Assembly (NCBI GenBank): GCA_022824945.1
Contig: JAJDYX010000022.1
Location: forward strand, 1-64,000
Source: Candidatus Latescibacterota bacterium
Lineage (GTDB): Bacteria; Latescibacterota; UBA2968
Reading direction: 5' to 3'
Length of the DNA stretch: 64,000 bases
The notes below the pieces were generated by a model that searched no databases, was not told the DNA's origin, and worked only from the letters and a program-made list of their open reading frames with translations. The position numbers were made by a program, and so were the translations under genes. This document shows, in pieces, positions 1 to 64,000 of the stretch (position 1 is its first letter; every line of letters starts with the position of its first letter).

Positions 1-32
1 GTGAGGGCTGACATTTTTTTGGGGAATACACA

Positions 33-1586
33 ATGGCACGCTATCTATTTCTCGCAATATTGATGTTAATAACCGCTTGTGGACAACAGACCGGGCGCAC
101 GGTTGTATTTGGGCGCGGTGGTGATTCCGTAGGACTGGATCCCGCGCTGGAGACAGACGGCGAGTCGTTTAAAGTATGTGATAATATTTACGAAACACTC
201 ATCGCATTCGTGCCCGAACGCACCGACCTCGCACCCGGATTAGCCACATCCTGGCAAGCGTCAGAAGACGGTTTGACCTGGACATTTAAGTTGCGCGAAA
301 ATGTCGTCTTTCACGACGGCACACCCTTTAATGCCGATGCTGTAGTCTTTTCACTCGCGCGACAATTCAAACCCGATCATCCTTTCAACAAAGTAGAAGG
401 CGCTTATCAATACTGGGCAGGCATGTCCATGAGCGACATCGTAAAAGATGTCCGCAAAATAGACGACATGACCGTATCCATTGACCTGAAACGCCCCAAC
501 GCGCCCTTCCTCGCAAATCTGACGATGAATTTTTGCGCCATCGTCAGCCCTGTTGCCGTCGAAAAATGGGGAGCTGATTTTGCACGGCATCCCGTGGGCA
601 CAGGTCCGTTTCGCTTTGTCGAATGGATCAAAGACGACCGCGTGGTATTAGAACGCAATCCCGATTATTGGGGACCAGCGCCCAAAATTGACCGCCTGAT
701 TTTTAGAAGCATTCCCGAAAACTCCGTCCGACTAATCGCGCTCACCCAGGGATCTATTGACGGCATGGACAACCTCGTGCCGGACTTCTTACCGACAATT
801 GAATCGGATGAAAATCTCACATTGCTATCTCAGTCGGGAATGAACGTGGGCTATCTGGCGATGAACATGGACAAAGAACCATTCCAGAACCTCAATGTGC
901 GGCGCGCCATAAACCACGCAATCAACAAACAGGCACTGATCGACAACCTGTATCAGGGCCTGGCCATTCCCGCGGTCAATCCAATTCCGCCAACGCTCTG
1001 GAGTTATCGGCAAGAAACACCCGGCTATGAATACGATCCTGAAAAAGCCAGAACACTCCTATCCGAAGCGGGATTCCCAAACGGATTCAAAACCACCCTC
1101 TGGGCAATGCCCGTACCTCGTCCCTATATGCCACAACCCCAAAAAATCGCCCAGGCGATCCAGGCCGATTTACAAATAGTCGGCATCGAAGCTGAAATCG
1201 TCACCTATGAATGGGGAACATATCTGGACAAAGTCCAGCGCGGGCAACACGACATGGCATTGCTGGGCTGGACTGGGGACAACGGCGACCCCGACAACTT
1301 TCTCTATATTCTGCTGGACAAAAGCGCGACCCAAATGCCAGCCAATAACATTGCCTTTTACCGCAGCGATCCCTTGCACGAAGTATTGGTAGCTGCCCAG
1401 AAAGAATCCGACAAAGTAAAACGCACGATCCTGTATCAACAGGCTCAAGAAATCGTCTTTCACGACGCCCCCTGGGTTCCCCTCGTACACGCAACCCAAA
1501 CAGCGGCATTCCGCACCCGCGTCAAAGGATTTAAGCTACATCCAACAGGGAGCAAATGGTTTCACGATGTGATGATTGAGGAATGA
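33..1586 (+). CDS. ABC transporter substrate-binding lipoprotein, SBP family 5 (peptide/nickel type)
   Basis: This is the periplasmic binding component of a dipeptide/oligopeptide/nickel-class ABC importer. The N-terminus is a lipoprotein signal: a short hydrophobic segment ends in L-I-T-A-C, so Cys16 would be lipidated. The rest (517 aa, usual family length) carries family 5 features such as 'TWTFKLRENVVFHDGTP' near residue 90 and 'VGTGPFRF' near 190. The ATG follows a GGGGAA ribosome site. The matching permeases lie about 5.9 kb downstream (7507 and 8527) on the same strand, separated by unrelated genes, so the operon seems to have been split. No ATP-binding subunit is in the window. The substrate cannot be told from sequence; opines, peptides, nickel and glutathione are all possible. 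Confidence 0.92.
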   Translation: MARYLFLAILMLITACGQQTGRTVVFGRGGDSVGLDPALETDGESFKVCDNIYETLIAFVPERTDLAPGLATSWQASEDGLTWTFKLRENVVFHDGTPFNADAVVFSLARQFKPDHPFNKVEGAYQYWAGMSMSDIVKDVRKIDDMTVSIDLKRPNAPFLANLTMNFCAIVSPVAVEKWGADFARHPVGTGPFRFVEWIKDDRVVLERNPDYWGPAPKIDRLIFRSIPENSVRLIALTQGSIDGMDNLVPDFLPTIESDENLTLLSQSGMNVGYLAMNMDKEPFQNLNVRRAINHAINKQALIDNLYQGLAIPAVNPIPPTLWSYRQETPGYEYDPEKARTLLSEAGFPNGFKTTLWAMPVPRPYMPQPQKIAQAIQADLQIVGIEAEIVTYEWGTYLDKVQRGQHDMALLGWTGDNGDPDNFLYILLDKSATQMPANNIAFYRSDPLHEVLVAAQKESDKVKRTILYQQAQEIVFHDAPWVPLVHATQTAAFRTRVKGFKLHPTGSKWFHDVMIEE

Positions 1587-1623
1587 GCGGTCAGTGTATC
1601 GGACATCTTTTTAACTGCGACTC

Positions 1624-1652
1624 TTGCTCCGATCCTGAGAATCCTGTATAAT
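1624..1652 (+). promoter_or_regulatory. Sigma-70-type promoter for the nucleotidyltransferase-HEPN gene
   Basis: TTGCTC at 1624-1629, a 17-nt spacer and a perfect TATAAT at 1647-1652 lie 73 bp upstream of the ATG at 1725. The gene therefore probably has its own promoter, independent of the transporter gene before it. Confidence 0.55.
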
Positions 1653-1724
1653 TGCGTACAACTGAACTTCTGTTAAACTTGTGCGCAGTCCGACAGGTTT
1701 ATCCCGATCCAGAGAATTGATACC

Positions 1725-2498
1725 ATGCCAGATACCAAATTGCATCCCGATCCCAAAGCCTGCGCTGTCGCCCGTGCGGTCTGTGACGTGGTCCATCCCA
1801 ATACCGTTATCCTGTTCGGGTCCCGCGCCCGAGGCGACTTTACACCCGATTCCGATATTGACCTGCTCATCATCACTGACGCCCAGCAGATAGATCGGCA
1901 GGAATACATGCGCACGAGTGAGGCGGCTCGCCGCAAAGTCCAGGAAGTTTACGGCCACTCCATGGGCGTTGACCTTGTCCACCTGAGCGAGGACCTTTTC
2001 CACGACGGTCGCCGTGCCCGAAATCATGTCGCAGGGCAGGCTGTCCGCGATGGCGTCGATATACATGGCGCAAAAATAATCTATGACAACCCGGAACCGA
2101 CCAACTGGCCCGACATACGACAGCGAATCGTCAATGCCGAACGGGAACTCCGCGTTCTGAATATCTTAGTTGAAGCAGATGCCGACCAGGAAGCCATTGG
2201 CTTTCACGCCCAACAGGCCCTTGAAAACGCGCTAAAAGGCTGGATTTCAGCGCTCGATACCGATTACAAAAACACCCACGACCTATCCGACCTATCCGCC
2301 ATCATCCGGACCCATCTCGAAGAGAACGACACTCCCGCCGGTGAAAAGCTGACATGGCTAACCGACTATGCCGTAAGATATCGCTATCACGGCATAGAGG
2401 TCTGCGTGGAAGACCGCTTCGAGTTGCTCACTGCGGTAAAAGAAACCGTAGAGACCATCATCGCCCGCATTCGGACACTGAGCAAAATGACTGAGTAG
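1725..2498 (+). CDS. Fused MNT-type nucleotidyltransferase and HEPN domain protein
   Basis: The first ~120 residues are a minimal nucleotidyltransferase. It shows G32-S33-R-A-R-G followed by S-D44-I-D46-L, the metal-binding pair of the polymerase-beta fold, with a third acidic residue likely at D83 (GVDLVHL). Residues ~130-250 look like a HEPN domain (PF05168 style): 'FHAQQALENALKG' near 160-172 and 'THDLSDL' near 184-190. The pair is usually two genes, with HEPN as RNase toxin and MNT as an antitoxin that AMPylates it. Here they form one 257-residue chain. A clear R-x4-6-H RNase motif is not obvious around H185, so toxicity is doubtful. Kanamycin-nucleotidyltransferase-like relatives are an alternative. 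The gene has its own promoter and terminator. Confidence 0.8.
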   Translation: MPDTKLHPDPKACAVARAVCDVVHPNTVILFGSRARGDFTPDSDIDLLIITDAQQIDRQEYMRTSEAARRKVQEVYGHSMGVDLVHLSEDLFHDGRRARNHVAGQAVRDGVDIHGAKIIYDNPEPTNWPDIRQRIVNAERELRVLNILVEADADQEAIGFHAQQALENALKGWISALDTDYKNTHDLSDLSAIIRTHLEENDTPAGEKLTWLTDYAVRYRYHGIEVCVEDRFELLTAVKETVETIIARIRTLSKMTE

Positions 2499-2552
2499 GA
2501 AAGTGATATTTTGATAGCCTTCAAACAATGGTATAGATCTCCAACCCATCAC

Positions 2553-2589
2553 AAAAGCCCAACGGCCTCCTACAGACCGTTGGGCTTTT
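2553..2589 (+). terminator. Intrinsic terminator after the nucleotidyltransferase-HEPN gene
   Basis: A perfect 13-bp inverted repeat, AAAAGCCCAACGG (2553-2565) and CCGTTGGGCTTTT (2577-2589), has an 11-nt loop and a T-tract in its 3' arm. It lies 55 bp after the stop codon. It is symmetric enough to work in both directions. Confidence 0.85.
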
Positions 2590-2937
2590 CCTATTAGAGC
2601 CTCAATGGAACAGGTCAAAAGATTCCATTTCAGAAATTGCCTATCAGTGTAGGTTTGCGTCTTTATCAACTTTTAGCAAGGTTTTCAAGGCGGAGTATGA
2701 AAATAATCCAGCCCCATATTGAAAAAAATGGAAACTGGGACAAATTTTGAACGATAGAACAAATTTTTGGTCTTGATTTTGCAAAGGTTTGTGTCAATCT
2801 TTAGTAGATGTGTTAAAAAAATACCGGTCACAAAGATGAAGGTGTCTCAGATGTGATGCCAACATGCGCTATTTATCACCCCGGCAAATCTATTCACACT
2901 ATTGTATCATTGAAGTCTTAAATGAAAAGAGAAACCA
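2590..2937. other. AT-rich intergenic region upstream of the leucine-rich-repeat gene
   Basis: These ~350 bp hold no convincing gene. Short A- and T-tracts are frequent around 2720-2820. I could not assign a promoter with confidence. The LRR gene must be transcribed from here, because a strong terminator lies just upstream at 2553-2589. Confidence 0.4.
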
Positions 2938-5900
2938 ATGCGTAACCTGATTTTGTTCACACTATCCACACTCGCGCTTTTGACACATCCGCTGTCTCTC
3001 TCAGCGCAGAATAGCTTTTCCATTTCGCAGGGTGTAAACAGTGCTGCGAGCGATCAAGACGTTACCCCGGACTTTGATGGCGATGGTATGGTTGGCTTCT
3101 CTGACTTTTTAGCGCTTGCAGGTCTGTTTGGGTCACGTCAGGGCGATGGGAGGTATGAAGCGAAGTATGATCTGGACAGCGACGGCGCAATTGGATTTTC
3201 CGATTTTCTGATCTTTAGTGCCAGCTTTGGCAAAGAGGTATCTTCCCCAGGGGGTGATGCAACGCAGGTTGCCATTCCGGATGCGAACCTGCGTGCGGTC
3301 ATTGCGGACAGCCTCGGCAAGGCGAGCGGTGCGCCAATCACGCAAGCAGAGATGGCGACCTTAATTCACCTTGCTGCACCAAACAAGAATATTCGCGATC
3401 TGACCGGGCTTGAATTTGCTATTAACCTGACAGAATTGGTCCTTGGCGTAGGGTCTATAGTGAACAGCAACGAGATATCCAACCTTTCGCCGATATCTAA
3501 TTTGACCAGTCTGGAAGATCTGGGTCTTGGCAGCAGCAGCATATCAGATGTGACGCCACTATCTAATTTGACCAGCTTAAAATCGCTGTACCTTTCCTAC
3601 AACACCATATCAGATGTGACACCACTATCTAACTTGACCAGCCTGGAACGGCTGTATCTCTCCGGCAATAGCATAGCGGATGTGACGCCACTATCTAACT
3701 TGACCAACCTGAGATCACTGAGTCTTTCCAGCAACAACATATCGGATGTGACACCACTATCCAACTTAACCAGCCTGGAAGTGCTGAGTCTTTCCAGCAA
3801 CAACATATCGGATGTGGCACCGCTATCTAATTTGACCAGCCTCGAAGCGCTGTTTCTTGACAACAACAGCATATCGAATATAGCACCGCTGTCTAATTTG
3901 ACCGGCCTGGAAGAGCTGGATCTTTCCAAAAACAGCATCTCAGACCTCGCGCCGCTGGTGGCAAACACGGGATTGGGTAGTGGGGATGAGGTGGTGGTGG
4001 AGAACAACCCCTTGAGTGCCACATCAATCAACACACATATTCCAGCCCTGCAAAGCAGAGGGGGTAGTGTACGCTACTCCCGTAGTGGCGGTAGTGGCGG
4101 CGGTGGCGGCAGTACAACGAACGTTGCCATTCCGGACGCGAACCTGCGTGCGGTCATTGCGGACAGTCTCGACAAGACAGGCGATGCGCCAATCACGCAG
4201 ACAGAGATGGCGACCTTAACTCGCCTTGATGCACCGAACAAGAATATTCGCGATCTGACCGGGCTTGAGTTTGCTATTAACCTGACAGAGTTGGACCTTG
4301 GTGGAGACGCAGTGGGAGGGCAGTGGGTGAACAGCAACGAGATATCCAACCTTTCGCCACTATCTAATTTAACCCGTCTGGAACGGCTGGGGCTTGACTT
4401 CAACAGCATATCGGATGTGACACCACTATCTAACTTGACCAATCTGGAAGAGCTGTGGCTTTTCGCCAACAGCATATCGGATGTGACGCCGTTGAGGGGA
4501 TTGACCAGTCTGGAATGGCTGGGGCTTTCCAGCAACAGCATATCGGATGTGACGCCACTATCTAACTTGACCAATCTGGAAGATCTGTCTCTTGCCTCCA
4601 ACAGCATATCGGATGTGACGCCGTTGAGGGGATTGACCAGTCTGGAATGGCTGGGGCTTTCCAGCAACAGCATATCGAATATAGCACCGCTGTCTAATTT
4701 AACCAATCTGGAAATGCTGGAACTTGACAACAACAGCATCTCAGACCTCGCGCCGCTGGTGGCAAACACGGGATTGGGTGAAGGAGATGAGATTGATGTG
4801 AGCAACAATCCCTTGAGTGCCACGTCAATCAACACACACATTCCAGCCCTGCAGAGCAGAGAGGTTAGTGTACTCTACACTCGTAGTGGTGGCGTGTCCC
4901 CGCCCCCTCCGCCCCCTGGTGGTGGCAGTGCAACGGACGTTGTCATTCCGGATGCAAACCTGTATGAGGTCATTGCGAAAAGTCTCGGCAAGGCATTCGG
5001 TGCGCCAATCACTCAGGCAGAGATGGCGACCTTAACGCGCCTTTATGCACCGAATGAGAATATTCGCGATCTGACCGGGCTTGAGTTTGCAATTAACCTG
5101 ACAGAATTGGTCCTCGGTAGAAACGAAGGGAGATTGTGGGGGGGAAACACCTATGAGCTATTCAACAACCTTTCGCTATACTTGACCAATCTAATAGAAC
5201 AAAGGATTAACTTTTCCTTCAACGTTTCTGTCAACAGGATATCGGATGCGACACCGCTATCTAACTTGACCAGGCTGGAAAGGCTGGATCTTTCCGGCAA
5301 CAGCATAGCGAATATGTCTGCACTGTCAGGATTAACGAGTCTGGAATGGCTGCTTCTTTCCGGCACAAGCATAGCGGATGTGACACCACTATCTAACTTG
5401 ACCAGGCTAAGAGTCCTGGATCTTTCCGAAAACAACATATCAGATGTGACGCCGCTTGTGGCGCTTCTATCTAACTTGAATAACCTGATATTGCTGGATC
5501 TTTCCGAAAACAACATAACGGATGTGACGCCACTATCTAACTTGGCCAATCTAAGAGCTCTGATTCTTTACGAAAACAACATAACGGATGTGACGCCGCT
5601 ATCTAACTTGACCAGGCTGGAATGGCTGGATCTTGAAGACAACAGCATAGCGAATGTGGCACCGATAGCTAATTTGACCCGTCTGGAATGGCTGGAACTT
5701 GACTATAACAACATATCGAATGTGACGCCGATATCCAACTTGACCAATCTAAGATGGCTGGAACTTTCCGACAACAGCATAGCGGATATGACGCCGATAT
5801 CTAACTCGACCCGTCTGGAAGTGCTGTCTTTTTATGATAACAACATATCGAATGTGACGCCGATATCTAACTTAATCAACCTGAAATTGCTGTCTCTTTC

Positions 5901-6243
5901 CGACAATAGTATATCGAATGTGACGCCGATATCTAACTTAATCAACCTGAAAGGTTTGGAACTTAACGACAACAGCATCTCAGACCTCGCGCCGCTGGTG
6001 GCAAACACGGGATTGGGTGAGGGAGATTGGGTTGAAGTAAGGAACAACCCCTTGAGTGCCACATCAATCAACATACACATTCCAGCCCTTGAGAGCAGAG
6101 GGGTTGATGTAGATTTTAGTGCATCGAAGCCCGCGATGAAAAACAAAGAACTGAGGATGTCCCTCCGGATGATAGAACCGTTTGGAATAAAAAAATGGAA
6201 GGTGGGCGATAATTTGAGAAAAGGGCACTTGAATAATTTTTGA
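2938..6243 (+). CDS. Secreted leucine-rich-repeat protein with N-terminal dockerin-like repeats
   Basis: This protein of 1,101 residues starts with a signal peptide (about 1-23, ending …LSLSAQ). Two EF-hand/dockerin-like calcium motifs follow: D45-F-D47-G-D49-G…FSDFL and D78-L-D80-S-D82-G…FSDFL. Three modules start near residues 110, 393 and 664. Each opens with the cap 'VxIPDANLxxVIAxSLxK' and the 'NIRDLTGLEFAINLTEL' segment. Runs of ~22-residue internalin-type repeats (…SxISDVTPLSNLTxLExLxLxxN) come next, and each module ends with 'PLSATSIN.HIPAL'. Linkers are Gly-rich (~380-392) and Pro/Gly-rich (~649-663). A basic tail of ~40 residues ends the chain. A surface adhesion or protein-binding role is inferred from the fold. 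The ribosome site is weak (AAAGAGAAACC). Confidence 0.88.
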   Translation: MRNLILFTLSTLALLTHPLSLSAQNSFSISQGVNSAASDQDVTPDFDGDGMVGFSDFLALAGLFGSRQGDGRYEAKYDLDSDGAIGFSDFLIFSASFGKEVSSPGGDATQVAIPDANLRAVIADSLGKASGAPITQAEMATLIHLAAPNKNIRDLTGLEFAINLTELVLGVGSIVNSNEISNLSPISNLTSLEDLGLGSSSISDVTPLSNLTSLKSLYLSYNTISDVTPLSNLTSLERLYLSGNSIADVTPLSNLTNLRSLSLSSNNISDVTPLSNLTSLEVLSLSSNNISDVAPLSNLTSLEALFLDNNSISNIAPLSNLTGLEELDLSKNSISDLAPLVANTGLGSGDEVVVENNPLSATSINTHIPALQSRGGSVRYSRSGGSGGGGGSTTNVAIPDANLRAVIADSLDKTGDAPITQTEMATLTRLDAPNKNIRDLTGLEFAINLTELDLGGDAVGGQWVNSNEISNLSPLSNLTRLERLGLDFNSISDVTPLSNLTNLEELWLFANSISDVTPLRGLTSLEWLGLSSNSISDVTPLSNLTNLEDLSLASNSISDVTPLRGLTSLEWLGLSSNSISNIAPLSNLTNLEMLELDNNSISDLAPLVANTGLGEGDEIDVSNNPLSATSINTHIPALQSREVSVLYTRSGGVSPPPPPPGGGSATDVVIPDANLYEVIAKSLGKAFGAPITQAEMATLTRLYAPNENIRDLTGLEFAINLTELVLGRNEGRLWGGNTYELFNNLSLYLTNLIEQRINFSFNVSVNRISDATPLSNLTRLERLDLSGNSIANMSALSGLTSLEWLLLSGTSIADVTPLSNLTRLRVLDLSENNISDVTPLVALLSNLNNLILLDLSENNITDVTPLSNLANLRALILYENNITDVTPLSNLTRLEWLDLEDNSIANVAPIANLTRLEWLELDYNNISNVTPISNLTNLRWLELSDNSIADMTPISNSTRLEVLSFYDNNISNVTPISNLINLKLLSLSDNSISNVTPISNLINLKGLELNDNSISDLAPLVANTGLGEGDWVEVRNNPLSATSINIHIPALESRGVDVDFSASKPAMKNKELRMSLRMIEPFGIKKWKVGDNLRKGHLNNF
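4466..4677 (+). repeat. Recent 132-bp in-frame duplication inside the LRR gene
   Basis: The 80 bases at 4466-4545 recur identically at 4598-4677. The offset of 132 bp equals 44 codons, or two leucine-rich repeats. Identity at the DNA level, including silent positions, points to recent slippage or unequal recombination. Confidence 0.85.
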
Positions 6244-6294
6244 CACTTCGGTTTTCGCACCACCGAGAAGCCACCTTTGGGGTAAAAAATAAAG

Positions 6295-6329
6295 AACGGC
6301 AGTGGGCTATAATACCCACTGCCGTTTCT
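6295..6329. terminator. Bidirectional terminator between the LRR gene and the Panacea pair
   Basis: AACGGCAGTGGG (6295-6306) pairs perfectly with CCCACTGCCGTT (6315-6326) around an 8-nt loop. A T-rich tail follows on the plus side, and AAAG precedes it, giving CTTT on the minus side. It sits between two convergent genes and can serve both. Confidence 0.85.
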
Positions 6330-6342
6330 TTTATACAGCGGA

Positions 6343-6750
6343 TTAGATACAATGCCGATTATAAAAGTCTCGAACCTCAAATCTCGTATATTTAGATCTT
6401 TGCAACCCCGCAACAATACGGGCCAACACATCGTCAGACAGGTCTTCTCGTTTATCGCCACTTTTTAGCATATTTAACGCTTCAGATTTTGACACAATAC
6501 GAGCATATTCATAAGCAATGATCGAATCGCGTGTGATAAACGGGTGGTCGCCTGGTTTAAGAATTGTTGTGGTGTCCTGGCGGGACTTCTTCCCCGACCG
6601 GTTTTTCAACGTCGTCAAATTGACAGCAATTGCAAAATGCTCTGTTTTATCACCTCGCACAACGGGAATAAAGTCGCTCACGAAAATAATCAGATGTTTA
6701 CGTATCCCAATTTCATCTTGAGTAAGAACACACTGACCAGCTATTCCCAT
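6343..6750 (-). CDS. Putative toxin partner of a Panacea-type toxin-antitoxin pair
   Basis: This is a 135-residue protein of no firmly recognised family. It starts inside the last codons of the upstream Panacea gene (10-bp overlap), the usual arrangement for a translationally coupled antitoxin-toxin pair. The segment 'HPFITRDSIIAYEYARIV' followed by 'LSDDVLARIVAGL' recalls SH3-barrel growth inhibitors of the PemK/MazF type, where a conserved S/T-rich strand precedes an LS-D-E-LL helix. That resemblance is from memory of the pattern, not a search. Function as a toxin is inferred mainly from position and size. No signal peptide or membrane segment is present. Confidence 0.6.
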   Translation of the reverse strand: MGIAGQCVLTQDEIGIRKHLIIFVSDFIPVVRGDKTEHFAIAVNLTTLKNRSGKKSRQDTTTILKPGDHPFITRDSIIAYEYARIVSKSEALNMLKSGDKREDLSDDVLARIVAGLQRSKYTRFEVRDFYNRHCI

Positions 6751-7346
6751 GCGTCTCCAACCATTTTCTCAAAACTTGCTCTGCTATCTAATTCTTCTCG
6801 AATATCCAATATTTCGTCATCATCCCACCCAACCGCACGCAACCAATTATTCCACTCAATAGGTCGAGACGTGTCACCTGTATCTTCATACTCTGCCAAC
6901 TTGTGAGTATATTGAGATAGCTCCTGAAAAGACAGATGTCCAACTTCTTCTATCACCTTATCTATAAATTCCATATCCGCTTCAGATAACGCACCTGTAC
7001 CAACTTCAACATCTCGCAACTTTATAAGACGTTTCGTATCGGGATCCCAAAATACCCTGTTCCAATACTTGCCATTGCCTTGTTCCATGAGTCTGTATGT
7101 ATGGCTCAGTATCGGTCCAAATTTCATATTATAAGGACGATCAAAAGTTACAGGATAACCGCGATCTTCCAGAGACTTTCGATCTATCAAATAGATCATC
7201 TTGAGCAATTTACCCCTGTCTAACTTATTGTTAAATCTCTTTACCAATAAGGCAGCGACCTGTACTGTCTTTCTCTCGTCAAAATCAGGAATCTTCAAGT
7301 CGTCAACGTAACAGGTCTTTAATTCAGGGAGATTATGTTGACTCAT
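6741..7346 (-). CDS. Panacea-domain (DUF4065, SocA-like) antitoxin
   Basis: The N-terminal ~110 residues match the Panacea pattern: 'VAALLVKRFNNKLDRGKLLKMIYLIDR' (in two parts), followed by '…YPVTFDRPYNMKFGPIL' and 'TYRLME'. Panacea proteins are promiscuous antitoxins that neutralise many unrelated toxins encoded next to them. The C-terminal ~90 residues are acidic and less typical. The start is supported by GAGG eight bases upstream (minus strand). The gene is first in a two-gene operon with the 135-residue partner, overlapping it by 10 bp. A phage-defence role is possible but not shown by the sequence. Confidence 0.82.
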   Translation of the reverse strand: MSQHNLPELKTCYVDDLKIPDFDERKTVQVAALLVKRFNNKLDRGKLLKMIYLIDRKSLEDRGYPVTFDRPYNMKFGPILSHTYRLMEQGNGKYWNRVFWDPDTKRLIKLRDVEVGTGALSEADMEFIDKVIEEVGHLSFQELSQYTHKLAEYEDTGDTSRPIEWNNWLRAVGWDDDEILDIREELDSRASFEKMVGDAWE

Positions 7347-7402
7347 CAGAAATACCTCTATTTGGAGTTTTATTACTTTCCCTTTGGCATAAATAATGCT
7401 TT

Positions 7403-7435
7403 ATTGTCAATAACAATAAATAACACGATTGTCAA
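7403..7435 (-). promoter_or_regulatory. Repeated TTGACAAT boxes upstream of the Panacea operon
   Basis: The octamer TTGACAAT (minus strand) occurs at 7435-7428 and again at 7410-7403, 25 bp apart. The first can act as a -35 box, although the -10 at 17-nt spacing (TATTGA) is weak. The repeats may be the operator through which the antitoxin/toxin complex controls its own operon. Confidence 0.35.
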
Positions 7436-7506
7436 GGGGTTAGTTATATTTGAGTTCATACCTCTTTTAAAACTCTATTCTCATCGCCTTCTCGAAATAG
7501 TTCCTC

Positions 7507-8517
7507 ATGCACATCTACATCCTCAAAAGATTACTGGCACTGATCCCTACCCTATTGGGCATCACAGTGCTGGTTTTTTTTATGGTACATCTCGTACCAG
7601 GAGACCCCGCACAGATCATGCTGGGCGAACGGGCAAGTGCCGAAAGTCTGGCAGCCCTGAGGCGCGACCTGGGCCTGGACCAGCCATTACATGTGCAATT
7701 TGGACGCTATTTATCCGACCTGCTACAAGGCGATCTGGGAAGGTCCATTAAATCGCACGAACGCGTATCTGTCGAACTAATGGCGCGTTTCCCTGCCACC
7801 ATGGAACTCACATTCGCAAGCATGATCTTTGCCTGCATACTCGGCATTGGTGCAGGTGTAACGTCCGCGGTTCGACGCGGCACCTGGTGGGATTATATCG
7901 GCATGACAGCATCATTAGCAGGGGTCTCCGTGCCCATCTTCTGGCTGGGATTATTGCTCATCCTCGCCCTTGCAGTCTCCCTACCGTTATTCCCCGTCTC
8001 CGGACGACTCAGCTCTCATGTATTTATCCCCACATTTACCGGATTTTACCTCATAGACAGCCTGGTCGCAGGAGACCTCCCAGGTTTTGGCGACGCACTC
8101 TGGCATTTAATCTTGCCAGGTATAACACTGGGCACAGTACCCGCCGCCGTTATCGCGCGCATGACCCGGTCGAGTTTGCTGGAAGTCTTGCGCGAAGATT
8201 ATGTACGCACTGCCTGGGCAAAAGGCTTATCCGAACGGGTTGTCATATTGCGCCACGCACTGAAAAACGCATTCATCCCCGTCTTAACCGTAATCAGTTT
8301 GCAGTTCGGTTATCTATTGGGCGGCGCCGTCTTAACCGAAAGTATCTTTGCCTGGCCCGGAGTCGGGCGCTGGTTGCTTCTCTCGGTTTACGCGCGCGAC
8401 TTTCGAGCGATTCAAGGAGGCGTACTAATCGTCGCCACGACCTTTGTCCTCATCAATCTGATCGCAGATTTGTTATACGCCTGGTTGGATCCACGGATCA
8501 AATACGGTAAGGAATGA
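7507..8517 (+). CDS. ABC transporter permease, DppB/OppB type
   Basis: This is a 336-residue inner-membrane permease of the peptide/nickel ABC importer class. It has an N-terminal membrane helix (IYILKRLLALIPTLLGITVL), the typical 'HLVPGDPAQIMLG' loop near 30-42, about six membrane segments in all, and the coupling-loop motif 'RTAWAKGLSERVVILRHALKNA' (two runs) near 238-258 that contacts the ATPase. The permease gene dppC follows after 9 bp. The binding protein that should precede it lies at 33-1586, on the far side of an accessory gene block. The start codon has only a weak ribosome site. Confidence 0.93.
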   Translation: MHIYILKRLLALIPTLLGITVLVFFMVHLVPGDPAQIMLGERASAESLAALRRDLGLDQPLHVQFGRYLSDLLQGDLGRSIKSHERVSVELMARFPATMELTFASMIFACILGIGAGVTSAVRRGTWWDYIGMTASLAGVSVPIFWLGLLLILALAVSLPLFPVSGRLSSHVFIPTFTGFYLIDSLVAGDLPGFGDALWHLILPGITLGTVPAAVIARMTRSSLLEVLREDYVRTAWAKGLSERVVILRHALKNAFIPVLTVISLQFGYLLGGAVLTESIFAWPGVGRWLLLSVYARDFRAIQGGVLIVATTFVLINLIADLLYAWLDPRIKYGKE

Positions 8518-8526
8518 CGACACACA

Positions 8527-9396
8527 ATGTCACACATTCAAGACACCTTACAAACACCACCGCAAACCACCGCGCTATTGCTCTGGTATCGCTTGCGTAA
8601 AAACCGTCTCTCCATTGTGGGAAGTATATTGATCGGTATCTTTTTGCTACTCGCCTTCGCAGCACCGTTGATAGCCCCTGCCGATCCAATGGCGCAGGCA
8701 CTCTACAATCGCTTATCGCCCCCAACACTCGAACATCCATTCGGCACAGATGATTTTGGCCGAGACATATTGAGCCGCGTCATCTATGGCGCGCGGATAT
8801 CTCTGCGCGTCGGGGTATTCGCCGTACTGATCGCCCTCGTACTGGGCACCTGCATTGGGGTCGTCGCTGGCTACTGGGGGGGATGGATAGATCAAATATT
8901 GATGCGTATGATGGACCTGCTACTTGCCTTTCCGAGCATATTGCTCGCAATCGGCATCGTAGCTATTTTGGGACCCGGCCTGGAAAATGCGATGTTAGCC
9001 GTCGGCATTGTGGCCATGCCGCAATATGCGCGCCTGATTCGCGCATCCGTCTTAACCGTAAAAGAAACCGATTATGTCATGGCTGCACGCGCCCTGGGGG
9101 CATCGGATTGGCGCATACTATGTGTGGCTGTCCTGCCCAATTGCCTCGCCCCATTGATCGTCCAGGCGACATTGGGATTGGCAACAGCAATCCTCGACGC
9201 TGCTGGACTGAGCTTTCTCGGCCTGGGAGCACAACCCCCAACACCCGAATGGGGGGCAATGTTGAGCCAGGGACGCGAACTGATTGTGCGCGCACCCTGG
9301 GTACTCACCTTTCCCGGTGGGGCGATCTTTTTCACAGTACTGGCATTTAATCTGGTCGGCGATGGTCTGCGAGACGCGCTGGATCCAAAGGCTTAA
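8527..9396 (+). CDS. ABC transporter permease, DppC/OppC type
   Basis: This second membrane subunit of the peptide/nickel importer has 289 residues. It shows the N-terminal OppC-type helix, the segment 'HPFGTDDFGRDILSRVIYGA' typical of this subunit, and the coupling motif 'MAARALGASDWRIL…LPNCLAPL' near 180-205. It is translated nine bases after dppB, from AAGGAATGA just upstream. No ATPase genes follow. The next gene is convergent, and the two stop codons share a palindromic TTAA, overlapping by 4 bp. The ATPase must be encoded elsewhere. Confidence 0.93.
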   Translation: MSHIQDTLQTPPQTTALLLWYRLRKNRLSIVGSILIGIFLLLAFAAPLIAPADPMAQALYNRLSPPTLEHPFGTDDFGRDILSRVIYGARISLRVGVFAVLIALVLGTCIGVVAGYWGGWIDQILMRMMDLLLAFPSILLAIGIVAILGPGLENAMLAVGIVAMPQYARLIRASVLTVKETDYVMAARALGASDWRILCVAVLPNCLAPLIVQATLGLATAILDAAGLSFLGLGAQPPTPEWGAMLSQGRELIVRAPWVLTFPGGAIFFTVLAFNLVGDGLRDALDPKA

Positions 9397-10628
9397 TTCA
9401 ATTTTTCCATCGGACCGAGTGCGACAAGTGCGGGATCCGCATCGAGAGGATATTTTTCGAGATAATCGGCAATGCGTGCTGGCGTAACGGCATCGATCTC
9501 CGCGCGTTCTTCCTCGAGCGTCTTGAGCGGCGTATCAGTACTCAGACTACCCACAATTTGAGAAAAGCGAGAAAGACCGTTTTCCCCACTGCAAATAATA
9601 CCCGTGGCCTGCTTGGTCTTGGCGCGCTGGAGCGCGTCGTTATCAATCCCATTTTTTAAATCCGCCATTTCGCGCCGCACAATATCGAGAACCTGAGACA
9701 CATTTTGCGGATCCACAGACAGATAAACGTAAAAAAGCCCCGCATCGCTAAAATTGATATACTCCGCCGACGCTTCATCAGCCAGACCCTGTTGAATAAC
9801 AGACCAGTAGAGCCGGCTATTGGTCGATGCGCCCAAATAAGTAGAAAGCAGATCTGCAGTAGGGGCATGATCATCGGAAGATGGCGGCGCGGGAAGCGCG
9901 AGCGCGATATGTTCGCGTGCCACGCCATCGCGTTGCACAACGCGGTTTGAAGCGTGAAAAGTCGGGATAGACTGCTCGCGACCATGATCAGACACCTGCC
10001 AGTCTCCGCAATGTTCTTCAACGGCTCGAATAATCTCATCGCGATCAAATGCACCCGTAATGACAAAAGTGAGATTATTGGGACCATAGCGCCGCTGGTG
10101 ATATTCTGCCATCAGATCGCGGGTAATAGACTTCACCGTATCCTCTGTACCCAGCACACTCTGTCCCAGGGGATGATCGCCAAAAGCCTCTTGAATGAGA
10201 TCGTCGATAATAAGCGCGTCGGGCTGGTCGTGATACATCGCAATCTCTTCGAGAATGACCTTCTTTTCCATATCAAACTCATCCGATGGCAAATTGGCGC
10301 GCATCATATCGCTGAGAATCTCGATAGAATCCGTCGCCCGATCACTTTGCACCCAGTGAAAATAGGCCGTACCCTCCCACCAAGTGTAGGCATTCCACAT
10401 AGCGCCCAGATCATCGACATCGAGCGAAAGTTGCCGCCAGTCGCGCCTGGGCGTCCCCTTGAAACACATGTGTTCGAGAAAATGTGAAATCCCCAAAAGG
10501 TCTGAAGCTTCATCGCGCGATCCCGTCTGGGCAAAAAAACCCAGCGCAGCCGAGCGAATGCGAGGAATCGTTTCAAAAACAAGCGAGAGACCATTGTCGA
10601 GGGTATGCGTGGAGAAAGGTGAAGACAT
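9393..10628 (-). CDS. M16 family zinc peptidase (active-site intact)
   Basis: This is a 411-residue insulinase/processing-peptidase-type metalloprotease. The inverted zinc motif H49-F-L-E52-H53 is intact, and the distal glutamate is expected in 'MEKKVILEEIAMY' near 125-130. Length fits the bacterial half-size M16B class, whose members often work as heterodimers. The start at 10628 is chosen because AGGAG precedes it and because a longer frame would run into the PhyH gene. It is the last gene of a minus-strand set: inactive M16, PhyH-like dioxygenase, then this one. The inactive paralogue at 11571-12815 is the probable partner. No signal peptide is present, so action is probably cytoplasmic. 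Confidence 0.9.
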   Translation of the reverse strand: MSSPFSTHTLDNGLSLVFETIPRIRSAALGFFAQTGSRDEASDLLGISHFLEHMCFKGTPRRDWRQLSLDVDDLGAMWNAYTWWEGTAYFHWVQSDRATDSIEILSDMMRANLPSDEFDMEKKVILEEIAMYHDQPDALIIDDLIQEAFGDHPLGQSVLGTEDTVKSITRDLMAEYHQRRYGPNNLTFVITGAFDRDEIIRAVEEHCGDWQVSDHGREQSIPTFHASNRVVQRDGVAREHIALALPAPPSSDDHAPTADLLSTYLGASTNSRLYWSVIQQGLADEASAEYINFSDAGLFYVYLSVDPQNVSQVLDIVRREMADLKNGIDNDALQRAKTKQATGIICSGENGLSRFSQIVGSLSTDTPLKTLEEERAEIDAVTPARIADYLEKYPLDADPALVALGPMEKLN

Positions 10629-10671
10629 GAATTGCTCCTGGAAAAACAGTGAAACGTAAAACGCTGATAGC

Positions 10672-11535
10672 TTATAAACTCTTCGCCATTGCAATCGCTT
10701 CGTGCTCGGGCAAATAGGGCACATCCGTGCGATCCCAACTGCGTCTGCCTGCAACACAGTGAATACCCATCAGTTGTCGCTTTTGGGGCGTATCAGCCCA
10801 ATCGACAACGCTTTGCGGCGGTGGACTCGCAATCCACTTTTTCACAAAAAAGGGCATATAGCCATAAATAACGATGCGCCGATCCATTGCACTGGTATTG
10901 GCACATCCCGTATGCCAGCAGACCACGTTCCACAGCACGGCATCGCCAGCATTGAGAGCCATCTTCTTCATATTGGGCATGGTTTCCAGAGCATCTCCCG
11001 AATATTCTTCTTTGGTCGGATAATCCGGATTTGTGTGTGTACCAGGTACCAGTGAAAAGCATCCCATGTCTTCAGTCTGATCGTCAATAAAATAAAAAAC
11101 TTTAATCTTGAGCGTATATTGCGGGTGCGTCCAGGGCGGCCAGTCTCGGTGCCAGTTCGTGTGTGCAGCGGTGCCCGCATGGTGATTGTGATAGAGCATT
11201 TCCATCACCTGATAATCCGGACCGACAATATTTTTCACATAGGGAATAACACTGGGATTATTGGCCAAATCGAGAATGGTCTCATCTGTGTCAAAATCCG
11301 GGCGAATAGTATGCGCGTGCGGCCCATTGCCATAACCATTTCGGAACTTGCCGAGCCGGAGTTCTTCTTCCCGCTCTGCGAGCGTCTCTGACTCGCGGCG
11401 GTCAAACGCCCGTCGCACCCGATCCAGACCAATGGGTTCAATGGCATTTTTAATCACAATATACCCATTCTCATCGTAAAAAGCGCGCTCCTCATCGGTG
11501 GGGGACAAATATTGTATTGCCTCAATTGTTGCCAT
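10672..11535 (-). CDS. Phytanoyl-CoA dioxygenase (PhyH)-like Fe(II)/2-oxoglutarate oxygenase
   Basis: This 287-residue enzyme is of the PhyH fold. The iron ligands are visible as H129-R-D131 and a distal H208 (CWHTG), with an arginine pair at 219-220 that would hold 2-oxoglutarate. 'FSLVPGTH' near 160-167 is the usual core strand. The start has AGGAG upstream. It sits between two M16 peptidase genes on the same strand with gaps of 35 and 43 bp, so the three are probably co-transcribed. The substrate is unknown; the family hydroxylates lipids, amino acids and natural-product intermediates. Confidence 0.9.
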   Translation of the reverse strand: MATIEAIQYLSPTDEERAFYDENGYIVIKNAIEPIGLDRVRRAFDRRESETLAEREEELRLGKFRNGYGNGPHAHTIRPDFDTDETILDLANNPSVIPYVKNIVGPDYQVMEMLYHNHHAGTAAHTNWHRDWPPWTHPQYTLKIKVFYFIDDQTEDMGCFSLVPGTHTNPDYPTKEEYSGDALETMPNMKKMALNAGDAVLWNVVCWHTGCANTSAMDRRIVIYGYMPFFVKKWIASPPPQSVVDWADTPQKRQLMGIHCVAGRRSWDRTDVPYLPEHEAIAMAKSL

Positions 11536-11570
11536 AAATTGCTCCTGTGAGAAATAGGTGGCGTTATGCG

Positions 11571-12815
11571 CTACATTATCTCTTTATTCTCCAGCGGTCG
11601 AGGCCCCAAAACCAGCAATGTACCAGGTCCTGGAGGAAAAGTCTCAATATATTGCGGAATCTGATCGAGGGTAACGGCATCAATGCCAGCGGCGATTTCG
11701 TCAATCGTTCGCACGCGGCCCTCGAGAAATAAATCTTCAATAATACCTCCAGCACGGCCCTCGGGCAAATCGCCAATGGTAAAAAGGCGCCCCTTGAGCA
11801 CTGTCTTGGCCCGAATGAGTTCTTCGGCAGTGACATCGCGGCGCAATCGCGCAAGCTCCGATTGGCAGACATCCAGAGTCTCCTGGGCGCGGTCGGCAGT
11901 GGTACCTGCATAAACAGCCATCAGACCGCCACCGCGGTATGCCTGATAAAAAGCCGACACACTATACGCCAGGCCGCGTTTTTCGCGGACCTCTGTAAAT
12001 AATCGGCTCGATCCACCGCCGGAAAGAATGGCGATGGCGAGTTGCCCCGCGTAATAGAGGTCGTGACCTCTTGGAACACCACAAGAAAGCAGGCAAATAT
12101 GGGCTTGTTCCGATGGCTTTTCATGATGTACACTGCGGTCAGCAACAGAAATGGGATGGACCCCCTCGCTGTCCGCTGATTCACCTGTCCACCCACCAAA
12201 AACATCGCCAATAGTCTCGATCACACTCTCCGCAACCAGACCGCCTGCAACCCCAATGAGCAGATGGGCTGGCCTGCAATGTGCATCCCAATGGCGGCGA
12301 ACACCCGCAGGTGTAATAGCCGACACTGTATCGGGTTCTCCAAGGGGAAGCCTGCCCATCGGTGAGCCAAGCCCCGCCTTATAAGCCATATACATGGCTT
12401 GTTGTATGGGGTTGTCCTCCAGGCGTTTGAGTTCCTCAAGAGTGATGGTCTTGGCGATCTCGATCTGGTCACTGGGAAAAGACGCACTGCGAAAAAGTTC
12501 GGCATAAAGTTCGAGTGCGGATTTAAATTTGTCGGGCAGAACTTGCGCGAGAAAAGAGGTATGTTCGACAGAGGTCGAAGAACTGCGCCTTATCCCAAGA
12601 CCGTCAAAAGCATCAAATATAGCGCGTGCGTCATGCCTGGGCGTACCCTTAAAAAGAACATCTTCTGCAATGCGCGTAATGCCCAATCTGTCGTTGGGAT
12701 CATCTTTCGCACCAAAAATAAAACGAAATGAAACAACAAGCGATTGCGCGCCAGGCATGGGTTCGACAACCGCGCGAATGCCGTTGTCGAGAGTATAAAT
12801 TTGTGGTTCGGACAT
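11571..12815 (-). CDS. M16 family peptidase-like subunit lacking the HxxEH zinc site
   Basis: This 414-residue protein has the M16 fold pattern throughout: 'YTLDNGIRAVVEPMPGA' at the start, 'LFKGTPRHDARAIFDAFDGLG', and a C-terminal 'EKRGLAYSVSAFYQAYRGGG'. At the catalytic position, where H-x-x-E-H is expected, it reads R-I-A-E-D. Two zinc-binding histidines are therefore missing and it should be inactive. In M16B pairs the inactive chain supplies the conserved R/Y substrate-binding motif of the second half, seen here in 'REKRGLAY'. The start at 12815 is supported by TGAGGACC. It is the first gene of the operon that also encodes the active M16 chain. Confidence 0.88.
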   Translation of the reverse strand: MSEPQIYTLDNGIRAVVEPMPGAQSLVVSFRFIFGAKDDPNDRLGITRIAEDVLFKGTPRHDARAIFDAFDGLGIRRSSSTSVEHTSFLAQVLPDKFKSALELYAELFRSASFPSDQIEIAKTITLEELKRLEDNPIQQAMYMAYKAGLGSPMGRLPLGEPDTVSAITPAGVRRHWDAHCRPAHLLIGVAGGLVAESVIETIGDVFGGWTGESADSEGVHPISVADRSVHHEKPSEQAHICLLSCGVPRGHDLYYAGQLAIAILSGGGSSRLFTEVREKRGLAYSVSAFYQAYRGGGLMAVYAGTTADRAQETLDVCQSELARLRRDVTAEELIRAKTVLKGRLFTIGDLPEGRAGGIIEDLFLEGRVRTIDEIAAGIDAVTLDQIPQYIETFPPGPGTLLVLGPRPLENKEIM

Positions 12816-13034
12816 TGTGGTCCTCAGATAATAATGTAAGGGCAGTGCCCCCGTATAAGCATGTGCCGTAATGATTCTATACGGCAAGCACTACGGGCAA
12901 GCTCCTGTGACCGCCCAAAGGATGCAGGGGCGATATCTCTGCGCTCGCCCGATTGTTTTTTTATGTAATAACATGAACATATATTGTCAATAGATATTGT
13001 GACACTTATCCCCTTTCAGGAGGTCATCATCTTC
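12816..13034. other. Divergent intergenic region between the M16 operon and the Ldh-family gene
   Basis: This region must carry promoters for both directions. GGGCGA (12928-12933) and TCGCCC (12945-12950) form a small hairpin followed by a run of seven T at 12955-12961, a weak terminator-like signal in the plus direction. The stretch 12962-13008 is AT-rich and contains two ATATTGT copies. I could not fix a promoter. Confidence 0.35.
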
Positions 13035-14009
13035 ATGAACGTCAAAGTCGAAAATTTGCGTGCGTTATGCCAATCTATTCTGACCGATCGCGGACTCGAC
13101 GTGGCTGACGCGCATATTGTGACAGATATTTTGATCGAAGCCGAATTGCGCGGGCGCCCAACACACGGGATGATCCGCTTATCCGGCATAGCCGAGCGCG
13201 TATCTCAAGGCACTCAATCACCCGTGGTAGTGGAAAAAGACGCGCCGGCTTATGCCCTCATCGATGGACGGGATAATCTGGGCTATCTGGTGGCACATCG
13301 GTGTGCATGCACCGCGATAGACAAAGCCAGGCAAAGTGGAGTCGGCGTTGTAGGGACGCGCGATACGAGCCACAGCGGAATGCTGGGATATTACGCCTCG
13401 ATGATTGCCGATACAGGACTGGTCGGACTGGTTATGTGCAACACAGGCCCGCGCATTGTCCCCTGGGGCGGGCAACAGCCCATACTTGGAACAAATCCCA
13501 TAGCAGCGGGATTCCCCGCAGCAGAAGGCCAGGTACTGGTCGATTTTTCATGCGCGGCAATTACCAATGGCGAAATTTTGGTGGCACTCAAAGACGGCAA
13601 AGAAATTCCCGCAGGACGCGCACTGGGACCAGATGGCAAGCCTACAACCGACCCCGAGCAAGCGCGCGCGGGTGGGGCATTGCCCTTTGGCGAACACAAA
13701 GGATACGCTTTAAGTGTAATGATTCAAATCTTTTCTGGTGTGTTGCTCAATGCTGCACCTGTACCTGAAATGGGAAAAAATTACGGGATTTTCATGCTGG
13801 CCATTGATCCCTCAATTTTTTTGGGAATGGACATTTTTCAATCGGGCGTTAGCGAAGTCATCCACGCCATTAAAAATTCAATGTCCGCAGATGGCGTAAC
13901 CGAAATCTTGATCCCGGGTGAGCGCGCCTTCAGAGAACGCGCGATGCGGATACAGTCGGGTGTGGATATCGACGATGAATTAATGGAAGAACTCCAGCAA
14001 TTAGCGTAG
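13035..14009 (+). CDS. Ldh family (malate/L-lactate/ureidoglycolate-type) NAD(P)-dependent oxidoreductase
   Basis: This 324-residue protein is of the Ldh2/YbiC/DlgD family, which reduces 2-oxoacids with NAD(P)H in a fold unrelated to classical lactate dehydrogenases. Typical segments are 'ADIL.EAELRGRPTHGM', with the catalytic His in 'PTHGM' near residue 43, 'DTSHSGMLGYYASM', 'NTGPRIVPWGG…LGTNPIA' and 'PFGEHKGYALSVM'. The ATG at 13035 is preferred over one 51 bp upstream because AGGAGGT lies 11 bases before it. It stands alone upstream of the lysine riboswitch and is not under its control. The substrate cannot be predicted. Confidence 0.85.
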   Translation: MNVKVENLRALCQSILTDRGLDVADAHIVTDILIEAELRGRPTHGMIRLSGIAERVSQGTQSPVVVEKDAPAYALIDGRDNLGYLVAHRCACTAIDKARQSGVGVVGTRDTSHSGMLGYYASMIADTGLVGLVMCNTGPRIVPWGGQQPILGTNPIAAGFPAAEGQVLVDFSCAAITNGEILVALKDGKEIPAGRALGPDGKPTTDPEQARAGGALPFGEHKGYALSVMIQIFSGVLLNAAPVPEMGKNYGIFMLAIDPSIFLGMDIFQSGVSEVIHAIKNSMSADGVTEILIPGERAFRERAMRIQSGVDIDDELMEELQQLA

Positions 14010-14077
14010 AGATGTGTCCTGTCACCTCTTTACCCTTGACAGCCCGAATGTGGTTGGCTACCTTTCCGTTCCGCAAG

Positions 14078-14262
14078 GGTAGAGGCGCGAGCGATCATCA
14101 GTATGCGGCGCAGGAGGCGAAACGGAGTACTGCTCCACTGTGCCAACAAAAAGGGATCGTTCGCCGAAGTCCTGGCCTGTTTCGCCACAGGGCAGGGCTG
14201 GTTCAGTGGATAATATCTGCTGAACTGTCACGGGAAAAGTTTCCGTGGAGAGCTCTCTTGTT
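14078..14262 (+). promoter_or_regulatory. Lysine riboswitch (L box) controlling dapA
   Basis: The leader matches the lysine-riboswitch consensus in order. The 5' side of P1 and the core is AGAGGCGCGAG (14081-14091), followed by a CAGTATG turn (~14098). Next come GGAGGCGAAAC (~14112), GCCGAAGT (~14163) and CTGTCACGGGAAA…CCGTGGAGAGCTCTC (two runs), which closes P1 near 14259. This RNA binds L-lysine and switches off lysine-synthesis genes. Its target, dapA, starts 95 bp downstream, and a T-run terminator lies between them. The boundaries are approximate. It explains why the long open frame through here is not part of dapA. Confidence 0.9.
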
Positions 14263-14284
14263 CGCGAGATTTTCTGCTGCGTTT

Positions 14285-14327
14285 AGCGTCTGGCGATCGA
14301 TACCCTTGAGAAGCCGGCGCTTTTTTT
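14285..14327 (+). terminator. Intrinsic terminator of the lysine riboswitch expression platform
   Basis: AGCGTCTGGC (14285-14294) pairs with GCCGGCGCT (14313-14321) with one bulged T and one G·T pair. Seven T follow immediately (14321-14327). It lies between the aptamer and the dapA ribosome site, as expected for lysine-induced premature termination. Confidence 0.75.
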
Positions 14328-14356
14328 ATCGCAAAGTGCAGAAACTGGAGGTTTTT

Positions 14357-15385
14357 ATGTTGCAAGGATGTCATACGGCCTTAATCACACCCCTGACTGC
14401 CAACCATGCCCTGGACCAGGATGGTCTGGAAAAACTGGTGGCATTTCAGATTTCTGAAGGGATTGATGGCCTTTTGGCCTGCGGCACGACGGCTGAGAGT
14501 CCAACCCTGAGCAATGATGAACAAAGCTTGATTACACGCGTAGTGTGCAGCCAGGCCCGAGAGCAGTGCCGCGCCATTGGAGGAGCTGGCAGCAACTCCA
14601 CGGCAAAAACCTTAAAAGCAGCCGAATACGCCGCGCAAGTGGGTGCGGACGCCATCCTGCTCGTCGATCCCTATTACAACGGACCGAGTTCTCTGGAAAT
14701 TCGCAAAGAATACGTCGAACCCGTGGCCCGTGCATTTCCCGAATTGGACATGATCCCCTATGTCATACCCGGTCGGTCCGGCACGAAATTGCTCCCCGAA
14801 GACCTCGGTATCTTGTTTTCCGAATACAAAAATGTGAACACTGTGAAAGAGGCCACAGGCGATCTGGGCAACATGGCGCGCACCCGCGAATGTTGCGGAG
14901 ATGCGTTTTCGATCATGTCCGGTGACGACGACAAAACTTATGACATGATGACCAGTGACCAGATTGACGCCGCGGGTGTAATCAGTGTGATTTCCAATGT
15001 GGCACCTGGTCCTGTGACAAAAATGGTACATGCCCTTCAAAGCGGAGACATGGACGAAGCAGACCGCCTGCACGCTGCACTGAAACCCTTATTTGGTATG
15101 GTCGGCGTTGTGTCCGAAGAACAAACACCTTATGGCGCGACAGAAGTCAAGGCGCGCAACCCATTGCCGGTAAAAACCCTGATGAATATTTTGGGCATGC
15201 CGGCTGGGCCGTGTCGCCAGCCATTGGGAAAAATGAACCGCGCTGGACTGGATATCGTGCTGGAAATTGCCCGCGAAGTACAGGCCAATAACCCGGAGGT
15301 ATTTGCACCCGTAGCATCATTCTTTGGTACAGACGTAGCGCAACGCTTGAACGATGATACGGTACTGGAAGGACTGGTGTATTGA
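14357..15385 (+). CDS. dapA: 4-hydroxy-tetrahydrodipicolinate synthase
   Basis: This enzyme condenses pyruvate with aspartate semialdehyde at the first committed step to diaminopimelate and lysine. The catalytic set is visible: 'GTTAES' at 43-48, Tyr135 in 'IPYVIPGR', and Schiff-base Lys164 in 'NTVKEATGD'. At 342 residues it is some 50 longer than usual, mainly through a C-terminal extension, so a related pyruvate-dependent aldolase is possible. The lysine riboswitch upstream and dapB downstream support the DapA call. The ATG at 14357 has GGAG eight bases upstream; an open frame extends 345 bp further upstream but only through the riboswitch. Confidence 0.9.
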   Translation: MLQGCHTALITPLTANHALDQDGLEKLVAFQISEGIDGLLACGTTAESPTLSNDEQSLITRVVCSQAREQCRAIGGAGSNSTAKTLKAAEYAAQVGADAILLVDPYYNGPSSLEIRKEYVEPVARAFPELDMIPYVIPGRSGTKLLPEDLGILFSEYKNVNTVKEATGDLGNMARTRECCGDAFSIMSGDDDKTYDMMTSDQIDAAGVISVISNVAPGPVTKMVHALQSGDMDEADRLHAALKPLFGMVGVVSEEQTPYGATEVKARNPLPVKTLMNILGMPAGPCRQPLGKMNRAGLDIVLEIAREVQANNPEVFAPVASFFGTDVAQRLNDDTVLEGLVY

Positions 15386-15387
15386 TC

Positions 15388-15425
15388 AGTAGGTGCGGGT
15401 TTGAAACCCGCACCTACTATTTTTT
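15388..15425 (+). repeat. Near-perfect palindrome between dapA and dapB (dispersed repeat, terminator-like)
   Basis: AGTAGGTGCGGGTTT (15388-15402) and AAACCCGCACCTACT (15404-15418) are exact reverse complements with a single G between, followed by A and six T. I recall this GGTGCGGGTTTGAAACCCGCACC type as a widespread intergenic palindrome. Read as protein it gives the 'VGAGFKPAPT' peptide that pollutes many annotations. With its T-tract it could stop or slow transcription between dapA and dapB. Confidence 0.8.
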
Positions 15426-15434
15426 GGAGCACTT

Positions 15435-16241
15435 ATGATTAAAGTAGGTATTTGTGGTATTGCCGGGCGGATGGGACAGCGTATTTCTCATCTGACCCTC
15501 GAAGCCGATGGTTTAGATTTGGGTGGTGGAATCGAGTTTCCAGGTCATCCCGTAATTGGAAAAGACATTGGTGAAGTCATAGGCGTTCCTCCCAAAGGTA
15601 TATCAGTAGTGGATACTGTCGAGGCGATGGCGGATAATGTCGATGTAATCACGGCATTCACCGCGCCTCCTGACCCGACAGTTGTCGCAGCAGAAATAGC
15701 GGGACGCGCTGGCGTGCCGATGGTCATTGGCACAACGGGTTTGTCTCCCGATCAGGTAGAGACCATGACACATGCCTTAAAAAATGTCGCCTGTGTATTC
15801 GCGCCCAATTTTAGCGTAGGAGTAACGGTGCTGGTGCAACTCGTCGAAGAAGCCGCGCGCATTTTGGGCGGCGATTACGATGCAGAAATTGTCGAAGCGC
15901 ACCACCGGTTTAAAACCGACGCGCCTTCGGGAACGGCTTATGCACTGGCCGAAGCCGCAGCAAGGGGATTGGATCGCAACTTGCAAGAAGTGGGCGTATA
16001 TGGTCGCTATGGCGATACGGGCGCACGAACACGCGAAGAAATCGGCGTACACGCCATTCGCGCTGGCGATATTGTCGGCGAGCACACGATCATGTTTGGG
16101 GGCATTGGAGAAACCATCGAACTCGCCCACCGCGCTCAGAGTCGCGATACATTCGCCTCCGGCGTGATTCGGGCCATCCCCTTTGCCGTCGAAGCCGACC
16201 CTGGGATGTACGACATGCGCGATGTATTGGGGTTGAGATGA
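15435..16241 (+). CDS. dapB: 4-hydroxy-tetrahydrodipicolinate reductase
   Basis: This NAD(P)H-dependent enzyme carries out the second step of the diaminopimelate/lysine pathway. The nucleotide loop is 'GICGIAGRMGQRI' at 5-17. The signature is H156-H157-R-F-K160-T-D-A-P-S-G-T-A, with the proton-donor histidine and substrate lysine in place. Length (268 aa) is normal. It follows dapA by 49 bp, across the palindrome at 15388-15418, with GGAGC eight bases before the ATG. Co-regulation with dapA by the lysine riboswitch is likely, unless the palindrome uncouples the two. Confidence 0.95.
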   Translation: MIKVGICGIAGRMGQRISHLTLEADGLDLGGGIEFPGHPVIGKDIGEVIGVPPKGISVVDTVEAMADNVDVITAFTAPPDPTVVAAEIAGRAGVPMVIGTTGLSPDQVETMTHALKNVACVFAPNFSVGVTVLVQLVEEAARILGGDYDAEIVEAHHRFKTDAPSGTAYALAEAAARGLDRNLQEVGVYGRYGDTGARTREEIGVHAIRAGDIVGEHTIMFGGIGETIELAHRAQSRDTFASGVIRAIPFAVEADPGMYDMRDVLGLR

Positions 16242-16246
16242 GAAAG

Positions 16247-16280
16247 GTAAGACGCAAAACTAAGATGTAAAACGCAAAAG
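16247..16280. repeat. Heptanucleotide tandem repeat in the dapB-transaldolase gap
   Basis: The 7-mers GTAAGAC and GCAAAAC (16247-16260), then GTAAAAC and GCAAAAG (16267-16280), are variants of one unit. The same unit recurs at 10649, 45585 and 59063, always between genes. Confidence 0.6.
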
Positions 16281-16292
16281 AGGAGGAAATTC

Positions 16293-18200
16293 ATGAATGT
16301 TGATGTGCAGGCGGCATTTGATGCCGGACAAACCCTTGCTGTGGCAGACCGGATTTTAATTTCACCGCAAGCGGGGTCTTTGCAAAGCCGCGTAGATAAA
16401 CTCTTAGATGCAATTGAGAATAGCGGGGCCTCTGGCGATTTAATTTGCAAAACATTGATTCAGTTGGGTATGAATTTTGTTGGACGCGATGCCGAGATTG
16501 TTGGATATGACGCTGATGAAATAGATGTAGCACTCGACAGCGTGTTGGACACGCTCGATAATCTGGAAGGCGATCACGCGACAAGTGTTGTAAATGGCCT
16601 TTTGTCCGACATGAAATCCGTGAACCTATCCGATAGTCTTTCGGGATTATTAGCCGAGCGAATTGAGTCAAATCTGAATGAGGGCAATCCCGCCCGGTCA
16701 TTTCTGGAATTGCTCAAAACCAATATGCGCGGCGGTGTGTACTGGCAGATGATCGGTGAAAATATCTGTAAATTTGGCAATGACTTTGCGCGCGGTCTGG
16801 AGTACTTGCGACACTACGGCTTTTGTCAGGTCTCCACAAATCCGGTATTGGCTGCCAAAGCATTTGACGAAGACCCCTCGCTGGACGATGAACTCAAAGC
16901 CGAAATCGCCAGGCACAACGAGTGGAAAGCCGATCCCGAAAAATATGCCGATGACATTGTAATGGCTGCCACACTGATTGCGCTGTGGCCCAATCTTTCA
17001 ATCTTTCGGCCTCTGGCGATGCACACAGACCTGAAAGACTACATGGTGAGTTTTCAACTCAATCCCAATATCGCTGATCAGGCCGATGCCAGCATCGAAG
17101 ATGCGCGCAACGCATATCGCATTGCCGATGACTATTTGAAGGGATATGACAAGTTATTGGGCGTCAGCGATATAACCCTGGATCCCAATATCGTATTCAA
17201 GGTCGGTGGTGGACACGAAGCAGCGCGAAAAATTACGACCGTGCTCAACAGTGAAGGCATTGGCACAAATAACACAGTCGTTTACACAGTGGCACAGGAA
17301 GTGCAACTCGTCATCGATGCCTTTGAAGGCAAAGCCAGAGCTGCACAAGCCGGCAAGCAAGTGGTGAGAACTTATGAAACGAATATGGGTGGACGGTTTG
17401 TAAGCCATTTGCGCGAGGTAGAAGCCGAAAAGTTATTCGGCGCATTATCAGAAGATCGCGCCTGTGAATTGCTCGCCGAACTCGCTTCTGATCTGGAAAT
17501 CGATATACCCGAAGGGACATTGGCCGAACAAGTGGTAGAAATATGTTCTTATGCCCACCTGAAATCCCTGGATCATCCCGTAATCTTAAACGTTGCCGAA
17601 GCAGCCGGTCAGTCTTCAGAAGCAATAGTGCAACTCGAAGCCGATCTAAAAAAAGCGGGGACGGTTATTGCACGGCGCGTACATTGGATTTTCTACGCGC
17701 CTGAAAATCGGCCCAAATGGGCTACCTACTTGTCAGACACCTACGGTTTGTCAGAAGATCAGTCACAGTGGATTTTGGCTTCAATGGACGTGTTGCCCGC
17801 GTCCAAACGCGTCCCCGATGACACGCTTCACGCACTGGGCGCAAACATGTGCCATACAGAATTTCCCAACCATCAACGCGCCGTTCAACTCGTGTCAGAA
17901 GCACCCAATTTTGACCTGGGTGAACTCAGGGAATCAATCGGCCAAGAATACGAACCCGGTGTGACACAGCGACTTTACGAATTACCCGATTTTCAGAAGG
18001 GCTACGATCTGACGCCCTCTCTAAAGGATTTTCTCGAGAACGAAGTTCAAATTGATCTGAGCGGCTGGCAAACGCGGGGCATGGAACCCGGCGACTGGCC
18101 CGAATTCGGATCGGTTCAAAAAACCACCACTGAGTTTAAAGCCGCGTATGACGCATTTCTAGTGCGATGCATTGAACTGGCCAAAGAAGTTGCTGGATAA
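16293..18200 (+). CDS. Transaldolase-like protein, long divergent form
   Basis: The 635-residue product has a transaldolase-type core in residues ~165-365. 'GFCQVSTNPVLAAKAF' resembles the family's S-N-P strand, and 'NIVFKVGGGHEAARKI' carries Lys303 where the Schiff-base lysine is expected. 'EGIGTNNTVVYTVAQEVQLV' matches the following helix-strand. The ~165 residues before and ~270 after the core are not recognised. The usual enzyme is 220-380 residues. It starts 51 bp after dapB with AGGAGG upstream and may be in that operon. A role in sugar-phosphate metabolism is inferred; the flanking regions could change the reaction completely. Confidence 0.65.
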   Translation: MNVDVQAAFDAGQTLAVADRILISPQAGSLQSRVDKLLDAIENSGASGDLICKTLIQLGMNFVGRDAEIVGYDADEIDVALDSVLDTLDNLEGDHATSVVNGLLSDMKSVNLSDSLSGLLAERIESNLNEGNPARSFLELLKTNMRGGVYWQMIGENICKFGNDFARGLEYLRHYGFCQVSTNPVLAAKAFDEDPSLDDELKAEIARHNEWKADPEKYADDIVMAATLIALWPNLSIFRPLAMHTDLKDYMVSFQLNPNIADQADASIEDARNAYRIADDYLKGYDKLLGVSDITLDPNIVFKVGGGHEAARKITTVLNSEGIGTNNTVVYTVAQEVQLVIDAFEGKARAAQAGKQVVRTYETNMGGRFVSHLREVEAEKLFGALSEDRACELLAELASDLEIDIPEGTLAEQVVEICSYAHLKSLDHPVILNVAEAAGQSSEAIVQLEADLKKAGTVIARRVHWIFYAPENRPKWATYLSDTYGLSEDQSQWILASMDVLPASKRVPDDTLHALGANMCHTEFPNHQRAVQLVSEAPNFDLGELRESIGQEYEPGVTQRLYELPDFQKGYDLTPSLKDFLENEVQIDLSGWQTRGMEPGDWPEFGSVQKTTTEFKAAYDAFLVRCIELAKEVAG

Positions 18201-18221
18201 GCGGTTCACAATGCAGATATC

Positions 18222-18271
18222 AGCGGGGATGAGGTTGTTACCCAGAATACGCATCACTTATCCCCGCTTTT
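18222..18271 (+). terminator. Probable terminator after the transaldolase-like gene
   Basis: AGCGGGGAT (18222-18230) pairs with ATCCCCGCT (18260-18268), with TTTT from 18268. The loop is long (29 nt), and the 3' arm lies within the end of the convergent lipoprotein gene. Confidence 0.5.
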
Positions 18272-18823
18272 CATCTGCGCGTCTAAAACAGCGCTTCCCT
18301 CCCGATTCTCTCTCAGGCGTGCAAAATACGATGCTTCGTGCCCCTCTGCCGAGAGCACCATCACATCCCGCATATTTTCGCCGCTCTCATCCCCTTGTCG
18401 CTCCAATCGCCAAATCATCACATATTCTGTTCCCGGGTCGCGTTGCCAGGGCACCAGGGGATCTACATCAACCAGCTTTCGAGGTTCTGTCCCACTAAAA
18501 TCCACACCTGTGGAAGTATGCACGGTAAACTTGATCTGCCCATTGCGCATATCGTAAACCACTTGCCCTTTTTCCACAAAATTTCTTTGAATATGGGGCT
18601 CCTGCACCGTCAGTGAATACGTACTGTCGCTGAGTACGAGAATGGTAATTTCTCGATCCAGATCATCTTCTCCACGTATCCCGGTCTCGCTCCCGGCATA
18701 CATAAACCATGCGCCCATTGGCGTATCCGATTTTTGTCGCGTCGCAATCTGCTCTTTCTTTTTTTCCTCCCCAACACATGCCGCGATCAGACACAATAAT
18801 ACCATACCCAATACCTGTTTCAT
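18254..18823 (-). CDS. Lipoprotein of unknown function
   Basis: The 189-residue product starts with a lipoprotein signal, MKQVLGMVLLCLIAAC, so Cys16 would be the lipidated residue. The mature part is rich in charged residues and beta-strand-like stretches (for example 'REITILVLSDSTYSLTV'), suggesting a small beta-sandwich or lipocalin-like domain. I do not recognise the family. The start at 18823 is preferred over one 159 bp upstream because the lipobox begins there and an upstream frame would cross the dnaJ terminator. It follows dnaJ by 71 bp on the same strand, but a terminator lies between. Confidence 0.75.
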   Translation of the reverse strand: MKQVLGMVLLCLIAACVGEEKKKEQIATRQKSDTPMGAWFMYAGSETGIRGEDDLDREITILVLSDSTYSLTVQEPHIQRNFVEKGQVVYDMRNGQIKFTVHTSTGVDFSGTEPRKLVDVDPLVPWQRDPGTEYVMIWRLERQGDESGENMRDVMVLSAEGHEASYFARLRENREGSAVLDAQMKSGDK

Positions 18824-18838
18824 GAACCCTCCATATAT

Positions 18839-18870
18839 AAAAGCGGCCCAAACAAAAATTTGGACCGCTC
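18839..18870 (-). terminator. Terminator after dnaJ
   Basis: Read on the minus strand, AGCGGTCCAAA pairs with TTTGGGCCGCT with one mismatch-type G·T and ends in TTTT. It separates the heat-shock operon from the lipoprotein gene. Confidence 0.7.
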
Positions 18871-18893
18871 GCCTGTTTTCCGTGTGAAGTACA

Positions 18894-20048
18894 CTATCCT
18901 CCAAATGCTTCTTTAAAGCGCTCAAAAAAACCTTTCCCACCCTCTGGGGGCTGTATGTTTTCCAATTTGGCAAGCCTGGCAAACAACTCCTCTTCTTCCC
19001 GGCTCAATTTTGCCGGCGTCCAGACCGCCACGCGCACGAGTTGATCGCCCGTGCGATATCCATCCAATTCGGGAATGCCCTTGCCGCGCAATCTAAAAAT
19101 CCGCCCCGATTGTGTACCCGCAGGAATCTTCATACTCACGCGACCAGTCAGGGTCGGCACTTCTATATCTGCTCCCAGAGCTGCCTGGCTAAAACTGATG
19201 GGCAAATCGTACACAATATCGTTACCGTGTCTTTCAAAATATTCGTGTTCTTCTTCTTCGACAAAGACCATACAATCGCCCGCAGGCCCGCCATTTGGCC
19301 CGGCATTGCCCTGCCCCCGCAGCGGAATATAATTGCCTTCGGAAATACCTGCGGGGATATTGACCGAAAGGTCCTTCTGCTTCTTCACTCGTCCTTGTCC
19401 GTGGCAACTGTCACATTGCTCGCGCACCACGTTTCCATTGCCATTGCACTGCGGGCAAGTTGTGACATTGACAAACTGCCCAAACAAGGAGCGCGTCGCC
19501 TGCCGAATCTGTCCCACGCCACCACACATATCGCATGTTACGGGCGCACTTCCCGGTTTTGCCCCAGCACCTCCACACGTATCACAGGTTTCCAAACGCG
19601 ATAGTCGAATGGTTTTTTGAGCGCCCTCAGCAATCTCCTCTAAGGTCAGACTGATCGAAATCCTCAAATCCTCACCGCGATTTGACCGCCGTGGGCTGCG
19701 CCGGCCAAACAAATCGCCAAAAATGCCTCCGCCAAAGATCTCATCCAGATTGGAAAAAATATCTTGAAAATCACCGGCATGCGAAAAGTCTGACCACTGA
19801 AAGCCACCGCCCCGGAAGGTACTGCTGACGCCTTCGTGCCCAAAGCGGTCATACGCCTGTCGCTTTTGTGCATCCATCAGCACTTCATAAGCCTCGGCAC
19901 CTTCTTTGAACATTTCCTCTGCCTGGGGATTGTCCTTATTGCGATCCGGGTGATATTTCAGCGCGTGCTTGCGATAAGCCTTCTTAATCTCATCTTCTGA
20001 AGCCCCGCGGTCCACCCCCAATATTTCGTAATAATCTCTTTTGGCCAT
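18894..20048 (-). CDS. dnaJ: Chaperone protein DnaJ
   Basis: This co-chaperone stimulates DnaK ATPase and holds unfolded proteins. The J domain (1-70) has H33-P34-D35. A Gly/Phe-rich stretch (~75-115) follows. The zinc region has four CxxCxGxG repeats ([32 protein letters not shown]) between ~145 and 220, and the two C-terminal substrate domains complete a class I DnaJ of 384 residues. It is the third gene of hrcA-grpE-dnaJ. dnaK, which often sits between grpE and dnaJ, is absent here. The grpE-dnaJ gap is 62 bp. Confidence 0.97.
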
Positions 20049-20110
20049 TGACCTTTCCCATCAACATGCAAAAAGAGCCGCGCTGTTGCGACCCTGTTCA
20101 TTTTATCAGT

Positions 20111-20767
20111 CTAACTTTTATCTGTATCCGCGTCCTCTTTCGGGGCCTCCGGTGCGGGTGTGCCCTGGCTTACCACCACTTTCGCCGGACGCAGCACCTT
20201 ATCCCCCAGGCTATATCCTTTCTCAATCTCTTCTGAGATAATACCGGCATCGTGGATTTCCGATGGCATTTGCATCAATGCCTCATGCACAGTAGGGTCA
20301 AATGGTTTTCCAACCGTCTCTATTTCTTTCAGATTGCGATTGTAGAGCACGCGCGGAAATTGCTCCATAATCATTTTTATGCCTTCTTGAAATCCCTCCG
20401 ACTCTGTATCCCCATTTTCGCTGTGTGCCAATGCGCGACCAACCCCATCTAAAATGGGCAATAAATCGCGAATTACATCTTCGCTGGCAGATTCTATAAG
20501 GATCTCAAATTCTCGTGCCCTGCGTTTTTTGTAATTCTCAAACTCAGCGGCAAGACGCATCCATCGGTCCTTGTACATTTCGGCTTCTTCGCGAGCCAAA
20601 AATAAGGGAGTAACCTTTATCTTTTCCTTTGGCTCCTCCGATTGATCGGCCTCACCATTAACCCCATTTTTTGCCATCTCTACATCTTCAGCCTCCACCG
20701 CCGCCTCATTTTCCACCACTTTTTCTTCCAGCGGTGTTTCTTCTTTTTTTTCTTTCTTCTGCGCCAT
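20111..20767 (-). CDS. grpE: Nucleotide exchange factor GrpE
   Basis: GrpE releases ADP from DnaK and acts as a thermosensor. The 218-residue product has a long acidic, low-complexity N-terminus (~1-55, Glu/Lys-rich). A helical dimerisation stalk follows ('KDRWMRLAAEFENYKKRRAREFE', seen in two runs, near 66-88). The C-terminal beta domain contains 'NPFDPTVHEAL'-like sequence (here KPFDPTVHEALM, ~150). It lies between hrcA (23 bp upstream) and dnaJ on the minus strand, in one operon. Confidence 0.95.
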   Translation of the reverse strand: MAQKKEKKEETPLEEKVVENEAAVEAEDVEMAKNGVNGEADQSEEPKEKIKVTPLFLAREEAEMYKDRWMRLAAEFENYKKRRAREFEILIESASEDVIRDLLPILDGVGRALAHSENGDTESEGFQEGIKMIMEQFPRVLYNRNLKEIETVGKPFDPTVHEALMQMPSEIHDAGIISEEIEKGYSLGDKVLRPAKVVVSQGTPAPEAPKEDADTDKS

Positions 20768-20790
20768 GATTTTTCAACAACTCCTTTACC

Positions 20791-21816
20791 TTACCTGCGG
20801 TCCAGCATCTCTTCAGTTAAATTTGCCATATACTGCACCAGGGGAACGAGCCGCCCATAGGGCAATCGCGTTGGCCCAATAATCCCGATAACACCCGACA
20901 CATTGCCCACCGAATACGTAGAAGTCAGCAAACTGCAATCCTTGAGCGCGGGCGATTCGTGTTCATCGCCAATCGTGATGGAAATACCCGCATCGCGCGC
21001 GCGATCACTCAACAAATGCGCCACATATTCACGAGCTTCCAGCATGCCAATCAGACCGGCAAGGCGTTCACTGGAAAAATCGGGCTGACCAAAAAAGTTG
21101 CGCGTGCCATCCATATGCAGATCGGCACTGCTTGGAAATCTGAACAGATGATCGGCACTATTGGCAAGCAAACGCAACAGCTTGGGAGACCCGGACGATG
21201 CAGATGCAAGCCGTTCTTTCACAGACGCCATAATCTCGCCTATCGTAAGTCCAGAAAGCCGCTGGTTGACCACCCGCCGCGTTTCTTCTAACTCATCCCC
21301 CTCAATTTCTGAGTCGATTTCGACAACCATAGTCTTGACCAGTCCAGACCGAATAGTCATCACCATCAACAGCTTGGATTCGCTCAACTTGAGCATTTCT
21401 AAACGCTCAAAAATGCCCTGGGTGAATTGGGGACCAAGAGCAATGCCCAGATTGTGCGATACATCGGCCAAAACTTTGGACACTTGCACCAGTAAATCGT
21501 CGGCGTTGCCTTCTCGCAACCGCTCAACACTATCCCGAATAGACTGCTGCGCAGCCTCGGCGAGTTCCTCCCGATTCATCAGCATATCGACATAGTACCG
21601 ATATCCCTTATCGCTCGGCACCCTACCCGCCGAAGTATGAGGCTGGTACAAATAGCCTTTTTCTTCGAGATCGGCCATCGAGTTTCGAATGGTTGCCGCG
21701 CTGAGTCCCAAATCCATCTTGGAAATTGTGCGCGACCCCACCGGCTCGCCTGTGGTGACATAAGTGCCAATTAAAATGTCGAGAATTGCTTTTTCCCGAA
21801 GTGTCAGTTCGGTCAT
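20791..21816 (-). CDS. hrcA: Heat-inducible transcription repressor HrcA
   Basis: HrcA is the repressor that binds CIRCE operators and depends on GroEL for activity. The N-terminal winged helix is clear: 'LTLREKAILDILIGTYVTTGEPVGS' (two runs) and 'SAATIRNSMADLEEKGYL'. It is followed by 'QPHTSAGRVPSDKGYRYYVD', a family signature, and a GAF-like C-terminal domain. Length (341 aa) is typical. It is the first gene of hrcA-grpE-dnaJ. No TTAGCACTC-N9-GAGTGCTAA operator is visible upstream; a tandem 28-bp repeat overlaps the promoter instead. Confidence 0.96.
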   Translation of the reverse strand: MTELTLREKAILDILIGTYVTTGEPVGSRTISKMDLGLSAATIRNSMADLEEKGYLYQPHTSAGRVPSDKGYRYYVDMLMNREELAEAAQQSIRDSVERLREGNADDLLVQVSKVLADVSHNLGIALGPQFTQGIFERLEMLKLSESKLLMVMTIRSGLVKTMVVEIDSEIEGDELEETRRVVNQRLSGLTIGEIMASVKERLASASSGSPKLLRLLANSADHLFRFPSSADLHMDGTRNFFGQPDFSSERLAGLIGMLEAREYVAHLLSDRARDAGISITIGDEHESPALKDCSLLTSTYSVGNVSGVIGIIGPTRLPYGRLVPLVQYMANLTEEMLDRR

Positions 21817-21865
21817 TGCACATCCCTTTCCGCCTGGATGAAAGGGGAAAAAACGACCTATCCGC

Positions 21866-21921
21866 GTTGATACAGCTTAGTCTATGATATATAGTTGATA
21901 CAGCTTAGTCTATGATATATA
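21866..21921. repeat. Perfect 28-bp tandem repeat overlapping the hrcA promoter
   Basis: The 28 bases 21866-21893 (beginning GTTGATACAGCTTAGTC) are repeated without gap or change at 21894-21921. The distal copy overlaps the -10 box of the hrcA promoter and the proximal copy covers the transcription start and early leader. This makes it a plausible operator pair, although it has no inner symmetry like CIRCE. Confidence 0.85.
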
Positions 21922-21944
21922 TAGGAAGAGCCAGCGATTGTCAA
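21916..21944 (-). promoter_or_regulatory. Sigma-70-type promoter of hrcA-grpE-dnaJ
   Basis: On the minus strand, a consensus TTGACA (21944-21939) is followed by 17 nt and TATATA (21921-21916). It lies 100 bp before the hrcA ATG. Its -10 sits inside the 28-bp tandem repeat. Confidence 0.65.
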
Positions 21945-21952
21945 GCCCCATC

Positions 21953-21991
21953 AAAAAACGGGCTGGCCGACTTACCTGACCAACCCGTTTC
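21953..21991 (-). terminator. Terminator after the CxxCH dockerin-like protein gene
   Basis: On the minus strand, AAACGGGTTGG (21990-21980) pairs with CCAGCCCGTTT around a 13-nt loop with one G·T pair, and ends in a run of T. It lies 29 bp after the stop codon at 22020. Confidence 0.8.
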
Positions 21992-22019
21992 CGAGTTCAG
22001 ACATGCTTATTTTTCACTT

Positions 22020-23666
22020 TCAACCCACCGGCTTGCCAAAGGCATTGGCAAAGATCAAAAAGTCTGAGAATGCGACCGTACCATCCCTGTCCAAATCAGC
22101 CGCAGCATTGTATCCCGCTCCTCCCTCGCTCGTGCCAAAAGCAGCGACAAAAAGCAGGAAATCGGAGAAATCGACATCTCCATCACTATCCAGATCAGCA
22201 CTGCGCGTCTGAGACGGCGCCTGGCGTATCACGATTAACGCTTGAATTGCGGTCTCGGAAATAGGGAATCCGAGTAAGGAAACCGTATCACCCGGCATCA
22301 AGTCGGTAATGGGAAAAATAAGTTGGATGAGATCCTCAACATTGCCAGAAAAGAATATTGCGATAATATCCTCAGGATTCCTCTGATCGAGGGTAATCAT
22401 CAGAGCTTGTGAGGCATCCACGCGCACCTGTTGACCATTGCGTTGAATGAAAAACGAATTGTTTTCAGCATCTACACTTTGAACACTGACCTCTCTAATG
22501 TCAACGGGCTCCGGATCCGTTTGCAGCATAATTTGCAAATCAGTTACACTGGCACCATTGACAACCTGAATCAGTGCCCCGGGATCAATTTCACCTGTGA
22601 AGGGATTGATGCCAGAAAAATGAGACATCGTCACAACATTTCCATCTCCATCAACCACATCTTGACTGAGATTGAGGGCATACGCCCCATCCGGCACATG
22701 TTGCAACGCAAACGCCAGTTGTTCCGGGAAGGATTCAGCAGGACTAAGGGGAGAAACGCGCACAATAGCGGATAAAGCCAGAGCAAAGAGATCCTCGTCA
22801 TCACCAGCAGAAGCGAGCAACGCAGCCAATACGTCGGGCTTGTACAGGGCGGCCACCCCCGGTTCACTGATCTGCACACCTTGCGGCAGGACAGCGGTCC
22901 CGGAGACAACGGCATCTGGCAATGCCACCGTCCCGAAGAAATACTGCTGTATGTCATTCAACGTCACCATCGCGCCCGAACCACCAATGATCATCTGATA
23001 GGTCTCATCTGCGGACAAATTGAGGGTGGCTGTCACTTTCAGGCGATCTTCGCTGACGGCCAAATCCGTTGCCGTTGCGAGCAAAGCAATGGGAAATGTC
23101 AAAATCTCCACATTTTCAATCGCAATCCCTTCTACCGGGTCAAGAGTGACAATGAGTGGCTGATCAAATGTAATTTCAATCGGCTGCATCCCACTCGGCA
23201 CGAGTGCCCCCATCATACTACCCATCATCGCTTCCGAGATTGTCACGCCGCCAATCACAACAGAAGTCGCCGAAGGCGCACCTCCGGACGGTGGCATCTG
23301 CATAAAACTATTGGGATCTCCAGGATTTGTCACCTGAATACCTGGATCTACCGTACCATCGCCATCCGGATCGCCCAATTCCTGACCATTGGACACGCCA
23401 TCGCCATCAGAATCGAGCATTGCGAGCATGGCATTCCACACAACCTGACCACTGCGACCGGGCTGCGTTAGATAATTGCTGTTGATAGCACTACCAAAAG
23501 ATGTAAGAGTACCACCGCCACCTGGATTCACATGGCACGAAGCACACCCGATCATACTGCCATTGGGTAGCTGACTTACGCGGAAAGGACGGGCATCGGC
23601 CTGTCCCCATCCAACAAAAACAATAACCAGAACAGCAAACAATCTGTGAGAATTCAACCGCGGCAT
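22020..23666 (-). CDS. Secreted protein with a CxxCH heme-type motif and C-terminal dockerin-like repeats
   Basis: This is a 548-residue exported protein. The signal peptide spans about 1-26 (…VGWGQADA). A short cytochrome-c-like start has C41-A-S-C44-H45 and the following 'NPGGGG'. A thrombospondin-3-like calcium stretch comes next (DSDGDGVSNGQELGDPDGDG, ~95-115), then a long beta-rich region that I cannot assign (~140-480). At the C-terminus are two dockerin-like motifs, 'DLDSDGDVDFSDFLLF' and 'DLDRDGTVAFSDFLIFANAFG', close kin of those at the N-terminus of the LRR protein. The start at 23666 has AGGAGG upstream. It may bind heme and sit at the cell surface; no partner genes adjoin it. Confidence 0.8.
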   Translation of the reverse strand: MPRLNSHRLFAVLVIVFVGWGQADARPFRVSQLPNGSMIGCASCHVNPGGGGTLTSFGSAINSNYLTQPGRSGQVVWNAMLAMLDSDGDGVSNGQELGDPDGDGTVDPGIQVTNPGDPNSFMQMPPSGGAPSATSVVIGGVTISEAMMGSMMGALVPSGMQPIEITFDQPLIVTLDPVEGIAIENVEILTFPIALLATATDLAVSEDRLKVTATLNLSADETYQMIIGGSGAMVTLNDIQQYFFGTVALPDAVVSGTAVLPQGVQISEPGVAALYKPDVLAALLASAGDDEDLFALALSAIVRVSPLSPAESFPEQLAFALQHVPDGAYALNLSQDVVDGDGNVVTMSHFSGINPFTGEIDPGALIQVVNGASVTDLQIMLQTDPEPVDIREVSVQSVDAENNSFFIQRNGQQVRVDASQALMITLDQRNPEDIIAIFFSGNVEDLIQLIFPITDLMPGDTVSLLGFPISETAIQALIVIRQAPSQTRSADLDSDGDVDFSDFLLFVAAFGTSEGGAGYNAAADLDRDGTVAFSDFLIFANAFGKPVG

Positions 23667-24016
23667 AAAATCCTCCTGAAGAGGGTGATAATCAGAGACA
23701 ACACGACGTAGCATCTCATTTCGGAAAATGTAGAACATGTCCCATTGAAAGGCAACCGCTTTCTCAATAAAAAAATTATCTTGCAACTTATAGAGAAATG
23801 TTTATAATTAAGCCTTGTTTTTTTCGCATTTTTCTATAATTGAATCTTGTTTTTGGGGCATCATCGCCCGACAGTGTAACACACATTTAATACATGAGAA
23901 ATCACGCGGAAACAAACACCATCTATATTCCGTAGCCGATATATTGGGTCGGCAAAACTGTCGATCTTTTCATTTACAATACAGGCCACTTTTCTCAACA
24001 ATGAAAGGAGCAAAAT
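23667..24016 (+). promoter_or_regulatory. glnA upstream region with a sigma-70-type promoter and long leader
   Basis: TTGCAA (23781-23786), a 16-nt spacer and TATAAT (23803-23808) point toward glnA and would give a leader of ~200 nt. Two related stretches in the leader, from 23804 and 23836, both read ATAATT-A-CTTGTTTTT-like and may bind a regulator. I saw no sigma-54 promoter and no known glutamine riboswitch. The rest of these 350 bp holds no gene. Confidence 0.45.
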
Positions 24017-25435
24017 ATGGCCCAAACGCCACAAGATGTTCTTGCAATGATCGCAGATCAGGGCATTAAAGTCGTCGATTTTCGCTTTACCGATTTTCCC
24101 GGACATTGGCAGCATTTTACTGTCATGGCCTCCGAGGTCGAAGAAGAAACCTTTGAAGACGGACTCGGCTTTGACGGATCCAGTATCCGCGGCTGGCAAG
24201 CCATCAACGAATCGGACATGCTCGTCATACCCGATCCCGCCACGGCGGATATCGATCCCTTCCTCGAGGAAAAAACGCTCGTAATGATTTGCAATATCGC
24301 CGACCCCATCACCAAAAGCGGCTATTCGCGCGATCCGCGTTCGGTCGCCCAAAAAGCCGAAGCCTATATGCAATCTACGGGCATTGGCGATACGGCATTC
24401 TTTGGTCCAGAAGCCGAATTTTTTGTCTTTGACGATGTGCGCTTTGGCGAAGGATCAAACCACGCCTTTCACAGCGTAGATTCAGTTGAGGGCTACTGGA
24501 ACTCGGGCAGAGATGAAGGTCCCAACCTCGGTTACAAACCTCGCCACAAAGAAGGCTACTTCCCCGTGCCGCCTCACGACACGTTGCAAAATATACGCAC
24601 GGAAATGGTACTGACCATGGAAGAGGTCGGCATTGATATCGAAGTTCACCACCACGAAGTGGCAACTGGCGGCCAAGGCGAAATCGACATTCGGTTCTGT
24701 CCGATGGTCACATGCGCCGACCGAATGACGTGGTACAAATACATCGTCAAAAACGTGGCGCACAAACACGGTAAAACCGCCACCTTTATGCCCAAGCCTC
24801 TGTTTGAAGACAATGGCACGGGCATGCACACACATCAAAGCATCTGGAAAGGCGATGACCCTCTCTTTGCCGGATCGGGATATGCGGGCCTGAGCGAAAT
24901 GGCTCTGCACTATATCGGCGGCATTCTCAAACACGCCGATGCATTGATTGCATTGACCAATCCGACCACCAACTCGTTTAAGCGTCTGGTACCCGGATAT
25001 GAAGCTCCGGTCAATCTCGCCTACTCGCAGCGCAATCGCAGTGCTGCAGTACGCATCCCGGTGTATTCTCAAAGTCCCAAAGCCAAGCGCGTCGAATTCC
25101 GGTGTCCGGATCCGAGTGCCAATCCCTACCTGGCTTTTGCGGCAATGTTGATGGCTGGTCTGGACGGCATTCAGAACAAAATTGATCCAGGGGAACCACT
25201 CGACAAAAACCTCTACGATCTCGAACCCGAAGAAGCGGCATCCATCCCGCAGACACCGGGCTCGCTGTCCGATGCCCTCGACGCTCTGGAAGCGGATCAC
25301 GACTTCCTGCTCAAGGGAGATGTCTTTACTGACGACGTGATCGAAACCTGGATCGAATACAAGCGCGAAAACGAAGTTGACGCCATCAACCAGCGTCCTC
25401 ATCCACACGAATTCGCTCTTTATTTCGATGTGTAA
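24017..25435 (+). CDS. glnA: Glutamine synthetase, type I-beta
   Basis: This enzyme makes glutamine from glutamate, ammonia and ATP, the main entry of ammonium. The 472-residue product carries '[10 protein letters not shown]' (51-60), the metal/glutamate motifs 'GPEAEFF' (130-136), '[10 protein letters not shown]' (266-275) and the 'NRSAAVRIP' loop (340-348). Tyr400 in '[10 protein letters not shown]' matches the tyrosine adenylylated in GSI-beta enzymes, so control by GlnE is likely. GAAAGGAGC precedes the ATG. It is monocistronic, between a leader with its own promoter and a strong terminator. Confidence 0.98.
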
Positions 25436-25462
25436 TATTGTAAGTCGTTTTTAGAAGTACAT

Positions 25463-25500
25463 AAAAGCAGGTGGTCATATCCCGACCACCTGCTTTTCTT
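25463..25500. terminator. Bidirectional terminator between glnA and the pentapeptide gene
   Basis: AAAAGCAGGTGGTC (25463-25476) and GACCACCTGCTTTT (25484-25497) form a perfect 14-bp stem with a 7-nt loop. A and T runs on opposite sides let it work on both convergent transcripts. Confidence 0.9.
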
Positions 25501-25507
25501 TTCCCTC

Positions 25508-26296
25508 TCAATCCCTCAACTTCGTCTTCTCATCCCACCTCACCACATCCAGATGTTTTTGTGAAAAGCCAATCGCATCCCGAACATCGGCACCGCGCAT
25601 ATCGGCATTATCAAACTGGGCTTTGTAGAGATCGGCTTTCTGCATGCGGGCGCGCTGGAGATTGGCCTGGCGCAAATCCACTTTGACGAGATCGGCATCC
25701 TGAAGTCTGGCACTTTGCAGATTAGCTCCCCTCAAATTGGCGTCGGTCAAATCCGATTTTCGGATATCGGCTGTACGCAAGATGGCAGTTTCGAAATCCA
25801 CTTTGACCAATATAGCCTCTGACAAATTGGCCTTGTAAAAATTCGCACTTTTGCATTTAGCTCCTCGCAAATTGCACCCCACCAATTTTGCCTCCTCAAA
25901 ATTTGCGCCTTCCATATTTGCACCGCTGAGATCTGCCAATTCCAAATCAGACGGCGATACCTGTGCGCCTTTCATATTTGCTCTCGTGAGGGTCGCATTC
26001 TGCAAAAACGCCCCACACAGATCGGCACCTTCGAGATTTGCATCGCGCAAATTGGCCTGTAAAAGACGCGCGCGCTGTAAGTTCGCACCCGATAAATTAG
26101 CACCCCGTAACTGCGCGCCACTGAGAATGGCTTCGCGCATATCGGCACGTTGTAATGCGGCATTTTGCAATTCTGCGCGGTTTAGATTTGCACCCGCCAG
26201 ATCAGCGCGCGCTCCTGCTGTTCCATTGGACGCTATCCAGGCTTGATGTTGTGCAAGAATCTCGCGCACCTGTGCAGGTGAAAGAATTATAGGCAT
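25508..26296 (-). CDS. Pentapeptide-repeat protein
   Basis: Almost all of the 262 residues follow the A(D/N)LxX pentapeptide pattern (for example 'ANLSGANLQRARLLQANLRDANLEG', in runs, ~70-95), which folds into a right-handed four-sided beta helix. The first ~25 residues, including 'VREILAQHQAWIASNG', are a non-repeat cap. Some family members mimic DNA and protect gyrase (Qnr/MfpA), but most have no known role and nothing here favours that one. It lies 14 bp after the 5-formyl-THF cyclo-ligase gene on the same strand, so the two are probably co-transcribed. Confidence 0.93.
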   Translation of the reverse strand: MPIILSPAQVREILAQHQAWIASNGTAGARADLAGANLNRAELQNAALQRADMREAILSGAQLRGANLSGANLQRARLLQANLRDANLEGADLCGAFLQNATLTRANMKGAQVSPSDLELADLSGANMEGANFEEAKLVGCNLRGAKCKSANFYKANLSEAILVKVDFETAILRTADIRKSDLTDANLRGANLQSARLQDADLVKVDLRQANLQRARMQKADLYKAQFDNADMRGADVRDAIGFSQKHLDVVRWDEKTKLRD

Positions 26297-26310
26297 GTGT
26301 CCTCCATTCG

Positions 26311-26868
26311 CTAAATTCTGATGACTTCGTTTTCGGTTATGATTAAATCCATCTTAACATCGTGTGGCTCGGCAGGCACGCGATCTATAATCTGAAAACC
26401 ATAAGATAAACCGATCCGAACAGCTTCAGTCTGTGCCAAAAATCGGTCATAATATCCCCCCCCCGATCCAATCCGATGACCCAGGCGATCAAAAGCGATG
26501 CCCGGAATAAGGACGAGGTCAATGGTATGAGGCAATAGCACCATTTCGGGATTTGGAGCTGGTTCGCGCAAGCCATAACGCACAGGTCGCAGATCACTCA
26601 GGCCCAAAATCTCTTGAAAATCCATGCTCCCTTCTTCCCGTGTAACAGGTACTCCCACCTGCTTGCCGCTGCCAATTGTTTTTTGAATCACTGTTCTCGT
26701 ATCCACTTCATTTTTTATGGACACATAACAGGCAATACGCCGTGCACGTTGGTATGCTGGCATATCGATCAACCGGCGATAAATACGCAAACTCTTCTCG
26801 TGAACAGCCCGTTCGAGCATTTGGATACGCTCGGCGCGAAGGCGACGTTTCAGATCTAACTTTGTCAT
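26311..26868 (-). CDS. 5-formyltetrahydrofolate cyclo-ligase
   Basis: This enzyme converts 5-formyl-THF to 5,10-methenyl-THF with ATP and so recovers a dead-end folate. The 185-residue product has the family marks: a basic N-terminal helix with 'KLDLKRRLRAERIQML', 'YVSIKNEVDTRTVI' and, near the C-terminus, the ATP/substrate loop 'RIGSGGGYYDRFL'. Size is typical (MTHFS/YgfA family). Upstream lies a region of heptanucleotide repeats rather than a 6S RNA, the usual neighbour of ygfA in proteobacteria. The pentapeptide-repeat gene follows 14 bp later. Confidence 0.93.
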   Translation of the reverse strand: MTKLDLKRRLRAERIQMLERAVHEKSLRIYRRLIDMPAYQRARRIACYVSIKNEVDTRTVIQKTIGSGKQVGVPVTREEGSMDFQEILGLSDLRPVRYGLREPAPNPEMVLLPHTIDLVLIPGIAFDRLGHRIGSGGGYYDRFLAQTEAVRIGLSYGFQIIDRVPAEPHDVKMDLIITENEVIRI

Positions 26869-26872
26869 AATA

Positions 26873-26907
26873 AGTAGTCAGCAGTCAGTAGTCAGTAGTC
26901 AGCCCGC
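26873..26907. repeat. Heptanucleotide tandem repeat (AGTAGTC unit)
   Basis: Four 7-mers, AGTAGTC, AGCAGTC, AGTAGTC and AGTAGTC (26873-26900), are followed by a degenerate fifth unit, just upstream of the cyclo-ligase gene. This is the short-tandem-repeat style known from cyanobacterial intergenic regions. Confidence 0.75.
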
Positions 26908-26958
26908 CCAGCCCCTAACCCTTAATGAACAGGTCTGGACGCAGTTGTACACCGCTTC

Positions 26959-26993
26959 TCAATTCCCAATTCTCAATTCCCAATTCTCAATTC
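26959..26993. repeat. Heptanucleotide tandem repeat (CTCAATT/CCCAATT unit)
   Basis: Five contiguous 7-mers alternate CTCAATT and CCCAATT. The array lies 59 bp from the AGTAGTC array and 110 bp before uppS, in the divergent gap between the cyclo-ligase gene and uppS. Confidence 0.8.
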
Positions 26994-27104
26994 ATCCGCT
27001 TCTCGCTTGACTTTAATAAATTAAACTGTTAAAATTTCACAACATTTTTAATGATATTTTATCTGCATTTGGGCGGGCAAGTTGAATTTTTCATTGTTAA
27101 TAAT

Positions 27105-27944
27105 ATGAAAGACACACACATAAACGGTTCTCGCAGTTGTAATCAGCTTCAAGATAAGCTAAAAGCGCGAGGCAACCTGCCGTCGCACATTGCAATAATA
27201 ATGGATGGCAATGGACGGTGGGCGCAACAACGAGATTTGCGCCGCACAGATGGGCATCGGTCTGCCCGCGAAACCGTGCGCGATATTGTGCGCGCCTGTG
27301 GCGAACTCGAAATAGATATTCTCACCCTGTTCACCTTTGGCACAGACAATTGGCGTCGGCCCTGGTCAGAAGTGTTGTCACTGATGCAATTGTTGCGCGA
27401 CTGTTCACACGAAGAACTCAATGAGTTGCAGGAAAACAACGTACGCCTCATTGCAACCGGCGATACGGATCGACTGGTCAAGCACTCGCGTAAAGCACTT
27501 GAAAATGCCATTCGCGAAACAGCTAACAATACAGGACTAACGCTTAATCTCGCGTTGAGCTACGACGGCAAAAGCGATATTCTTCAAGCCGTACAAAGCA
27601 TTGCTGTCGATGTCGCACAGGGGCGCATTTCACCAGATGCAATTGATGCCGATTTATTTTCCAAACGCCTTTATACGGGTAACTTGCCCGACCCCGATTT
27701 ATTGATTCGCACCAGCGGTGAAGTTCGCTTGAGCAATTTTATGCTCTGGCAGTGTGCTTATACAGAATTCTGGTTTACAGATGTGCTGTGGCCCGATTTT
27801 AAGCGCGAGCACCTCTACAAAGCCATCCGCAGTTATCAAAAACGAGAACGGCGGTTTGGCAAAACAGGACTTCAATTGCGCAATGAAACGCTCGCAAGCA
27901 AAACCAATGGGTCTTCGGAGGACTTGTGGCAAAGTCCAATCTAA
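27105..27944 (+). CDS. uppS: Undecaprenyl diphosphate synthase (cis-prenyltransferase)
   Basis: This enzyme elongates farnesyl diphosphate to the C55 lipid carrier for peptidoglycan and other wall polymers. The 279-residue product has 'IAIIMDGNGRWA' with catalytic Asp34, 'LTLFTFGTDNWRRP', 'NLALSYDGKSDIL' and near the end 'DLLIRTSGEVRLSNFMLWQ', all family motifs. The ATG at 27105 is preferred over 27051 for normal length; neither has a strong ribosome site. It heads the set uppS-cdsA-dxr-rseP. cdsA begins 19 bp before the uppS stop, so the two are translationally coupled. Confidence 0.96.
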   Translation: MKDTHINGSRSCNQLQDKLKARGNLPSHIAIIMDGNGRWAQQRDLRRTDGHRSARETVRDIVRACGELEIDILTLFTFGTDNWRRPWSEVLSLMQLLRDCSHEELNELQENNVRLIATGDTDRLVKHSRKALENAIRETANNTGLTLNLALSYDGKSDILQAVQSIAVDVAQGRISPDAIDADLFSKRLYTGNLPDPDLLIRTSGEVRLSNFMLWQCAYTEFWFTDVLWPDFKREHLYKAIRSYQKRERRFGKTGLQLRNETLASKTNGSSEDLWQSPI

Positions 27945-28738
27945 TCCAGCGCGTATTGGCAGCCGCCGTTTTTGGTCCAGTTTTGGTGGTGTTATTCTGG
28001 TTGGGTGACTATTGGCTATTTATAATGTGGTGCGGTGTGGTCTCTATAGGCACCTGGGAATTTTATCGCATGCTATCTCAGAAAGGGCTACAACCCTGGA
28101 CGGGGTTTGGCATTGTTATATCTCTCTCCTGGTGTGTTGTAGCATTTGCTATTGGGCCAAATGCTTTCGCATTTTTTTTTCTCGTATTATTGCTTTTAAT
28201 GTTTAGCACAGCCCTGTTTCGAGACACTGCAGGCTATCGCCTGCTCAATGCGGGAGGCACGCTTTTAGGTGTACTTTACGTCGGTTTTTTGGGCAGTTTT
28301 GTTCTCATAGTGAGAAACTCATTGCCCTTTGGTGCGTCAGAACAGGGGCAAGTTGCTGTTCTCCTCTTACTGGGGATTTGGGCCAATGATACAATGGCCT
28401 ATTTTTTTGGACGGTGGTTTGGTCGATGGCACCCCTTCCCTACCATCAGCGCGGCAAAGACCGAAGCAGGATTCATCGGAGGTCTTCTATCCGCGCTTCT
28501 CGTCATAGGACTTGGCGCGCAGATACTTGAATTATTTAATATAACCCAAAGCCTCATACTCGGCCTTCTCATTGGCATCGGGGCATCTTTGGGAGATCTC
28601 GTTGAATCCATGATTAAACGAGATATGGACGTCAAAGATACGTCGGAACTGATCCCTGGACACGGTGGTGTACTGGATCGCTTTGACAGTGTTTTTTTTG
28701 TTTTTCCGCTCATTTATCTTTATTTCCAACTTTTATGA
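27926..28738 (+). CDS. cdsA: Phosphatidate cytidylyltransferase
   Basis: This integral membrane enzyme makes CDP-diacylglycerol, the precursor of all phospholipids. The 270-residue product is very hydrophobic (about eight membrane segments). It ends with the CdsA signature, 'SMIKRDMDVKDTSELIPGHG' followed by 'GVLDRFDS', near 230-258. The start is GTG at 27926 with GGAGG five bases upstream, inside the end of uppS. The dxr ATG overlaps its stop (ATGA). Confidence 0.95.
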   Translation: MAKSNLIQRVLAAAVFGPVLVVLFWLGDYWLFIMWCGVVSIGTWEFYRMLSQKGLQPWTGFGIVISLSWCVVAFAIGPNAFAFFFLVLLLLMFSTALFRDTAGYRLLNAGGTLLGVLYVGFLGSFVLIVRNSLPFGASEQGQVAVLLLLGIWANDTMAYFFGRWFGRWHPFPTISAAKTEAGFIGGLLSALLVIGLGAQILELFNITQSLILGLLIGIGASLGDLVESMIKRDMDVKDTSELIPGHGGVLDRFDSVFFVFPLIYLYFQLL

Positions 28739-29889
28739 TAAAACGCGTTGCCCTTCTCGGATCCACAGGCTCTATCGGCACAAACACGCTGCGTGTTCTG
28801 AATAGCCTATCCGACCGATTTGAACTGGTGAGTTTATGTGCCGGACGCAATGCCGAGTTGTTGTGTGAACAAGCCGAGCACTGGCGCCCTAAGCGCGTTT
28901 GTATTGCCCAGGGGGCAAAAGAGGTCCAGGCGCGTCTTGCCCCACTGGACATTGAAGTGCTCGAAGGCAGCGCGGGCTTGCAGGACTTGTCTGTCGATCC
29001 CGATACCGACCTGATCATTAACGGCCTGGCGGCAGGCGTGGGGCTTCGACCTACGCTATCTGCTGTACGCGCGGGCAAAGATGTGGCAATTGCCAATAAA
29101 GAGACACTGGTTGTCGCGGGGCATCTGGTAACTGCATGGGCCAAACAGACCGGCGCCACATTATTGCCGATCGACAGTGAGACAACGCCGCTGTGGCAAT
29201 CGTTGCAAGAGACGAACCGAGACGAGGTCAAACGCATTTTACTGCCCGCCTCGGGCGGTCCTTTTTTTAACTATACGCAAAAGCAAATGGCGCGTGTTTC
29301 ACGCGACCAGGCACTCAATCATCCCACCTGGCAGATGGGACCAAAAATTACGATTGACTCCGCTACATTGATGAATAAAGGCTTTGAAGTGATCGAAGCG
29401 CAATGGTTTCTCGATTTGCCGATCTCGAAAATCGATGTGATTATTCATCGGCAGTCTATTGTGCATTGTCTTATCGAATACGTGGATGGCGGCATGATGG
29501 CGCACCTGAGTACACCCGATATGCAGTTGCCCATTCATCAGGCTCTGGTGCATCCCGAAAAGCTACCTTCACAGGTTGAACGTCTGGATCTGACAAAGGT
29601 CGGCACATTGAGTTTTTTCCAGCCCGATACCGACCGATTTCCCTGTCTTCAATTGGCATATCAGGCCGTAGAACAGGGCGGAACTGCGCCTGCTGCACTC
29701 AACGCTGCCAATGAAGTCGCCGTGTATGCTTTTCTCGATGGCCGCATCGAATTTCTCGATATCCCTCGTGTGATTGCACAAACCCTTGATGAACACGAGG
29801 CATCTGAAGATACCCTCGAGGCGATCTTTGACACAGACCGCTGGGGGCGAGTCCGTGCAAACGAACTGATTTGTTCACTTGAATCATAG
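28735..29889 (+). CDS. dxr: 1-deoxy-D-xylulose 5-phosphate reductoisomerase
   Basis: This enzyme carries out the second step of the MEP isoprenoid pathway (NADPH and divalent metal). The 384-residue product opens with the nucleotide loop 'LLGSTGSIGTNTLRVL'. The metal and substrate segments are 'PIDSETTPLWQSL' near 143, 'PASGGPFF' near 174, and 'MGPKITIDSATLMNKGFEVIE' (split) near 200-220. It overlaps cdsA by 4 bp and is followed after 14 bp by rseP. Together with uppS it ties isoprenoid supply to lipid-carrier synthesis. Confidence 0.97.
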   Translation: MIKRVALLGSTGSIGTNTLRVLNSLSDRFELVSLCAGRNAELLCEQAEHWRPKRVCIAQGAKEVQARLAPLDIEVLEGSAGLQDLSVDPDTDLIINGLAAGVGLRPTLSAVRAGKDVAIANKETLVVAGHLVTAWAKQTGATLLPIDSETTPLWQSLQETNRDEVKRILLPASGGPFFNYTQKQMARVSRDQALNHPTWQMGPKITIDSATLMNKGFEVIEAQWFLDLPISKIDVIIHRQSIVHCLIEYVDGGMMAHLSTPDMQLPIHQALVHPEKLPSQVERLDLTKVGTLSFFQPDTDRFPCLQLAYQAVEQGGTAPAALNAANEVAVYAFLDGRIEFLDIPRVIAQTLDEHEASEDTLEAIFDTDRWGRVRANELICSLES

Positions 29890-29903
29890 AAACGAGGTTT
29901 CCC

Positions 29904-31229
29904 GTGATCGTCGATCTTCTCTACTTCTTTTTTGTCCTGGGCGTACTGGTTTTTGTTCACGAACTTGGGCATTTTTTGGTCGCCAAAAAATCGGGTATCA
30001 GAGTTGAAACATTTTCACTTGGCTTTCCGCCCAAAGCCGTGGGCATTAAAATTGGCGAGACCGAATACTGCCTCTCGTGGTTGCCATTAGGGGGATATGT
30101 CAAGATGGCTGGCATGGACGATTTTGCTCCCGAAGAGGGCAAGGGGAAACCCTGGGAATTTCAGTCGAAGCCGCGCTGGATTCAAATGGCAGTGCTCATC
30201 GCCGGTCCGGCAATGAACTTTTTTCTTGGCTTTTTGCTATTGTTCACTCTGTATATGGCAGCGGGTGAATACGCATTCATGGACGATTCGCGCGTGGGTG
30301 AAGTTAAGACAGACTCGCCCTTCTATACGGCAGGGCTAAGGCCAGGAGACCGCATTTTAACCGTTGGGAATACAGCGGTAAATGACTGGGAAGAAATGGC
30401 AGATGCGTTTCTCCTTCACGCCGGTGACGTAGTGCCCGTTGAAATTGAACGCATCCCTGCCTACCAAACAGACATGACTGAGCGATTGACGATTTCTGTC
30501 GATTTGACCTCCCCCCCCCGCGAAGGCCTGGGACTGGGATATTATATGACCACAGAAGTTGGAGCCGTGATGCCCGGAATGCCAGCCGCAGAAATCGGCC
30601 TGCAACCGGGCGACGTGATCACATCAGTCAATGGTGTCCCGGTGACGATGTGGTGGGAGATGAGCCGCGAGATTTCTTCACGACCCGGTGAGGAAATCTC
30701 ATTGACCTGGCAGCGCAATGGTGAAGAGATGACAGAGCGGATTATTCCCGCTTCTCAAACTTTTAACGGTGAAACCGTGGGGCGCATTGGCATTGATTCG
30801 GCTTCAAAACGCAATCCCATTTCCTTTTTTAAGGCCGTGCGCCGCAGTGCAACAGAAACCATCAATTTATCAACAGCCATTTTTGGATTTGTCAAAGGCA
30901 TCGTTATTGGGGAACAATCCAGCAAGAATTTGGCTGGCCCTGTGGGGATTTTCCAACTGGTGGGACAAAGTGCTGAGCGCGGCTTTTCATTTCTACTTTG
31001 GTTTATGGCCATGCTCAGCATTAATCTGGGCGTACTCAATCTGCTACCCATTCCCGTGCTCGATGGAGGCCATCTCACTATTCTCACAATAGAAGGCATT
31101 ATTCGCCGGGATTTATCTGCGCGACACAAAGCCTGGCTCCAACAAGCCGGATTTGCATTTCTGCTCTTCCTGATTATTTACGTAACCTTCAACGATATCG
31201 GGCGCATTTCCGGATGGTTTGGAAACTAA
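29904..31229 (+). CDS. rseP: RIP zinc metalloprotease RseP (site-2 protease)
   Basis: This intramembrane protease of the inner membrane cuts anti-sigma factors and remnant signal peptides. The 441-residue product has H19-E20-L-G-H23 in the first membrane helix and the second zinc-ligand motif 'NLLPIPVLDGGH' near 372-383. Two PDZ-like regions lie between ('LRPGDRILTVGNTAV' ~138 and 'LQPGDVITSVNGVPV' ~233). The start is GTG at 29904 with GAGG nearby. It ends the uppS-cdsA-dxr-rseP operon; bamA, the usual next gene, is absent and a terminator follows. Confidence 0.96.
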   Translation: MIVDLLYFFFVLGVLVFVHELGHFLVAKKSGIRVETFSLGFPPKAVGIKIGETEYCLSWLPLGGYVKMAGMDDFAPEEGKGKPWEFQSKPRWIQMAVLIAGPAMNFFLGFLLLFTLYMAAGEYAFMDDSRVGEVKTDSPFYTAGLRPGDRILTVGNTAVNDWEEMADAFLLHAGDVVPVEIERIPAYQTDMTERLTISVDLTSPPREGLGLGYYMTTEVGAVMPGMPAAEIGLQPGDVITSVNGVPVTMWWEMSREISSRPGEEISLTWQRNGEEMTERIIPASQTFNGETVGRIGIDSASKRNPISFFKAVRRSATETINLSTAIFGFVKGIVIGEQSSKNLAGPVGIFQLVGQSAERGFSFLLWFMAMLSINLGVLNLLPIPVLDGGHLTILTIEGIIRRDLSARHKAWLQQAGFAFLLFLIIYVTFNDIGRISGWFGN

Positions 31230-31247
31230 AGCTCCAGCCCACCTGGT

Positions 31248-31283
31248 AAAAAATCCCCCACATTTTTTGCGGGGGATTTTTTT
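31248..31283. terminator. Bidirectional terminator after rseP
   Basis: AAAAAATCCCCC (31248-31259) pairs with GGGGGATTTTTTT (31271-31283) around an 11-nt loop. It lies between rseP and the convergent small lipoprotein gene and suits both. Confidence 0.9.
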
Positions 31284-31301
31284 ATCTACAACCAACCCTC
31301 C

Positions 31302-31643
31302 TCAATTCTCATCTTTCTTTTTTGTCTTTTGTAATGTCTTCATTTCACGCTCTGCAGCATCCCCAAATCGCTGTTGAATTAGAGCAATGAGCGCATCCCA
31401 TTTTTCGGGGTGATCCCGACGGTCTTTGAGAAATTTCTCAACCTCTGCTTGTGTAATACCGTGGCGTTTGAACAGTTTTTTTCGTTCTACCAGCAGCGAG
31501 TCGGGCGCGAGCACATAACGGCGGTGAAGTTCCATAGCATCTGCAAACAACTCGATAAATTTCTGATCCGATAGTTCTGGCGAAGAAGTGATCGCGCATC
31601 CAACCGCACTGAGCAAGAGACACCAGAGAAACAGTCTTTTCAT
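31302..31643 (-). CDS. Small lipoprotein of unknown function
   Basis: This 113-residue protein has a lipoprotein signal: MKRLFLWCLLLSAVGC, lipidated at Cys16. The mature part is helical and charged ('RRYVLAPDSLLVERKKLFKRHG', in runs; '…EVEKFLKDRRDHPEKWDAL') and ends in a Lys-rich tail. The pattern of a short helical domain with Tyr/Leu heptads resembles DUF4296/FlgN-like small lipoproteins, but I cannot name the family. The start at 31643 is chosen for the lipobox; an in-frame ATG 27 bp upstream is less likely. It is monocistronic and divergent from mraZ. Confidence 0.75.
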   Translation of the reverse strand: MKRLFLWCLLLSAVGCAITSSPELSDQKFIELFADAMELHRRYVLAPDSLLVERKKLFKRHGITQAEVEKFLKDRRDHPEKWDALIALIQQRFGDAAEREMKTLQKTKKKDEN

Positions 31644-31750
31644 AACAGAGTCCCAAAGGAAAAATCGCACCGCGGCCCTTTTATAATTCCCTCAAAATAC
31701 GTCACAATAACGCATACATATAAATAACTTATTTTTTATAGATAAAACAA

Positions 31751-31779
31751 TTGACTTTTGAAACGCGAATTACTAATTT
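31751..31779 (+). promoter_or_regulatory. Candidate promoter of the dcw cluster
   Basis: TTGACT (31751-31756), a 17-nt spacer and TAATTT (31774-31779) lie ~95 bp before the mraZ ATG. The MraZ-type repeats begin eight bases after the -10, so a bound repressor would cover the start site. Confidence 0.5.
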
Positions 31780-31786
31780 AAGCCAG

Positions 31787-31811
31787 GTGGTATATAGTGG
31801 TGGATTGTGGT
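31787..31811 (+). promoter_or_regulatory. Candidate MraZ operator: three GTGGT repeats spaced 10 bp
   Basis: GTGGT occurs at 31787-31791, 31797-31801 and 31807-31811, each separated by exactly five bases. In E. coli, MraZ binds TGGGN repeats with 5-nt spacers upstream of its own operon. The same 10-bp periodicity and TGG core here suggest autoregulation of the dcw cluster. Confidence 0.6.
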
Positions 31812-31873
31812 GGATTTTATTTTTTTATATATTACTTTGTAAAATAATAACTTATCTCCCTCAGGCTTTTCAG

Positions 31874-32320
31874 ATGTCCGATAATTGTCCAGAGTTTTAT
31901 GGCGACTTTGAAAATATCCCCATCGATACCAAGGGTCGCTTAATCGTTCCGGCTGCGTTTCGGAACGCACTGCCCAGTGGCGTAAGTTCAATTATTGTCA
32001 CACAGTGGTTTGATGGTTGTTTGGCCGCGTTTGACCCCGATGGATGGCGGCGGATCATTGATCAACTCCGCAACATGGGACACTCGCAAGTCCAGTCAAG
32101 ACAATTAGTTAGAGCAATGGCAGGACGCGCATCTGAGGTAAAACTCGATCGCCAGGGGCGTGCATTGATCCCTCGAAAGCGTCTGGATTCGGTCGGTATT
32201 ACAGATCGCGCAACGCTGGCAGGCGCCGTTGATTGTATTGAAATTTGGGATCCCGATAAGTATAACGAAGCTCAAAATGCCGTTAATATGGAAGAGATAG
32301 CTGAAGGATTAGAACGATAG
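31874..32320 (+). CDS. mraZ: Transcriptional regulator MraZ
   Basis: MraZ is a ring-forming DNA-binding protein of the AbrB/SpoVT fold that controls the division and cell-wall cluster. The 148-residue product has the two tandem MraZ domains with their DxxGR motifs: 'DTKGRLIVPAAFR' at 18-30 and 'DRQGRALIPRKRL' near 94-106. The ATG at 31874 gives normal length; the ribosome site is weak. It is the first gene of the cluster that continues to ftsZ. Three 10-bp-spaced GTGGT repeats upstream are its probable operator. Confidence 0.95.
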   Translation: MSDNCPEFYGDFENIPIDTKGRLIVPAAFRNALPSGVSSIIVTQWFDGCLAAFDPDGWRRIIDQLRNMGHSQVQSRQLVRAMAGRASEVKLDRQGRALIPRKRLDSVGITDRATLAGAVDCIEIWDPDKYNEAQNAVNMEEIAEGLER

Positions 32321-32333
32321 CGAATATTCCAAA

Positions 32334-32364
32334 ATTCAGAATAAATATTCAGAATAAATATTCG
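32334..32364. repeat. 13-bp tandem repeat between mraZ and rsmH
   Basis: ATTCAGAATAAAT occurs twice in succession (32334-32346 and 32347-32359), and a third partial copy (ATTCG) follows. It ends 34 bp before the rsmH start. Confidence 0.75.
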
Positions 32365-32397
32365 AACCATCGACAAAAAGATTAAAAACAACAAGTT

Positions 32398-33372
32398 ATG
32401 CACTACAAGGCCCCAGAGTATCACATCCCGATTTTGGGGCCAGATGTGTCAAAATATCTCATAACTGACCCCAATGGTATTTATGTCGATGCGACTTTGG
32501 GGGGCGGTGGACACGCTGAAATAGTGCTCAAACGTCTGGGACCGAATGGCAAATTGATCGGCATAGACCGCGACCCCAAAGCCATTGAAGTCGCGTCAAA
32601 ACGCCTGATCCCGTTTAAAGATCGCGTTTATACTGTGCAAGCACCGTTTTGGAATCTCCGACATATTTTGGCTGAACAGAGCCTCGCGACAATCACGGGC
32701 ATTTTATTTGATCTGGGTCTTTCATCTCACCAGATTGACAATGCCGACCGGGGATTCAGTTTTCAGCAACGCGGTACACTCGATATGCGTATGGGGCCCG
32801 ATGCAAAATGCACGGCACACGAGGTGGTCAATTCGTATTCGCAGGAAAATTTGACCCGCATCATCAAAACTTATGGTGAAGAACGCGCTGCTGCCCGCAT
32901 TGCCCGAGCAATCTGTGAAAACAGACCTCTTAATTATACGGACGACCTGGTCGATGTAATTGCGCGACACAGCTATGGACCTCGAAAACAAAAGACACTT
33001 GCGCGGGTATTTCAGGCGCTTCGCATTGAAGTGAACGATGAATTGACACATCTTGAAGACACGCTCCAAATAGCTATTGATCTGCTCAAACCCGGTGGGC
33101 GCATTGGCGTTTTGTCTTATCATTCGCTGGAACACCGCGCTGTCAAACGGGTTTTTGAACTGGGCACGCGCGATTGTATCGGGCCTGTTGATATGCCCAT
33201 ATGTGCCTGTGATCGCCTGCCCGTATTGACCTTGCCGGGAAAGCGAGCCATTCGACCAAATCGGGCGGAAATCGCCCAAAATCCACGGGCACGCAGCGCA
33301 ACACTTCGCGTGGCGCAACGCCTCGGTGTTTCCGCTCAGCCCTGGTTATGCCATCGAGGATCTCTGTCGTGA
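32398..33372 (+). CDS. rsmH: 16S rRNA (cytosine1402-N4)-methyltransferase
   Basis: This enzyme (old name MraW) methylates C1402 of 16S rRNA with S-adenosylmethionine. The 324-residue product starts with 'YHIPILGPDV', the family entry. It carries 'VDATLGGGGHAEIVL' (SAM loop, ~24-38), 'IDRDPKAIEVASKRL', 'GILFDLGLSSHQID' and 'ISYHSLEHRAVK'-type sequence (here LSYHSLEHRAVKRVF). It is the usual second gene of dcw clusters. Its last codons overlap the GTG start of ftsL (GTGA). Confidence 0.97.
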   Translation: MHYKAPEYHIPILGPDVSKYLITDPNGIYVDATLGGGGHAEIVLKRLGPNGKLIGIDRDPKAIEVASKRLIPFKDRVYTVQAPFWNLRHILAEQSLATITGILFDLGLSSHQIDNADRGFSFQQRGTLDMRMGPDAKCTAHEVVNSYSQENLTRIIKTYGEERAAARIARAICENRPLNYTDDLVDVIARHSYGPRKQKTLARVFQALRIEVNDELTHLEDTLQIAIDLLKPGGRIGVLSYHSLEHRAVKRVFELGTRDCIGPVDMPICACDRLPVLTLPGKRAIRPNRAEIAQNPRARSATLRVAQRLGVSAQPWLCHRGSLS

Positions 33373-33662
33373 CTTCAGAACCGCGCCCGCCCTGGGGAAT
33401 TTATCGATCTGGTTTTTTATCGGTCATTCTCCTCGTTACGGGATTGCTGATTTATATGTGGGGACATGTACAAACCCAGAGTCAGGGGCGTGAAATTGAT
33501 CGGCTGCGTGCAGAGAAAAAAAACCTTTTGCACCAGCAAGAGCGAATCCTGGCACGCACAGCGAGTTTGAAGCAGAGCAATCGCATTCGCGATATTGCCG
33601 TTCGAGAATTGGGCATGGTGTTTCCAAGTGATCCACCGAAAAATTTGTATTTGAGTCGGTAA
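33369..33662 (+). CDS. ftsL: Cell division protein FtsL-like
   Basis: This small bitopic protein (97 residues) lies in the ftsL position between rsmH and ftsI. It has a short cytoplasmic tail, one membrane helix (~13-33, 'GFLSVILLVTGLLIYMW') and a periplasmic coiled coil (~36-75, 'EIDRLRAEKKNLLHQQERIL'), the FtsL/DivIC architecture. Sequence identity in this family is low, so position matters. The GTG at 33369 is chosen because GAGGA lies eight bases upstream and it overlaps the rsmH stop; an ATG 21 bp earlier is possible. It should bridge FtsQ and FtsW-FtsI at the septum. Confidence 0.85.
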   Translation: MTSEPRPPWGIYRSGFLSVILLVTGLLIYMWGHVQTQSQGREIDRLRAEKKNLLHQQERILARTASLKQSNRIRDIAVRELGMVFPSDPPKNLYLSR

Positions 33663-35740
33663 TGAATATTCGCTTAAGAATAATCGCGCTTTTCGGTATG
33701 GGATTCGCGCTACTTTTGGCGTTTCGGCTGGTTTCCCTACAAGTCTGGTCGGTAGAGGCATACACAGATCAGGCGCGCAGTCAGCATGTCAAGAAGCGGG
33801 TTTTGCTCGCAGAGAGAGGGCGCATTTTTGACCGACGCGGCCGGGTTCTGGCGACAAATCTCGAATCTCAATCGTTCTTTCTCAATCAAATATCTGACAG
33901 GGACAGCCTGCGCACGCTCGCCGTTCGATTTTCTCGACAGTCTGGGCACGATGAAGCAGCTCTCCTGAAAAAGGTCGATCAATCGCGCTCCTTCGTATGG
34001 CTCGCCCGTCAGGTCATCGATGCCCCCACTGGATTGCCAGAAAGTATCGGGCGCATTGTCGAGATGCGGCGCAATTATCCCATGGGGGCTCTGGCGGGGC
34101 AAGTATTGGGATATACCGATACAGATGGCCTGGGAATCGAAGGCATTGAACGCGCTTTTGATCCAATCTTGAGAGGTGAACCAGGTGAATTATCCGCACG
34201 CGTTGACGCGAGAGGTCAAATGCTCAGCACACTCGGCGCAGTTCGCCAGATGCCAAAAAATGGCGATGATATCACCCTCACCATCGATGCCGATTATCAG
34301 GCCATTGCAGAAGAAGAGTTGCTAAAAGGCATGCAGAAATTCAATGCTAAAAGCGGCATTGCCATTGTGATGGAACCCCATACGGGTGAAATTTTGGCAC
34401 TGGCAAACGCGCCCTTTTACGATCCAAATGATTTTTCAAAATCAGAACTCTGGATACGGCGCAATCGGGCGGCCACCGATCAGTTCGAGCCGGGATCGAC
34501 CTTTAAGGTTGTGGCATTTGCCGCTGCGCTCGAAGCCAGCCTGGTTAAGCCAGAAGATAAAATTTTCTGTGAAAATGGCAGAATGCGTATTGCTGGTGGC
34601 AAAATACTTCGAGACTCACATCCCAGTGGCTGGCTGACCGTACGGGAAGTAATGGAAGAATCGAGCAATATTGGCACGGCTAAAATCGCACGTAAAGTGG
34701 AAAAAGGTCCCTTATATCGCCAGATGCGCTTATTTGGCTTTGGCGCTAAAACAGGTGTGGATTTGCCGGGCGAAGTCAGCGGTCAACTTCGCCATCCAGA
34801 TAAATGGTCAGCACGATCATTGGAAACCCTTTCCATTGGGCAAGAGATCGCCGTGACCGCCCTTCAGGTCGCCGCTGCTTATAGCGCGATCGCCAATGGA
34901 GGACGATTGATGACACCGCGTATTTTCTTGAGAGCTTCTCGTAAGGATTCCACAATGGTCGAAGGATCGCCCAGACCAATTCGACGGGTAATATCACCCG
35001 AAACAGCGCGCACTCTTACCAGTTTTCTCGAAGGCGTTGTCAGTCATGGTACCGGTAAAAATGCGCGCATACTCGGTTATCGGGTCGCCGGAAAAACCGG
35101 AACAGCTCAACAAGTGAAAGAAGGACAACGCGGATACGATCCCAATCGCTACATTCCGTCTTTTGTGGGTTTTTTGCCCGTCGAACGCCCCGAGTTGCTG
35201 TGTCTGGTAGCCATAGATAGTCCTGAAAGGATTCACTGGGCAAGTCTGGTTGCCGCGCCTGTTTTTAAACGTATTGTACAGCGAATTTTGAGCCTGCGGC
35301 AAGCTCCTCTGCGCCACAGCGCCCCCCTGCTCGATGAACAACCGCCTCCGCCTCCACGTGCCGACATTCACCTGGTGGGCCTTTCGAGGAAAGCTGCAAC
35401 AGATGCTCTGAAACGCCTGGGAATGACCTATCAAATTGCGGGCGAAGGAGACCGCATTGTAGGACAGCATATCGACATTGAAGAAAATAATGTCTCGTTG
35501 TTTTTGGGTTCTGCGCCTATTTCTACTCCCGATTACCGCACAGAGGCCAAAGATTCAGACCCGCTTTACATGCCCGATGTGCGCGGAGCCCCCGTACGAC
35601 AGGCGGTTGCACAGTTGACACAGTTGGGGTTTCAGATCAAAATTTCGGGTAGTGGGCGGGTAATCGCGCAGTCGCCCGAACCGGGTGTACCTGTAAAACC
35701 GGGAACAGTATGTACAGTCGAATGCAAACGAGAAAGCTGA
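33662..35740 (+). CDS. ftsI: Septal penicillin-binding protein 2B/FtsI type with a C-terminal PASTA domain
   Basis: This transpeptidase cross-links septal peptidoglycan. The 692-residue product has an N-terminal membrane helix (~5-25) and the class B dimer domain with 'LAERGRIFDRRGRVLATN'. The catalytic motifs follow in order: S279-T-F-K282, 'SSN' near 334 and 'KTGTA' near 478. After a Pro-rich link (~560-567) comes a degenerate domain and a PASTA domain (~635-690, 'PDVRGAPVRQAVAQLTQLGF'). PASTA tails are typical of SpoVD/PBP2x-like proteins and less of proteobacterial FtsI. Its ATG overlaps the ftsL stop (TAATG). Confidence 0.94.
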   Translation: MNIRLRIIALFGMGFALLLAFRLVSLQVWSVEAYTDQARSQHVKKRVLLAERGRIFDRRGRVLATNLESQSFFLNQISDRDSLRTLAVRFSRQSGHDEAALLKKVDQSRSFVWLARQVIDAPTGLPESIGRIVEMRRNYPMGALAGQVLGYTDTDGLGIEGIERAFDPILRGEPGELSARVDARGQMLSTLGAVRQMPKNGDDITLTIDADYQAIAEEELLKGMQKFNAKSGIAIVMEPHTGEILALANAPFYDPNDFSKSELWIRRNRAATDQFEPGSTFKVVAFAAALEASLVKPEDKIFCENGRMRIAGGKILRDSHPSGWLTVREVMEESSNIGTAKIARKVEKGPLYRQMRLFGFGAKTGVDLPGEVSGQLRHPDKWSARSLETLSIGQEIAVTALQVAAAYSAIANGGRLMTPRIFLRASRKDSTMVEGSPRPIRRVISPETARTLTSFLEGVVSHGTGKNARILGYRVAGKTGTAQQVKEGQRGYDPNRYIPSFVGFLPVERPELLCLVAIDSPERIHWASLVAAPVFKRIVQRILSLRQAPLRHSAPLLDEQPPPPPRADIHLVGLSRKAATDALKRLGMTYQIAGEGDRIVGQHIDIEENNVSLFLGSAPISTPDYRTEAKDSDPLYMPDVRGAPVRQAVAQLTQLGFQIKISGSGRVIAQSPEPGVPVKPGTVCTVECKRES

Positions 35741-35743
35741 GAT

Positions 35744-37198
35744 ATGCGCCTGAGAGAACTGATATCCGACGTGCCAGATGTCGTGAGGACGAGCGGAAAT
35801 AATCCCGATATCGGGGGCATTGCAACCCATTCGGGACGCGTCAAAGAAGGCGATGTATTTGTCGCGCTCAGTGGCGATGGACACTTTCCAGATCGACATC
35901 CTTTTATTTCTCAGGCGGTTCAGGCAGGTGCTCGAGCTGTTGTTGCCGAACGCGATGTCAATGTGGAAAATACGGCTTTTGTTCAAACGGCCAACACGCA
36001 CCGCGCACTTGCACACATTGCCCGTCGTTTTTACAACAGACCGTGCGAACAGTTGAAAATGATCGGTGTTACGGGCACCAATGGCAAAACATCGACTGTT
36101 TATCTCATTCGCGCAGTGCTCGATGCGGCTGGTCTTGCGCCGGGTTTGATTGGAACTATTGAGCACGACCTCGGCACAACACGCGAAATATCGCATAATT
36201 CTACGCCACAGGCACACGACTTACACCGCATGTTTCGCGCAATGGTCGATGCGGGATGCCGGTCAGCTGCGATGGAAGTGACCTCACACGGGCTCGCACA
36301 AAACCGCGTGTTGGGCATTGATTACGAAGTTGCGGTATTTACCAATCTGACGCGCGATCATCTGGATTATCACAATACGCCTGGCGCCTATTTGGCTGCC
36401 AAGGCACGGCTCTTTGACAATCTCAGATCGGATGCTTATGCAGTCGTCAATACAGACGACGCGGCATCGGAAATATTATTGCAAAAATGTTCGGCACACT
36501 TATTGAGCTATGGACGATCAGAAAATGCGACAGTGCGCATTTTAGAGGGTAGCACATCGCTGGATGGTACGCGACTTTACTTGCAAACGCCGCACGGACA
36601 GATGGACCTGGAACTGGCACTTCGGGGCGATTTCCAGTTGTACAATGCCACTGCAGCAGTCACTGCTGGTCTCGCATTGGAAATCGAACCTGACATCATC
36701 GCAGATGCTTTGCGTGAGATTCGAATTCCAGGTCGTTTTGAAGGCATTGATTGCGGACAAAATTTTGGGGTATTTGTCGATTATGCACACGCCCCAGATG
36801 GACTGAAAAATGTGCTTCAAACCGCACGCGCATTTGCCCGCGGGCAATTGATTTGCGTATTTGGTTGCGGTGGGGATCGCGATAAGGGCAAGCGACCTGT
36901 GATGGGCGACCTGTCTGCAAAGTTGGCCGATCTATCTGTGGTGACATCAGATAATCCACGCACCGAAGACCCCGATGCCATCATTGCCGATATTTTGCCC
37001 GGTCTGGGCGATGCTCCACACATCGTTGAACCCAATCGCTGGCGAGCAATTGAAAAAGCCATTGTAAAAGCGCGGGCGGGCGATCTCGTGCTCATTGCGG
37101 GTAAGGGGCACGAAAATTATCAGGAAATCAATGGGATTAAAACCCCTTTTGATGATCGGGAAGTTGCACGGGAAATACTCAAGTGCAAAGTGGGGTGA
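35744..37198 (+). CDS. murE: UDP-N-acetylmuramoyl-tripeptide synthetase, meso-diaminopimelate adding
   Basis: This cytoplasmic Mur ligase adds the third stem residue. The 484-residue product has the ATP loop 'GVTGTNGKTSTVYLI' near 107-121 and 'HGLAQNRVLGIDYEVAVFTN' (~185). The specificity motif D-N-P-R-T-E-D-P near 403-410 marks enzymes that use meso-diaminopimelate rather than lysine. This agrees with the dapA-dapB pair in the window and with a Gram-negative-type wall. It starts three bases after ftsI, and the murF ATG overlaps its stop. Confidence 0.96.
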   Translation: MRLRELISDVPDVVRTSGNNPDIGGIATHSGRVKEGDVFVALSGDGHFPDRHPFISQAVQAGARAVVAERDVNVENTAFVQTANTHRALAHIARRFYNRPCEQLKMIGVTGTNGKTSTVYLIRAVLDAAGLAPGLIGTIEHDLGTTREISHNSTPQAHDLHRMFRAMVDAGCRSAAMEVTSHGLAQNRVLGIDYEVAVFTNLTRDHLDYHNTPGAYLAAKARLFDNLRSDAYAVVNTDDAASEILLQKCSAHLLSYGRSENATVRILEGSTSLDGTRLYLQTPHGQMDLELALRGDFQLYNATAAVTAGLALEIEPDIIADALREIRIPGRFEGIDCGQNFGVFVDYAHAPDGLKNVLQTARAFARGQLICVFGCGGDRDKGKRPVMGDLSAKLADLSVVTSDNPRTEDPDAIIADILPGLGDAPHIVEPNRWRAIEKAIVKARAGDLVLIAGKGHENYQEINGIKTPFDDREVAREILKCKVG

Positions 37199-38580
37199 TG
37201 GGTTATATGGAAGGATTAACACTATCAGATGTAATTGAATCGACCCGTGGTCACTGGATTGGACAGAATGATCCTTCCGCTATTGTGCCAACAGGGGTCA
37301 GTATTGACACACGGACGCTCAAACCGGGCGAAATTTTCTTTGCATTGTCCGGCGAAAAGGTCGATGGTCACCAATTTTTGGACGCTGCATTTGCCAGAGG
37401 AGCCTGTGCTGCAGTAGTCACGAGGTCTGGTGCTCAGGAATCGCGGCAATCAGAACTGTTGATCGTCGTCGATGCTCCCGATTTGGCCCTGGGCGATCTG
37501 GCCCGATTTTATCGCAGGCGTTTCGACATTCCCGTTATTGGTATTACGGGTAGCAGTGGCAAAACCACGACTAAAGATATGGTCGCTGCTGTTTTGAGCA
37601 CGCGATATCGGGTTTTGGCGACAAAGGGAAATCTCAATAACAGACTGGGGGTACCGCTCACCTTATTCAACCTATCGACACATTGCGATGTCGCAGTTAT
37701 TGAAATGGGCATTAGCGAACGCGATGGCATGCATTATCTGTGCAAAATTGCACAACCGACCATCGGCATGATAACCAATATCGGACCAGCACATCTCGAG
37801 TTTTTCGGCTCTGTAGAGGGTGTGGCAAAAGCCAAAGGGGAACTTCTGGAATATCTAGACGAGTCTTCTATGACTATCTTGAATCTCGATGACCTGTTTT
37901 TGTCCAAGGAGATAGCAAAAGTTAAGGGGAGACTCCTGGGCATTGGCATCGAACGGATATGTCAATTTCGTGGGGAGGGACTCAAACTAGATCAGAAGGG
38001 TTTTGGTCATTTCTCTCTACAGGGCCATTCTTTTCACCTGTCAATTCCGGGCAAGCACAATGTGTATAACGCGCTGATGGCCGCAACAGCAGGTTGGGCA
38101 CTCGATGTGCCCTTACAAGATGCGGCAAAAGCACTTGAAAATTTCACGCTGACCAAACTGAGAAGTCAGGTGCTGGAACACAATGGGATTCGCATGATCA
38201 ACGACACTTACAACGCCAATCCCGCATCGATGCGGGCGGCGCTTGAGACCTTATCGCAAATCGAGGTGGATGGTCGGAAGATCGCAGTAGTGGGTGATAT
38301 GCGCGAATTAGGAGCAATGACCCACGACGCACATCGGGCATTGGGGCGCGAAGCGGGCAATCGGCAAATTGACGCACTCTTCGCGCTGGGCGACCTGGCA
38401 AAGGTGGTCGTTGAAGGAGGGCGCGAAGCAGGTATAGATCAGGCGTGGGCTTATGCAGACCGGGATGCGTTAACCAGAGCATTGCAGGCTTATTTGAAGC
38501 CTGGAGACTTAATGCTCATCAAGGGATCACGCGGCATTGCAATGGAAAGAATAGTTACAGCACTGGGATTTGAAATGTAA
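37198..38580 (+). CDS. murF: UDP-N-acetylmuramoyl-tripeptide--D-alanyl-D-alanine ligase
   Basis: This ligase adds D-Ala-D-Ala, the last cytoplasmic step of the stem peptide. The 460-residue product has 'GITGSSGKTTTKDMVAAVL' near 113-131, 'NLNNRLGVPLTLFNL' and 'NDTYNANPASMRAALETL', all MurF marks. The start chosen overlaps the murE stop (TGATG at 37196-37200); an ATG nine bases later would also serve. In most genomes mraY and murD come next, but here ftsW follows after 52 bp. Confidence 0.95.
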   Translation: MGYMEGLTLSDVIESTRGHWIGQNDPSAIVPTGVSIDTRTLKPGEIFFALSGEKVDGHQFLDAAFARGACAAVVTRSGAQESRQSELLIVVDAPDLALGDLARFYRRRFDIPVIGITGSSGKTTTKDMVAAVLSTRYRVLATKGNLNNRLGVPLTLFNLSTHCDVAVIEMGISERDGMHYLCKIAQPTIGMITNIGPAHLEFFGSVEGVAKAKGELLEYLDESSMTILNLDDLFLSKEIAKVKGRLLGIGIERICQFRGEGLKLDQKGFGHFSLQGHSFHLSIPGKHNVYNALMAATAGWALDVPLQDAAKALENFTLTKLRSQVLEHNGIRMINDTYNANPASMRAALETLSQIEVDGRKIAVVGDMRELGAMTHDAHRALGREAGNRQIDALFALGDLAKVVVEGGREAGIDQAWAYADRDALTRALQAYLKPGDLMLIKGSRGIAMERIVTALGFEM

Positions 38581-38632
38581 TTAAGGCACGAGGGTGGGGT
38601 GGTCTGCTCATCTCTTATCTCTTACCTTTTTT

Positions 38633-39838
38633 ATGACACTGACAAACGAACAAAGAGATGATCGAACCTGGATTTTGCTACTACTCATTGTGGTTATGCT
38701 GGTGGGCTTTGGCACAGTAATGGTGTATAGTGCCAGTTCTGGATTGGCACAACTGCGATTTGACAACAGCAATTTTTTTCTCAACCGCTGGGCTATTCGC
38801 ATGGCCGTCAGTCTGGTTGTGATGGCTCTACTAATTCACATAGACTATCGCGTCTGGCGCAGACAGGCGCGTTTGATGCTGGTGATAGCTTTTGGTTTTT
38901 TGCTCGTGGTACTAATCCTCAAGCTACTTGGCATTGGCGGAGTGCGAGGTGCATATCGCTGGATACCATTACCTGGTGGGCAATTCCAACCTGCCGACAT
39001 GATGCGCGTGGTGCTTGTGCTCTACCTGGCCGATTCTCTGACGCGCCGTCAGGATGTAATTGAAAATTTCAAATCGGGCTTTTTACCGCATGCCGTGATA
39101 ATCGGCACAGCAATAGTGATGATCTTGATGCAACCCGATTTGGGGACGGCGATGGCGATTGGGCTAACCTGCGCATTGATGCTCTTTGTCGGCGGTGTGC
39201 GGTTGCGACACCTCCTGGCGACGTTCGTGGGTCTTTTGCCCATTCTGTATGTGATTGTTTTTGTTTTTGGGTATCGCCGCGAGCGCGTGATGACATTTAT
39301 ATTTCCCAGCGACGATGTTCAAAATACGGGCTATCAGATCGCGCAATCCCTTCTCGCCCTGGGCAGTGGTGGATTTTGGGGCACTGGCCTGGGACAAGGC
39401 CAGCAAAAATATTTCTTTTTACCTGAGCCTCATACCGATTTTGTATTTAGCATTGTGGGTGAAGAACTCGGGTTGTGGGGCACCATGCTCGTTCTGATTT
39501 TGTTTTTAATTTTTGGGCAGTACGGATTTCGCATTGCCCGCACAGCCCCCGACACCTTTGGTTTTTTATTCGCTTCTGGCATTACCATTACGATTCTGAT
39601 CTATGCTCTGATCAACATGGGTGTGGCTACCGGATTGCTGCCCGTCACGGGACTTCCCCTTCCCTTTATCAGCTATGGTGGTTCATCCTTGATGTTTACA
39701 CTCTCCGCGACAGGTGTGCTCATTGGCATTGGACGGGCGAGTAATCGAAACAAAACCCGTCACTCACCTGCTGCATCGCAAACCAGTCCCCGGCACGCGA
39801 TGTACAGACGACATCACCTCATCACTCCCCGACGTTGA
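38633..39838 (+). CDS. ftsW: Septal peptidoglycan polymerase FtsW (SEDS family)
   Basis: This SEDS glycosyltransferase works with FtsI to polymerise septal peptidoglycan from lipid II. The 401-residue membrane protein has about ten helices. SEDS features include 'VMVYSASSGLAQL' in the first helix, the 'GVRGAYRWIPLPGGQFQPAD' loop, 'PHTDFVFSIVGEELGL' (~265) and 'TGLPLPFISYGGSS' near 345. The position after murF and before murC marks it as FtsW rather than RodA. The ATG at 38633 is chosen from the protein pattern; the ribosome site is poor. The usual neighbours mraY, murD and murG are missing on both sides. Confidence 0.94.
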   Translation: MTLTNEQRDDRTWILLLLIVVMLVGFGTVMVYSASSGLAQLRFDNSNFFLNRWAIRMAVSLVVMALLIHIDYRVWRRQARLMLVIAFGFLLVVLILKLLGIGGVRGAYRWIPLPGGQFQPADMMRVVLVLYLADSLTRRQDVIENFKSGFLPHAVIIGTAIVMILMQPDLGTAMAIGLTCALMLFVGGVRLRHLLATFVGLLPILYVIVFVFGYRRERVMTFIFPSDDVQNTGYQIAQSLLALGSGGFWGTGLGQGQQKYFFLPEPHTDFVFSIVGEELGLWGTMLVLILFLIFGQYGFRIARTAPDTFGFLFASGITITILIYALINMGVATGLLPVTGLPLPFISYGGSSLMFTLSATGVLIGIGRASNRNKTRHSPAASQTSPRHAMYRRHHLITPRR

Positions 39839-39849
39839 ACGATTTCAAA

Positions 39850-41211
39850 ATGGTCTCATTCGACGCTGGAACCCGGGTGCATTTTATCGGCATTGGCGGC
39901 ATAAGCATGAGTGCGTTGGCCGAATTGCTCGCCGTACGAGGATGCCTCATTTCGGGTTCTGACCGGCAGGATTCGCCGCTCATCCGGCGTTTGGAACAAC
40001 TCGGTATTCCCGTGCGCATTGGACATGCGCGCAGTGCCATCGCCGGGGCCGACTGTGTCGTTTATACATCGGCGATAGATTCTGAGAATCCCGAAAGAAA
40101 AGCAGCGCGAGAAAACGGCATCCCCCTGTTGCGCCGTGCAGAATTACTCGGCCAACTTGTGAATCCACATCCCGCGATATGCGTGGCGGGTACGCATGGC
40201 AAGACCACCACAACGGCAATGATCTCGACCATGCTCATCACCGCAAACCAGGACCCAACTACTCTTGTAGGGGGTGTGATTTGCGGCTGGGAAACCGCGT
40301 TGCACATTGGTAATGGCGCGCTTTGGGTAGTAGAAGCTGACGAATACGATCGCTCTTTTTTAACATTAAAACCCAAAATTGCCGTAGTGACAGCACTGGA
40401 AGCCGATCACCTCGACTGCTATGTAGATATGAATGATATTCGCGCGACTTTTGAACAATTTGTCAATACTCTGCCCGACGATGGCTGCGCTGTGTTGTGT
40501 GCTGACTCTCCCGAGATACGCATGCTCAATCTCGATGGGCCATATAAAAAAATAACCTGTGGCTTGACAGGCGGCGATCTTCGCGCAACGAATATTGAAC
40601 AAGACGGTTTTGGGGTGGCCTTTGACGTATTTGAAAAAAATAAGCGGTTGGGGCGCACACGCCTTCAAGTGCCGGGCAAACACAATGTGACCAATGCCCT
40701 ATCAGCACTTGGGGTTGGCAAGTACGTCGGCCTCAATTGGGAAGAAATTTGTAGTGGTATGGAAGCATTTCGAGGTGTTCATCGTCGGTTTGAAATACTC
40801 GGCAAAGCACAGGGTATCGCGGTGGTTGACGATTACGCCCATCACCCCACAGAAATTGCCGCCACAATTCAGGCTGCGCGGGCGGGATGGTCTGGCCGCC
40901 TTGTGGTCGCTTTTCAACCGCATTTGTACACCCGCACGCGAGATTTTGCACCCGATTTTGCCCAAGTGCTACAACGGGCCGACCGCGTGTGGATCACCGA
41001 TATTTATCCCGCGCGAGAAGAACCCATTGCGGGTGTTGATGGAAAGTGGCTTGCCGATCTGATTCCCGGCGCAAATTACGCACCTGCGTTAAACGATCTA
41101 AAAACGGCATTGTTAAACGACTTACACGCTGACGATTTGCTACTGGTTATGGGTGCTGGAGATATTGAAACAGTTGCCCGCGATATTTACCAAATCCTTA
41201 GAGAAATATAA
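39850..41211 (+). CDS. murC: UDP-N-acetylmuramate--L-alanine ligase
   Basis: This Mur ligase adds L-Ala to UDP-MurNAc, the first stem-peptide step. The 453-residue product has 'VHFIGIGGISMSALAELL' at the N-terminus, the ATP loop 'VAGTHGKTTTTAMIS' near 111-125, 'EADEYDRSFL' and 'DDYAHHPTEIAATIQAAR' near 328-345. The ATG at 39850 lies just behind ftsW; a TTG 15 bp earlier, which would overlap the ftsW stop, is possible. murB follows after four bases. Confidence 0.96.
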   Translation: MVSFDAGTRVHFIGIGGISMSALAELLAVRGCLISGSDRQDSPLIRRLEQLGIPVRIGHARSAIAGADCVVYTSAIDSENPERKAARENGIPLLRRAELLGQLVNPHPAICVAGTHGKTTTTAMISTMLITANQDPTTLVGGVICGWETALHIGNGALWVVEADEYDRSFLTLKPKIAVVTALEADHLDCYVDMNDIRATFEQFVNTLPDDGCAVLCADSPEIRMLNLDGPYKKITCGLTGGDLRATNIEQDGFGVAFDVFEKNKRLGRTRLQVPGKHNVTNALSALGVGKYVGLNWEEICSGMEAFRGVHRRFEILGKAQGIAVVDDYAHHPTEIAATIQAARAGWSGRLVVAFQPHLYTRTRDFAPDFAQVLQRADRVWITDIYPAREEPIAGVDGKWLADLIPGANYAPALNDLKTALLNDLHADDLLLVMGAGDIETVARDIYQILREI

Positions 41212-41215
41212 AGCA

Positions 41216-42133
41216 ATGTACGATGCACGACGCGATTTGCTCGCGAGAGAAATCCAACGCCAATGCCGGGGAAAGCTCAAGCGCGATGAACCCCTCGCCA
41301 AACACACAACATTTGGGTTGGGCGGTACAGCGGACCTCTTTTTTTCACCAGCCAATCTCAGTGATCTGGCCATTGCTGTCCCCCTGATCAAAGACGCCGG
41401 GCTTCCAATTTTTCCACTAGGTGGAGGAACAAATACGCTCGTGCGCGACAGCGGATTCCGCGGGCTGGTCATTTCACTTACAACGGGCGCGCGACGCATT
41501 GAGATTGGGAATGACGAAGGTGTCATACAGGCGGGTGCGAGCACTCAGGTGGTATCTCGGCAATGCCAGCGGGCAGGCAAAACGGGATTGGAATTTGGAT
41601 GCGGAATTCCCGGCACCATCGGCGGCGCAATATGGGGCAATGCCGGTGCCTGGGGCGGCGAAACGATGGATTGTGTAAACTGGTTGCGCGGTATTGATCT
41701 CAGAACAGGTCGAGAAATTTACCTCGAGCAATCCGACATTTTTTTTGGATATCGACACACTGACTTGTCAGATGATCTGCTCATTGTCGAAGCTGGATTT
41801 CGACTTGCAGAAGACGATCCCAAAACCATTGCCGCCGAGATGGATCGCATGCTGTTAGAGCGCAAGAGTACACAACCGCTGTCAAACCGCAGTTCGGGGT
41901 GTATTTTTAAGAATCCATCGGGGCATTCTGCGGGAGCACTCATCGACAGTGCCGGATGCAAAGGGATGACGATAGGGGCAGTGAAAGTTTCGGATGTACA
42001 CGCCAATTTTATGGTTAATCTCGGCGGACATTCCACCGAAGATGTGCTCGCGCTGATCGCACGGGTTCAAAAGCGCGTTTTTCAGGTTCACAAAATTGAA
42101 TTGGAGACAGAAGTCAGGATATTGGGTGAATAA
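41216..42133 (+). CDS. murB: UDP-N-acetylenolpyruvoylglucosamine reductase
   Basis: This FAD enzyme reduces the enolpyruvyl group to make UDP-MurNAc. The 305-residue product has 'TTFGLGGTADLFF' near 30-42, the FAD-binding 'PLGGGTNTLVRDSGFRGLVI' (~75-94), 'GIPGTIGGAIWGNAGAWGGE' (~127-146) and the catalytic 'SSGCIFKNPSG' near 225 with the serine proton donor. The chosen ATG gives normal length; a longer frame would overlap murC by 59 bp. A TAATG overlap links its stop to an ATG just before the better ftsQ start. Confidence 0.96.
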   Translation: MYDARRDLLAREIQRQCRGKLKRDEPLAKHTTFGLGGTADLFFSPANLSDLAIAVPLIKDAGLPIFPLGGGTNTLVRDSGFRGLVISLTTGARRIEIGNDEGVIQAGASTQVVSRQCQRAGKTGLEFGCGIPGTIGGAIWGNAGAWGGETMDCVNWLRGIDLRTGREIYLEQSDIFFGYRHTDLSDDLLIVEAGFRLAEDDPKTIAAEMDRMLLERKSTQPLSNRSSGCIFKNPSGHSAGALIDSAGCKGMTIGAVKVSDVHANFMVNLGGHSTEDVLALIARVQKRVFQVHKIELETEVRILGE

Positions 42134-42156
42134 TGAACTTTTCCCAGGAGGATTTT

Positions 42157-42972
42157 ATGTCGGAATATAAACCAATCTACATATCTCACAGGTCTGAAAA
42201 TATACCGGACGCGGTGAACACGACTCTGGACACAACCCCTACACCGCATAAGCCCCCGCGAAAACTCGCGCGCTGGGTAATTGTTATGACGCTGATGAGC
42301 CTGCTGGTTGTGGGCATCCAAAATGCCTATTCATCTCTGGCAGATTCAGATTTCTTTCTCATGACACATATCCGAGTCCACGGCAACTCCATAGTGTCTG
42401 AAGCTGCAATCGTGACTCTTTCACAATTGCAGGTGGGCACAAATCTTTTTGCCTGTGATATAACATCTGCAACGGAACGCGTGGCACAACACCCGGTGGT
42501 CAAAAAAGTGTTGCTACATAGAGAACCACCGGAAACACTGGTCATTAGCATCGAGGAACGCCACCCTGTGGGGCTGTTGAACACGCCCAATGGTTTGATG
42601 GGACTGGATGATTCCGGCAATATTTTTCCCCTGTCTCCTGCTGCGCAGGTGGATTTGCCCATTCTGACGGGTGTTGATTTGCAAAGGGATAAGGATGGCT
42701 CCTGGGCAATTGCTCTGGCAAAATTTGTGACGGAATTGCAAATCCGCACGCCAGCGTTTTGGCGCGAAATCTCAGAAATTTGCACGGACAATCCCCATTC
42801 TGCTACGGTTTATCTGGTGGCCGATGATCTGGCCCTCAAAATGCGTTTTGAAAACCCAGAAAAGCAGATTAAGAACTTCCGGGCCTACACCCAGGCCTCA
42901 TCTGGACTTGGCACAGACCTCGCGTATATAGACCTGCGCTATCGGGATCAAGTAATCGTGGGAAGGCGGTAG
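42157..42972 (+). CDS. ftsQ: Cell division protein FtsQ
   Basis: FtsQ is the bitopic divisome scaffold. The 271-residue product has a cytoplasmic tail of ~39 residues and a membrane helix (~40-58, 'WVIVMTLMSLLVVGIQNAY'). A POTRA domain starts near residue 66 ('FLMTHIRVHGNSIVSEAAIV', '…PPETLVISIEERHPVGLL'), and the beta domain follows. The start at 42157 is supported by AGGAGG eight bases upstream; an ATG 24 bp earlier overlaps the murB stop. ddl, often between murB and ftsQ, is absent. ftsA follows after 28 bp. Confidence 0.92.
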   Translation: MSEYKPIYISHRSENIPDAVNTTLDTTPTPHKPPRKLARWVIVMTLMSLLVVGIQNAYSSLADSDFFLMTHIRVHGNSIVSEAAIVTLSQLQVGTNLFACDITSATERVAQHPVVKKVLLHREPPETLVISIEERHPVGLLNTPNGLMGLDDSGNIFPLSPAAQVDLPILTGVDLQRDKDGSWAIALAKFVTELQIRTPAFWREISEICTDNPHSATVYLVADDLALKMRFENPEKQIKNFRAYTQASSGLGTDLAYIDLRYRDQVIVGRR

Positions 42973-43000
42973 TAGTTCATTAGTGAAAGGGACCCACACG

Positions 43001-44221
43001 ATGGATCGTATTGTTGGACTCGATATTGGCTCCACCAAGACCTGTGTTGTTGTAGCTGAAGTAGACGATGATGGCACGCTCAAAATTACGGGATTGGGCA
43101 GCAGTCCCTCCCATGGCCTCAAGCGCGGTGTGGTGATCAATGTGGAAAAGACCGTGCAATCTATCCGCGCAGCTATAGAAGAAGCTCAGGAAATGTCGGG
43201 GACGCGCATCGGTGCTGTTTATGCGGGCATTGCCGGCGATCATATTCGCAGCGTGAATACGCGGGCGGTTGTGGCCGTGTCGGGACCGGACAACGAGATT
43301 ACGGCCAATGATGAAGAACGCGCAATTGAAGCGGCCAAAGCGGTATCTATTCCCATGGATAGGGAAATTGTTCATGTGCTGCCGCAATCTTTTGTCGTTG
43401 ACGATCAGCCCGGTATTAAAGATCCCATTGGCATGTCGGGCGTAAGGCTCGAAGTCGATGTACACATTGTAACTGGCGCTGTGACTTCAGCACAGAATAT
43501 CTGCAAAAGTATCCGCCGCGCAGGTGTAGAGGTGGTGGATCTGGTACTCGAACCCATTGCTTCGAGCTACGCGGTATTGACGCCTGACGAAGAGGAAATG
43601 GGCGTGGCATTGGTCGATGTAGGAGGTGGCACGACCGACCTCGCGGTGTTCTACGACAGTGCTATTCGCCATACAGCCGTTGTGGGATTGGGGGGAACAA
43701 ATGTGACAAACGATATGGCTATTGGTTTGCGAACGCCCTGGAAACAAGCCGAAGCCATGAAGCGAGAAAACGGCTGTGCATTACAGTCACTGGTCAGGCC
43801 CAACGATATGGTCGATGTGCCGGGTGTTGCCGGACGACCTTCTCGCGAGGTCTCTCGGGCGAAAATGGCTGCGATTATTGAGGCGCGTATGGAAGAAATT
43901 TTTGGACATATAAATCAGGAGATTCGCCGCACCGAGTATGCCGATCTGCTGGGGGCGGGCATCGTGCTCACAGGTGGTGGTTCAATGCTCCAGGGTTGTG
44001 CAGAACTGGCCAAAGAAATTTTTGACTTGCCCGTGACTATTGGCAAACCCCGAGGGATAACAGGGCGGGCCAATGCCGTGAGCGAACCGCTCTATGCCAC
44101 CGCTGTTGGACTCGTGCAATTTGGTCTATTTCACCAGAATCGCGATTTTATATCCGATGATGGCGATTTTTTTGATTCAATTTTTGGTCGTATGAAAAAC
44201 TGGGTTCGAAATTTTTTTTAA
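43001..44221 (+). CDS. ftsA: Cell division protein FtsA
   Basis: This actin-like protein tethers FtsZ to the membrane. The 406-residue product has the phosphate-1 loop 'VGLDIGSTKTCVVVAEV' at the N-terminus, the SHS2-like 1C region ('GLKRGVVINVEKTVQSIRAA'), 'VALVDVGGGTTDLAVFYDS' near 200-218 and 'GAGIVLTGGGSMLQG' near 320. The C-terminus 'FFDSIFGRMKNWVRNFF' is the amphipathic membrane-targeting helix. The ATG at 43001 is preferred over a GTG 18 bp earlier. ftsZ follows after a 125-bp gap with a hairpin. Confidence 0.97.
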   Translation: MDRIVGLDIGSTKTCVVVAEVDDDGTLKITGLGSSPSHGLKRGVVINVEKTVQSIRAAIEEAQEMSGTRIGAVYAGIAGDHIRSVNTRAVVAVSGPDNEITANDEERAIEAAKAVSIPMDREIVHVLPQSFVVDDQPGIKDPIGMSGVRLEVDVHIVTGAVTSAQNICKSIRRAGVEVVDLVLEPIASSYAVLTPDEEEMGVALVDVGGGTTDLAVFYDSAIRHTAVVGLGGTNVTNDMAIGLRTPWKQAEAMKRENGCALQSLVRPNDMVDVPGVAGRPSREVSRAKMAAIIEARMEEIFGHINQEIRRTEYADLLGAGIVLTGGGSMLQGCAELAKEIFDLPVTIGKPRGITGRANAVSEPLYATAVGLVQFGLFHQNRDFISDDGDFFDSIFGRMKNWVRNFF

Positions 44222-44255
44222 AGAGTTTCTATCTTTACTAATGTAGTGCTCTGCG

Positions 44256-44281
44256 CCCAACCCTACAGTCCTCCGGTTGGG
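44256..44281 (+). other. Hairpin in the ftsA-ftsZ gap
   Basis: CCCAACC (44256-44262) pairs with GGTTGGG (44275-44281) around 12 nt. There is no T-run, so it is more likely an mRNA-stability or processing element than a terminator. It lies 65 bp before the ftsZ start. Confidence 0.4.
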
Positions 44282-44346
44282 AGATTGAGCAAACTGACAG
44301 TTGATAGCCAATCATTTTCTACCTGTTGTTTAAAGAGGGGGTTCTC

Positions 44347-45576
44347 ATGGTTACTTTTTCGATTGTTGATGCCGATAGCCAGGCCAAAATCCGAGTCGTA
44401 GGCGTCGGAGGGTCAGGTGGCAATGCAATCAATCGCATGATTGAGTCGGGGTTGCAGGGCGTTGAGTTTATTGCCATAAACACCGACGAACAAGATCTCG
44501 AACTTTCACAGGCGCCTAATTGCATTCAAATTGGGCGCGATGTAACAAAAGGGTTGGGCGCGGGTGCCAATCCCGAAATTGGCGCAGAGGCCATTGAAGA
44601 AAATCGCGACGAGGTCGCCGAAGCATTGGCCGGATCCGATATGGTTTTTGTAACTGCTGGTATGGGGGGCGGCACGGGCACGGGTGCAGCACCTACCGTC
44701 GCCGAAATTGCTCGCGATGCAGGCGCGCTCACTGTGGGTATTGTGAGCCTACCTTTCAGAATGGAAGGCATGCCGCGCATGCGCAATGCCCAAGCGGGTA
44801 TTGATTCCTTGAAAAGATCTTCGGATACGGTGATTATTATTCCCAATCAGCGTCTTTTAGAAATCAGTTCAGAAGATACAACACTGACAGAGGCGTTTCT
44901 CATTGCCGATGATATTTTGTTGCAGGCCACGCGGGGTATTTCCGATTTGATCACCATACCCGGCGAGGTAAATCTCGACTTTAATGACGTGCGTACGGTA
45001 ATGCAAGCCGGTGGCGATGCGCTGATGGGTACAGCCGAGGCTTCGGGCGAAGATCGAGCGATTACAGCAGCTGAAAAAGCATTGAATAGCCCATTGCTTG
45101 ACAATGTATCTGTTGCAGGTGCTCAGGGGGTGCTGGTAAATATTTCGGCCAGTAGTGAACTGAAGCTGTTTGAAATGGATAAAGCTGTGAATCTCATAAC
45201 CGATGCCGTGGGTCACGAAGCCAATATTATATGGGGCACAGTGCTCAATGATAACCTCGGGGACGAATTGCGCGTCACAGTTATAGCCACGGGCTTTAAT
45301 ACCGGTTCCCCACCAAAGCCCAATGCGAACATTTCTTACTCGAAATTCACACCCGAACCTCCTGTTAGCACAGATATCCCCGCCTTTATACGCAAAATTG
45401 AATCTGAGGATATTGAGCCTACAGATACAGAGGCAGAAATCGAGGAAAAAGTCGAGAGAAAACCCGAGAAAACATTCGAGGAAAAATCCGAAAAAAAATC
45501 CAAAATCGACACCATATCCCTAAACGATCTGCAATACCCCACATTTCTTCGCAGACAAAGGCAGCAAGAAGGGTGA
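44347..45576 (+). CDS. ftsZ: Cell division protein FtsZ
   Basis: This tubulin-like GTPase forms the division ring. The 409-residue product has 'IRVVGVGGSGGNAINRM' at ~16-32, the tubulin signature 'GGGTGTGAAP' near 106-115 and 'NLDFNDVRTVM' near 210. A variable, highly charged linker (~340-390, Glu/Lys-rich) follows. The conserved C-terminal peptide, here 'LQYPTFLRRQRQQ', binds FtsA. The ATG at 44347 has AGAGGGGG upstream; a TTG 21 bp earlier is unlikely. It closes the dcw cluster. Confidence 0.98.
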   Translation: MVTFSIVDADSQAKIRVVGVGGSGGNAINRMIESGLQGVEFIAINTDEQDLELSQAPNCIQIGRDVTKGLGAGANPEIGAEAIEENRDEVAEALAGSDMVFVTAGMGGGTGTGAAPTVAEIARDAGALTVGIVSLPFRMEGMPRMRNAQAGIDSLKRSSDTVIIIPNQRLLEISSEDTTLTEAFLIADDILLQATRGISDLITIPGEVNLDFNDVRTVMQAGGDALMGTAEASGEDRAITAAEKALNSPLLDNVSVAGAQGVLVNISASSELKLFEMDKAVNLITDAVGHEANIIWGTVLNDNLGDELRVTVIATGFNTGSPPKPNANISYSKFTPEPPVSTDIPAFIRKIESEDIEPTDTEAEIEEKVERKPEKTFEEKSEKKSKIDTISLNDLQYPTFLRRQRQQEG

Positions 45577-45584
45577 AATAAGAC

Positions 45585-45630
45585 GTGAGACGTAAGACGC
45601 AAGATGACGTAAGCTCCCCCTTGCGTCTTA
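45585..45630. repeat. Heptanucleotide repeat forming a hairpin at the start of the EamA gene
   Basis: GTGAGAC, GTAAGAC and GCAAGAT (45585-45605) are heptad repeats of the GTAAGAC family. TAAGACGCAAG (45593-45603) also pairs with CTTGCGTCTTA (45620-45630), whose last base is the A of the following ATG. The hairpin could mask the start codon. Confidence 0.55.
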
Positions 45631-46514
45631 TGCCCCCCCAAAAACAGGCATATATCTACGCAATTTCTGCCGTCTTTCTGTGGTCAACGGCGGCCACGGC
45701 ATTTAAGTTATCTCTGCGCGTTTTAGATCCTATTCAACTTTTGTTTTACGCTGTACTTGCGTCGTCCATTGTTCTGGGCATAATTATAGTGGCTCAGGGT
45801 AAATGGTCGGCGATTTTTTTGTGTACGCGACAGCAGTATTTGCAATCCCTCGGATTGGGGTTGCTCAATCCGTGTGCCTACTATCTGGTGTTGCTGCGCG
45901 CTTATGACCTGCTGCCCGCGCAGGAAGCGCAACCTCTGAATTACACCTGGGCAATAGCACTGGCACTATTATCCATTCCCCTTTTGAAACAGAAATTGAC
46001 TCTGTGGGATGTGATTGGCGGGATGGTGAGTTATGCGGGAGTATTTGTGATTTCTACCCGGGGCGATATAATGGGATTTAGATTTTCCAATCCCCTGGGA
46101 GTGGGACTGGCCCTTTTCAGCAGCTTTTTATGGGCGCTATACTGGATTTTCAATACCCGGGATACGCGAGACCCGGTTGTGGGAATGTTTTTGAATTTTG
46201 TTTTTGCATTGCCTTTTGTGCTAACAATCTGCATCGTATTTTCAGATATTCAGATCAATATACAGGGGTTATTCGGCGCTATTTATGTCGGATTATTTGA
46301 AATGGGCATCACATTTGTCCTGTGGTTATCGGCGATGAAGCTGACTAATCACACCGCACGAATCGGGAATTTAATTTTTTTATCCCCATTCTTATCTCTC
46401 GTCTTTATCCACTTTTTGGTGGGAGAAGATATATTTCCCTCCACTTATATCGGATTGATGTTGATCATCGCGGGCTTGATAGTGCAGCAAAAAAAGCCCC
46501 AGAGCGTTGCCTGA
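45630..46514 (+). CDS. EamA/DMT-superfamily transporter
   Basis: This 294-residue integral membrane protein has ten predicted helices in two EamA halves. The first opens with 'AYIYAISAVFLWSTAATAFK' and includes 'YLVLLRAYDLLPAQEAQPLNY'; the second begins around 'NPLGVGLALFSSFLWALYWI'. The last helix is followed by a short basic tail. DMT exporters move amino acids, nucleosides or drugs; the substrate cannot be predicted. The ATG at 45630 gives the standard N-terminus. It follows ftsZ by 53 bp but is not part of the division cluster by function. The upstream hairpin overlaps its start. Confidence 0.9.
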   Translation: MPPQKQAYIYAISAVFLWSTAATAFKLSLRVLDPIQLLFYAVLASSIVLGIIIVAQGKWSAIFLCTRQQYLQSLGLGLLNPCAYYLVLLRAYDLLPAQEAQPLNYTWAIALALLSIPLLKQKLTLWDVIGGMVSYAGVFVISTRGDIMGFRFSNPLGVGLALFSSFLWALYWIFNTRDTRDPVVGMFLNFVFALPFVLTICIVFSDIQINIQGLFGAIYVGLFEMGITFVLWLSAMKLTNHTARIGNLIFLSPFLSLVFIHFLVGEDIFPSTYIGLMLIIAGLIVQQKKPQSVA

Positions 46515-46584
46515 ACCGCTTTACACACTACACATTTGACATTAGTTTAATCCGATTCCACAACCGATTGATCAAGGAGGGTTT

Positions 46585-48126
46585 ATGTCTCAACGTCCGA
46601 ATATTCTGATCTTACACAGTGACGAACACAGTTTTCGTTTTTTGTCGGCACGCAGCCGCGAGCGGGGTGGTGAACCCTGTCACACCCCTACATTGGACGG
46701 TTTGATCGCACAAGGCGTCAATTTTGACGCGGCCTATTGTCAGATGCCTCTGTGTACACCAAGCCGTATTTCGATGCTTACTGGGCGACATGCACATCGG
46801 TGTGGTGCGTGGACCAATGGGTCGATTTTAGATCCCAATTTGCCCACATTTGGCAGTCATTTTCAGGCCAATGGATATAAAACAGCAGTCGTGGGCAAGA
46901 CACATTTGGGCGGATCTTTGCAACACGCTGGATTTGGCGCGCGTCCCTATGGCGATTTTGGTGGTCCCTGTTCCCATCAGCCCGACCCATTAAACAAAAC
47001 AGGAGATGGTTTGCGGACGCGCACAGTCGATGCGGGAATCAGCGAGGTACCCGAATCACTCCTACAAGAAAATATGATTGCGCGCGAGTCGCTCGCGTGG
47101 CTGCGCGGACATCGCCATGCCAATCCCGACAAGCCGTGGCTGGTCTATACGTCATTTAGCCGCCCGCACTTCCCGCTAACCGCGCCAAAGCGATTTTTTG
47201 ACCGCTATTATCCCGAAGGGGTGACACCACCCTGGGTGCGCCGCACCGGCGATAGTGCCGACCATCCAATGACAGTGGGCGCGATCAGGGGATTTCGGAC
47301 CGAAGAGATTGCCGAAGATGAAATGATGAAAGCGCGTGCCGCTTATTTTGCAGCGGTCGATTTTTTGGACGAAATTTTGGGCGATTTTCTCGCCTTACTC
47401 GACCGCGATGGATTTTTGGACAACACGGTCATTGTATATACATCCGATCACGGAGAACTGGTGGGCGAACACGGGATATGGTGGAAAAATACCTGGCACG
47501 AAGCCGCCGCTCATGTGCCTTTTATCTTTTCGCTTCCCGAACACCGCAACGGTAGCCTGAACGCGCGAGAAATACGCACACCCGTAAGCCTCGCCGATCT
47601 CTTCCCCACACTGTGCGGATTGACGGACCTGAATTGCCCAGATGGTATAGACGGGATAGATTTGACGGATATACTAAAAGGAGAAACGAGTTCCGCACTC
47701 GATAACCGTGCAGGTGTGATTACCGAATCGACAAATCCGCGCTGGGGCAAAGGCACAGAGTTCCGAATGATTCGCTCCAGGCGGTACAAGTATATCGCAT
47801 TTCGGGATTGTGAAGACCTCGCCTTCGATATGGAAACCGATCCCGACGAGCAACGCAATTTGCTAAAACATGATCCCGACAATGCCGACTTAAAAGCATT
47901 GCGAGAAGCGGTACTGGATGGATTTGACTTCGGCGAAGTAGAAGCCCTGCGCGAAAAGCAAACCGCTGAATTGCGCGCCAAATATCCAGCGCGAGTAAAA
48001 ATGCAAACCCCCAACCAAATTCTGCGGGGCGATGGCAAGTTGGTCGAAGTCGATACACCTCTGTACGCGTCCAAAGTAATCAGCGATGATCTCGCACGAG
48101 ACTTTGACGATTATCCCGGTCAGTAG
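46585..48126 (+). CDS. Sulfatase (formylglycine-dependent type I)
   Basis: This hydrolase releases sulfate from sulfate esters. The 513-residue product starts with 'RPNILILHSDEH' (metal Asp). It has the sulfatase signature C57-T-P-S-R61-ISMLTGRH, in which Cys57 is turned to formylglycine, and 'VVGKTHLGG' and 'TSDHGELVGEHG' further on. The absence of a signal peptide suggests a cytoplasmic enzyme. No maturase gene is nearby. AAGGAGG lies upstream of the ATG. The rhodanese-like gene follows 28 bp later. The substrate (choline sulfate, sugar sulfates or others) is unknown. Confidence 0.93.
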   Translation: MSQRPNILILHSDEHSFRFLSARSRERGGEPCHTPTLDGLIAQGVNFDAAYCQMPLCTPSRISMLTGRHAHRCGAWTNGSILDPNLPTFGSHFQANGYKTAVVGKTHLGGSLQHAGFGARPYGDFGGPCSHQPDPLNKTGDGLRTRTVDAGISEVPESLLQENMIARESLAWLRGHRHANPDKPWLVYTSFSRPHFPLTAPKRFFDRYYPEGVTPPWVRRTGDSADHPMTVGAIRGFRTEEIAEDEMMKARAAYFAAVDFLDEILGDFLALLDRDGFLDNTVIVYTSDHGELVGEHGIWWKNTWHEAAAHVPFIFSLPEHRNGSLNAREIRTPVSLADLFPTLCGLTDLNCPDGIDGIDLTDILKGETSSALDNRAGVITESTNPRWGKGTEFRMIRSRRYKYIAFRDCEDLAFDMETDPDEQRNLLKHDPDNADLKALREAVLDGFDFGEVEALREKQTAELRAKYPARVKMQTPNQILRGDGKLVEVDTPLYASKVISDDLARDFDDYPGQ

Positions 48127-48154
48127 AATGCATTCAATTTTTTTGGAGGTTGCA

Positions 48155-48559
48155 ATGGCAGATTTTTCTCGCGTTTGCGAAACACCACCTGCTTCGCCTG
48201 ATAAGATACAAGAATACTTCTCTTATAAGTTGCGATGTGAGACCGACCCGTTTGATGTGAATGCGGATCTGGAAAATGGGATCGATAGTTTTGAATTTAT
48301 TGATGTCCGGGGGAAAGAAGACTATCTCAACGGTCACGCTGCTGGGGCCATTCACATTGATCACAATGATATGACCGAGGCGCGAATGGCTGAGTTCCCC
48401 AAAGACCGATTGCTCGTGGTGTACTGCTGGGGACCGGGGTGCAATGGCGCGACAAAAGCCGCTGTAAAATTGAGTGCCCTGGGATTTTCAGTAAAAGAAA
48501 TGATCGGCGGGATTACCTATTGGAAAGAGGAGGGATATCCAATAATATCAGGTGGTTAG
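48155..48559 (+). CDS. Rhodanese-like domain protein
   Basis: This single-domain sulfurtransferase-like protein has 134 residues. It carries 'FIDVRGKEDYLNGHAAGAIHI', typical of rhodanese strands and helix, and an active-site loop C-W-G-P-G-C-N-G-A-T-K near residue 92, with a likely catalytic cysteine. The first ~40 residues precede the domain. The ATG at 48155 has TTGGAGG eight bases upstream. It follows a sulfatase gene on the same strand, so a link to sulfur handling is possible but only by position. Its end overlaps the convergent amidotransferase-like gene by 4 bp. Confidence 0.88.
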   Translation: MADFSRVCETPPASPDKIQEYFSYKLRCETDPFDVNADLENGIDSFEFIDVRGKEDYLNGHAAGAIHIDHNDMTEARMAEFPKDRLLVVYCWGPGCNGATKAAVKLSALGFSVKEMIGGITYWKEEGYPIISGG

Positions 48560-49254
48560 GACCTGGCCTGAGCTTGTGTAAGCAAGTGATCAAAGATGCG
48601 ATCGCAGATCGTATTGGGCATTTTTTCGGGATGAAATTGCACACCGATAATGCGTCCATCTGGCGTTTCAATGCCCTCTATGACACGATCTTCACTGCGG
48701 GCACTTATATTGAGTTCTCCTCCAACCGTCTCGAGTCCTTGCAGGTGAAAGCTATTGGTCGTACATTCGGTCTTGCCCAGAATGGACGAGAGATGGGAAT
48801 TGGGATCGAGCGAAACCGTGTGATAAACGGGATCTTCGGTGCGATTGGGTGAATGCGGATCGACATCGCATTGTATTTGAATATCGGCATAGATCGTGCC
48901 GCCAAATTGAGCGTTGATAAATTGCATGCCATAGCAGATGCCCAAAACGGGCATCTGTTTTTTTTCTGCGTATTCAAAAGCGCGAATATCATTTTCATAG
49001 CGCGTGGGCGCAACCGCGGGCAGGTCTTTGGGCAACTTGCCAACCAGACCTTGCGTAATGCCGGGACCGCCTGTAATAATCAGGCCATTGAGCAGGGCAA
49101 ACAGTGGTGCGAGCGTTTCCTGCTCCTCTGTCATAGGCAGAATAAGGGGACAACCACCTGCGCGTTCCACCGCAACCACGTACTCGTGATCTAGCGATTG
49201 CTGTTTACTTTTCGAAAGAAAGCTGGTCGTAATACCGATTATCGGACGTGACAT
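48556..49254 (-). CDS. Class I glutamine amidotransferase-like hydrolase (peptidase C26, PuuD-like)
   Basis: This 232-residue protein belongs to the gamma-glutamyl-gamma-aminobutyrate hydrolase group. The N-terminus is 'RPIIGITTSFLSKSKQQSLD', then 'GLIITGGPGI' near 64 and the nucleophile loop 'PVLGICYGMQFINAQ' with Cys near 105. 'VQFHPEKM' near 210 holds the catalytic His-Pro-Glu. Relatives cut gamma-glutamyl amides in putrescine breakdown, but other Puu genes are missing. The start at 49254 is taken at the conserved N-terminus. Confidence 0.9.
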   Translation of the reverse strand: MSRPIIGITTSFLSKSKQQSLDHEYVVAVERAGGCPLILPMTEEQETLAPLFALLNGLIITGGPGITQGLVGKLPKDLPAVAPTRYENDIRAFEYAEKKQMPVLGICYGMQFINAQFGGTIYADIQIQCDVDPHSPNRTEDPVYHTVSLDPNSHLSSILGKTECTTNSFHLQGLETVGGELNISARSEDRVIEGIETPDGRIIGVQFHPEKMPNTICDRIFDHLLTQAQARS

Positions 49255-49364
49255 TTTAAAAATTGGGTAGAATTGACAACGCTTTTTACTTGATGAATAC
49301 ACAAATATGTGACATCATGCAAAGAAGAACAAGGTGAAAAAAGAACCTAAAACAGGAGGCGGAA

Positions 49365-50105
49365 ATGGACGCGGGAGATAGAGCGGCTGTTGAAGCCGCA
49401 TGGAAGAACGGCGTAGGCGTCTTGCACAACTTGCTCTCGCAAGATGAGCTGGATACAATCCGCCGAGAATTAGAACAAGCATACCTGGATATGGATATGG
49501 GCCCGGGAGAACCCGGCAGTCGGGACAGTCTGCGAAATGAACCGCTGTTAAATTACCCTGCTCTGGGCAGATTATTTTATCATTCTCGCATCCTGGGAAT
49601 CGTCTCGGCAATTCTGGATGAGCCATGCCCTTTTCTATTGCAAATGAAAACCAACCGGTACACACCCGAACACAAAGGCGTGGGACGGCACTCAGATGGC
49701 AGCCCGACGGAACTCGCCGCGCCCTTTCAGTGGGTGTCAACAATGATTTATCTGGACGATATCGATATCCACTCCGGGGCATTGACCTATGTGCCGGGCA
49801 CGCATCTGTACCATTTTGCATCTGCGTGCGACCCGGGCCGAATGCTCCCGACAAAGGAAGATATCCAATCGGGCGACTACATTCCAATCGGACTGAAAGC
49901 GGGCAGCGTCGTCTTTCGCGTACCTGAGGTCTGGCACGGCGTAGTACCCATCCACCGGTTGCGGCGATATATCACGGGACTGTACACATCTCGGACAAAG
50001 GGAAATGCGCCAATCAAAGAGCGGATACAGGGAGTTCGAAAAAGCCGAAAACAAATCTCGGAGACATCCATACCCGAACCCGCCAGGAAATACTGGCAGT
50101 ATTGA
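49365..50105 (+). CDS. Phytanoyl-CoA dioxygenase (PhyH)-like Fe(II)/2-oxoglutarate oxygenase
   Basis: The 246-residue enzyme has iron ligands H109-S-D111 ('GVGRHSDGSP') and distal H191 ('EVWHGVVP'), with Arg198-201 as likely 2-oxoglutarate contacts. 'GALTYVPGTH' (138-147) is the core strand. The N-terminal helix 'EAAWKNGVGVLHNLLSQDEL' is usual for the family. AGGAGGCGG lies just upstream of the ATG. It is the second PhyH-like gene in the window and is not close in sequence to the one at 10672. No operon partner follows (the next gene is convergent). The substrate is unknown. Confidence 0.9.
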   Translation: MDAGDRAAVEAAWKNGVGVLHNLLSQDELDTIRRELEQAYLDMDMGPGEPGSRDSLRNEPLLNYPALGRLFYHSRILGIVSAILDEPCPFLLQMKTNRYTPEHKGVGRHSDGSPTELAAPFQWVSTMIYLDDIDIHSGALTYVPGTHLYHFASACDPGRMLPTKEDIQSGDYIPIGLKAGSVVFRVPEVWHGVVPIHRLRRYITGLYTSRTKGNAPIKERIQGVRKSRKQISETSIPEPARKYWQY

Positions 50106-50119
50106 TCCGCATCTGCTGT

Positions 50120-51712
50120 TCAACTCAAAAAGCGATCCAGCACATTCTTTGTAATCGCCGAAATCGACTCATCCACCGGTAGAGAACTCGGATAATTGAT
50201 CGACCCCACCGAAAACACCTCTCCCCCGCTCCCGGTGCGGTGACATACGATCTCTGCGCCTCCCTCATCGGGGTTTAAGCCCTTGGCCAGCAGTTGTGCG
50301 TTTTTTGGCGAACTCTCTGTCATCTTATCCGTTTCGTGTCCCGATGCACCGCCCGGACACCGCATATGCAGACACTTCTCGCCAAAAATATCTCCCGTCT
50401 TCAGCCCTGTCCCTTCAAAGAACTCGTGTGCCCCATCCACCACCCGATAAGGCGCGCCAGTCATAATACCCGTCTCCGAACAGGTAACACCAAGCAGTTT
50501 TGCCTCTGACTCGTGAAACAAATGGAATCGACTCTCCAATCCCAACTTCTGTAGATGGCTGAACCCCCCGCCTTTATCTCCATTTCGCACCACCATCGTA
50601 TATTCATCAGCAAATACCACCTCGCAATTCAGGCCATTTCCACCCAGATACATCAGCTTGCCGCCCCGCTCAAACACCCAAGACTTCAGCTTGTAGTACA
50701 TATCAGCAGACCAATACTCCGGATGTGTACTGATGATCAATACCCGGTAATCGTCCAGATTTAATACCCCGGAATGGAACTGCGTCTCCGCATAAAAATC
50801 GTATCCATATCCCTCCCGCTCCAGCCACCCCAGCAACCGCCACTCCGCCGGGGCCACATGGCAGTTCGACCTTCCCTCAATCGGATCGGTAATCCGCTCC
50901 TCCTCTGCAATAAAATTGATCGGCTCAGGCCGGTCGAACGACAACGGTGCATATTCCTTTGAAGTAAAAAGCAAATGCCTGGGATCCGTATATCGCTTGA
51001 GATCAAATCGCGCATTCACGGTGGGCCTGGGCGGAAATTTCTCCGCGTGGATATAATTGCTGCGCCCTCCAAAATTATTATACGCATTCCAGTTTATATT
51101 CGACGCCAGCACTGCGACATCGGCACCTGGCTTTGCCGGTGCGACAATCCACGGAAACGAAAAAAACACGCCTGATTCCGTTTTGGCGTGTAGATAATAC
51201 AATCCCGACCGTTCGGGTGCTGTTATATATTGCTTGTGTGTCGGGCTGGTATAACCCTGTGCATTCCATTGAATGCCGGTCTGCGTATAATCCCCATCTG
51301 GCGTAATTTGCATCGTCGCCCGGGGACCGTGCTCATCGTACCATCCAATCGGACGCACCAACTCTTTCTGCCACCCATATCGCCACAGCGACAGCTTGTA
51401 CGCCTCCACCGCGTGTACTCTGAACTCTGACAACTGTCCAGACTGTACCCACTTTGGCCACATATATCCCAGCAATCCATCGGTCAACAGCCGGAACTGA
51501 AAGGGAGCCTTAGTCGGTATCTCAAGCGGTACTGTTTTGAAGCCATAACCCGGCTTGTAAAGTGTCACCCTATACTTGCCGGAAGGCAAATCCGCATAAA
51601 TCGCACCAGTCGCTCGCGAACGCGCCTCAAATGATCCCGCCTCGCCTTCAAACTCCAGCAGCACCTCCGGCACTGCCACATATCGCTCATCGCTCACATA
51701 TCCAATCAGCAT
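50120..51712 (-). CDS. N,N-dimethylformamidase beta-subunit-like protein with an N-terminal regulatory-like domain
   Basis: The ~450 C-terminal residues resemble the large subunit of N,N-dimethylformamidase (DmfA2): 'VAVLASNINWNAYNNFGGRS', 'HSGVLNLDDYRVLIISTHPEYWS' (runs) and 'GGKLMYLGGNGLN', ending in a PQQ-less mixed fold. Known members use a mononuclear iron held by Tyr/Tyr/Glu to hydrolyse DMF. The first ~75 residues ('…SGKYRVTLYKPGYGFKTVPLE') look like a carboxypeptidase-regulatory beta-sandwich. No small (DmfA1) subunit gene is next to it, so the natural substrate is probably another amide. There is no signal peptide. The phosphoesterase-propeller gene 65 bp upstream on the same strand may be co-transcribed. 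Confidence 0.8.
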   Translation of the reverse strand: MLIGYVSDERYVAVPEVLLEFEGEAGSFEARSRATGAIYADLPSGKYRVTLYKPGYGFKTVPLEIPTKAPFQFRLLTDGLLGYMWPKWVQSGQLSEFRVHAVEAYKLSLWRYGWQKELVRPIGWYDEHGPRATMQITPDGDYTQTGIQWNAQGYTSPTHKQYITAPERSGLYYLHAKTESGVFFSFPWIVAPAKPGADVAVLASNINWNAYNNFGGRSNYIHAEKFPPRPTVNARFDLKRYTDPRHLLFTSKEYAPLSFDRPEPINFIAEEERITDPIEGRSNCHVAPAEWRLLGWLEREGYGYDFYAETQFHSGVLNLDDYRVLIISTHPEYWSADMYYKLKSWVFERGGKLMYLGGNGLNCEVVFADEYTMVVRNGDKGGGFSHLQKLGLESRFHLFHESEAKLLGVTCSETGIMTGAPYRVVDGAHEFFEGTGLKTGDIFGEKCLHMRCPGGASGHETDKMTESSPKNAQLLAKGLNPDEGGAEIVCHRTGSGGEVFSVGSINYPSSLPVDESISAITKNVLDRFLS

Positions 51713-51777
51713 ATTGTCCCCTTCTGTTCAGCGATCTATCCGGGCGCGTGACCCGCTGAACAAAGTGTATTCGCCCT

Positions 51778-53853
51778 TCAGATCAGATCCTGCACGTGCT
51801 CAAAATAGAAAATCCGCCCATCGTACGTCCCTACAAACAAGCCCCCGTCCACCACACAGGGAGGTACTGTAATTGGCGACCCGAACACCACGCGGTCCCT
51901 GCATTCACCGGAAGCGGCATCTAAGGCGTACAAACACCCATCACATCCGCAAATTAGAAGACAATCCTCGAAATGGACCGGCGCAGCTAAAATGCTCCGC
52001 ACGCCTCTGCGATAGGGAACCATATCCAACAAGCTGTCTTCCGTCTGGAATCGCCACAGCAAATCCCCGGAATTAAAATCAAAACAAAGGGCCTCTCCCT
52101 CCGGTGTGGTAGCGTAGATCAGGCCATCCCGCACGAACAGTCCAGTCGGATACCCGGCCGGGAGAATCGGCTTGTCCCAGACGACCTCCCCCGAAATCGC
52201 CCGCAATGCAGTTAAATGCGACGAGTCTCCCCCACTTACCAGCAGGTCTCCAGTCACAACCGGCGTTGGATATGGATACTCAACCCCTATCTGCCGTTCC
52301 CACACCACATTCCCGCTTTGCCAGTCCAGTGCCATCAGTCCCCGCCGCTGCACGAGCAAGACAAGCAGATCCGCATAAACCTGAGGACTTGCGTAGCACG
52401 ACAAGTTATCGCTGTCTTCAACAGGTACATACCACTGCTGCTCTCCCGTCTTCAGATCAAAAGCCGCGTAACCGGCCTTTGCCCCTGTGTACAACGTCCC
52501 ATCTGCAATAACCGGAGACGTGTAAACCCAGCGGTCGGGATACCCGGGCAGATTCGCATGCCACAGCAGGCGGCCCGACGCCTCCTCCAGCGCATGCACC
52601 CGGCCTGTAACCGACACCGCCGCGCAGATGCCATCAGCCACAGCGACGCTATTTTTCACCGTTGCATCCGTGCGTGCATGCCACACCAGATCCCCACTAT
52701 CTACCTCAATACAACAGATCCCGCTGCGTGCGGGATAACCCTCATCTCGCAGGCTCAACAGCAGGCGATCGCCCGCCTGCACGGGTGCTGCGCGGTGCAA
52801 GCCTCCCGGAAGTTGTTGCTCCCAGCGCAGGCATAGCTCCATCTCGCCAAACGCAATCTCCTCTTGTGTATCCTCGGGAGGCAGCGAGACGCCTGCGGAT
52901 TTGATCTCCACCTCCGCACCTTCCTCTCCAAACCGCACGACGCGGTAGCTCCTCGGCGACGTATCGATCCCACCAAAACAGAACGGCGGGGTTGCGGCCA
53001 CAACCAACTCTCTGTAAGAGAACACCTTGCTGGAATGCCAGTGCCCGTGCAGTACCAGGCGGACATTATACCGGCTCAACGCCTCCAAAAATGAAATCGG
53101 CGGAGGCGTGTGAACCACCACTACGATCTCCCGGTCCGCAGGCTGTAGTTCCAAATCCGCCCAAAACCACACCTCCTTTCGCTCCTGATCCGCAGGCGAA
53201 AAAAACGACTGCTCATTGGGATAAAACACAAAATGGCGTCCCCCCCAATCAAAGCTGTAATACGAGGGACCGAGCACCGCTTCAAAATGCCGGGTAAACG
53301 TATAGCCCCCCTGTGAGATCCCCTCGTGGCGTTCCTCATTCCCGTCGTGCCCGCCGAACAGCGGGAATACCGGAGTCGACGAAACCGTCTCAATTGCATC
53401 TCGAAAACGGGACAACTCTGCAAGCTCCCCCCTGTTCGTGAGATCTCCGCTCACCACAATCACATCCGGACCGGCTTCCCGGACAAGTTGCTGTAGTGAT
53501 TCGGCAAGAATCTCTCCGGACGTCAGCATATCCCCTTCCGTCACAACGTGTGTATCGGTAATCTGCACAAGCGTAAACTGCCGTCCAGCCCGCTCAGGCG
53601 CAGGCGCAAGCCCAAAATCCACCTCATCTTGCGTGCCCATCCAGTTCCGTGTAGAAGAGTAAAACCCCGATGGGGCCTGAAAACCATCTGGAACGGTCAC
53701 AAAGACAAACCGGTGCGCCTCCGGTTCCACCGCAAGCGCGTACCGGCCCTCCTCATCCGTCTGCACAATCTGCTCCCCATTGGAGACCAAAACACCGCCC
53801 AGACCGCGTCCAGATGATTCATCCATCACCCTTCCTCGAACGTCAATCGCCAT
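51778..53853 (-). CDS. Calcineurin-like metallophosphoesterase fused to a PQQ-type beta-propeller
   Basis: The 691-residue product has three parts. An N-terminal carboxypeptidase-regulatory-like domain (~1-85) opens it. A metallophosphatase follows (~90-330) with D100-T-H102, G136-D137-LTNRGE, G-G-H169-D170 in place of the usual GNHD, 'VVVHTPPP' and 'LHGHWHS'. A beta-propeller (~335-691) completes it, built of PQQ-like repeats such as 'SGDLVWHARTDATVKNSVAV' and 'SGEVVWDKPILPAGYPTG'. No signal peptide is visible. The Asn-to-Gly change in GNHD may affect activity. Family members cut phosphomonoesters or diesters; the propeller may bind a partner or carbohydrate. Confidence 0.87.
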   Translation of the reverse strand: MAIDVRGRVMDESSGRGLGGVLVSNGEQIVQTDEEGRYALAVEPEAHRFVFVTVPDGFQAPSGFYSSTRNWMGTQDEVDFGLAPAPERAGRQFTLVQITDTHVVTEGDMLTSGEILAESLQQLVREAGPDVIVVSGDLTNRGELAELSRFRDAIETVSSTPVFPLFGGHDGNEERHEGISQGGYTFTRHFEAVLGPSYYSFDWGGRHFVFYPNEQSFFSPADQERKEVWFWADLELQPADREIVVVVHTPPPISFLEALSRYNVRLVLHGHWHSSKVFSYRELVVAATPPFCFGGIDTSPRSYRVVRFGEEGAEVEIKSAGVSLPPEDTQEEIAFGEMELCLRWEQQLPGGLHRAAPVQAGDRLLLSLRDEGYPARSGICCIEVDSGDLVWHARTDATVKNSVAVADGICAAVSVTGRVHALEEASGRLLWHANLPGYPDRWVYTSPVIADGTLYTGAKAGYAAFDLKTGEQQWYVPVEDSDNLSCYASPQVYADLLVLLVQRRGLMALDWQSGNVVWERQIGVEYPYPTPVVTGDLLVSGGDSSHLTALRAISGEVVWDKPILPAGYPTGLFVRDGLIYATTPEGEALCFDFNSGDLLWRFQTEDSLLDMVPYRRGVRSILAAPVHFEDCLLICGCDGCLYALDAASGECRDRVVFGSPITVPPCVVDGGLFVGTYDGRIFYFEHVQDLI

Positions 53854-53992
53854 AGCATACTCCTTTGTTCGCAGTTATAGGCAAAATACAATATTCGCAC
53901 CACGAGGCAAAATAAACAATGATTGCCTACCACATAAAGATTGTGCATAATAGAATCAGAATCCAATATGTAACCCTCACAAAGGATGGGAA

Positions 53993-55582
53993 ATGAGTGA
54001 TAGACCGAATATCCTATGGTTATCCTTAGAAGACACAAGCCCGCGATTTGGGTGTTATGGCGATGAAGTAGCGCGCACGCCAAATCTCGACAAACTGGCA
54101 TCGGAAGGATGCCGGTATCCCAATGCATTTTCAACGGCGGGCGTATGCGCACCGAGTCGCTCGGCGATTATTACAGGCATGTATCAAACGGCAATTGGCT
54201 CGCAGCACATGCGCACGCGCCACACCAATGCGCACGCGCCACAAATGCCCACGCCCTATGATGCAGTACCGCCGCATTATGTGAAATGTTTTCCAGAATA
54301 TTTGCGGATAGCCGGGTATTACTGCACGAACAACACAAAAACCGATTATCAATTTACCCCTCCGATTACTGCCTGGGATGAATTGAGCGCACAAGCCCAC
54401 TGGCGCAACCGTCCCGATGGCGCGCCCTTTTTTGCGGTATTTAATCGCACCGTAACGCACGAAAGCGGCATGTGGCCGGAAAAACGCCCAGAAGTAGAGA
54501 CCGATCCAGATTTGGTCACACTACCACCCTATATACCCAACACACCCAAAGCGCGACTATCATTGGCGCGACATTACGACAACATCGCCGACAACGATGT
54601 GTGGGTTGGCGAAATGTTGCAACAATTAGAAGACGATGGATTGGCAGACAACACCATTGTATTTATCTGGAGCGATCACGGCGAAGGACTGCCCCGGGCA
54701 AAACGCTGGCCTTATGATGCGGGCATTCGCATACCGTGCATCGTACGCTGGCCGGGCAAATTGGAACCCGGCAGCGTCAATGATCGATTGGTGAGCATGA
54801 TCGACCTGGGTCCAACCGTACTATCACTCGCCAATGTACAAATCCCGGCCCATATCCAGGGCCAACCCTTTGTGGGACCACAGGAAAAAGATCGGGATTA
54901 CATATTTGCAACGCGAGACCGTTACGACGAATCTTATGACATGATGCGCGCCGTGCGGGATAAGCGATTCAAATACATACGAAACTACATGACGGAAAAC
55001 CCGTACTTATTGTGGATCCCCTATCGCAATCGGCATCCCGCATTGCAGGAAATGTGGCGGCTCCATCTCGCGGGCGAATTGGAAGGTGTGCAAAATGTAA
55101 TGTTTCAAAAACGCCCCGTAGAAGAATTATACGACACGGAAAACGATCCGTTTGAAGTGAACAATCTGGCGGATAACCCCGCACACGCCGAAACTTTGAA
55201 CCGCTTGCGCGGGGCATTGGACGACTGGCGCGAAAAATACGACGTATGGGGCGATGTGCCCGAAGATCAGATGGTATTTCGCATGTGGCAGGGCCCAGAG
55301 CAACCGCAGACCGAATTACCGGTTTTTGTGCCGATATGTGAAGAAAGCCCTGGCCGTGAAGCCGCGCCCGAAGGCGGAACCTTTAAGGGGCCGATGATCG
55401 TACAATTTTACTGCGGCACACAGGGCGCATCAATGGCGTATCAACTCGCGGGCGATAAACACTGGCGATTGTACACCGAACCCATTCCCCTGCCAGAAGG
55501 CGAGACCACCATTCGCGCAAAAGCTATTCGAATAGGATACAAAGAGAGTGAGGAAGTGGAAGCGACTTTTGTCGTAACCTGA
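53993..55582 (+). CDS. Sulfatase with a C-terminal beta-sandwich domain
   Basis: This is a second type I sulfatase of 529 residues. The N-terminal 'RPNILWLSLEDTSPRFGCYG' carries the metal ligands. The signature is C52-A-P-S-R56-SAIITGMYQ, with Cys52 the formylglycine site, and 'WSDHGEGLPRAKRWPYDAGI' lies near 223. The last ~75 residues ('GGTFKGPMIVQF…GETTIRAKAIRIGYKESE') look like a chitobiase/FN3-associated beta-sandwich, seen in carbohydrate-active enzymes, so a sulfated glycan is a plausible substrate. No signal peptide is present. It is not closely related to the sulfatase at 46585. Confidence 0.92.
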   Translation: MSDRPNILWLSLEDTSPRFGCYGDEVARTPNLDKLASEGCRYPNAFSTAGVCAPSRSAIITGMYQTAIGSQHMRTRHTNAHAPQMPTPYDAVPPHYVKCFPEYLRIAGYYCTNNTKTDYQFTPPITAWDELSAQAHWRNRPDGAPFFAVFNRTVTHESGMWPEKRPEVETDPDLVTLPPYIPNTPKARLSLARHYDNIADNDVWVGEMLQQLEDDGLADNTIVFIWSDHGEGLPRAKRWPYDAGIRIPCIVRWPGKLEPGSVNDRLVSMIDLGPTVLSLANVQIPAHIQGQPFVGPQEKDRDYIFATRDRYDESYDMMRAVRDKRFKYIRNYMTENPYLLWIPYRNRHPALQEMWRLHLAGELEGVQNVMFQKRPVEELYDTENDPFEVNNLADNPAHAETLNRLRGALDDWREKYDVWGDVPEDQMVFRMWQGPEQPQTELPVFVPICEESPGREAAPEGGTFKGPMIVQFYCGTQGASMAYQLAGDKHWRLYTEPIPLPEGETTIRAKAIRIGYKESEEVEATFVVT

Positions 55583-55627
55583 CCGCGAGGGCTGGTTTCT
55601 CTAAAACGCTGATACAGGAGGTACATA

Positions 55628-56365
55628 GTGCGCAGGATGCAAATACTGAATAAGATCATTTCAGCACATGCTTTACTGCTCTTATTGGTAGGTGTGGCGG
55701 TGATCTCTACATCGCATGCACAAGACCTCATGGAGCGATTGCGAGAACGTATGGTAAGGACACAGATAGAAAACCGAGGAATTAAAGACCCCGCTGTCCT
55801 AAAAGCGATGCGAAAAGTGGAGCGCCACCGGTTTGTACCCGACTCTTATGCTTCACGAGCTTATGGTGATCATCCATTACCCATCGGCGAGGGACAGACC
55901 ATTTCTCAACCGTATATTGTCGCACTAATGACCGAAGTGTTGAATTTGCAGAAATCGGATAAAGTGCTGGAAATCGGAACGGGTTCGGGATATCAGGCGG
56001 CGATCCTGGGCGAGTTGTGTGACAGCATCTACACCATAGAAATTGTAGAAGTGCTGGGCAAGCGCGCCGCAAACTTGCTCGACACATTGGAATATGACAA
56101 TATCGAAGTGAAAGTTGGCGATGGGTACAAAGGATGGCCAGAACACGCGCCTTTTGATGCGATTATCGTGACGTGTTCACCAACGCAGGTACCCCAACCC
56201 CTTCAAGACCAACTCGCCGAAGGTGGACGCATGGTAATCCCGGTTGGAAGACGCGACGCACAAGAACTCGTGCTATTGACCAAACAGGAAGGCAAATTGC
56301 AACAAAATCACATTATACCTGTCAGATTCGTGCCAATGGTGGATTCCACCGGAGCGACGTATTAG
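55628..56365 (+). CDS. pcm: Exported protein-L-isoaspartate O-methyltransferase
   Basis: This S-adenosylmethionine-dependent repair enzyme acts on L-isoaspartyl residues. The 245-residue product has the family motifs 'FVPDSYASRAYGDHPLPIGE', 'GQTISQPYIVALMTEVL', the SAM loop 'VLEIGTGSGYQAAILGEL' (~117-134) and 'FDAIIVTCSPTQVP'. An N-terminal signal peptide (~1-34, 'ALLLLLVGVAVISTSHAQ') precedes the domain, so it acts in the periplasm, which is less common. The GTG at 55628 has GGAGG six bases upstream. The preceding sulfatase gene is 45 bp away on the same strand. Confidence 0.93.
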   Translation: MRRMQILNKIISAHALLLLLVGVAVISTSHAQDLMERLRERMVRTQIENRGIKDPAVLKAMRKVERHRFVPDSYASRAYGDHPLPIGEGQTISQPYIVALMTEVLNLQKSDKVLEIGTGSGYQAAILGELCDSIYTIEIVEVLGKRAANLLDTLEYDNIEVKVGDGYKGWPEHAPFDAIIVTCSPTQVPQPLQDQLAEGGRMVIPVGRRDAQELVLLTKQEGKLQQNHIIPVRFVPMVDSTGATY

Positions 56366-56367
56366 AC

Positions 56368-57207
56368 TCACCTCTCAATCCACTTATACGCGGCCTTTGA
56401 ATTCTTCCAGAAGAATTTCTCCATCTCTTCTGGCCCCTTGTTCTCAATATAATGAGTGACTATATTGAGCACGGTCTCATAGGGTGCTGCGCGTTCGCAC
56501 ACGAGCCAATTGCTACCATAGACCAGGCGATCTTCACCAAAAGCATGCCATAACACATCGAGCGTGGGCACATAATAAGCCGGATCATCGGGGGCGGGTT
56601 GTTGTGCTGCGCGTTCAACCATGCCAGACACCTTGCAATACACATTGGGGTATTTCGCAATGGTCTGGATACCCTGTACCCATTCGGGATCGGGTGCTTC
56701 ACCTGTCACTTCCACATGCGCCACATGGTCGATAACAATGCGCAGACTGGGAATTCGCTCAGCAATAACCGCGTTAATCGGCAACTGTCTGCCATTGGTC
56801 ATCAGATCGAGTTGCAAATCGCGGTCAGCCAATTTTTGGAGTTGTGGCATAAGAGCCTCTTGATCTTCCAAACTGCCCCGCTGAAGACCCAGGCGAATCC
56901 CGCGATAGAGTGGATTGGCTGAAAAGCGGTCGAGATTCTTCTCAAAATCTTCGGACTTGGGATCCAGGCTCCCCACAAACCCGACAATACAGGGATTATC
57001 TGCTGCGAGATCCAGGATCCACTGATTGTCTTCCACGAGCTTGCTGGCTTCAACCACAACCGTCCCTGTCACACCCATCTTTTCGGTGCGCTCAACAAAG
57101 TGGGGCGGCAAAATGGGGCGATAGAGCAATTCATTGTCTTCGGGCGGCCAGGGAACGCCGCCGGGTCGGGTCGTATCGTAAAAATGAACATGCGTATCAA
57201 TAATCAT
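56368..57207 (-). CDS. Amidohydrolase 2 family (TIM-barrel) lactonase/hydrolase
   Basis: The 279-residue product is an amidohydrolase-2 enzyme with 'MIIDTHVHFYDTTRPGG' (His6 and His8 as metal or substrate ligands), 'GIRLGLQRG', 'RIVIDHVAHVEV' near 170 and 'VYGSNWLVCE' near 244. This pattern is like that of L-fuconolactone/L-rhamnonolactone hydrolases and 2-pyrone-4,6-dicarboxylate lactonase. The ATG at 57207 has AAGGA seven bases upstream. It lies 23 bp after the 3-hydroxyisobutyrate-dehydrogenase-like gene on the same strand, suggesting a two-gene sugar-acid or hydroxy-acid pathway. Confidence 0.88.
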   Translation of the reverse strand: MIIDTHVHFYDTTRPGGVPWPPEDNELLYRPILPPHFVERTEKMGVTGTVVVEASKLVEDNQWILDLAADNPCIVGFVGSLDPKSEDFEKNLDRFSANPLYRGIRLGLQRGSLEDQEALMPQLQKLADRDLQLDLMTNGRQLPINAVIAERIPSLRIVIDHVAHVEVTGEAPDPEWVQGIQTIAKYPNVYCKVSGMVERAAQQPAPDDPAYYVPTLDVLWHAFGEDRLVYGSNWLVCERAAPYETVLNIVTHYIENKGPEEMEKFFWKNSKAAYKWIER

Positions 57208-57230
57208 GGACATATCCTTTCCGATCAAGA

Positions 57231-58103
57231 TTATTTAATTCCCGCCATCTTCCTCAACACTTCGACAATAGCAGAATTGTCCTGTTCAGCAAGACCAAGC
57301 GCAACGCCCGTGCGCAAAAGTTGGGCGTGCAGCCCGGTTACGGGCAAAGGCGTTTCCGTGCGCGCGCCGAGGTCGAGAATGAGTTCCACATCTTTTAAAT
57401 GCTGATCCAATGCGGCCTGAGTGGTAAAATCTCCGGTGATCATTTTTTCGCCTTTAATATCCATTACGCGAGAATACGCGCCACCCATCTTAAAAACATC
57501 GAGCAAAACATCGATATCCACCCCGGTTTTTTGCGCGAGGACGAGACCCTCGGCCAATACCAGACGGTTGAGACCAAGTACGAGATTGACAATGAGTTTG
57601 GCTTCCGCACCTTTGCCCGAAGGCCCCATGTGAAAAGTCTTGAGAGAAAAAGCTTCAAAAATATCCGTACACAGTTCAAAAACGGGTAACGTGCCGCCAA
57701 CCATCACGAGAACATCTGACTCGCGCACCTGCTTGCTGGATCCGAGAATAGTAGCATCGAGAAAGCGAATGCTTCTGCTTTCAAGATGCCTGGCAAGAGC
57801 AGTTGACATCTGCGGATCGCCTGTGGTCGTATCTACGATAATTGCGCCGGGAGATGCCGCAGACAAAATGCCCCTTGCGCCTGTAACCACATCGTTGACA
57901 ACATAAGAGTCGGGAAGCGAAAGAACAATTCGACGCGCTTTATCGGCGACATCGGCTGGCGACTTGCAGGACGTAAAACCGTCGCCTTCATGGGCTTTTA
58001 TTCTTTCGGGGTCAATATCATACCCCGCAATTTCTAAACCTTTGTCGCGAAAGCGCTCAACAAGTGCGGACCCGACGAGTCCAAGTCCGATAAGACCGAG
58101 CAT
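57231..58103 (-). CDS. NAD(P)-binding 3-hydroxyisobutyrate dehydrogenase-like / tartronate-semialdehyde reductase-like oxidoreductase
   Basis: This 290-residue beta-hydroxyacid dehydrogenase has the N-terminal nucleotide loop 'LIGLGLVGSALVERF' (G6-x-G8-x-x-G11), 'RIVLSLPDSYVVNDVV', 'FLDATILGSSKQVRESDVLV' and the catalytic 'GPSGKGAEAKLIVNLVLG' with Lys and Asn near 168-173. The start at 58103 is fixed by AGGAGGTCC directly upstream; a longer frame adds 12 unlikely residues. It is the first gene of a pair with the amidohydrolase. The substrate (hydroxyisobutyrate, glycerate or a sugar acid) cannot be told. Confidence 0.9.
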   Translation of the reverse strand: MLGLIGLGLVGSALVERFRDKGLEIAGYDIDPERIKAHEGDGFTSCKSPADVADKARRIVLSLPDSYVVNDVVTGARGILSAASPGAIIVDTTTGDPQMSTALARHLESRSIRFLDATILGSSKQVRESDVLVMVGGTLPVFELCTDIFEAFSLKTFHMGPSGKGAEAKLIVNLVLGLNRLVLAEGLVLAQKTGVDIDVLLDVFKMGGAYSRVMDIKGEKMITGDFTTQAALDQHLKDVELILDLGARTETPLPVTGLHAQLLRTGVALGLAEQDNSAIVEVLRKMAGIK

Positions 58104-58306
58104 AGGACCTCCTATAAAAAATAATGAGCCGTATCGCACACGGCTTAAGAATATGTCAAATTTTAAAACAAACAGAACCAGTACTTACAAAAATACTGTA
58201 CAATCAGATTCTTGCCAAATAAGAAAATAGTATTGAATCCCTGCGGACATTGTTTATCTTAAAACCACAACAACATGCCCGAACACACTCAAAACAGGAG
58301 TTATCG

Positions 58307-59059
58307 ATGAGTCTGGAACCCATTCAAACACCGGATATAGAACGTCCATCAAAAGCATTGATCGACGCGTTATCACATATTGGCAGCGCCACAGCCAGTG
58401 GGGAATTATTCAAGCTGGGCATCCGCAATGCCCAAATTTTGGGACCCCTTCCCCGAACGCCAGGCAAATCAATTTGTGGCCCGGCACTGACGCTACAATT
58501 TATGCCCAAACGAGAAGATCTGCATTCATCGGGCGAATATCAAGGACCGGAAAGACAATTGCATCGTCATGTGCTATATCACACACAACCGGGCGATGTG
58601 GTCGTAGTCGATGCTCGGGGCGACTTGAGTAGTGGCGTTTTTGGCGAGATGATGTTAACCTATTTTTGCGGTCAGGGGGGGCAAGGTGCGATTGTCGATG
58701 GCTGTATTCGCGATTTTCCCCACGCCAGGGAATTGAACCTCGGCTTATGGCTCAAGGGAACAACGCCCAATTTTCACGCACAAACCAACATCTTCCCCCA
58801 CGCCGTGAATATCCCTATAGCGTGTGGTGACACACTTGTAATGCCCGGCGATATTATTATCGCCGACGACGACGGCGCCGTGGTAGTGCCAATTAATCTC
58901 GCGCCTGAATTGGCAGAAAAAGCGACCGAACACGCCGAATGGGAAGTCTTCAGCCGAATGAAACTCGCCGAAGGCGGCGACCTGCGGAAATATTATCCAC
59001 TCACAGATGAAGCGCGTGTAGAATATGAAGCATGGCAAAAGGAACAAGATGAAAAGTAA
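58307..59059 (+). CDS. RraA-like / 4-hydroxy-4-methyl-2-oxoglutarate aldolase family protein
   Basis: The 250-residue product belongs to the RraA/HMG-aldolase family. It has 'GKSICGPALTLQFM' near 52, 'QPGDVVVVDARGDLSSGVFG' near 96 and the active-site loop 'GQGAIVDGCIRDF' near 124-136 (Arg and Asp of DGxxRD). 'GDTLVMPGDIIIADDDGAVVVP' (in two runs) lies near 180-200. Members cleave pyruvate-derived aldols or decarboxylate oxaloacetate; RNase-E inhibitors of this fold are shorter. The ATG at 58307 has ACAGGAG upstream. It is divergent from the dehydrogenase gene. Confidence 0.88.
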   Translation: MSLEPIQTPDIERPSKALIDALSHIGSATASGELFKLGIRNAQILGPLPRTPGKSICGPALTLQFMPKREDLHSSGEYQGPERQLHRHVLYHTQPGDVVVVDARGDLSSGVFGEMMLTYFCGQGGQGAIVDGCIRDFPHARELNLGLWLKGTTPNFHAQTNIFPHAVNIPIACGDTLVMPGDIIIADDDGAVVVPINLAPELAEKATEHAEWEVFSRMKLAEGGDLRKYYPLTDEARVEYEAWQKEQDEK

Positions 59060-59062
59060 AAG

Positions 59063-59083
59063 GTAAGACGTAAAACGTCAGCG
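59063..59083. repeat. Heptanucleotide tandem repeat after the RraA-like gene
   Basis: GTAAGAC, GTAAAAC and GTCAGCG follow one another at 59063-59083, another member of the GTAAGAC heptad family seen at 10649, 16247 and 45585. Confidence 0.6.
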
Positions 59084-59104
59084 GCCAGTCCTCGCTTCTT
59101 GCCT

Positions 59105-60043
59105 TTATCCATGCGCGTGTCTGGCCGCGCCTAAAATCCCCGCGTCATCGCCCAGTTCAGCAGAAACAATCTGCACATGTTCTTTTACACCAACAGTACC
59201 GCGATCCCAAAAAGTTCGCATTGCCGGTTCAAAAATCCAATCGCCCGCCTGTGCCAATCCACCTGTTAGCGCAACGCGATCTACATTCAATACATTCACC
59301 AGACTCACCAGCCCCACGCCGAGGAAAAACCCCGTCTCCTCAAACATCTGCATCGCAAAATTGTCACCCGCCTCTGCCGCCTCAAAAATAACCTGTGTGG
59401 TCAAACCCTCGGCTTTCAGAGACGTCTCCGGTTTTTCCCCTTCGAGTCTTTCCAGCGTGCGGCGCACCATGGCCGTAGCCGATGCATACATCTCCAAACA
59501 TCCAAAATTGCCACACGGACAGCGCGGCCCATTGTGATCCACTGTAATATGCCCCACCTCGGCCGCATTGCCATTAAACCCGTGCATAACCTTCCCCTCG
59601 CTGATCCACCCACCGCCAACTCCTGTACCCAGGGTCACGCACAAAAAGTGATCAACACCTCGACCGGCTCCCAGCCATTGCTCGCCATAAGCCGCCAAAT
59701 TGGCATCATTATCCACCACCACGCCCATACCGAGCAACGCCTCCAGGCGATCCTTTAACCGCACACCGTGCATACACTGCAAATTCTCGGGCGATATAAT
59801 CACACCTTCAAACGGATCTAATGGACCTGGCGCACCAACTCCTACACCCTGTACTTCTGCCAGTGAAATTCCGCCATTCCGCGCAGCCGCACGCGCACAT
59901 TCGGCAATGCCATTTACCACACCCTCAGCACCCAGATGCAATCGCGTCGGTCCCCGCGCCCTGCCCACAATCTCACCCGACGCTGTCACAAGCCCCGCGC
60001 GCGTATTGGTGCCCCCTAAATCTATGCCAATCGTCAAACTCAT
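59105..60043 (-). CDS. ROK family sugar kinase (glucokinase-like)
   Basis: This 312-residue kinase has the N-terminal phosphate loop 'IGIDLGGTNTRAGLV', 'GVGAPGPLD' near 70 and 'TLGTGVGGGWISEGKVMHG' near 140. The ROK zinc motif 'CPCGNFGCLEMYAS' lies near 173-186. There is no DNA-binding domain, so it is an enzyme and not a NagC-type repressor. It is the last of three minus-strand genes, kdgK-eda-ROK; its ATG overlaps the eda stop (ATGA). Glucose, N-acetylmannosamine or gluconate-like sugars are possible substrates. Confidence 0.9.
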   Translation of the reverse strand: MSLTIGIDLGGTNTRAGLVTASGEIVGRARGPTRLHLGAEGVVNGIAECARAAARNGGISLAEVQGVGVGAPGPLDPFEGVIISPENLQCMHGVRLKDRLEALLGMGVVVDNDANLAAYGEQWLGAGRGVDHFLCVTLGTGVGGGWISEGKVMHGFNGNAAEVGHITVDHNGPRCPCGNFGCLEMYASATAMVRRTLERLEGEKPETSLKAEGLTTQVIFEAAEAGDNFAMQMFEETGFFLGVGLVSLVNVLNVDRVALTGGLAQAGDWIFEPAMRTFWDRGTVGVKEHVQIVSAELGDDAGILGAARHAHG

Positions 60044-60681
60044 TTTTCCGCTCGCGCCAGCGCCACAGCATCTACAAACGACTTTGCTGTCGCTGCCAAA
60101 GATGCCCAGTCTTTATTATCCACAGCCGTCTTATCGACCATCGCGCTGCCAGCCCCCACAGCCACCGCGCCATTCTTGATAAACTCGGGCGTTGTATTGG
60201 CATCCACCCCACCCGTGGGCATAAGCTTCACCTGCGGCAAAGGACCCAGAATATCTTTAAAATAAGACGGTCCCCCCACACCGGCGGGAAACACCTTGAC
60301 CACATCGGCTCCTGCTTGCCACGCCGTCAAAATTTCCGTGGGCGTAAACCCGGCGGGCATCACGGCCTTGCCATACCGCTTGCTCATCTCAATCACCGCC
60401 GTATTCAAAATGGGACTCACCACATATTCTGCGCCGGATAGAATCGCAGCCCGCGCCGTCTCCGGATCGAGCACAGACCCCACTCCAATAATCGTATCCT
60501 CCATCTTTGCCGACGCTTCTTCAATCACCTTCAGCGCACCCGGCACCGTCATCGTCACCTCAATCGCCACCACACCACCTTCGCGCAACGCTTTTGACAC
60601 ATCCATCAACTGCGACGGATTATCTGCACGCAACACAGCGACCACGCCGCAATCAATAATGCGATCTACAGTACTTGACAT
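60040..60681 (-). CDS. eda: 2-keto-3-deoxy-6-phosphogluconate/4-hydroxy-2-oxoglutarate aldolase
   Basis: This class I aldolase cleaves KDPG to pyruvate and glyceraldehyde-3-phosphate. The 213-residue product has 'GVVAVLRADNPSQ', Glu41 in 'AIEVTMTVPGA', 'GSVLDPETARAAILSGAEYV' and the Schiff-base Lys129 in 'ADVVKVFPAG', then 'PLPQVKLMPTGGVD'. GGAGG lies a few bases before the ATG at 60681; a longer frame adds 16 unlikely residues. It pairs with kdgK upstream, so KDG to KDPG to pyruvate is complete here. Confidence 0.94.
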   Translation of the reverse strand: MSSTVDRIIDCGVVAVLRADNPSQLMDVSKALREGGVVAIEVTMTVPGALKVIEEASAKMEDTIIGVGSVLDPETARAAILSGAEYVVSPILNTAVIEMSKRYGKAVMPAGFTPTEILTAWQAGADVVKVFPAGVGGPSYFKDILGPLPQVKLMPTGGVDANTTPEFIKNGAVAVGAGSAMVDKTAVDNKDWASLAATAKSFVDAVALARAEK

Positions 60682-60703
60682 TTTTCCTCCCTGCAAAATT
60701 AAA

Positions 60704-60726
60704 CCTCTCTCCAAAATAGAGAGAGG
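60704..60726 (-). other. Hairpin between kdgK and eda
   Basis: CCTCTCTC (60704-60711) pairs with GAGAGAGG (60719-60726) around a 7-nt loop, and TTTAATTTT follows on the minus strand. It may be a leaky terminator or processing site that sets the ratio of kdgK to eda-ROK expression. Confidence 0.45.
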
Positions 60727-60759
60727 CATTATGTATTATTAGCGCATTCATATCGGGCT

Positions 60760-61803
60760 CTACCGTCTAATCCGCGCACTCTCGCCCTTCATTGCACTCT
60801 CGGCTTCCGATCGCGTAGCCCAGTTCACATCCCCGGGGAATGTATGTGCCAGAGCCGAATAAGCCCCTGCAAAATCCACGATATCCTGAGCTGGCTCGCC
60901 CTCGAGCATACCGGCAATAATACCCGCTGAAAAATTATCGCCACCACCCACGCGATCCACCATCTCTAAATCTTCATAAATGCGCGAAAAATAAAACTCA
61001 CTGCCATCGTAAAGCAGCGTACGCCAGTCATTTAGCAACCCGGTCTTCGCAACGCGCAGAGTTGTGCCCACAAGCGTCACATTGGGATATTGCGATACGG
61101 CTTTGCGCGCGACATCTTTATAGCTCTCCGGATCCAGCGCGTCGTAATCGCCCGACGTGCCTTCGGCTTTAAGCCCCATCGTCTTTTCAAAATCCTCTTC
61201 ATTGCCGATAAGCACCTGCACGTGCGGAATACACTTTGCAATCGTCTCCTGCGCTTGTTCTGCACGCCACAATTTGGATCTGAAATTGAGATCAAAACTC
61301 GTAGTCACACCTGCATCGCGGGCAGCTACCAGCGCTTCTACTGTAGCCTCTGCCGCGCCTTCGGACAACGCGGGCGTAATCCCACTGACGTGAAACCACT
61401 TGCTCCCCTCAAAAACAGATGTCCAATCCACCATGCCGGGTTTGATATTCATAATCGCGGTATGCCCCCTGTCATACGTCACGGCACTCGCACGCGGCCC
61501 CACGCCCACTTCCATATGATAAAACCCATTGCGCTCGAGACCCACACCATCAAAATCCGTCCACAAAATATTGGACATATCCACCCCGTGCTCGCGCCCC
61601 TTGTTGCGAATAATCCAACCCGTCCAATTATCGACCAACCGGGACACCCACGCCGCCTTCAATCCCAAATGCGCGCAACCGACCGCGACATTGTATTCCC
61701 CTCCACCGATCTCGACATCAAGTTTACTCGCATTCTCCAATCGGCGGTATTCTGGCGAAGACAACCGAATCATCGCCTCGCCAAAAGTCACGACATCGTA
61801 CAT
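60760..61803 (-). CDS. kdgK: PfkB family carbohydrate kinase, 2-keto-3-deoxygluconate kinase-like
   Basis: This 347-residue kinase has the PfkB signatures: 'GGEYNVAVGCAHLGLKAAWV' near 33-52 and the C-terminal 'DRVGGGDNFSAGIIAGML' at 283-300, with the catalytic Asp289. 'NFRSKLW' near 173 fits KdgK and 5-dehydro-2-deoxygluconokinase relatives. The eda gene next to it supports 2-keto-3-deoxygluconate as substrate. GGAGGGATGT lies directly before the ATG. It starts the operon kdgK-eda-ROK. Confidence 0.88.
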   Translation of the reverse strand: MYDVVTFGEAMIRLSSPEYRRLENASKLDVEIGGGEYNVAVGCAHLGLKAAWVSRLVDNWTGWIIRNKGREHGVDMSNILWTDFDGVGLERNGFYHMEVGVGPRASAVTYDRGHTAIMNIKPGMVDWTSVFEGSKWFHVSGITPALSEGAAEATVEALVAARDAGVTTSFDLNFRSKLWRAEQAQETIAKCIPHVQVLIGNEEDFEKTMGLKAEGTSGDYDALDPESYKDVARKAVSQYPNVTLVGTTLRVAKTGLLNDWRTLLYDGSEFYFSRIYEDLEMVDRVGGGDNFSAGIIAGMLEGEPAQDIVDFAGAYSALAHTFPGDVNWATRSEAESAMKGESARIRR

Positions 61804-61830
61804 ACATCCCTCCAGAAAATTAGCATTTAT

Positions 61831-62511
61831 CTACTCATCCGATCCGCCCAGAAAACCCGCCATCCACAACAAGCGCAACAACTCCAAAATTGCCACCAGT
61901 GCTGATGCGACATAAGTCAGCGCAGCAGCATTCAAAACCTTGCGCGAAGCAGGGATCTCCTCAGGCGTCAAATATCCCCCATCGGCCAAAATTTGAATGG
62001 CCCGACTACTCGCATTAAACTCAACCGGCAGAGTAACAATACTGAAGATCACAGCCGCAGAAAAGAACACAATGCCAAAAAAAATCAGTTCCAACCAACC
62101 GAAAATAAACCCGGCAATAAGAAAAATCCACGCCATCTTCGATCCAATATTTGCAACTGGAACCAGGCTTGTTCGAAGAGACAAAGGCACATAGCCCTGC
62201 GCGTGTTGAAATGCATGCCCGGCTTCGTGAGCAGCCACACCAATCGCGGCTAAGGAACGATTCCCGTACACACTTTCGGACAGACGCAACATGCGATCTC
62301 TCGGATCGTAGTGATCTGTCAAATGTCCATGCACAGGCTCCACGCCCACGGGCAAACCACCTCGACGCAAAATATCTCGCGCAACCTGATCGGCAGTCGC
62401 ACCGCTTTGCGCAACAAATTCATCGTATTTGCGAAACGTGCGCTTCACCTTAAATTGCGCCCACAGCGTAATAGCTATTCCCACAAACATCACCATCAGA
62501 CCTTCCAGCAT
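61831..62511 (-). CDS. Membrane zinc metallopeptidase, YugP family (PF04298)
   Basis: This 226-residue membrane protein is of the neutral zinc metallopeptidase type. It has an N-terminal helix (~4-19), H95-E96-A-G-H99 in 'IGVAAHEAGHAFQHAQGYVP', a second segment 'LSESVYGNRSLAAI' before it, and two to three helices after ('MAWIFLIAGFIFGWLELIFF' ~132-151 and further). The C-terminal helix 'LVAILELLRLLWMAGFLGG' ends the chain. The physiological substrate in the family is not known. It lies between kdgK and fmt on the same strand, with a heptad repeat separating it from fmt. Confidence 0.92.
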   Translation of the reverse strand: MLEGLMVMFVGIAITLWAQFKVKRTFRKYDEFVAQSGATADQVARDILRRGGLPVGVEPVHGHLTDHYDPRDRMLRLSESVYGNRSLAAIGVAAHEAGHAFQHAQGYVPLSLRTSLVPVANIGSKMAWIFLIAGFIFGWLELIFFGIVFFSAAVIFSIVTLPVEFNASSRAIQILADGGYLTPEEIPASRKVLNAAALTYVASALVAILELLRLLWMAGFLGGSDE

Positions 62512-62528
62512 GACATCTCCTCCTGAAA

Positions 62529-62563
62529 CAGTTGTCAGTTATCAGTTATCGGTTGCCAGCCCT
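62529..62563. repeat. Heptanucleotide tandem repeat (CAGTTAT unit) between fmt and the zinc peptidase gene
   Basis: CAGTTGT, CAGTTAT, CAGTTAT, CGGTTGC and CAGCCCT are five contiguous 7-mer variants at 62529-62563. Confidence 0.7.
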
Positions 62564-62576
62564 TCGCGTCTCGTCG

Positions 62577-63506
62577 TTAACCAAATTTTTCGCCAACTTC
62601 AATGCGATATCCCCGCACAAAATCAGCACCAGACATCCGCTTTTTACCTGCCGGTTGCACCTCGTCCAGCGCGAGAACCCCTTCACCCGTCCCCACAATA
62701 AGTCCGCGTTTCCCATCTGCACCAATAACGGTACCCGCTTCTCCCTGCCCTGTGTCAACTGTTGCCCTGTGAACCTTCAACAGTTTAGCGCGCCAGAGTG
62801 TAAACGCCCCCGGAAAAGGATTGGTTCCCCGAATGAGATTGCGAATATCCTCAGCACCTTTTGACCAATCAATCTCCCCATCTTCCTTCTCTAATTTTGG
62901 AGCGCGACTCACCCCTTCATCCGTCTGCGGCACGGAAATAACAGAACCATCTGACATGCCATCAATAGCTCGAATAAGCAACTCGGCACCCATCACCGTC
63001 AACCGCTCATAAAGTTCGCCCGCCGTCTCATCGTCCCCAATCGCCACCTTTTGCTGAATTAAAATATCGCCGGCATCCACGCGCGGCGACAGTTGAAAAA
63101 TGGTCACACCCGTCTCGGTCTCACCATTGATAATTGCCCATTGAATCGGTGCTGCCCCGCGGTATTTAGGCAACAGAGATGGGTGGACATTCACAGAACC
63201 CAATTTTGGAATCGCCAGCACAGAACGCGGCAAAATCAGAAAAGCCACCACCGCAAGTAAATCTGGTTCCAGAGCCTGCAACTGCGCGTAAAAATTTTTA
63301 TCTCTGAGCGACTCGGGCTGCAAAACCGGCACATCCAACCCCAGCGACACAACCGCAGCCTTCACATCGGTTGGTTGCATCTGCTGACCCCGACCACGTG
63401 GTCTATCTGGTCGTGTCACCACGCCCACAAGATCATGACCGCTTTGAGCCACGCTCACAAGCGACGGCACCGAAAAATCGGGCGTGCCCATAAACACTAC
63501 CCTCAT
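62577..63506 (-). CDS. fmt: Methionyl-tRNA formyltransferase
   Basis: This enzyme formylates initiator Met-tRNA with 10-formyl-THF. The 309-residue product has 'MRVVFMGTPDFSVPSL' at the N-terminus and 'VNVHPSLLPKYRGAAPIQWA' near 105-125 (catalytic Asn/His/Asp context). 'GVTIFQLSPRVDAGDILIQ' follows, and then the tRNA-binding C-terminal domain from ~205. The ATG at 63506 is chosen; a TTG 6 bp upstream is possible. def, its usual partner, is absent. yajC lies 20 bp upstream on the same strand. Confidence 0.96.
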   Translation of the reverse strand: MRVVFMGTPDFSVPSLVSVAQSGHDLVGVVTRPDRPRGRGQQMQPTDVKAAVVSLGLDVPVLQPESLRDKNFYAQLQALEPDLLAVVAFLILPRSVLAIPKLGSVNVHPSLLPKYRGAAPIQWAIINGETETGVTIFQLSPRVDAGDILIQQKVAIGDDETAGELYERLTVMGAELLIRAIDGMSDGSVISVPQTDEGVSRAPKLEKEDGEIDWSKGAEDIRNLIRGTNPFPGAFTLWRAKLLKVHRATVDTGQGEAGTVIGADGKRGLIVGTGEGVLALDEVQPAGKKRMSGADFVRGYRIEVGEKFG

Positions 63507-63526
63507 CGCCAAATTTCACCTTTCTA

Positions 63527-63928
63527 CTATTTCTTCGCCTTGCGCTCATCTACTCTCGAAATAGACCCCCGCGACACCTCAATCTGCACCTCTTTGGCGA
63601 CCTGGACAACCAAAACGCCCTCTTGCTCTTTAATCCCCGTAATAGTGCCATGTACCCCACCCGAAGTCACAACGCGGTCACCTTTTTTCAAATCATCAAC
63701 CATCCTTTGATGATCTCTTTGTTTTTTCTGTTGCGGGCGAATAATCAAAAGATACAGAATCACAAACATCAAAATGAACGGAAACATCGTCACCAGCATA
63801 TTGGGAGCTTCGGCACCTTCTTGCGCAGGTTGCCCACCACCAAATGCAAAGACTTTACCCGTAAACAACAAAACACCAAACACCCCTAAAAGAAGTCCTA
63901 CTCCCCACTCACGCTTGATTTTCTCCAT
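63527..63928 (-). CDS. yajC: Preprotein translocase subunit YajC
   Basis: YajC is a small inner-membrane partner of SecDF. The 133-residue product has the family core 'FILMFVILYLLIIRPQQKKQ' (50-69) followed by 'DDLKKGDRVVTSGGVHGTIT'. It is unusual in having a further hydrophobic, signal-like segment (~8-28) and a Gly/Ala-rich link before the core helix. The ATG at 63928 has AAAGGAA eight bases upstream; one six bases earlier is closer to it. It overlaps the end of the upstream tgt gene by 20 bp. secD and secF do not follow; fmt does. Confidence 0.93.
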   Translation of the reverse strand: MEKIKREWGVGLLLGVFGVLLFTGKVFAFGGGQPAQEGAEAPNMLVTMFPFILMFVILYLLIIRPQQKKQRDHQRMVDDLKKGDRVVTSGGVHGTITGIKEQEGVLVVQVAKEVQIEVSRGSISRVDERKAKK

Positions 63929-64000
63929 CTTCATTTCCTTTGTAAAAATTTGTGAAGGTCCTCTGCCATTGTGCAAATTCACCCTCGATAATTGCCTTTC
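63909..64000 (-). CDS. tgt: C-terminal end of queuine tRNA-ribosyltransferase (partial, enters from the right edge)
   Basis: A minus-strand frame open from the window edge reads K-A-I-I-E-G-E-F-A-Q-W-Q-R-T-F-T-N-F-Y and stops at 63909. This matches the usual Tgt ending (…AIxEGxFxxFxxxFxxxY). tgt directly before yajC is a widespread arrangement. Only ~29 codons are visible, so the call rests on the tail pattern and on position. It overlaps the start of yajC by 20 bp. Confidence 0.7.
   Translation of the reverse strand, partial: KAIIEGEFAQWQRTFTNFYKGNEDGENQA

Follow-up and report, generated by a model that had tools for sequence, protein, structure and literature searches.

The leader upstream of dapA-dapB in the window analysed here, a 64-kb (64,000 nucleotides) stretch of a contig from an uncultured Latescibacterota bacterium, is confirmed by its sequence and structure as a genuine member of the lysine riboswitch family. 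It probably acts (a probability of roughly 80%) as a lysine-sensing OFF switch on dapA-dapB transcription, in which the 5' strand of aptamer helix P1 is captured by the loop of the terminator. The class of riboswitch is known and the regulated genes are usual for it, while the variant of the expression platform is apparently new.

Aptamer and associated genes

The sole Rfam match in the window is to RF00168 at 14072-14263 (+). It covers 182/182 model positions and scores 90.5 bits, three times the gathering cut-off of 30 (E 1.7e-22). The first-pass annotation, which had proposed a lysine riboswitch with its conserved blocks in place, is thereby upheld: AGAGG, AGUA, GCCGAAG, CUGG, GAUAAxAUC, CUGUCA and GUGGAG occur in the window and are nearly invariant across the 43 leaders found in the phylum. 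Only its start at 14078 has to be corrected, as this omits the first bases of P1; the 5' boundary of the aptamer lies at 14072-14074, and in P1 14074-14079 pairs with 14255-14260 (Table 1).

It is barely credible that the aptamer is degenerate or specific for a ligand other than lysine. The best Bacillota members score higher (up to 142 bits), and lysine binding is predicted from the sequence, but the match is full-length and far above the cut-off, the core is conserved in all 43 leaders, and the copies are invariably found upstream of dapA or asd.

Table 1. Features of the dapA-dapB leader and the genes behind it (window coordinates).
Feature	Position	Strand	Evidence or remark
Predicted promoter: TTGACA (14036-14041), 17-nt spacer, TACCTT (14059-14064)	14036..14064	+	TTGAC(A/G/C) in 43 leaders; promoter kept in G008
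Lysine riboswitch aptamer (RF00168), five-helix core	14072..14263	+	Full-length 90.5-bit match; conserved core in 43 leaders
P1 5' strand and first core bases, CAAGGGUA	14074..14081	+	Proposed switching strand; partner 14255-14260 (aptamer) or 14301-14308 (antiterminator)
P1 3' strand, CUCUUG	14255..14260	+	No significant downstream complement (20 representative leaders)
Terminator 5' arm, GCGUCUGGC	14286..14294	+	Compensatory changes across relatives
Terminator loop segment, UACCCUUG	14301..14308	+	Proposed antiterminator 3' strand; 8 consecutive Watson-Crick pairs with 14074-14081
Terminator 3' arm (14313-14320) and U7 tract (14321-14327)	14313..14327	+	Hairpin and T run in 43/43 leaders
Shine-Dalgarno sequence, GGAGG	14347..14351	+	Sequence; 5 nt upstream of the dapA start
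dapA, 4-hydroxy-tetrahydrodipicolinate synthase, 342 aa	14357..15385	+	TIGR00674, Pfam DHDPS; DapA enzymes as best PDB relatives
dapB, 4-hydroxy-tetrahydrodipicolinate reductase, 268 aa	15435..16241	+	TIGR00036, 279.7 bits (cut-off 122)

The dapA product scores 208.4 bits against TIGR00674, narrowly above the cut-off of 206.15. Its homology to relatives and PDB structures begins at residue 1, and together with the ribosome-binding site this bears out the previously assigned start, the ATG at 14357. The longest mechanical open reading frame, which starts at 14012 and runs through the riboswitch, was rejected, since both homology and the leader point to 14357. Behind it, dapB is the second gene of what is presumed to be an operon. 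Named records with a 94-96% identical dapA are nearly all Latescibacterota metagenome-assembled genomes; one is labelled Gemmatimonadota. A Latescibacterota-like dapA (57% identical) lacking a lysine riboswitch was also seen on a contig binned as Bathyarchaeota (L051, JAGGUU010000179.1), which is probably misbinned. Downstream of dapB, a 635-aa open reading frame (16293-18200, +) shows a weak match to a transaldolase domain (TAL_FSA, residues 170-338); no family match was obtained for the rest of this frame.

Distribution in Latescibacterota

The genome of the window carries a second and stronger RF00168 match (108.8 bits) upstream of asd, so that both of its matches precede genes of the lysine pathway. 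All 22 genomes of three families in the class contain one or two copies, 42 in total, and one further copy was found elsewhere in the phylum (G047). Every one of these 43 copies is located upstream of dapA or asd. In a fourth, sister family (f4), RF00168 was not found in 25 genomes; this family does have dapA orthologues, with 53-61% identity in all but one of the 25 (e.g. L124-L127). The asd riboswitch L014 (G020:C39:70613-70791) has UGAGG for AGAGG, a weak antiterminator match and about 390 nt to the asd start, and may be decaying.

According to a survey from 2017, which did not list Latescibacterota, lysine riboswitches are relatively uncommon beyond Firmicutes and Gammaproteobacteria (PMC5584792). 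This makes the earlier remark that the switch is not often described in this lineage a fair one. In this phylum, lysine riboswitches can now be given a predicted role in controlling dapA and asd.

Promoter and terminator

A TTGAC(A/G/C) motif lies at about the same distance 5' of the aptamer in 43/43 leaders, with a T-rich, -10-like box approximately 17 nt further on. From the position of this predicted promoter, transcription should begin no more than a few bases from the P1 5' strand, and the transcript start is expected at about 14070-14072. A consensus scan of the window leader called neither promoter nor terminator. The former was missed because of its weak -10 box and the latter because its 18-nt loop exceeds the limit of the scan, which has been superseded by the comparative evidence.

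A natural deletion bears on the promoter as well. In the congener G008 (one contig, 99% complete), dapA is 88% identical and has no riboswitch upstream. Its leader (L123, G008:C1:3247600-3248300, strand -) keeps TTGACA-17-TACCTT, with the dapA ATG following within about 50 bases. Residual riboswitch sequence was sought upstream of the dapA genes of G008 and four sister-family genomes and was not found. The cassette of aptamer and terminator appears to have been lost cleanly from the G008 leader in nature while the promoter was retained, which lends support to the promoter as well as to the proposed limits of the cassette. Presumably, dapA is no longer lysine-regulated in G008, where a riboswitch is still present at asd.

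The terminator hairpin of the window (14286-14294 with 14313-14320) has one bulge and an 18-nt loop and, taken in isolation, is no more stable than shuffled sequence (z -0.5). It is nevertheless accepted as an intrinsic terminator on comparative grounds. A hairpin followed by a T run occurs in 43/43 leaders. Among the asd leaders, four of the eight terminator pairs have changed on both sides with pairing kept, and likewise four of eight among the dapA leaders. P1 and the terminator are 98% paired in the asd leaders, a value that falls to 38-58% once the partners are slid by 1-3 columns. The earlier proposal of an intrinsic terminator between aptamer and dapA, drawn as a T-run hairpin at 14285-14327, therefore stands, with the hairpin at 14286-14320, the U run at 14321-14327 and compensatory changes across relatives.

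Complementarity of the P1 5' strand to the terminator loop

The alternative antiterminator pairing, which the first-pass annotation had suggested looking for, was found between 14074-14081 and 14301-14308. The P1 5' segment CAAGGGUA is exactly complementary to UACCCUUG in the terminator loop (p 0.01 for the window leader). The asd leader of the same genome offers the pairing AGAGUAGAGGC / GCUUCUACUCU, and the asd leader of G011 offers GGGUAGAGGC / GCCUCUACCC. In other genera, the complementary segment sits in the upper terminator hairpin and often spans the AGAGG core too. A strong match is absent from some leaders, namely G020 asd, G011 dapA and G014 dapA.

Complementarity was assessed in 20 genus-level representative leaders, using a fixed query of 12 nt and dinucleotide-shuffled controls. 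This design replaced an earlier duplex test, whose long 5' fragment had given noisy results on the dapA leaders. For the P1 5' strand, 13 of the 20 leaders are individually significant (p <0.05), and the Fisher combined p of about 3e-15 is overstated because the leaders are related by shared ancestry. The P1 3' strand gives no representative below 0.05 (0/20) and a combined p of 0.99 in the identical test. In 68 control leaders from Bacillota, the only control phylum in this comparison, the result is reversed, with p 0.42 for the 5' strand and p 0.002 for the 3' strand. It is this contrast under one shared test, and not the absolute p values, that carries weight.

Fold ensembles computed just before completion of the terminator agree with this picture. 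In 95% of the Latescibacterota leaders the P1 5' strand has a downstream partner, compared with 45% when the platforms are shuffled, which is the level that GC-rich composition yields by itself, and with 4% of the Bacillota leaders. Three Bacillota leaders (L098, L114 and L119) score above 0.5, so the 5'-strand design may occur sporadically outside Latescibacterota. Almost none of the Bacillota lysine switches in the comparison appears to have such P1 5'-strand pairing.

These data also bear on a more conventional arrangement, in which antitermination would proceed through pairing of the P1 3' strand with downstream sequence or a terminator arm, and the 5' match would be incidental. The 3' strand is the switching strand in the well-studied yxjA riboswitch (PMC9756952), it shows excess complementarity in the Bacillota leaders, and it is paired downstream in 28% of the Latescibacterota fold ensembles. 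That figure is, however, below the shuffled value of 34%, the 20 representatives show no excess complementarity of this strand, and the signal of the 5' strand is strong and covarying. Antitermination through the 3' strand is accordingly considered unlikely, and the helix between the P1 5' strand and the terminator loop is the likely antiterminator.

Covariation and predicted energies

At aptamer position 7, which belongs to the P1 5' strand, 11 asd leaders have G and 10 have A. The partner of this position in P1 is U in all of them, so that P1 is satisfied by either G-U or A-U, while the loop base opposite it is C in the G leaders and U in the A leaders. The loop has co-changed in genus g1, where G008 has G and C, and separately in G014. 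At position 9, the pairs U-A, U-G, C-G (G047) and G-C (G019) occur, and G047 has GGCAG/CUGCC in place of GGUAG/CUACC. As far as sequence comparison goes, the changes at both positions are explained by the antiterminator helix and not by P1. The covariation is given as specific substitutions rather than as a formal count on the MAFFT alignment, since the loop is displaced by one column from genus to genus, and adjusting the alignment to fit the pairing would make the argument circular. That the antiterminator shares a strand with the aptamer is thus backed by both statistics and covariation; its exclusion of the terminator we infer.

Nearest-neighbour folding, which omits the tertiary contacts of the aptamer and lysine, predicts -106.7 kcal/mol for the antiterminator against -98.6 kcal/mol for the P1 state with the transcript at 14312, and -110.4 against -105.2 kcal/mol for P1 plus terminator at 14330. 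The corresponding predictions for the asd leader of the same genome are -96.6 against -87.6 and then -97.2 against -96.2 kcal/mol. After completion of the terminator, the advantage of the antiterminator is thus 5 kcal/mol in the dapA leader and 1 kcal/mol in the asd leader, a difference that lysine binding and the tertiary contacts of the aptamer would have to make up. On this model, a strand-exchange OFF switch is consistent with the energies predicted as the transcript grows.

In the window leader the antiterminator engages the terminator loop, so the terminator stem could be excluded only by steric or topological means. Pairing could also extend onto the 5' arm (14083-14088 with 14286-14291), though at a cost in energy in the model. 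Involvement of the loop and not an arm also makes a loop kiss topologically possible, with the terminator still able to form and the main control exerted elsewhere, for example on translation. We regard this as distinctly unlikely: the loop segment emerges before the terminator 3' arm, every leader keeps the hairpin and T run, and the anatomy can be explained without sequestration of the ribosome-binding site.

Proposed mechanism

In the preferred reading, capture of the P1 5' strand by the terminator loop, transcription would begin at the P1 5' strand. With lysine bound, P1 would stay closed, the terminator (14286-14320 and U7) would form, and RNA polymerase would halt before dapA. When lysine is scarce, the loop segment, emerging ahead of the terminator 3' arm, would invade P1 and capture its 5' strand, so opening P1. 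The terminator would then be blocked and dapA-dapB transcribed.

On balance, the comparison of leaders favours a phylum-wide design, at both dapA and asd, in which the 5' end of the transcript (the P1 5' strand, often with the AGAGG core) would be captured by the terminator loop and so act as the switching strand. The invader would compete directly with the lysine-bound fold, and the design would be distinct from a platform built on the P1 3' strand. One aptamer class would then be wired differently, in a recognisable form conserved throughout a phylum, and natural covariation together with the natural deletion in G008 provides built-in tests of it.

Comparison with known systems

Alignments of riboswitches in Rfam mostly omit the expression platform, and the relay from aptamer to platform is still poorly understood (PMC10907184). 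The accessible literature yielded no description of P1 5'-strand antitermination in a lysine riboswitch; as many subscription papers, founding ones included, lie outside this scope, the novelty of the wiring is probable rather than proven.

The closest relative by gene content is the L box (RF00168) of Clostridiales, where lysine riboswitches are recorded ahead of dapA-dapB operons (Table 1 of PMC5584792). The aptamer family and the regulated operon are shared. The phylum is a different one, and in Latescibacterota it is the P1 5' strand, not the 3' strand, that carries the downstream complementarity. With the lysC riboswitch of Bacillus subtilis, the present leader has in common the aptamer, the intrinsic terminator and the expected OFF logic. 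By its published description, however, lysC draws the 3' strand of its antiterminator from the terminator stem (PMC5836843), whereas in Latescibacterota this strand would be the terminator loop, with the P1 5' strand as its partner. The purine riboswitch of B. subtilis yxjA resembles the proposed mechanism in exchanging strands with P1 during transcription, but it senses guanine and its competing helix uses the P1 3' strand (PMC9756952).
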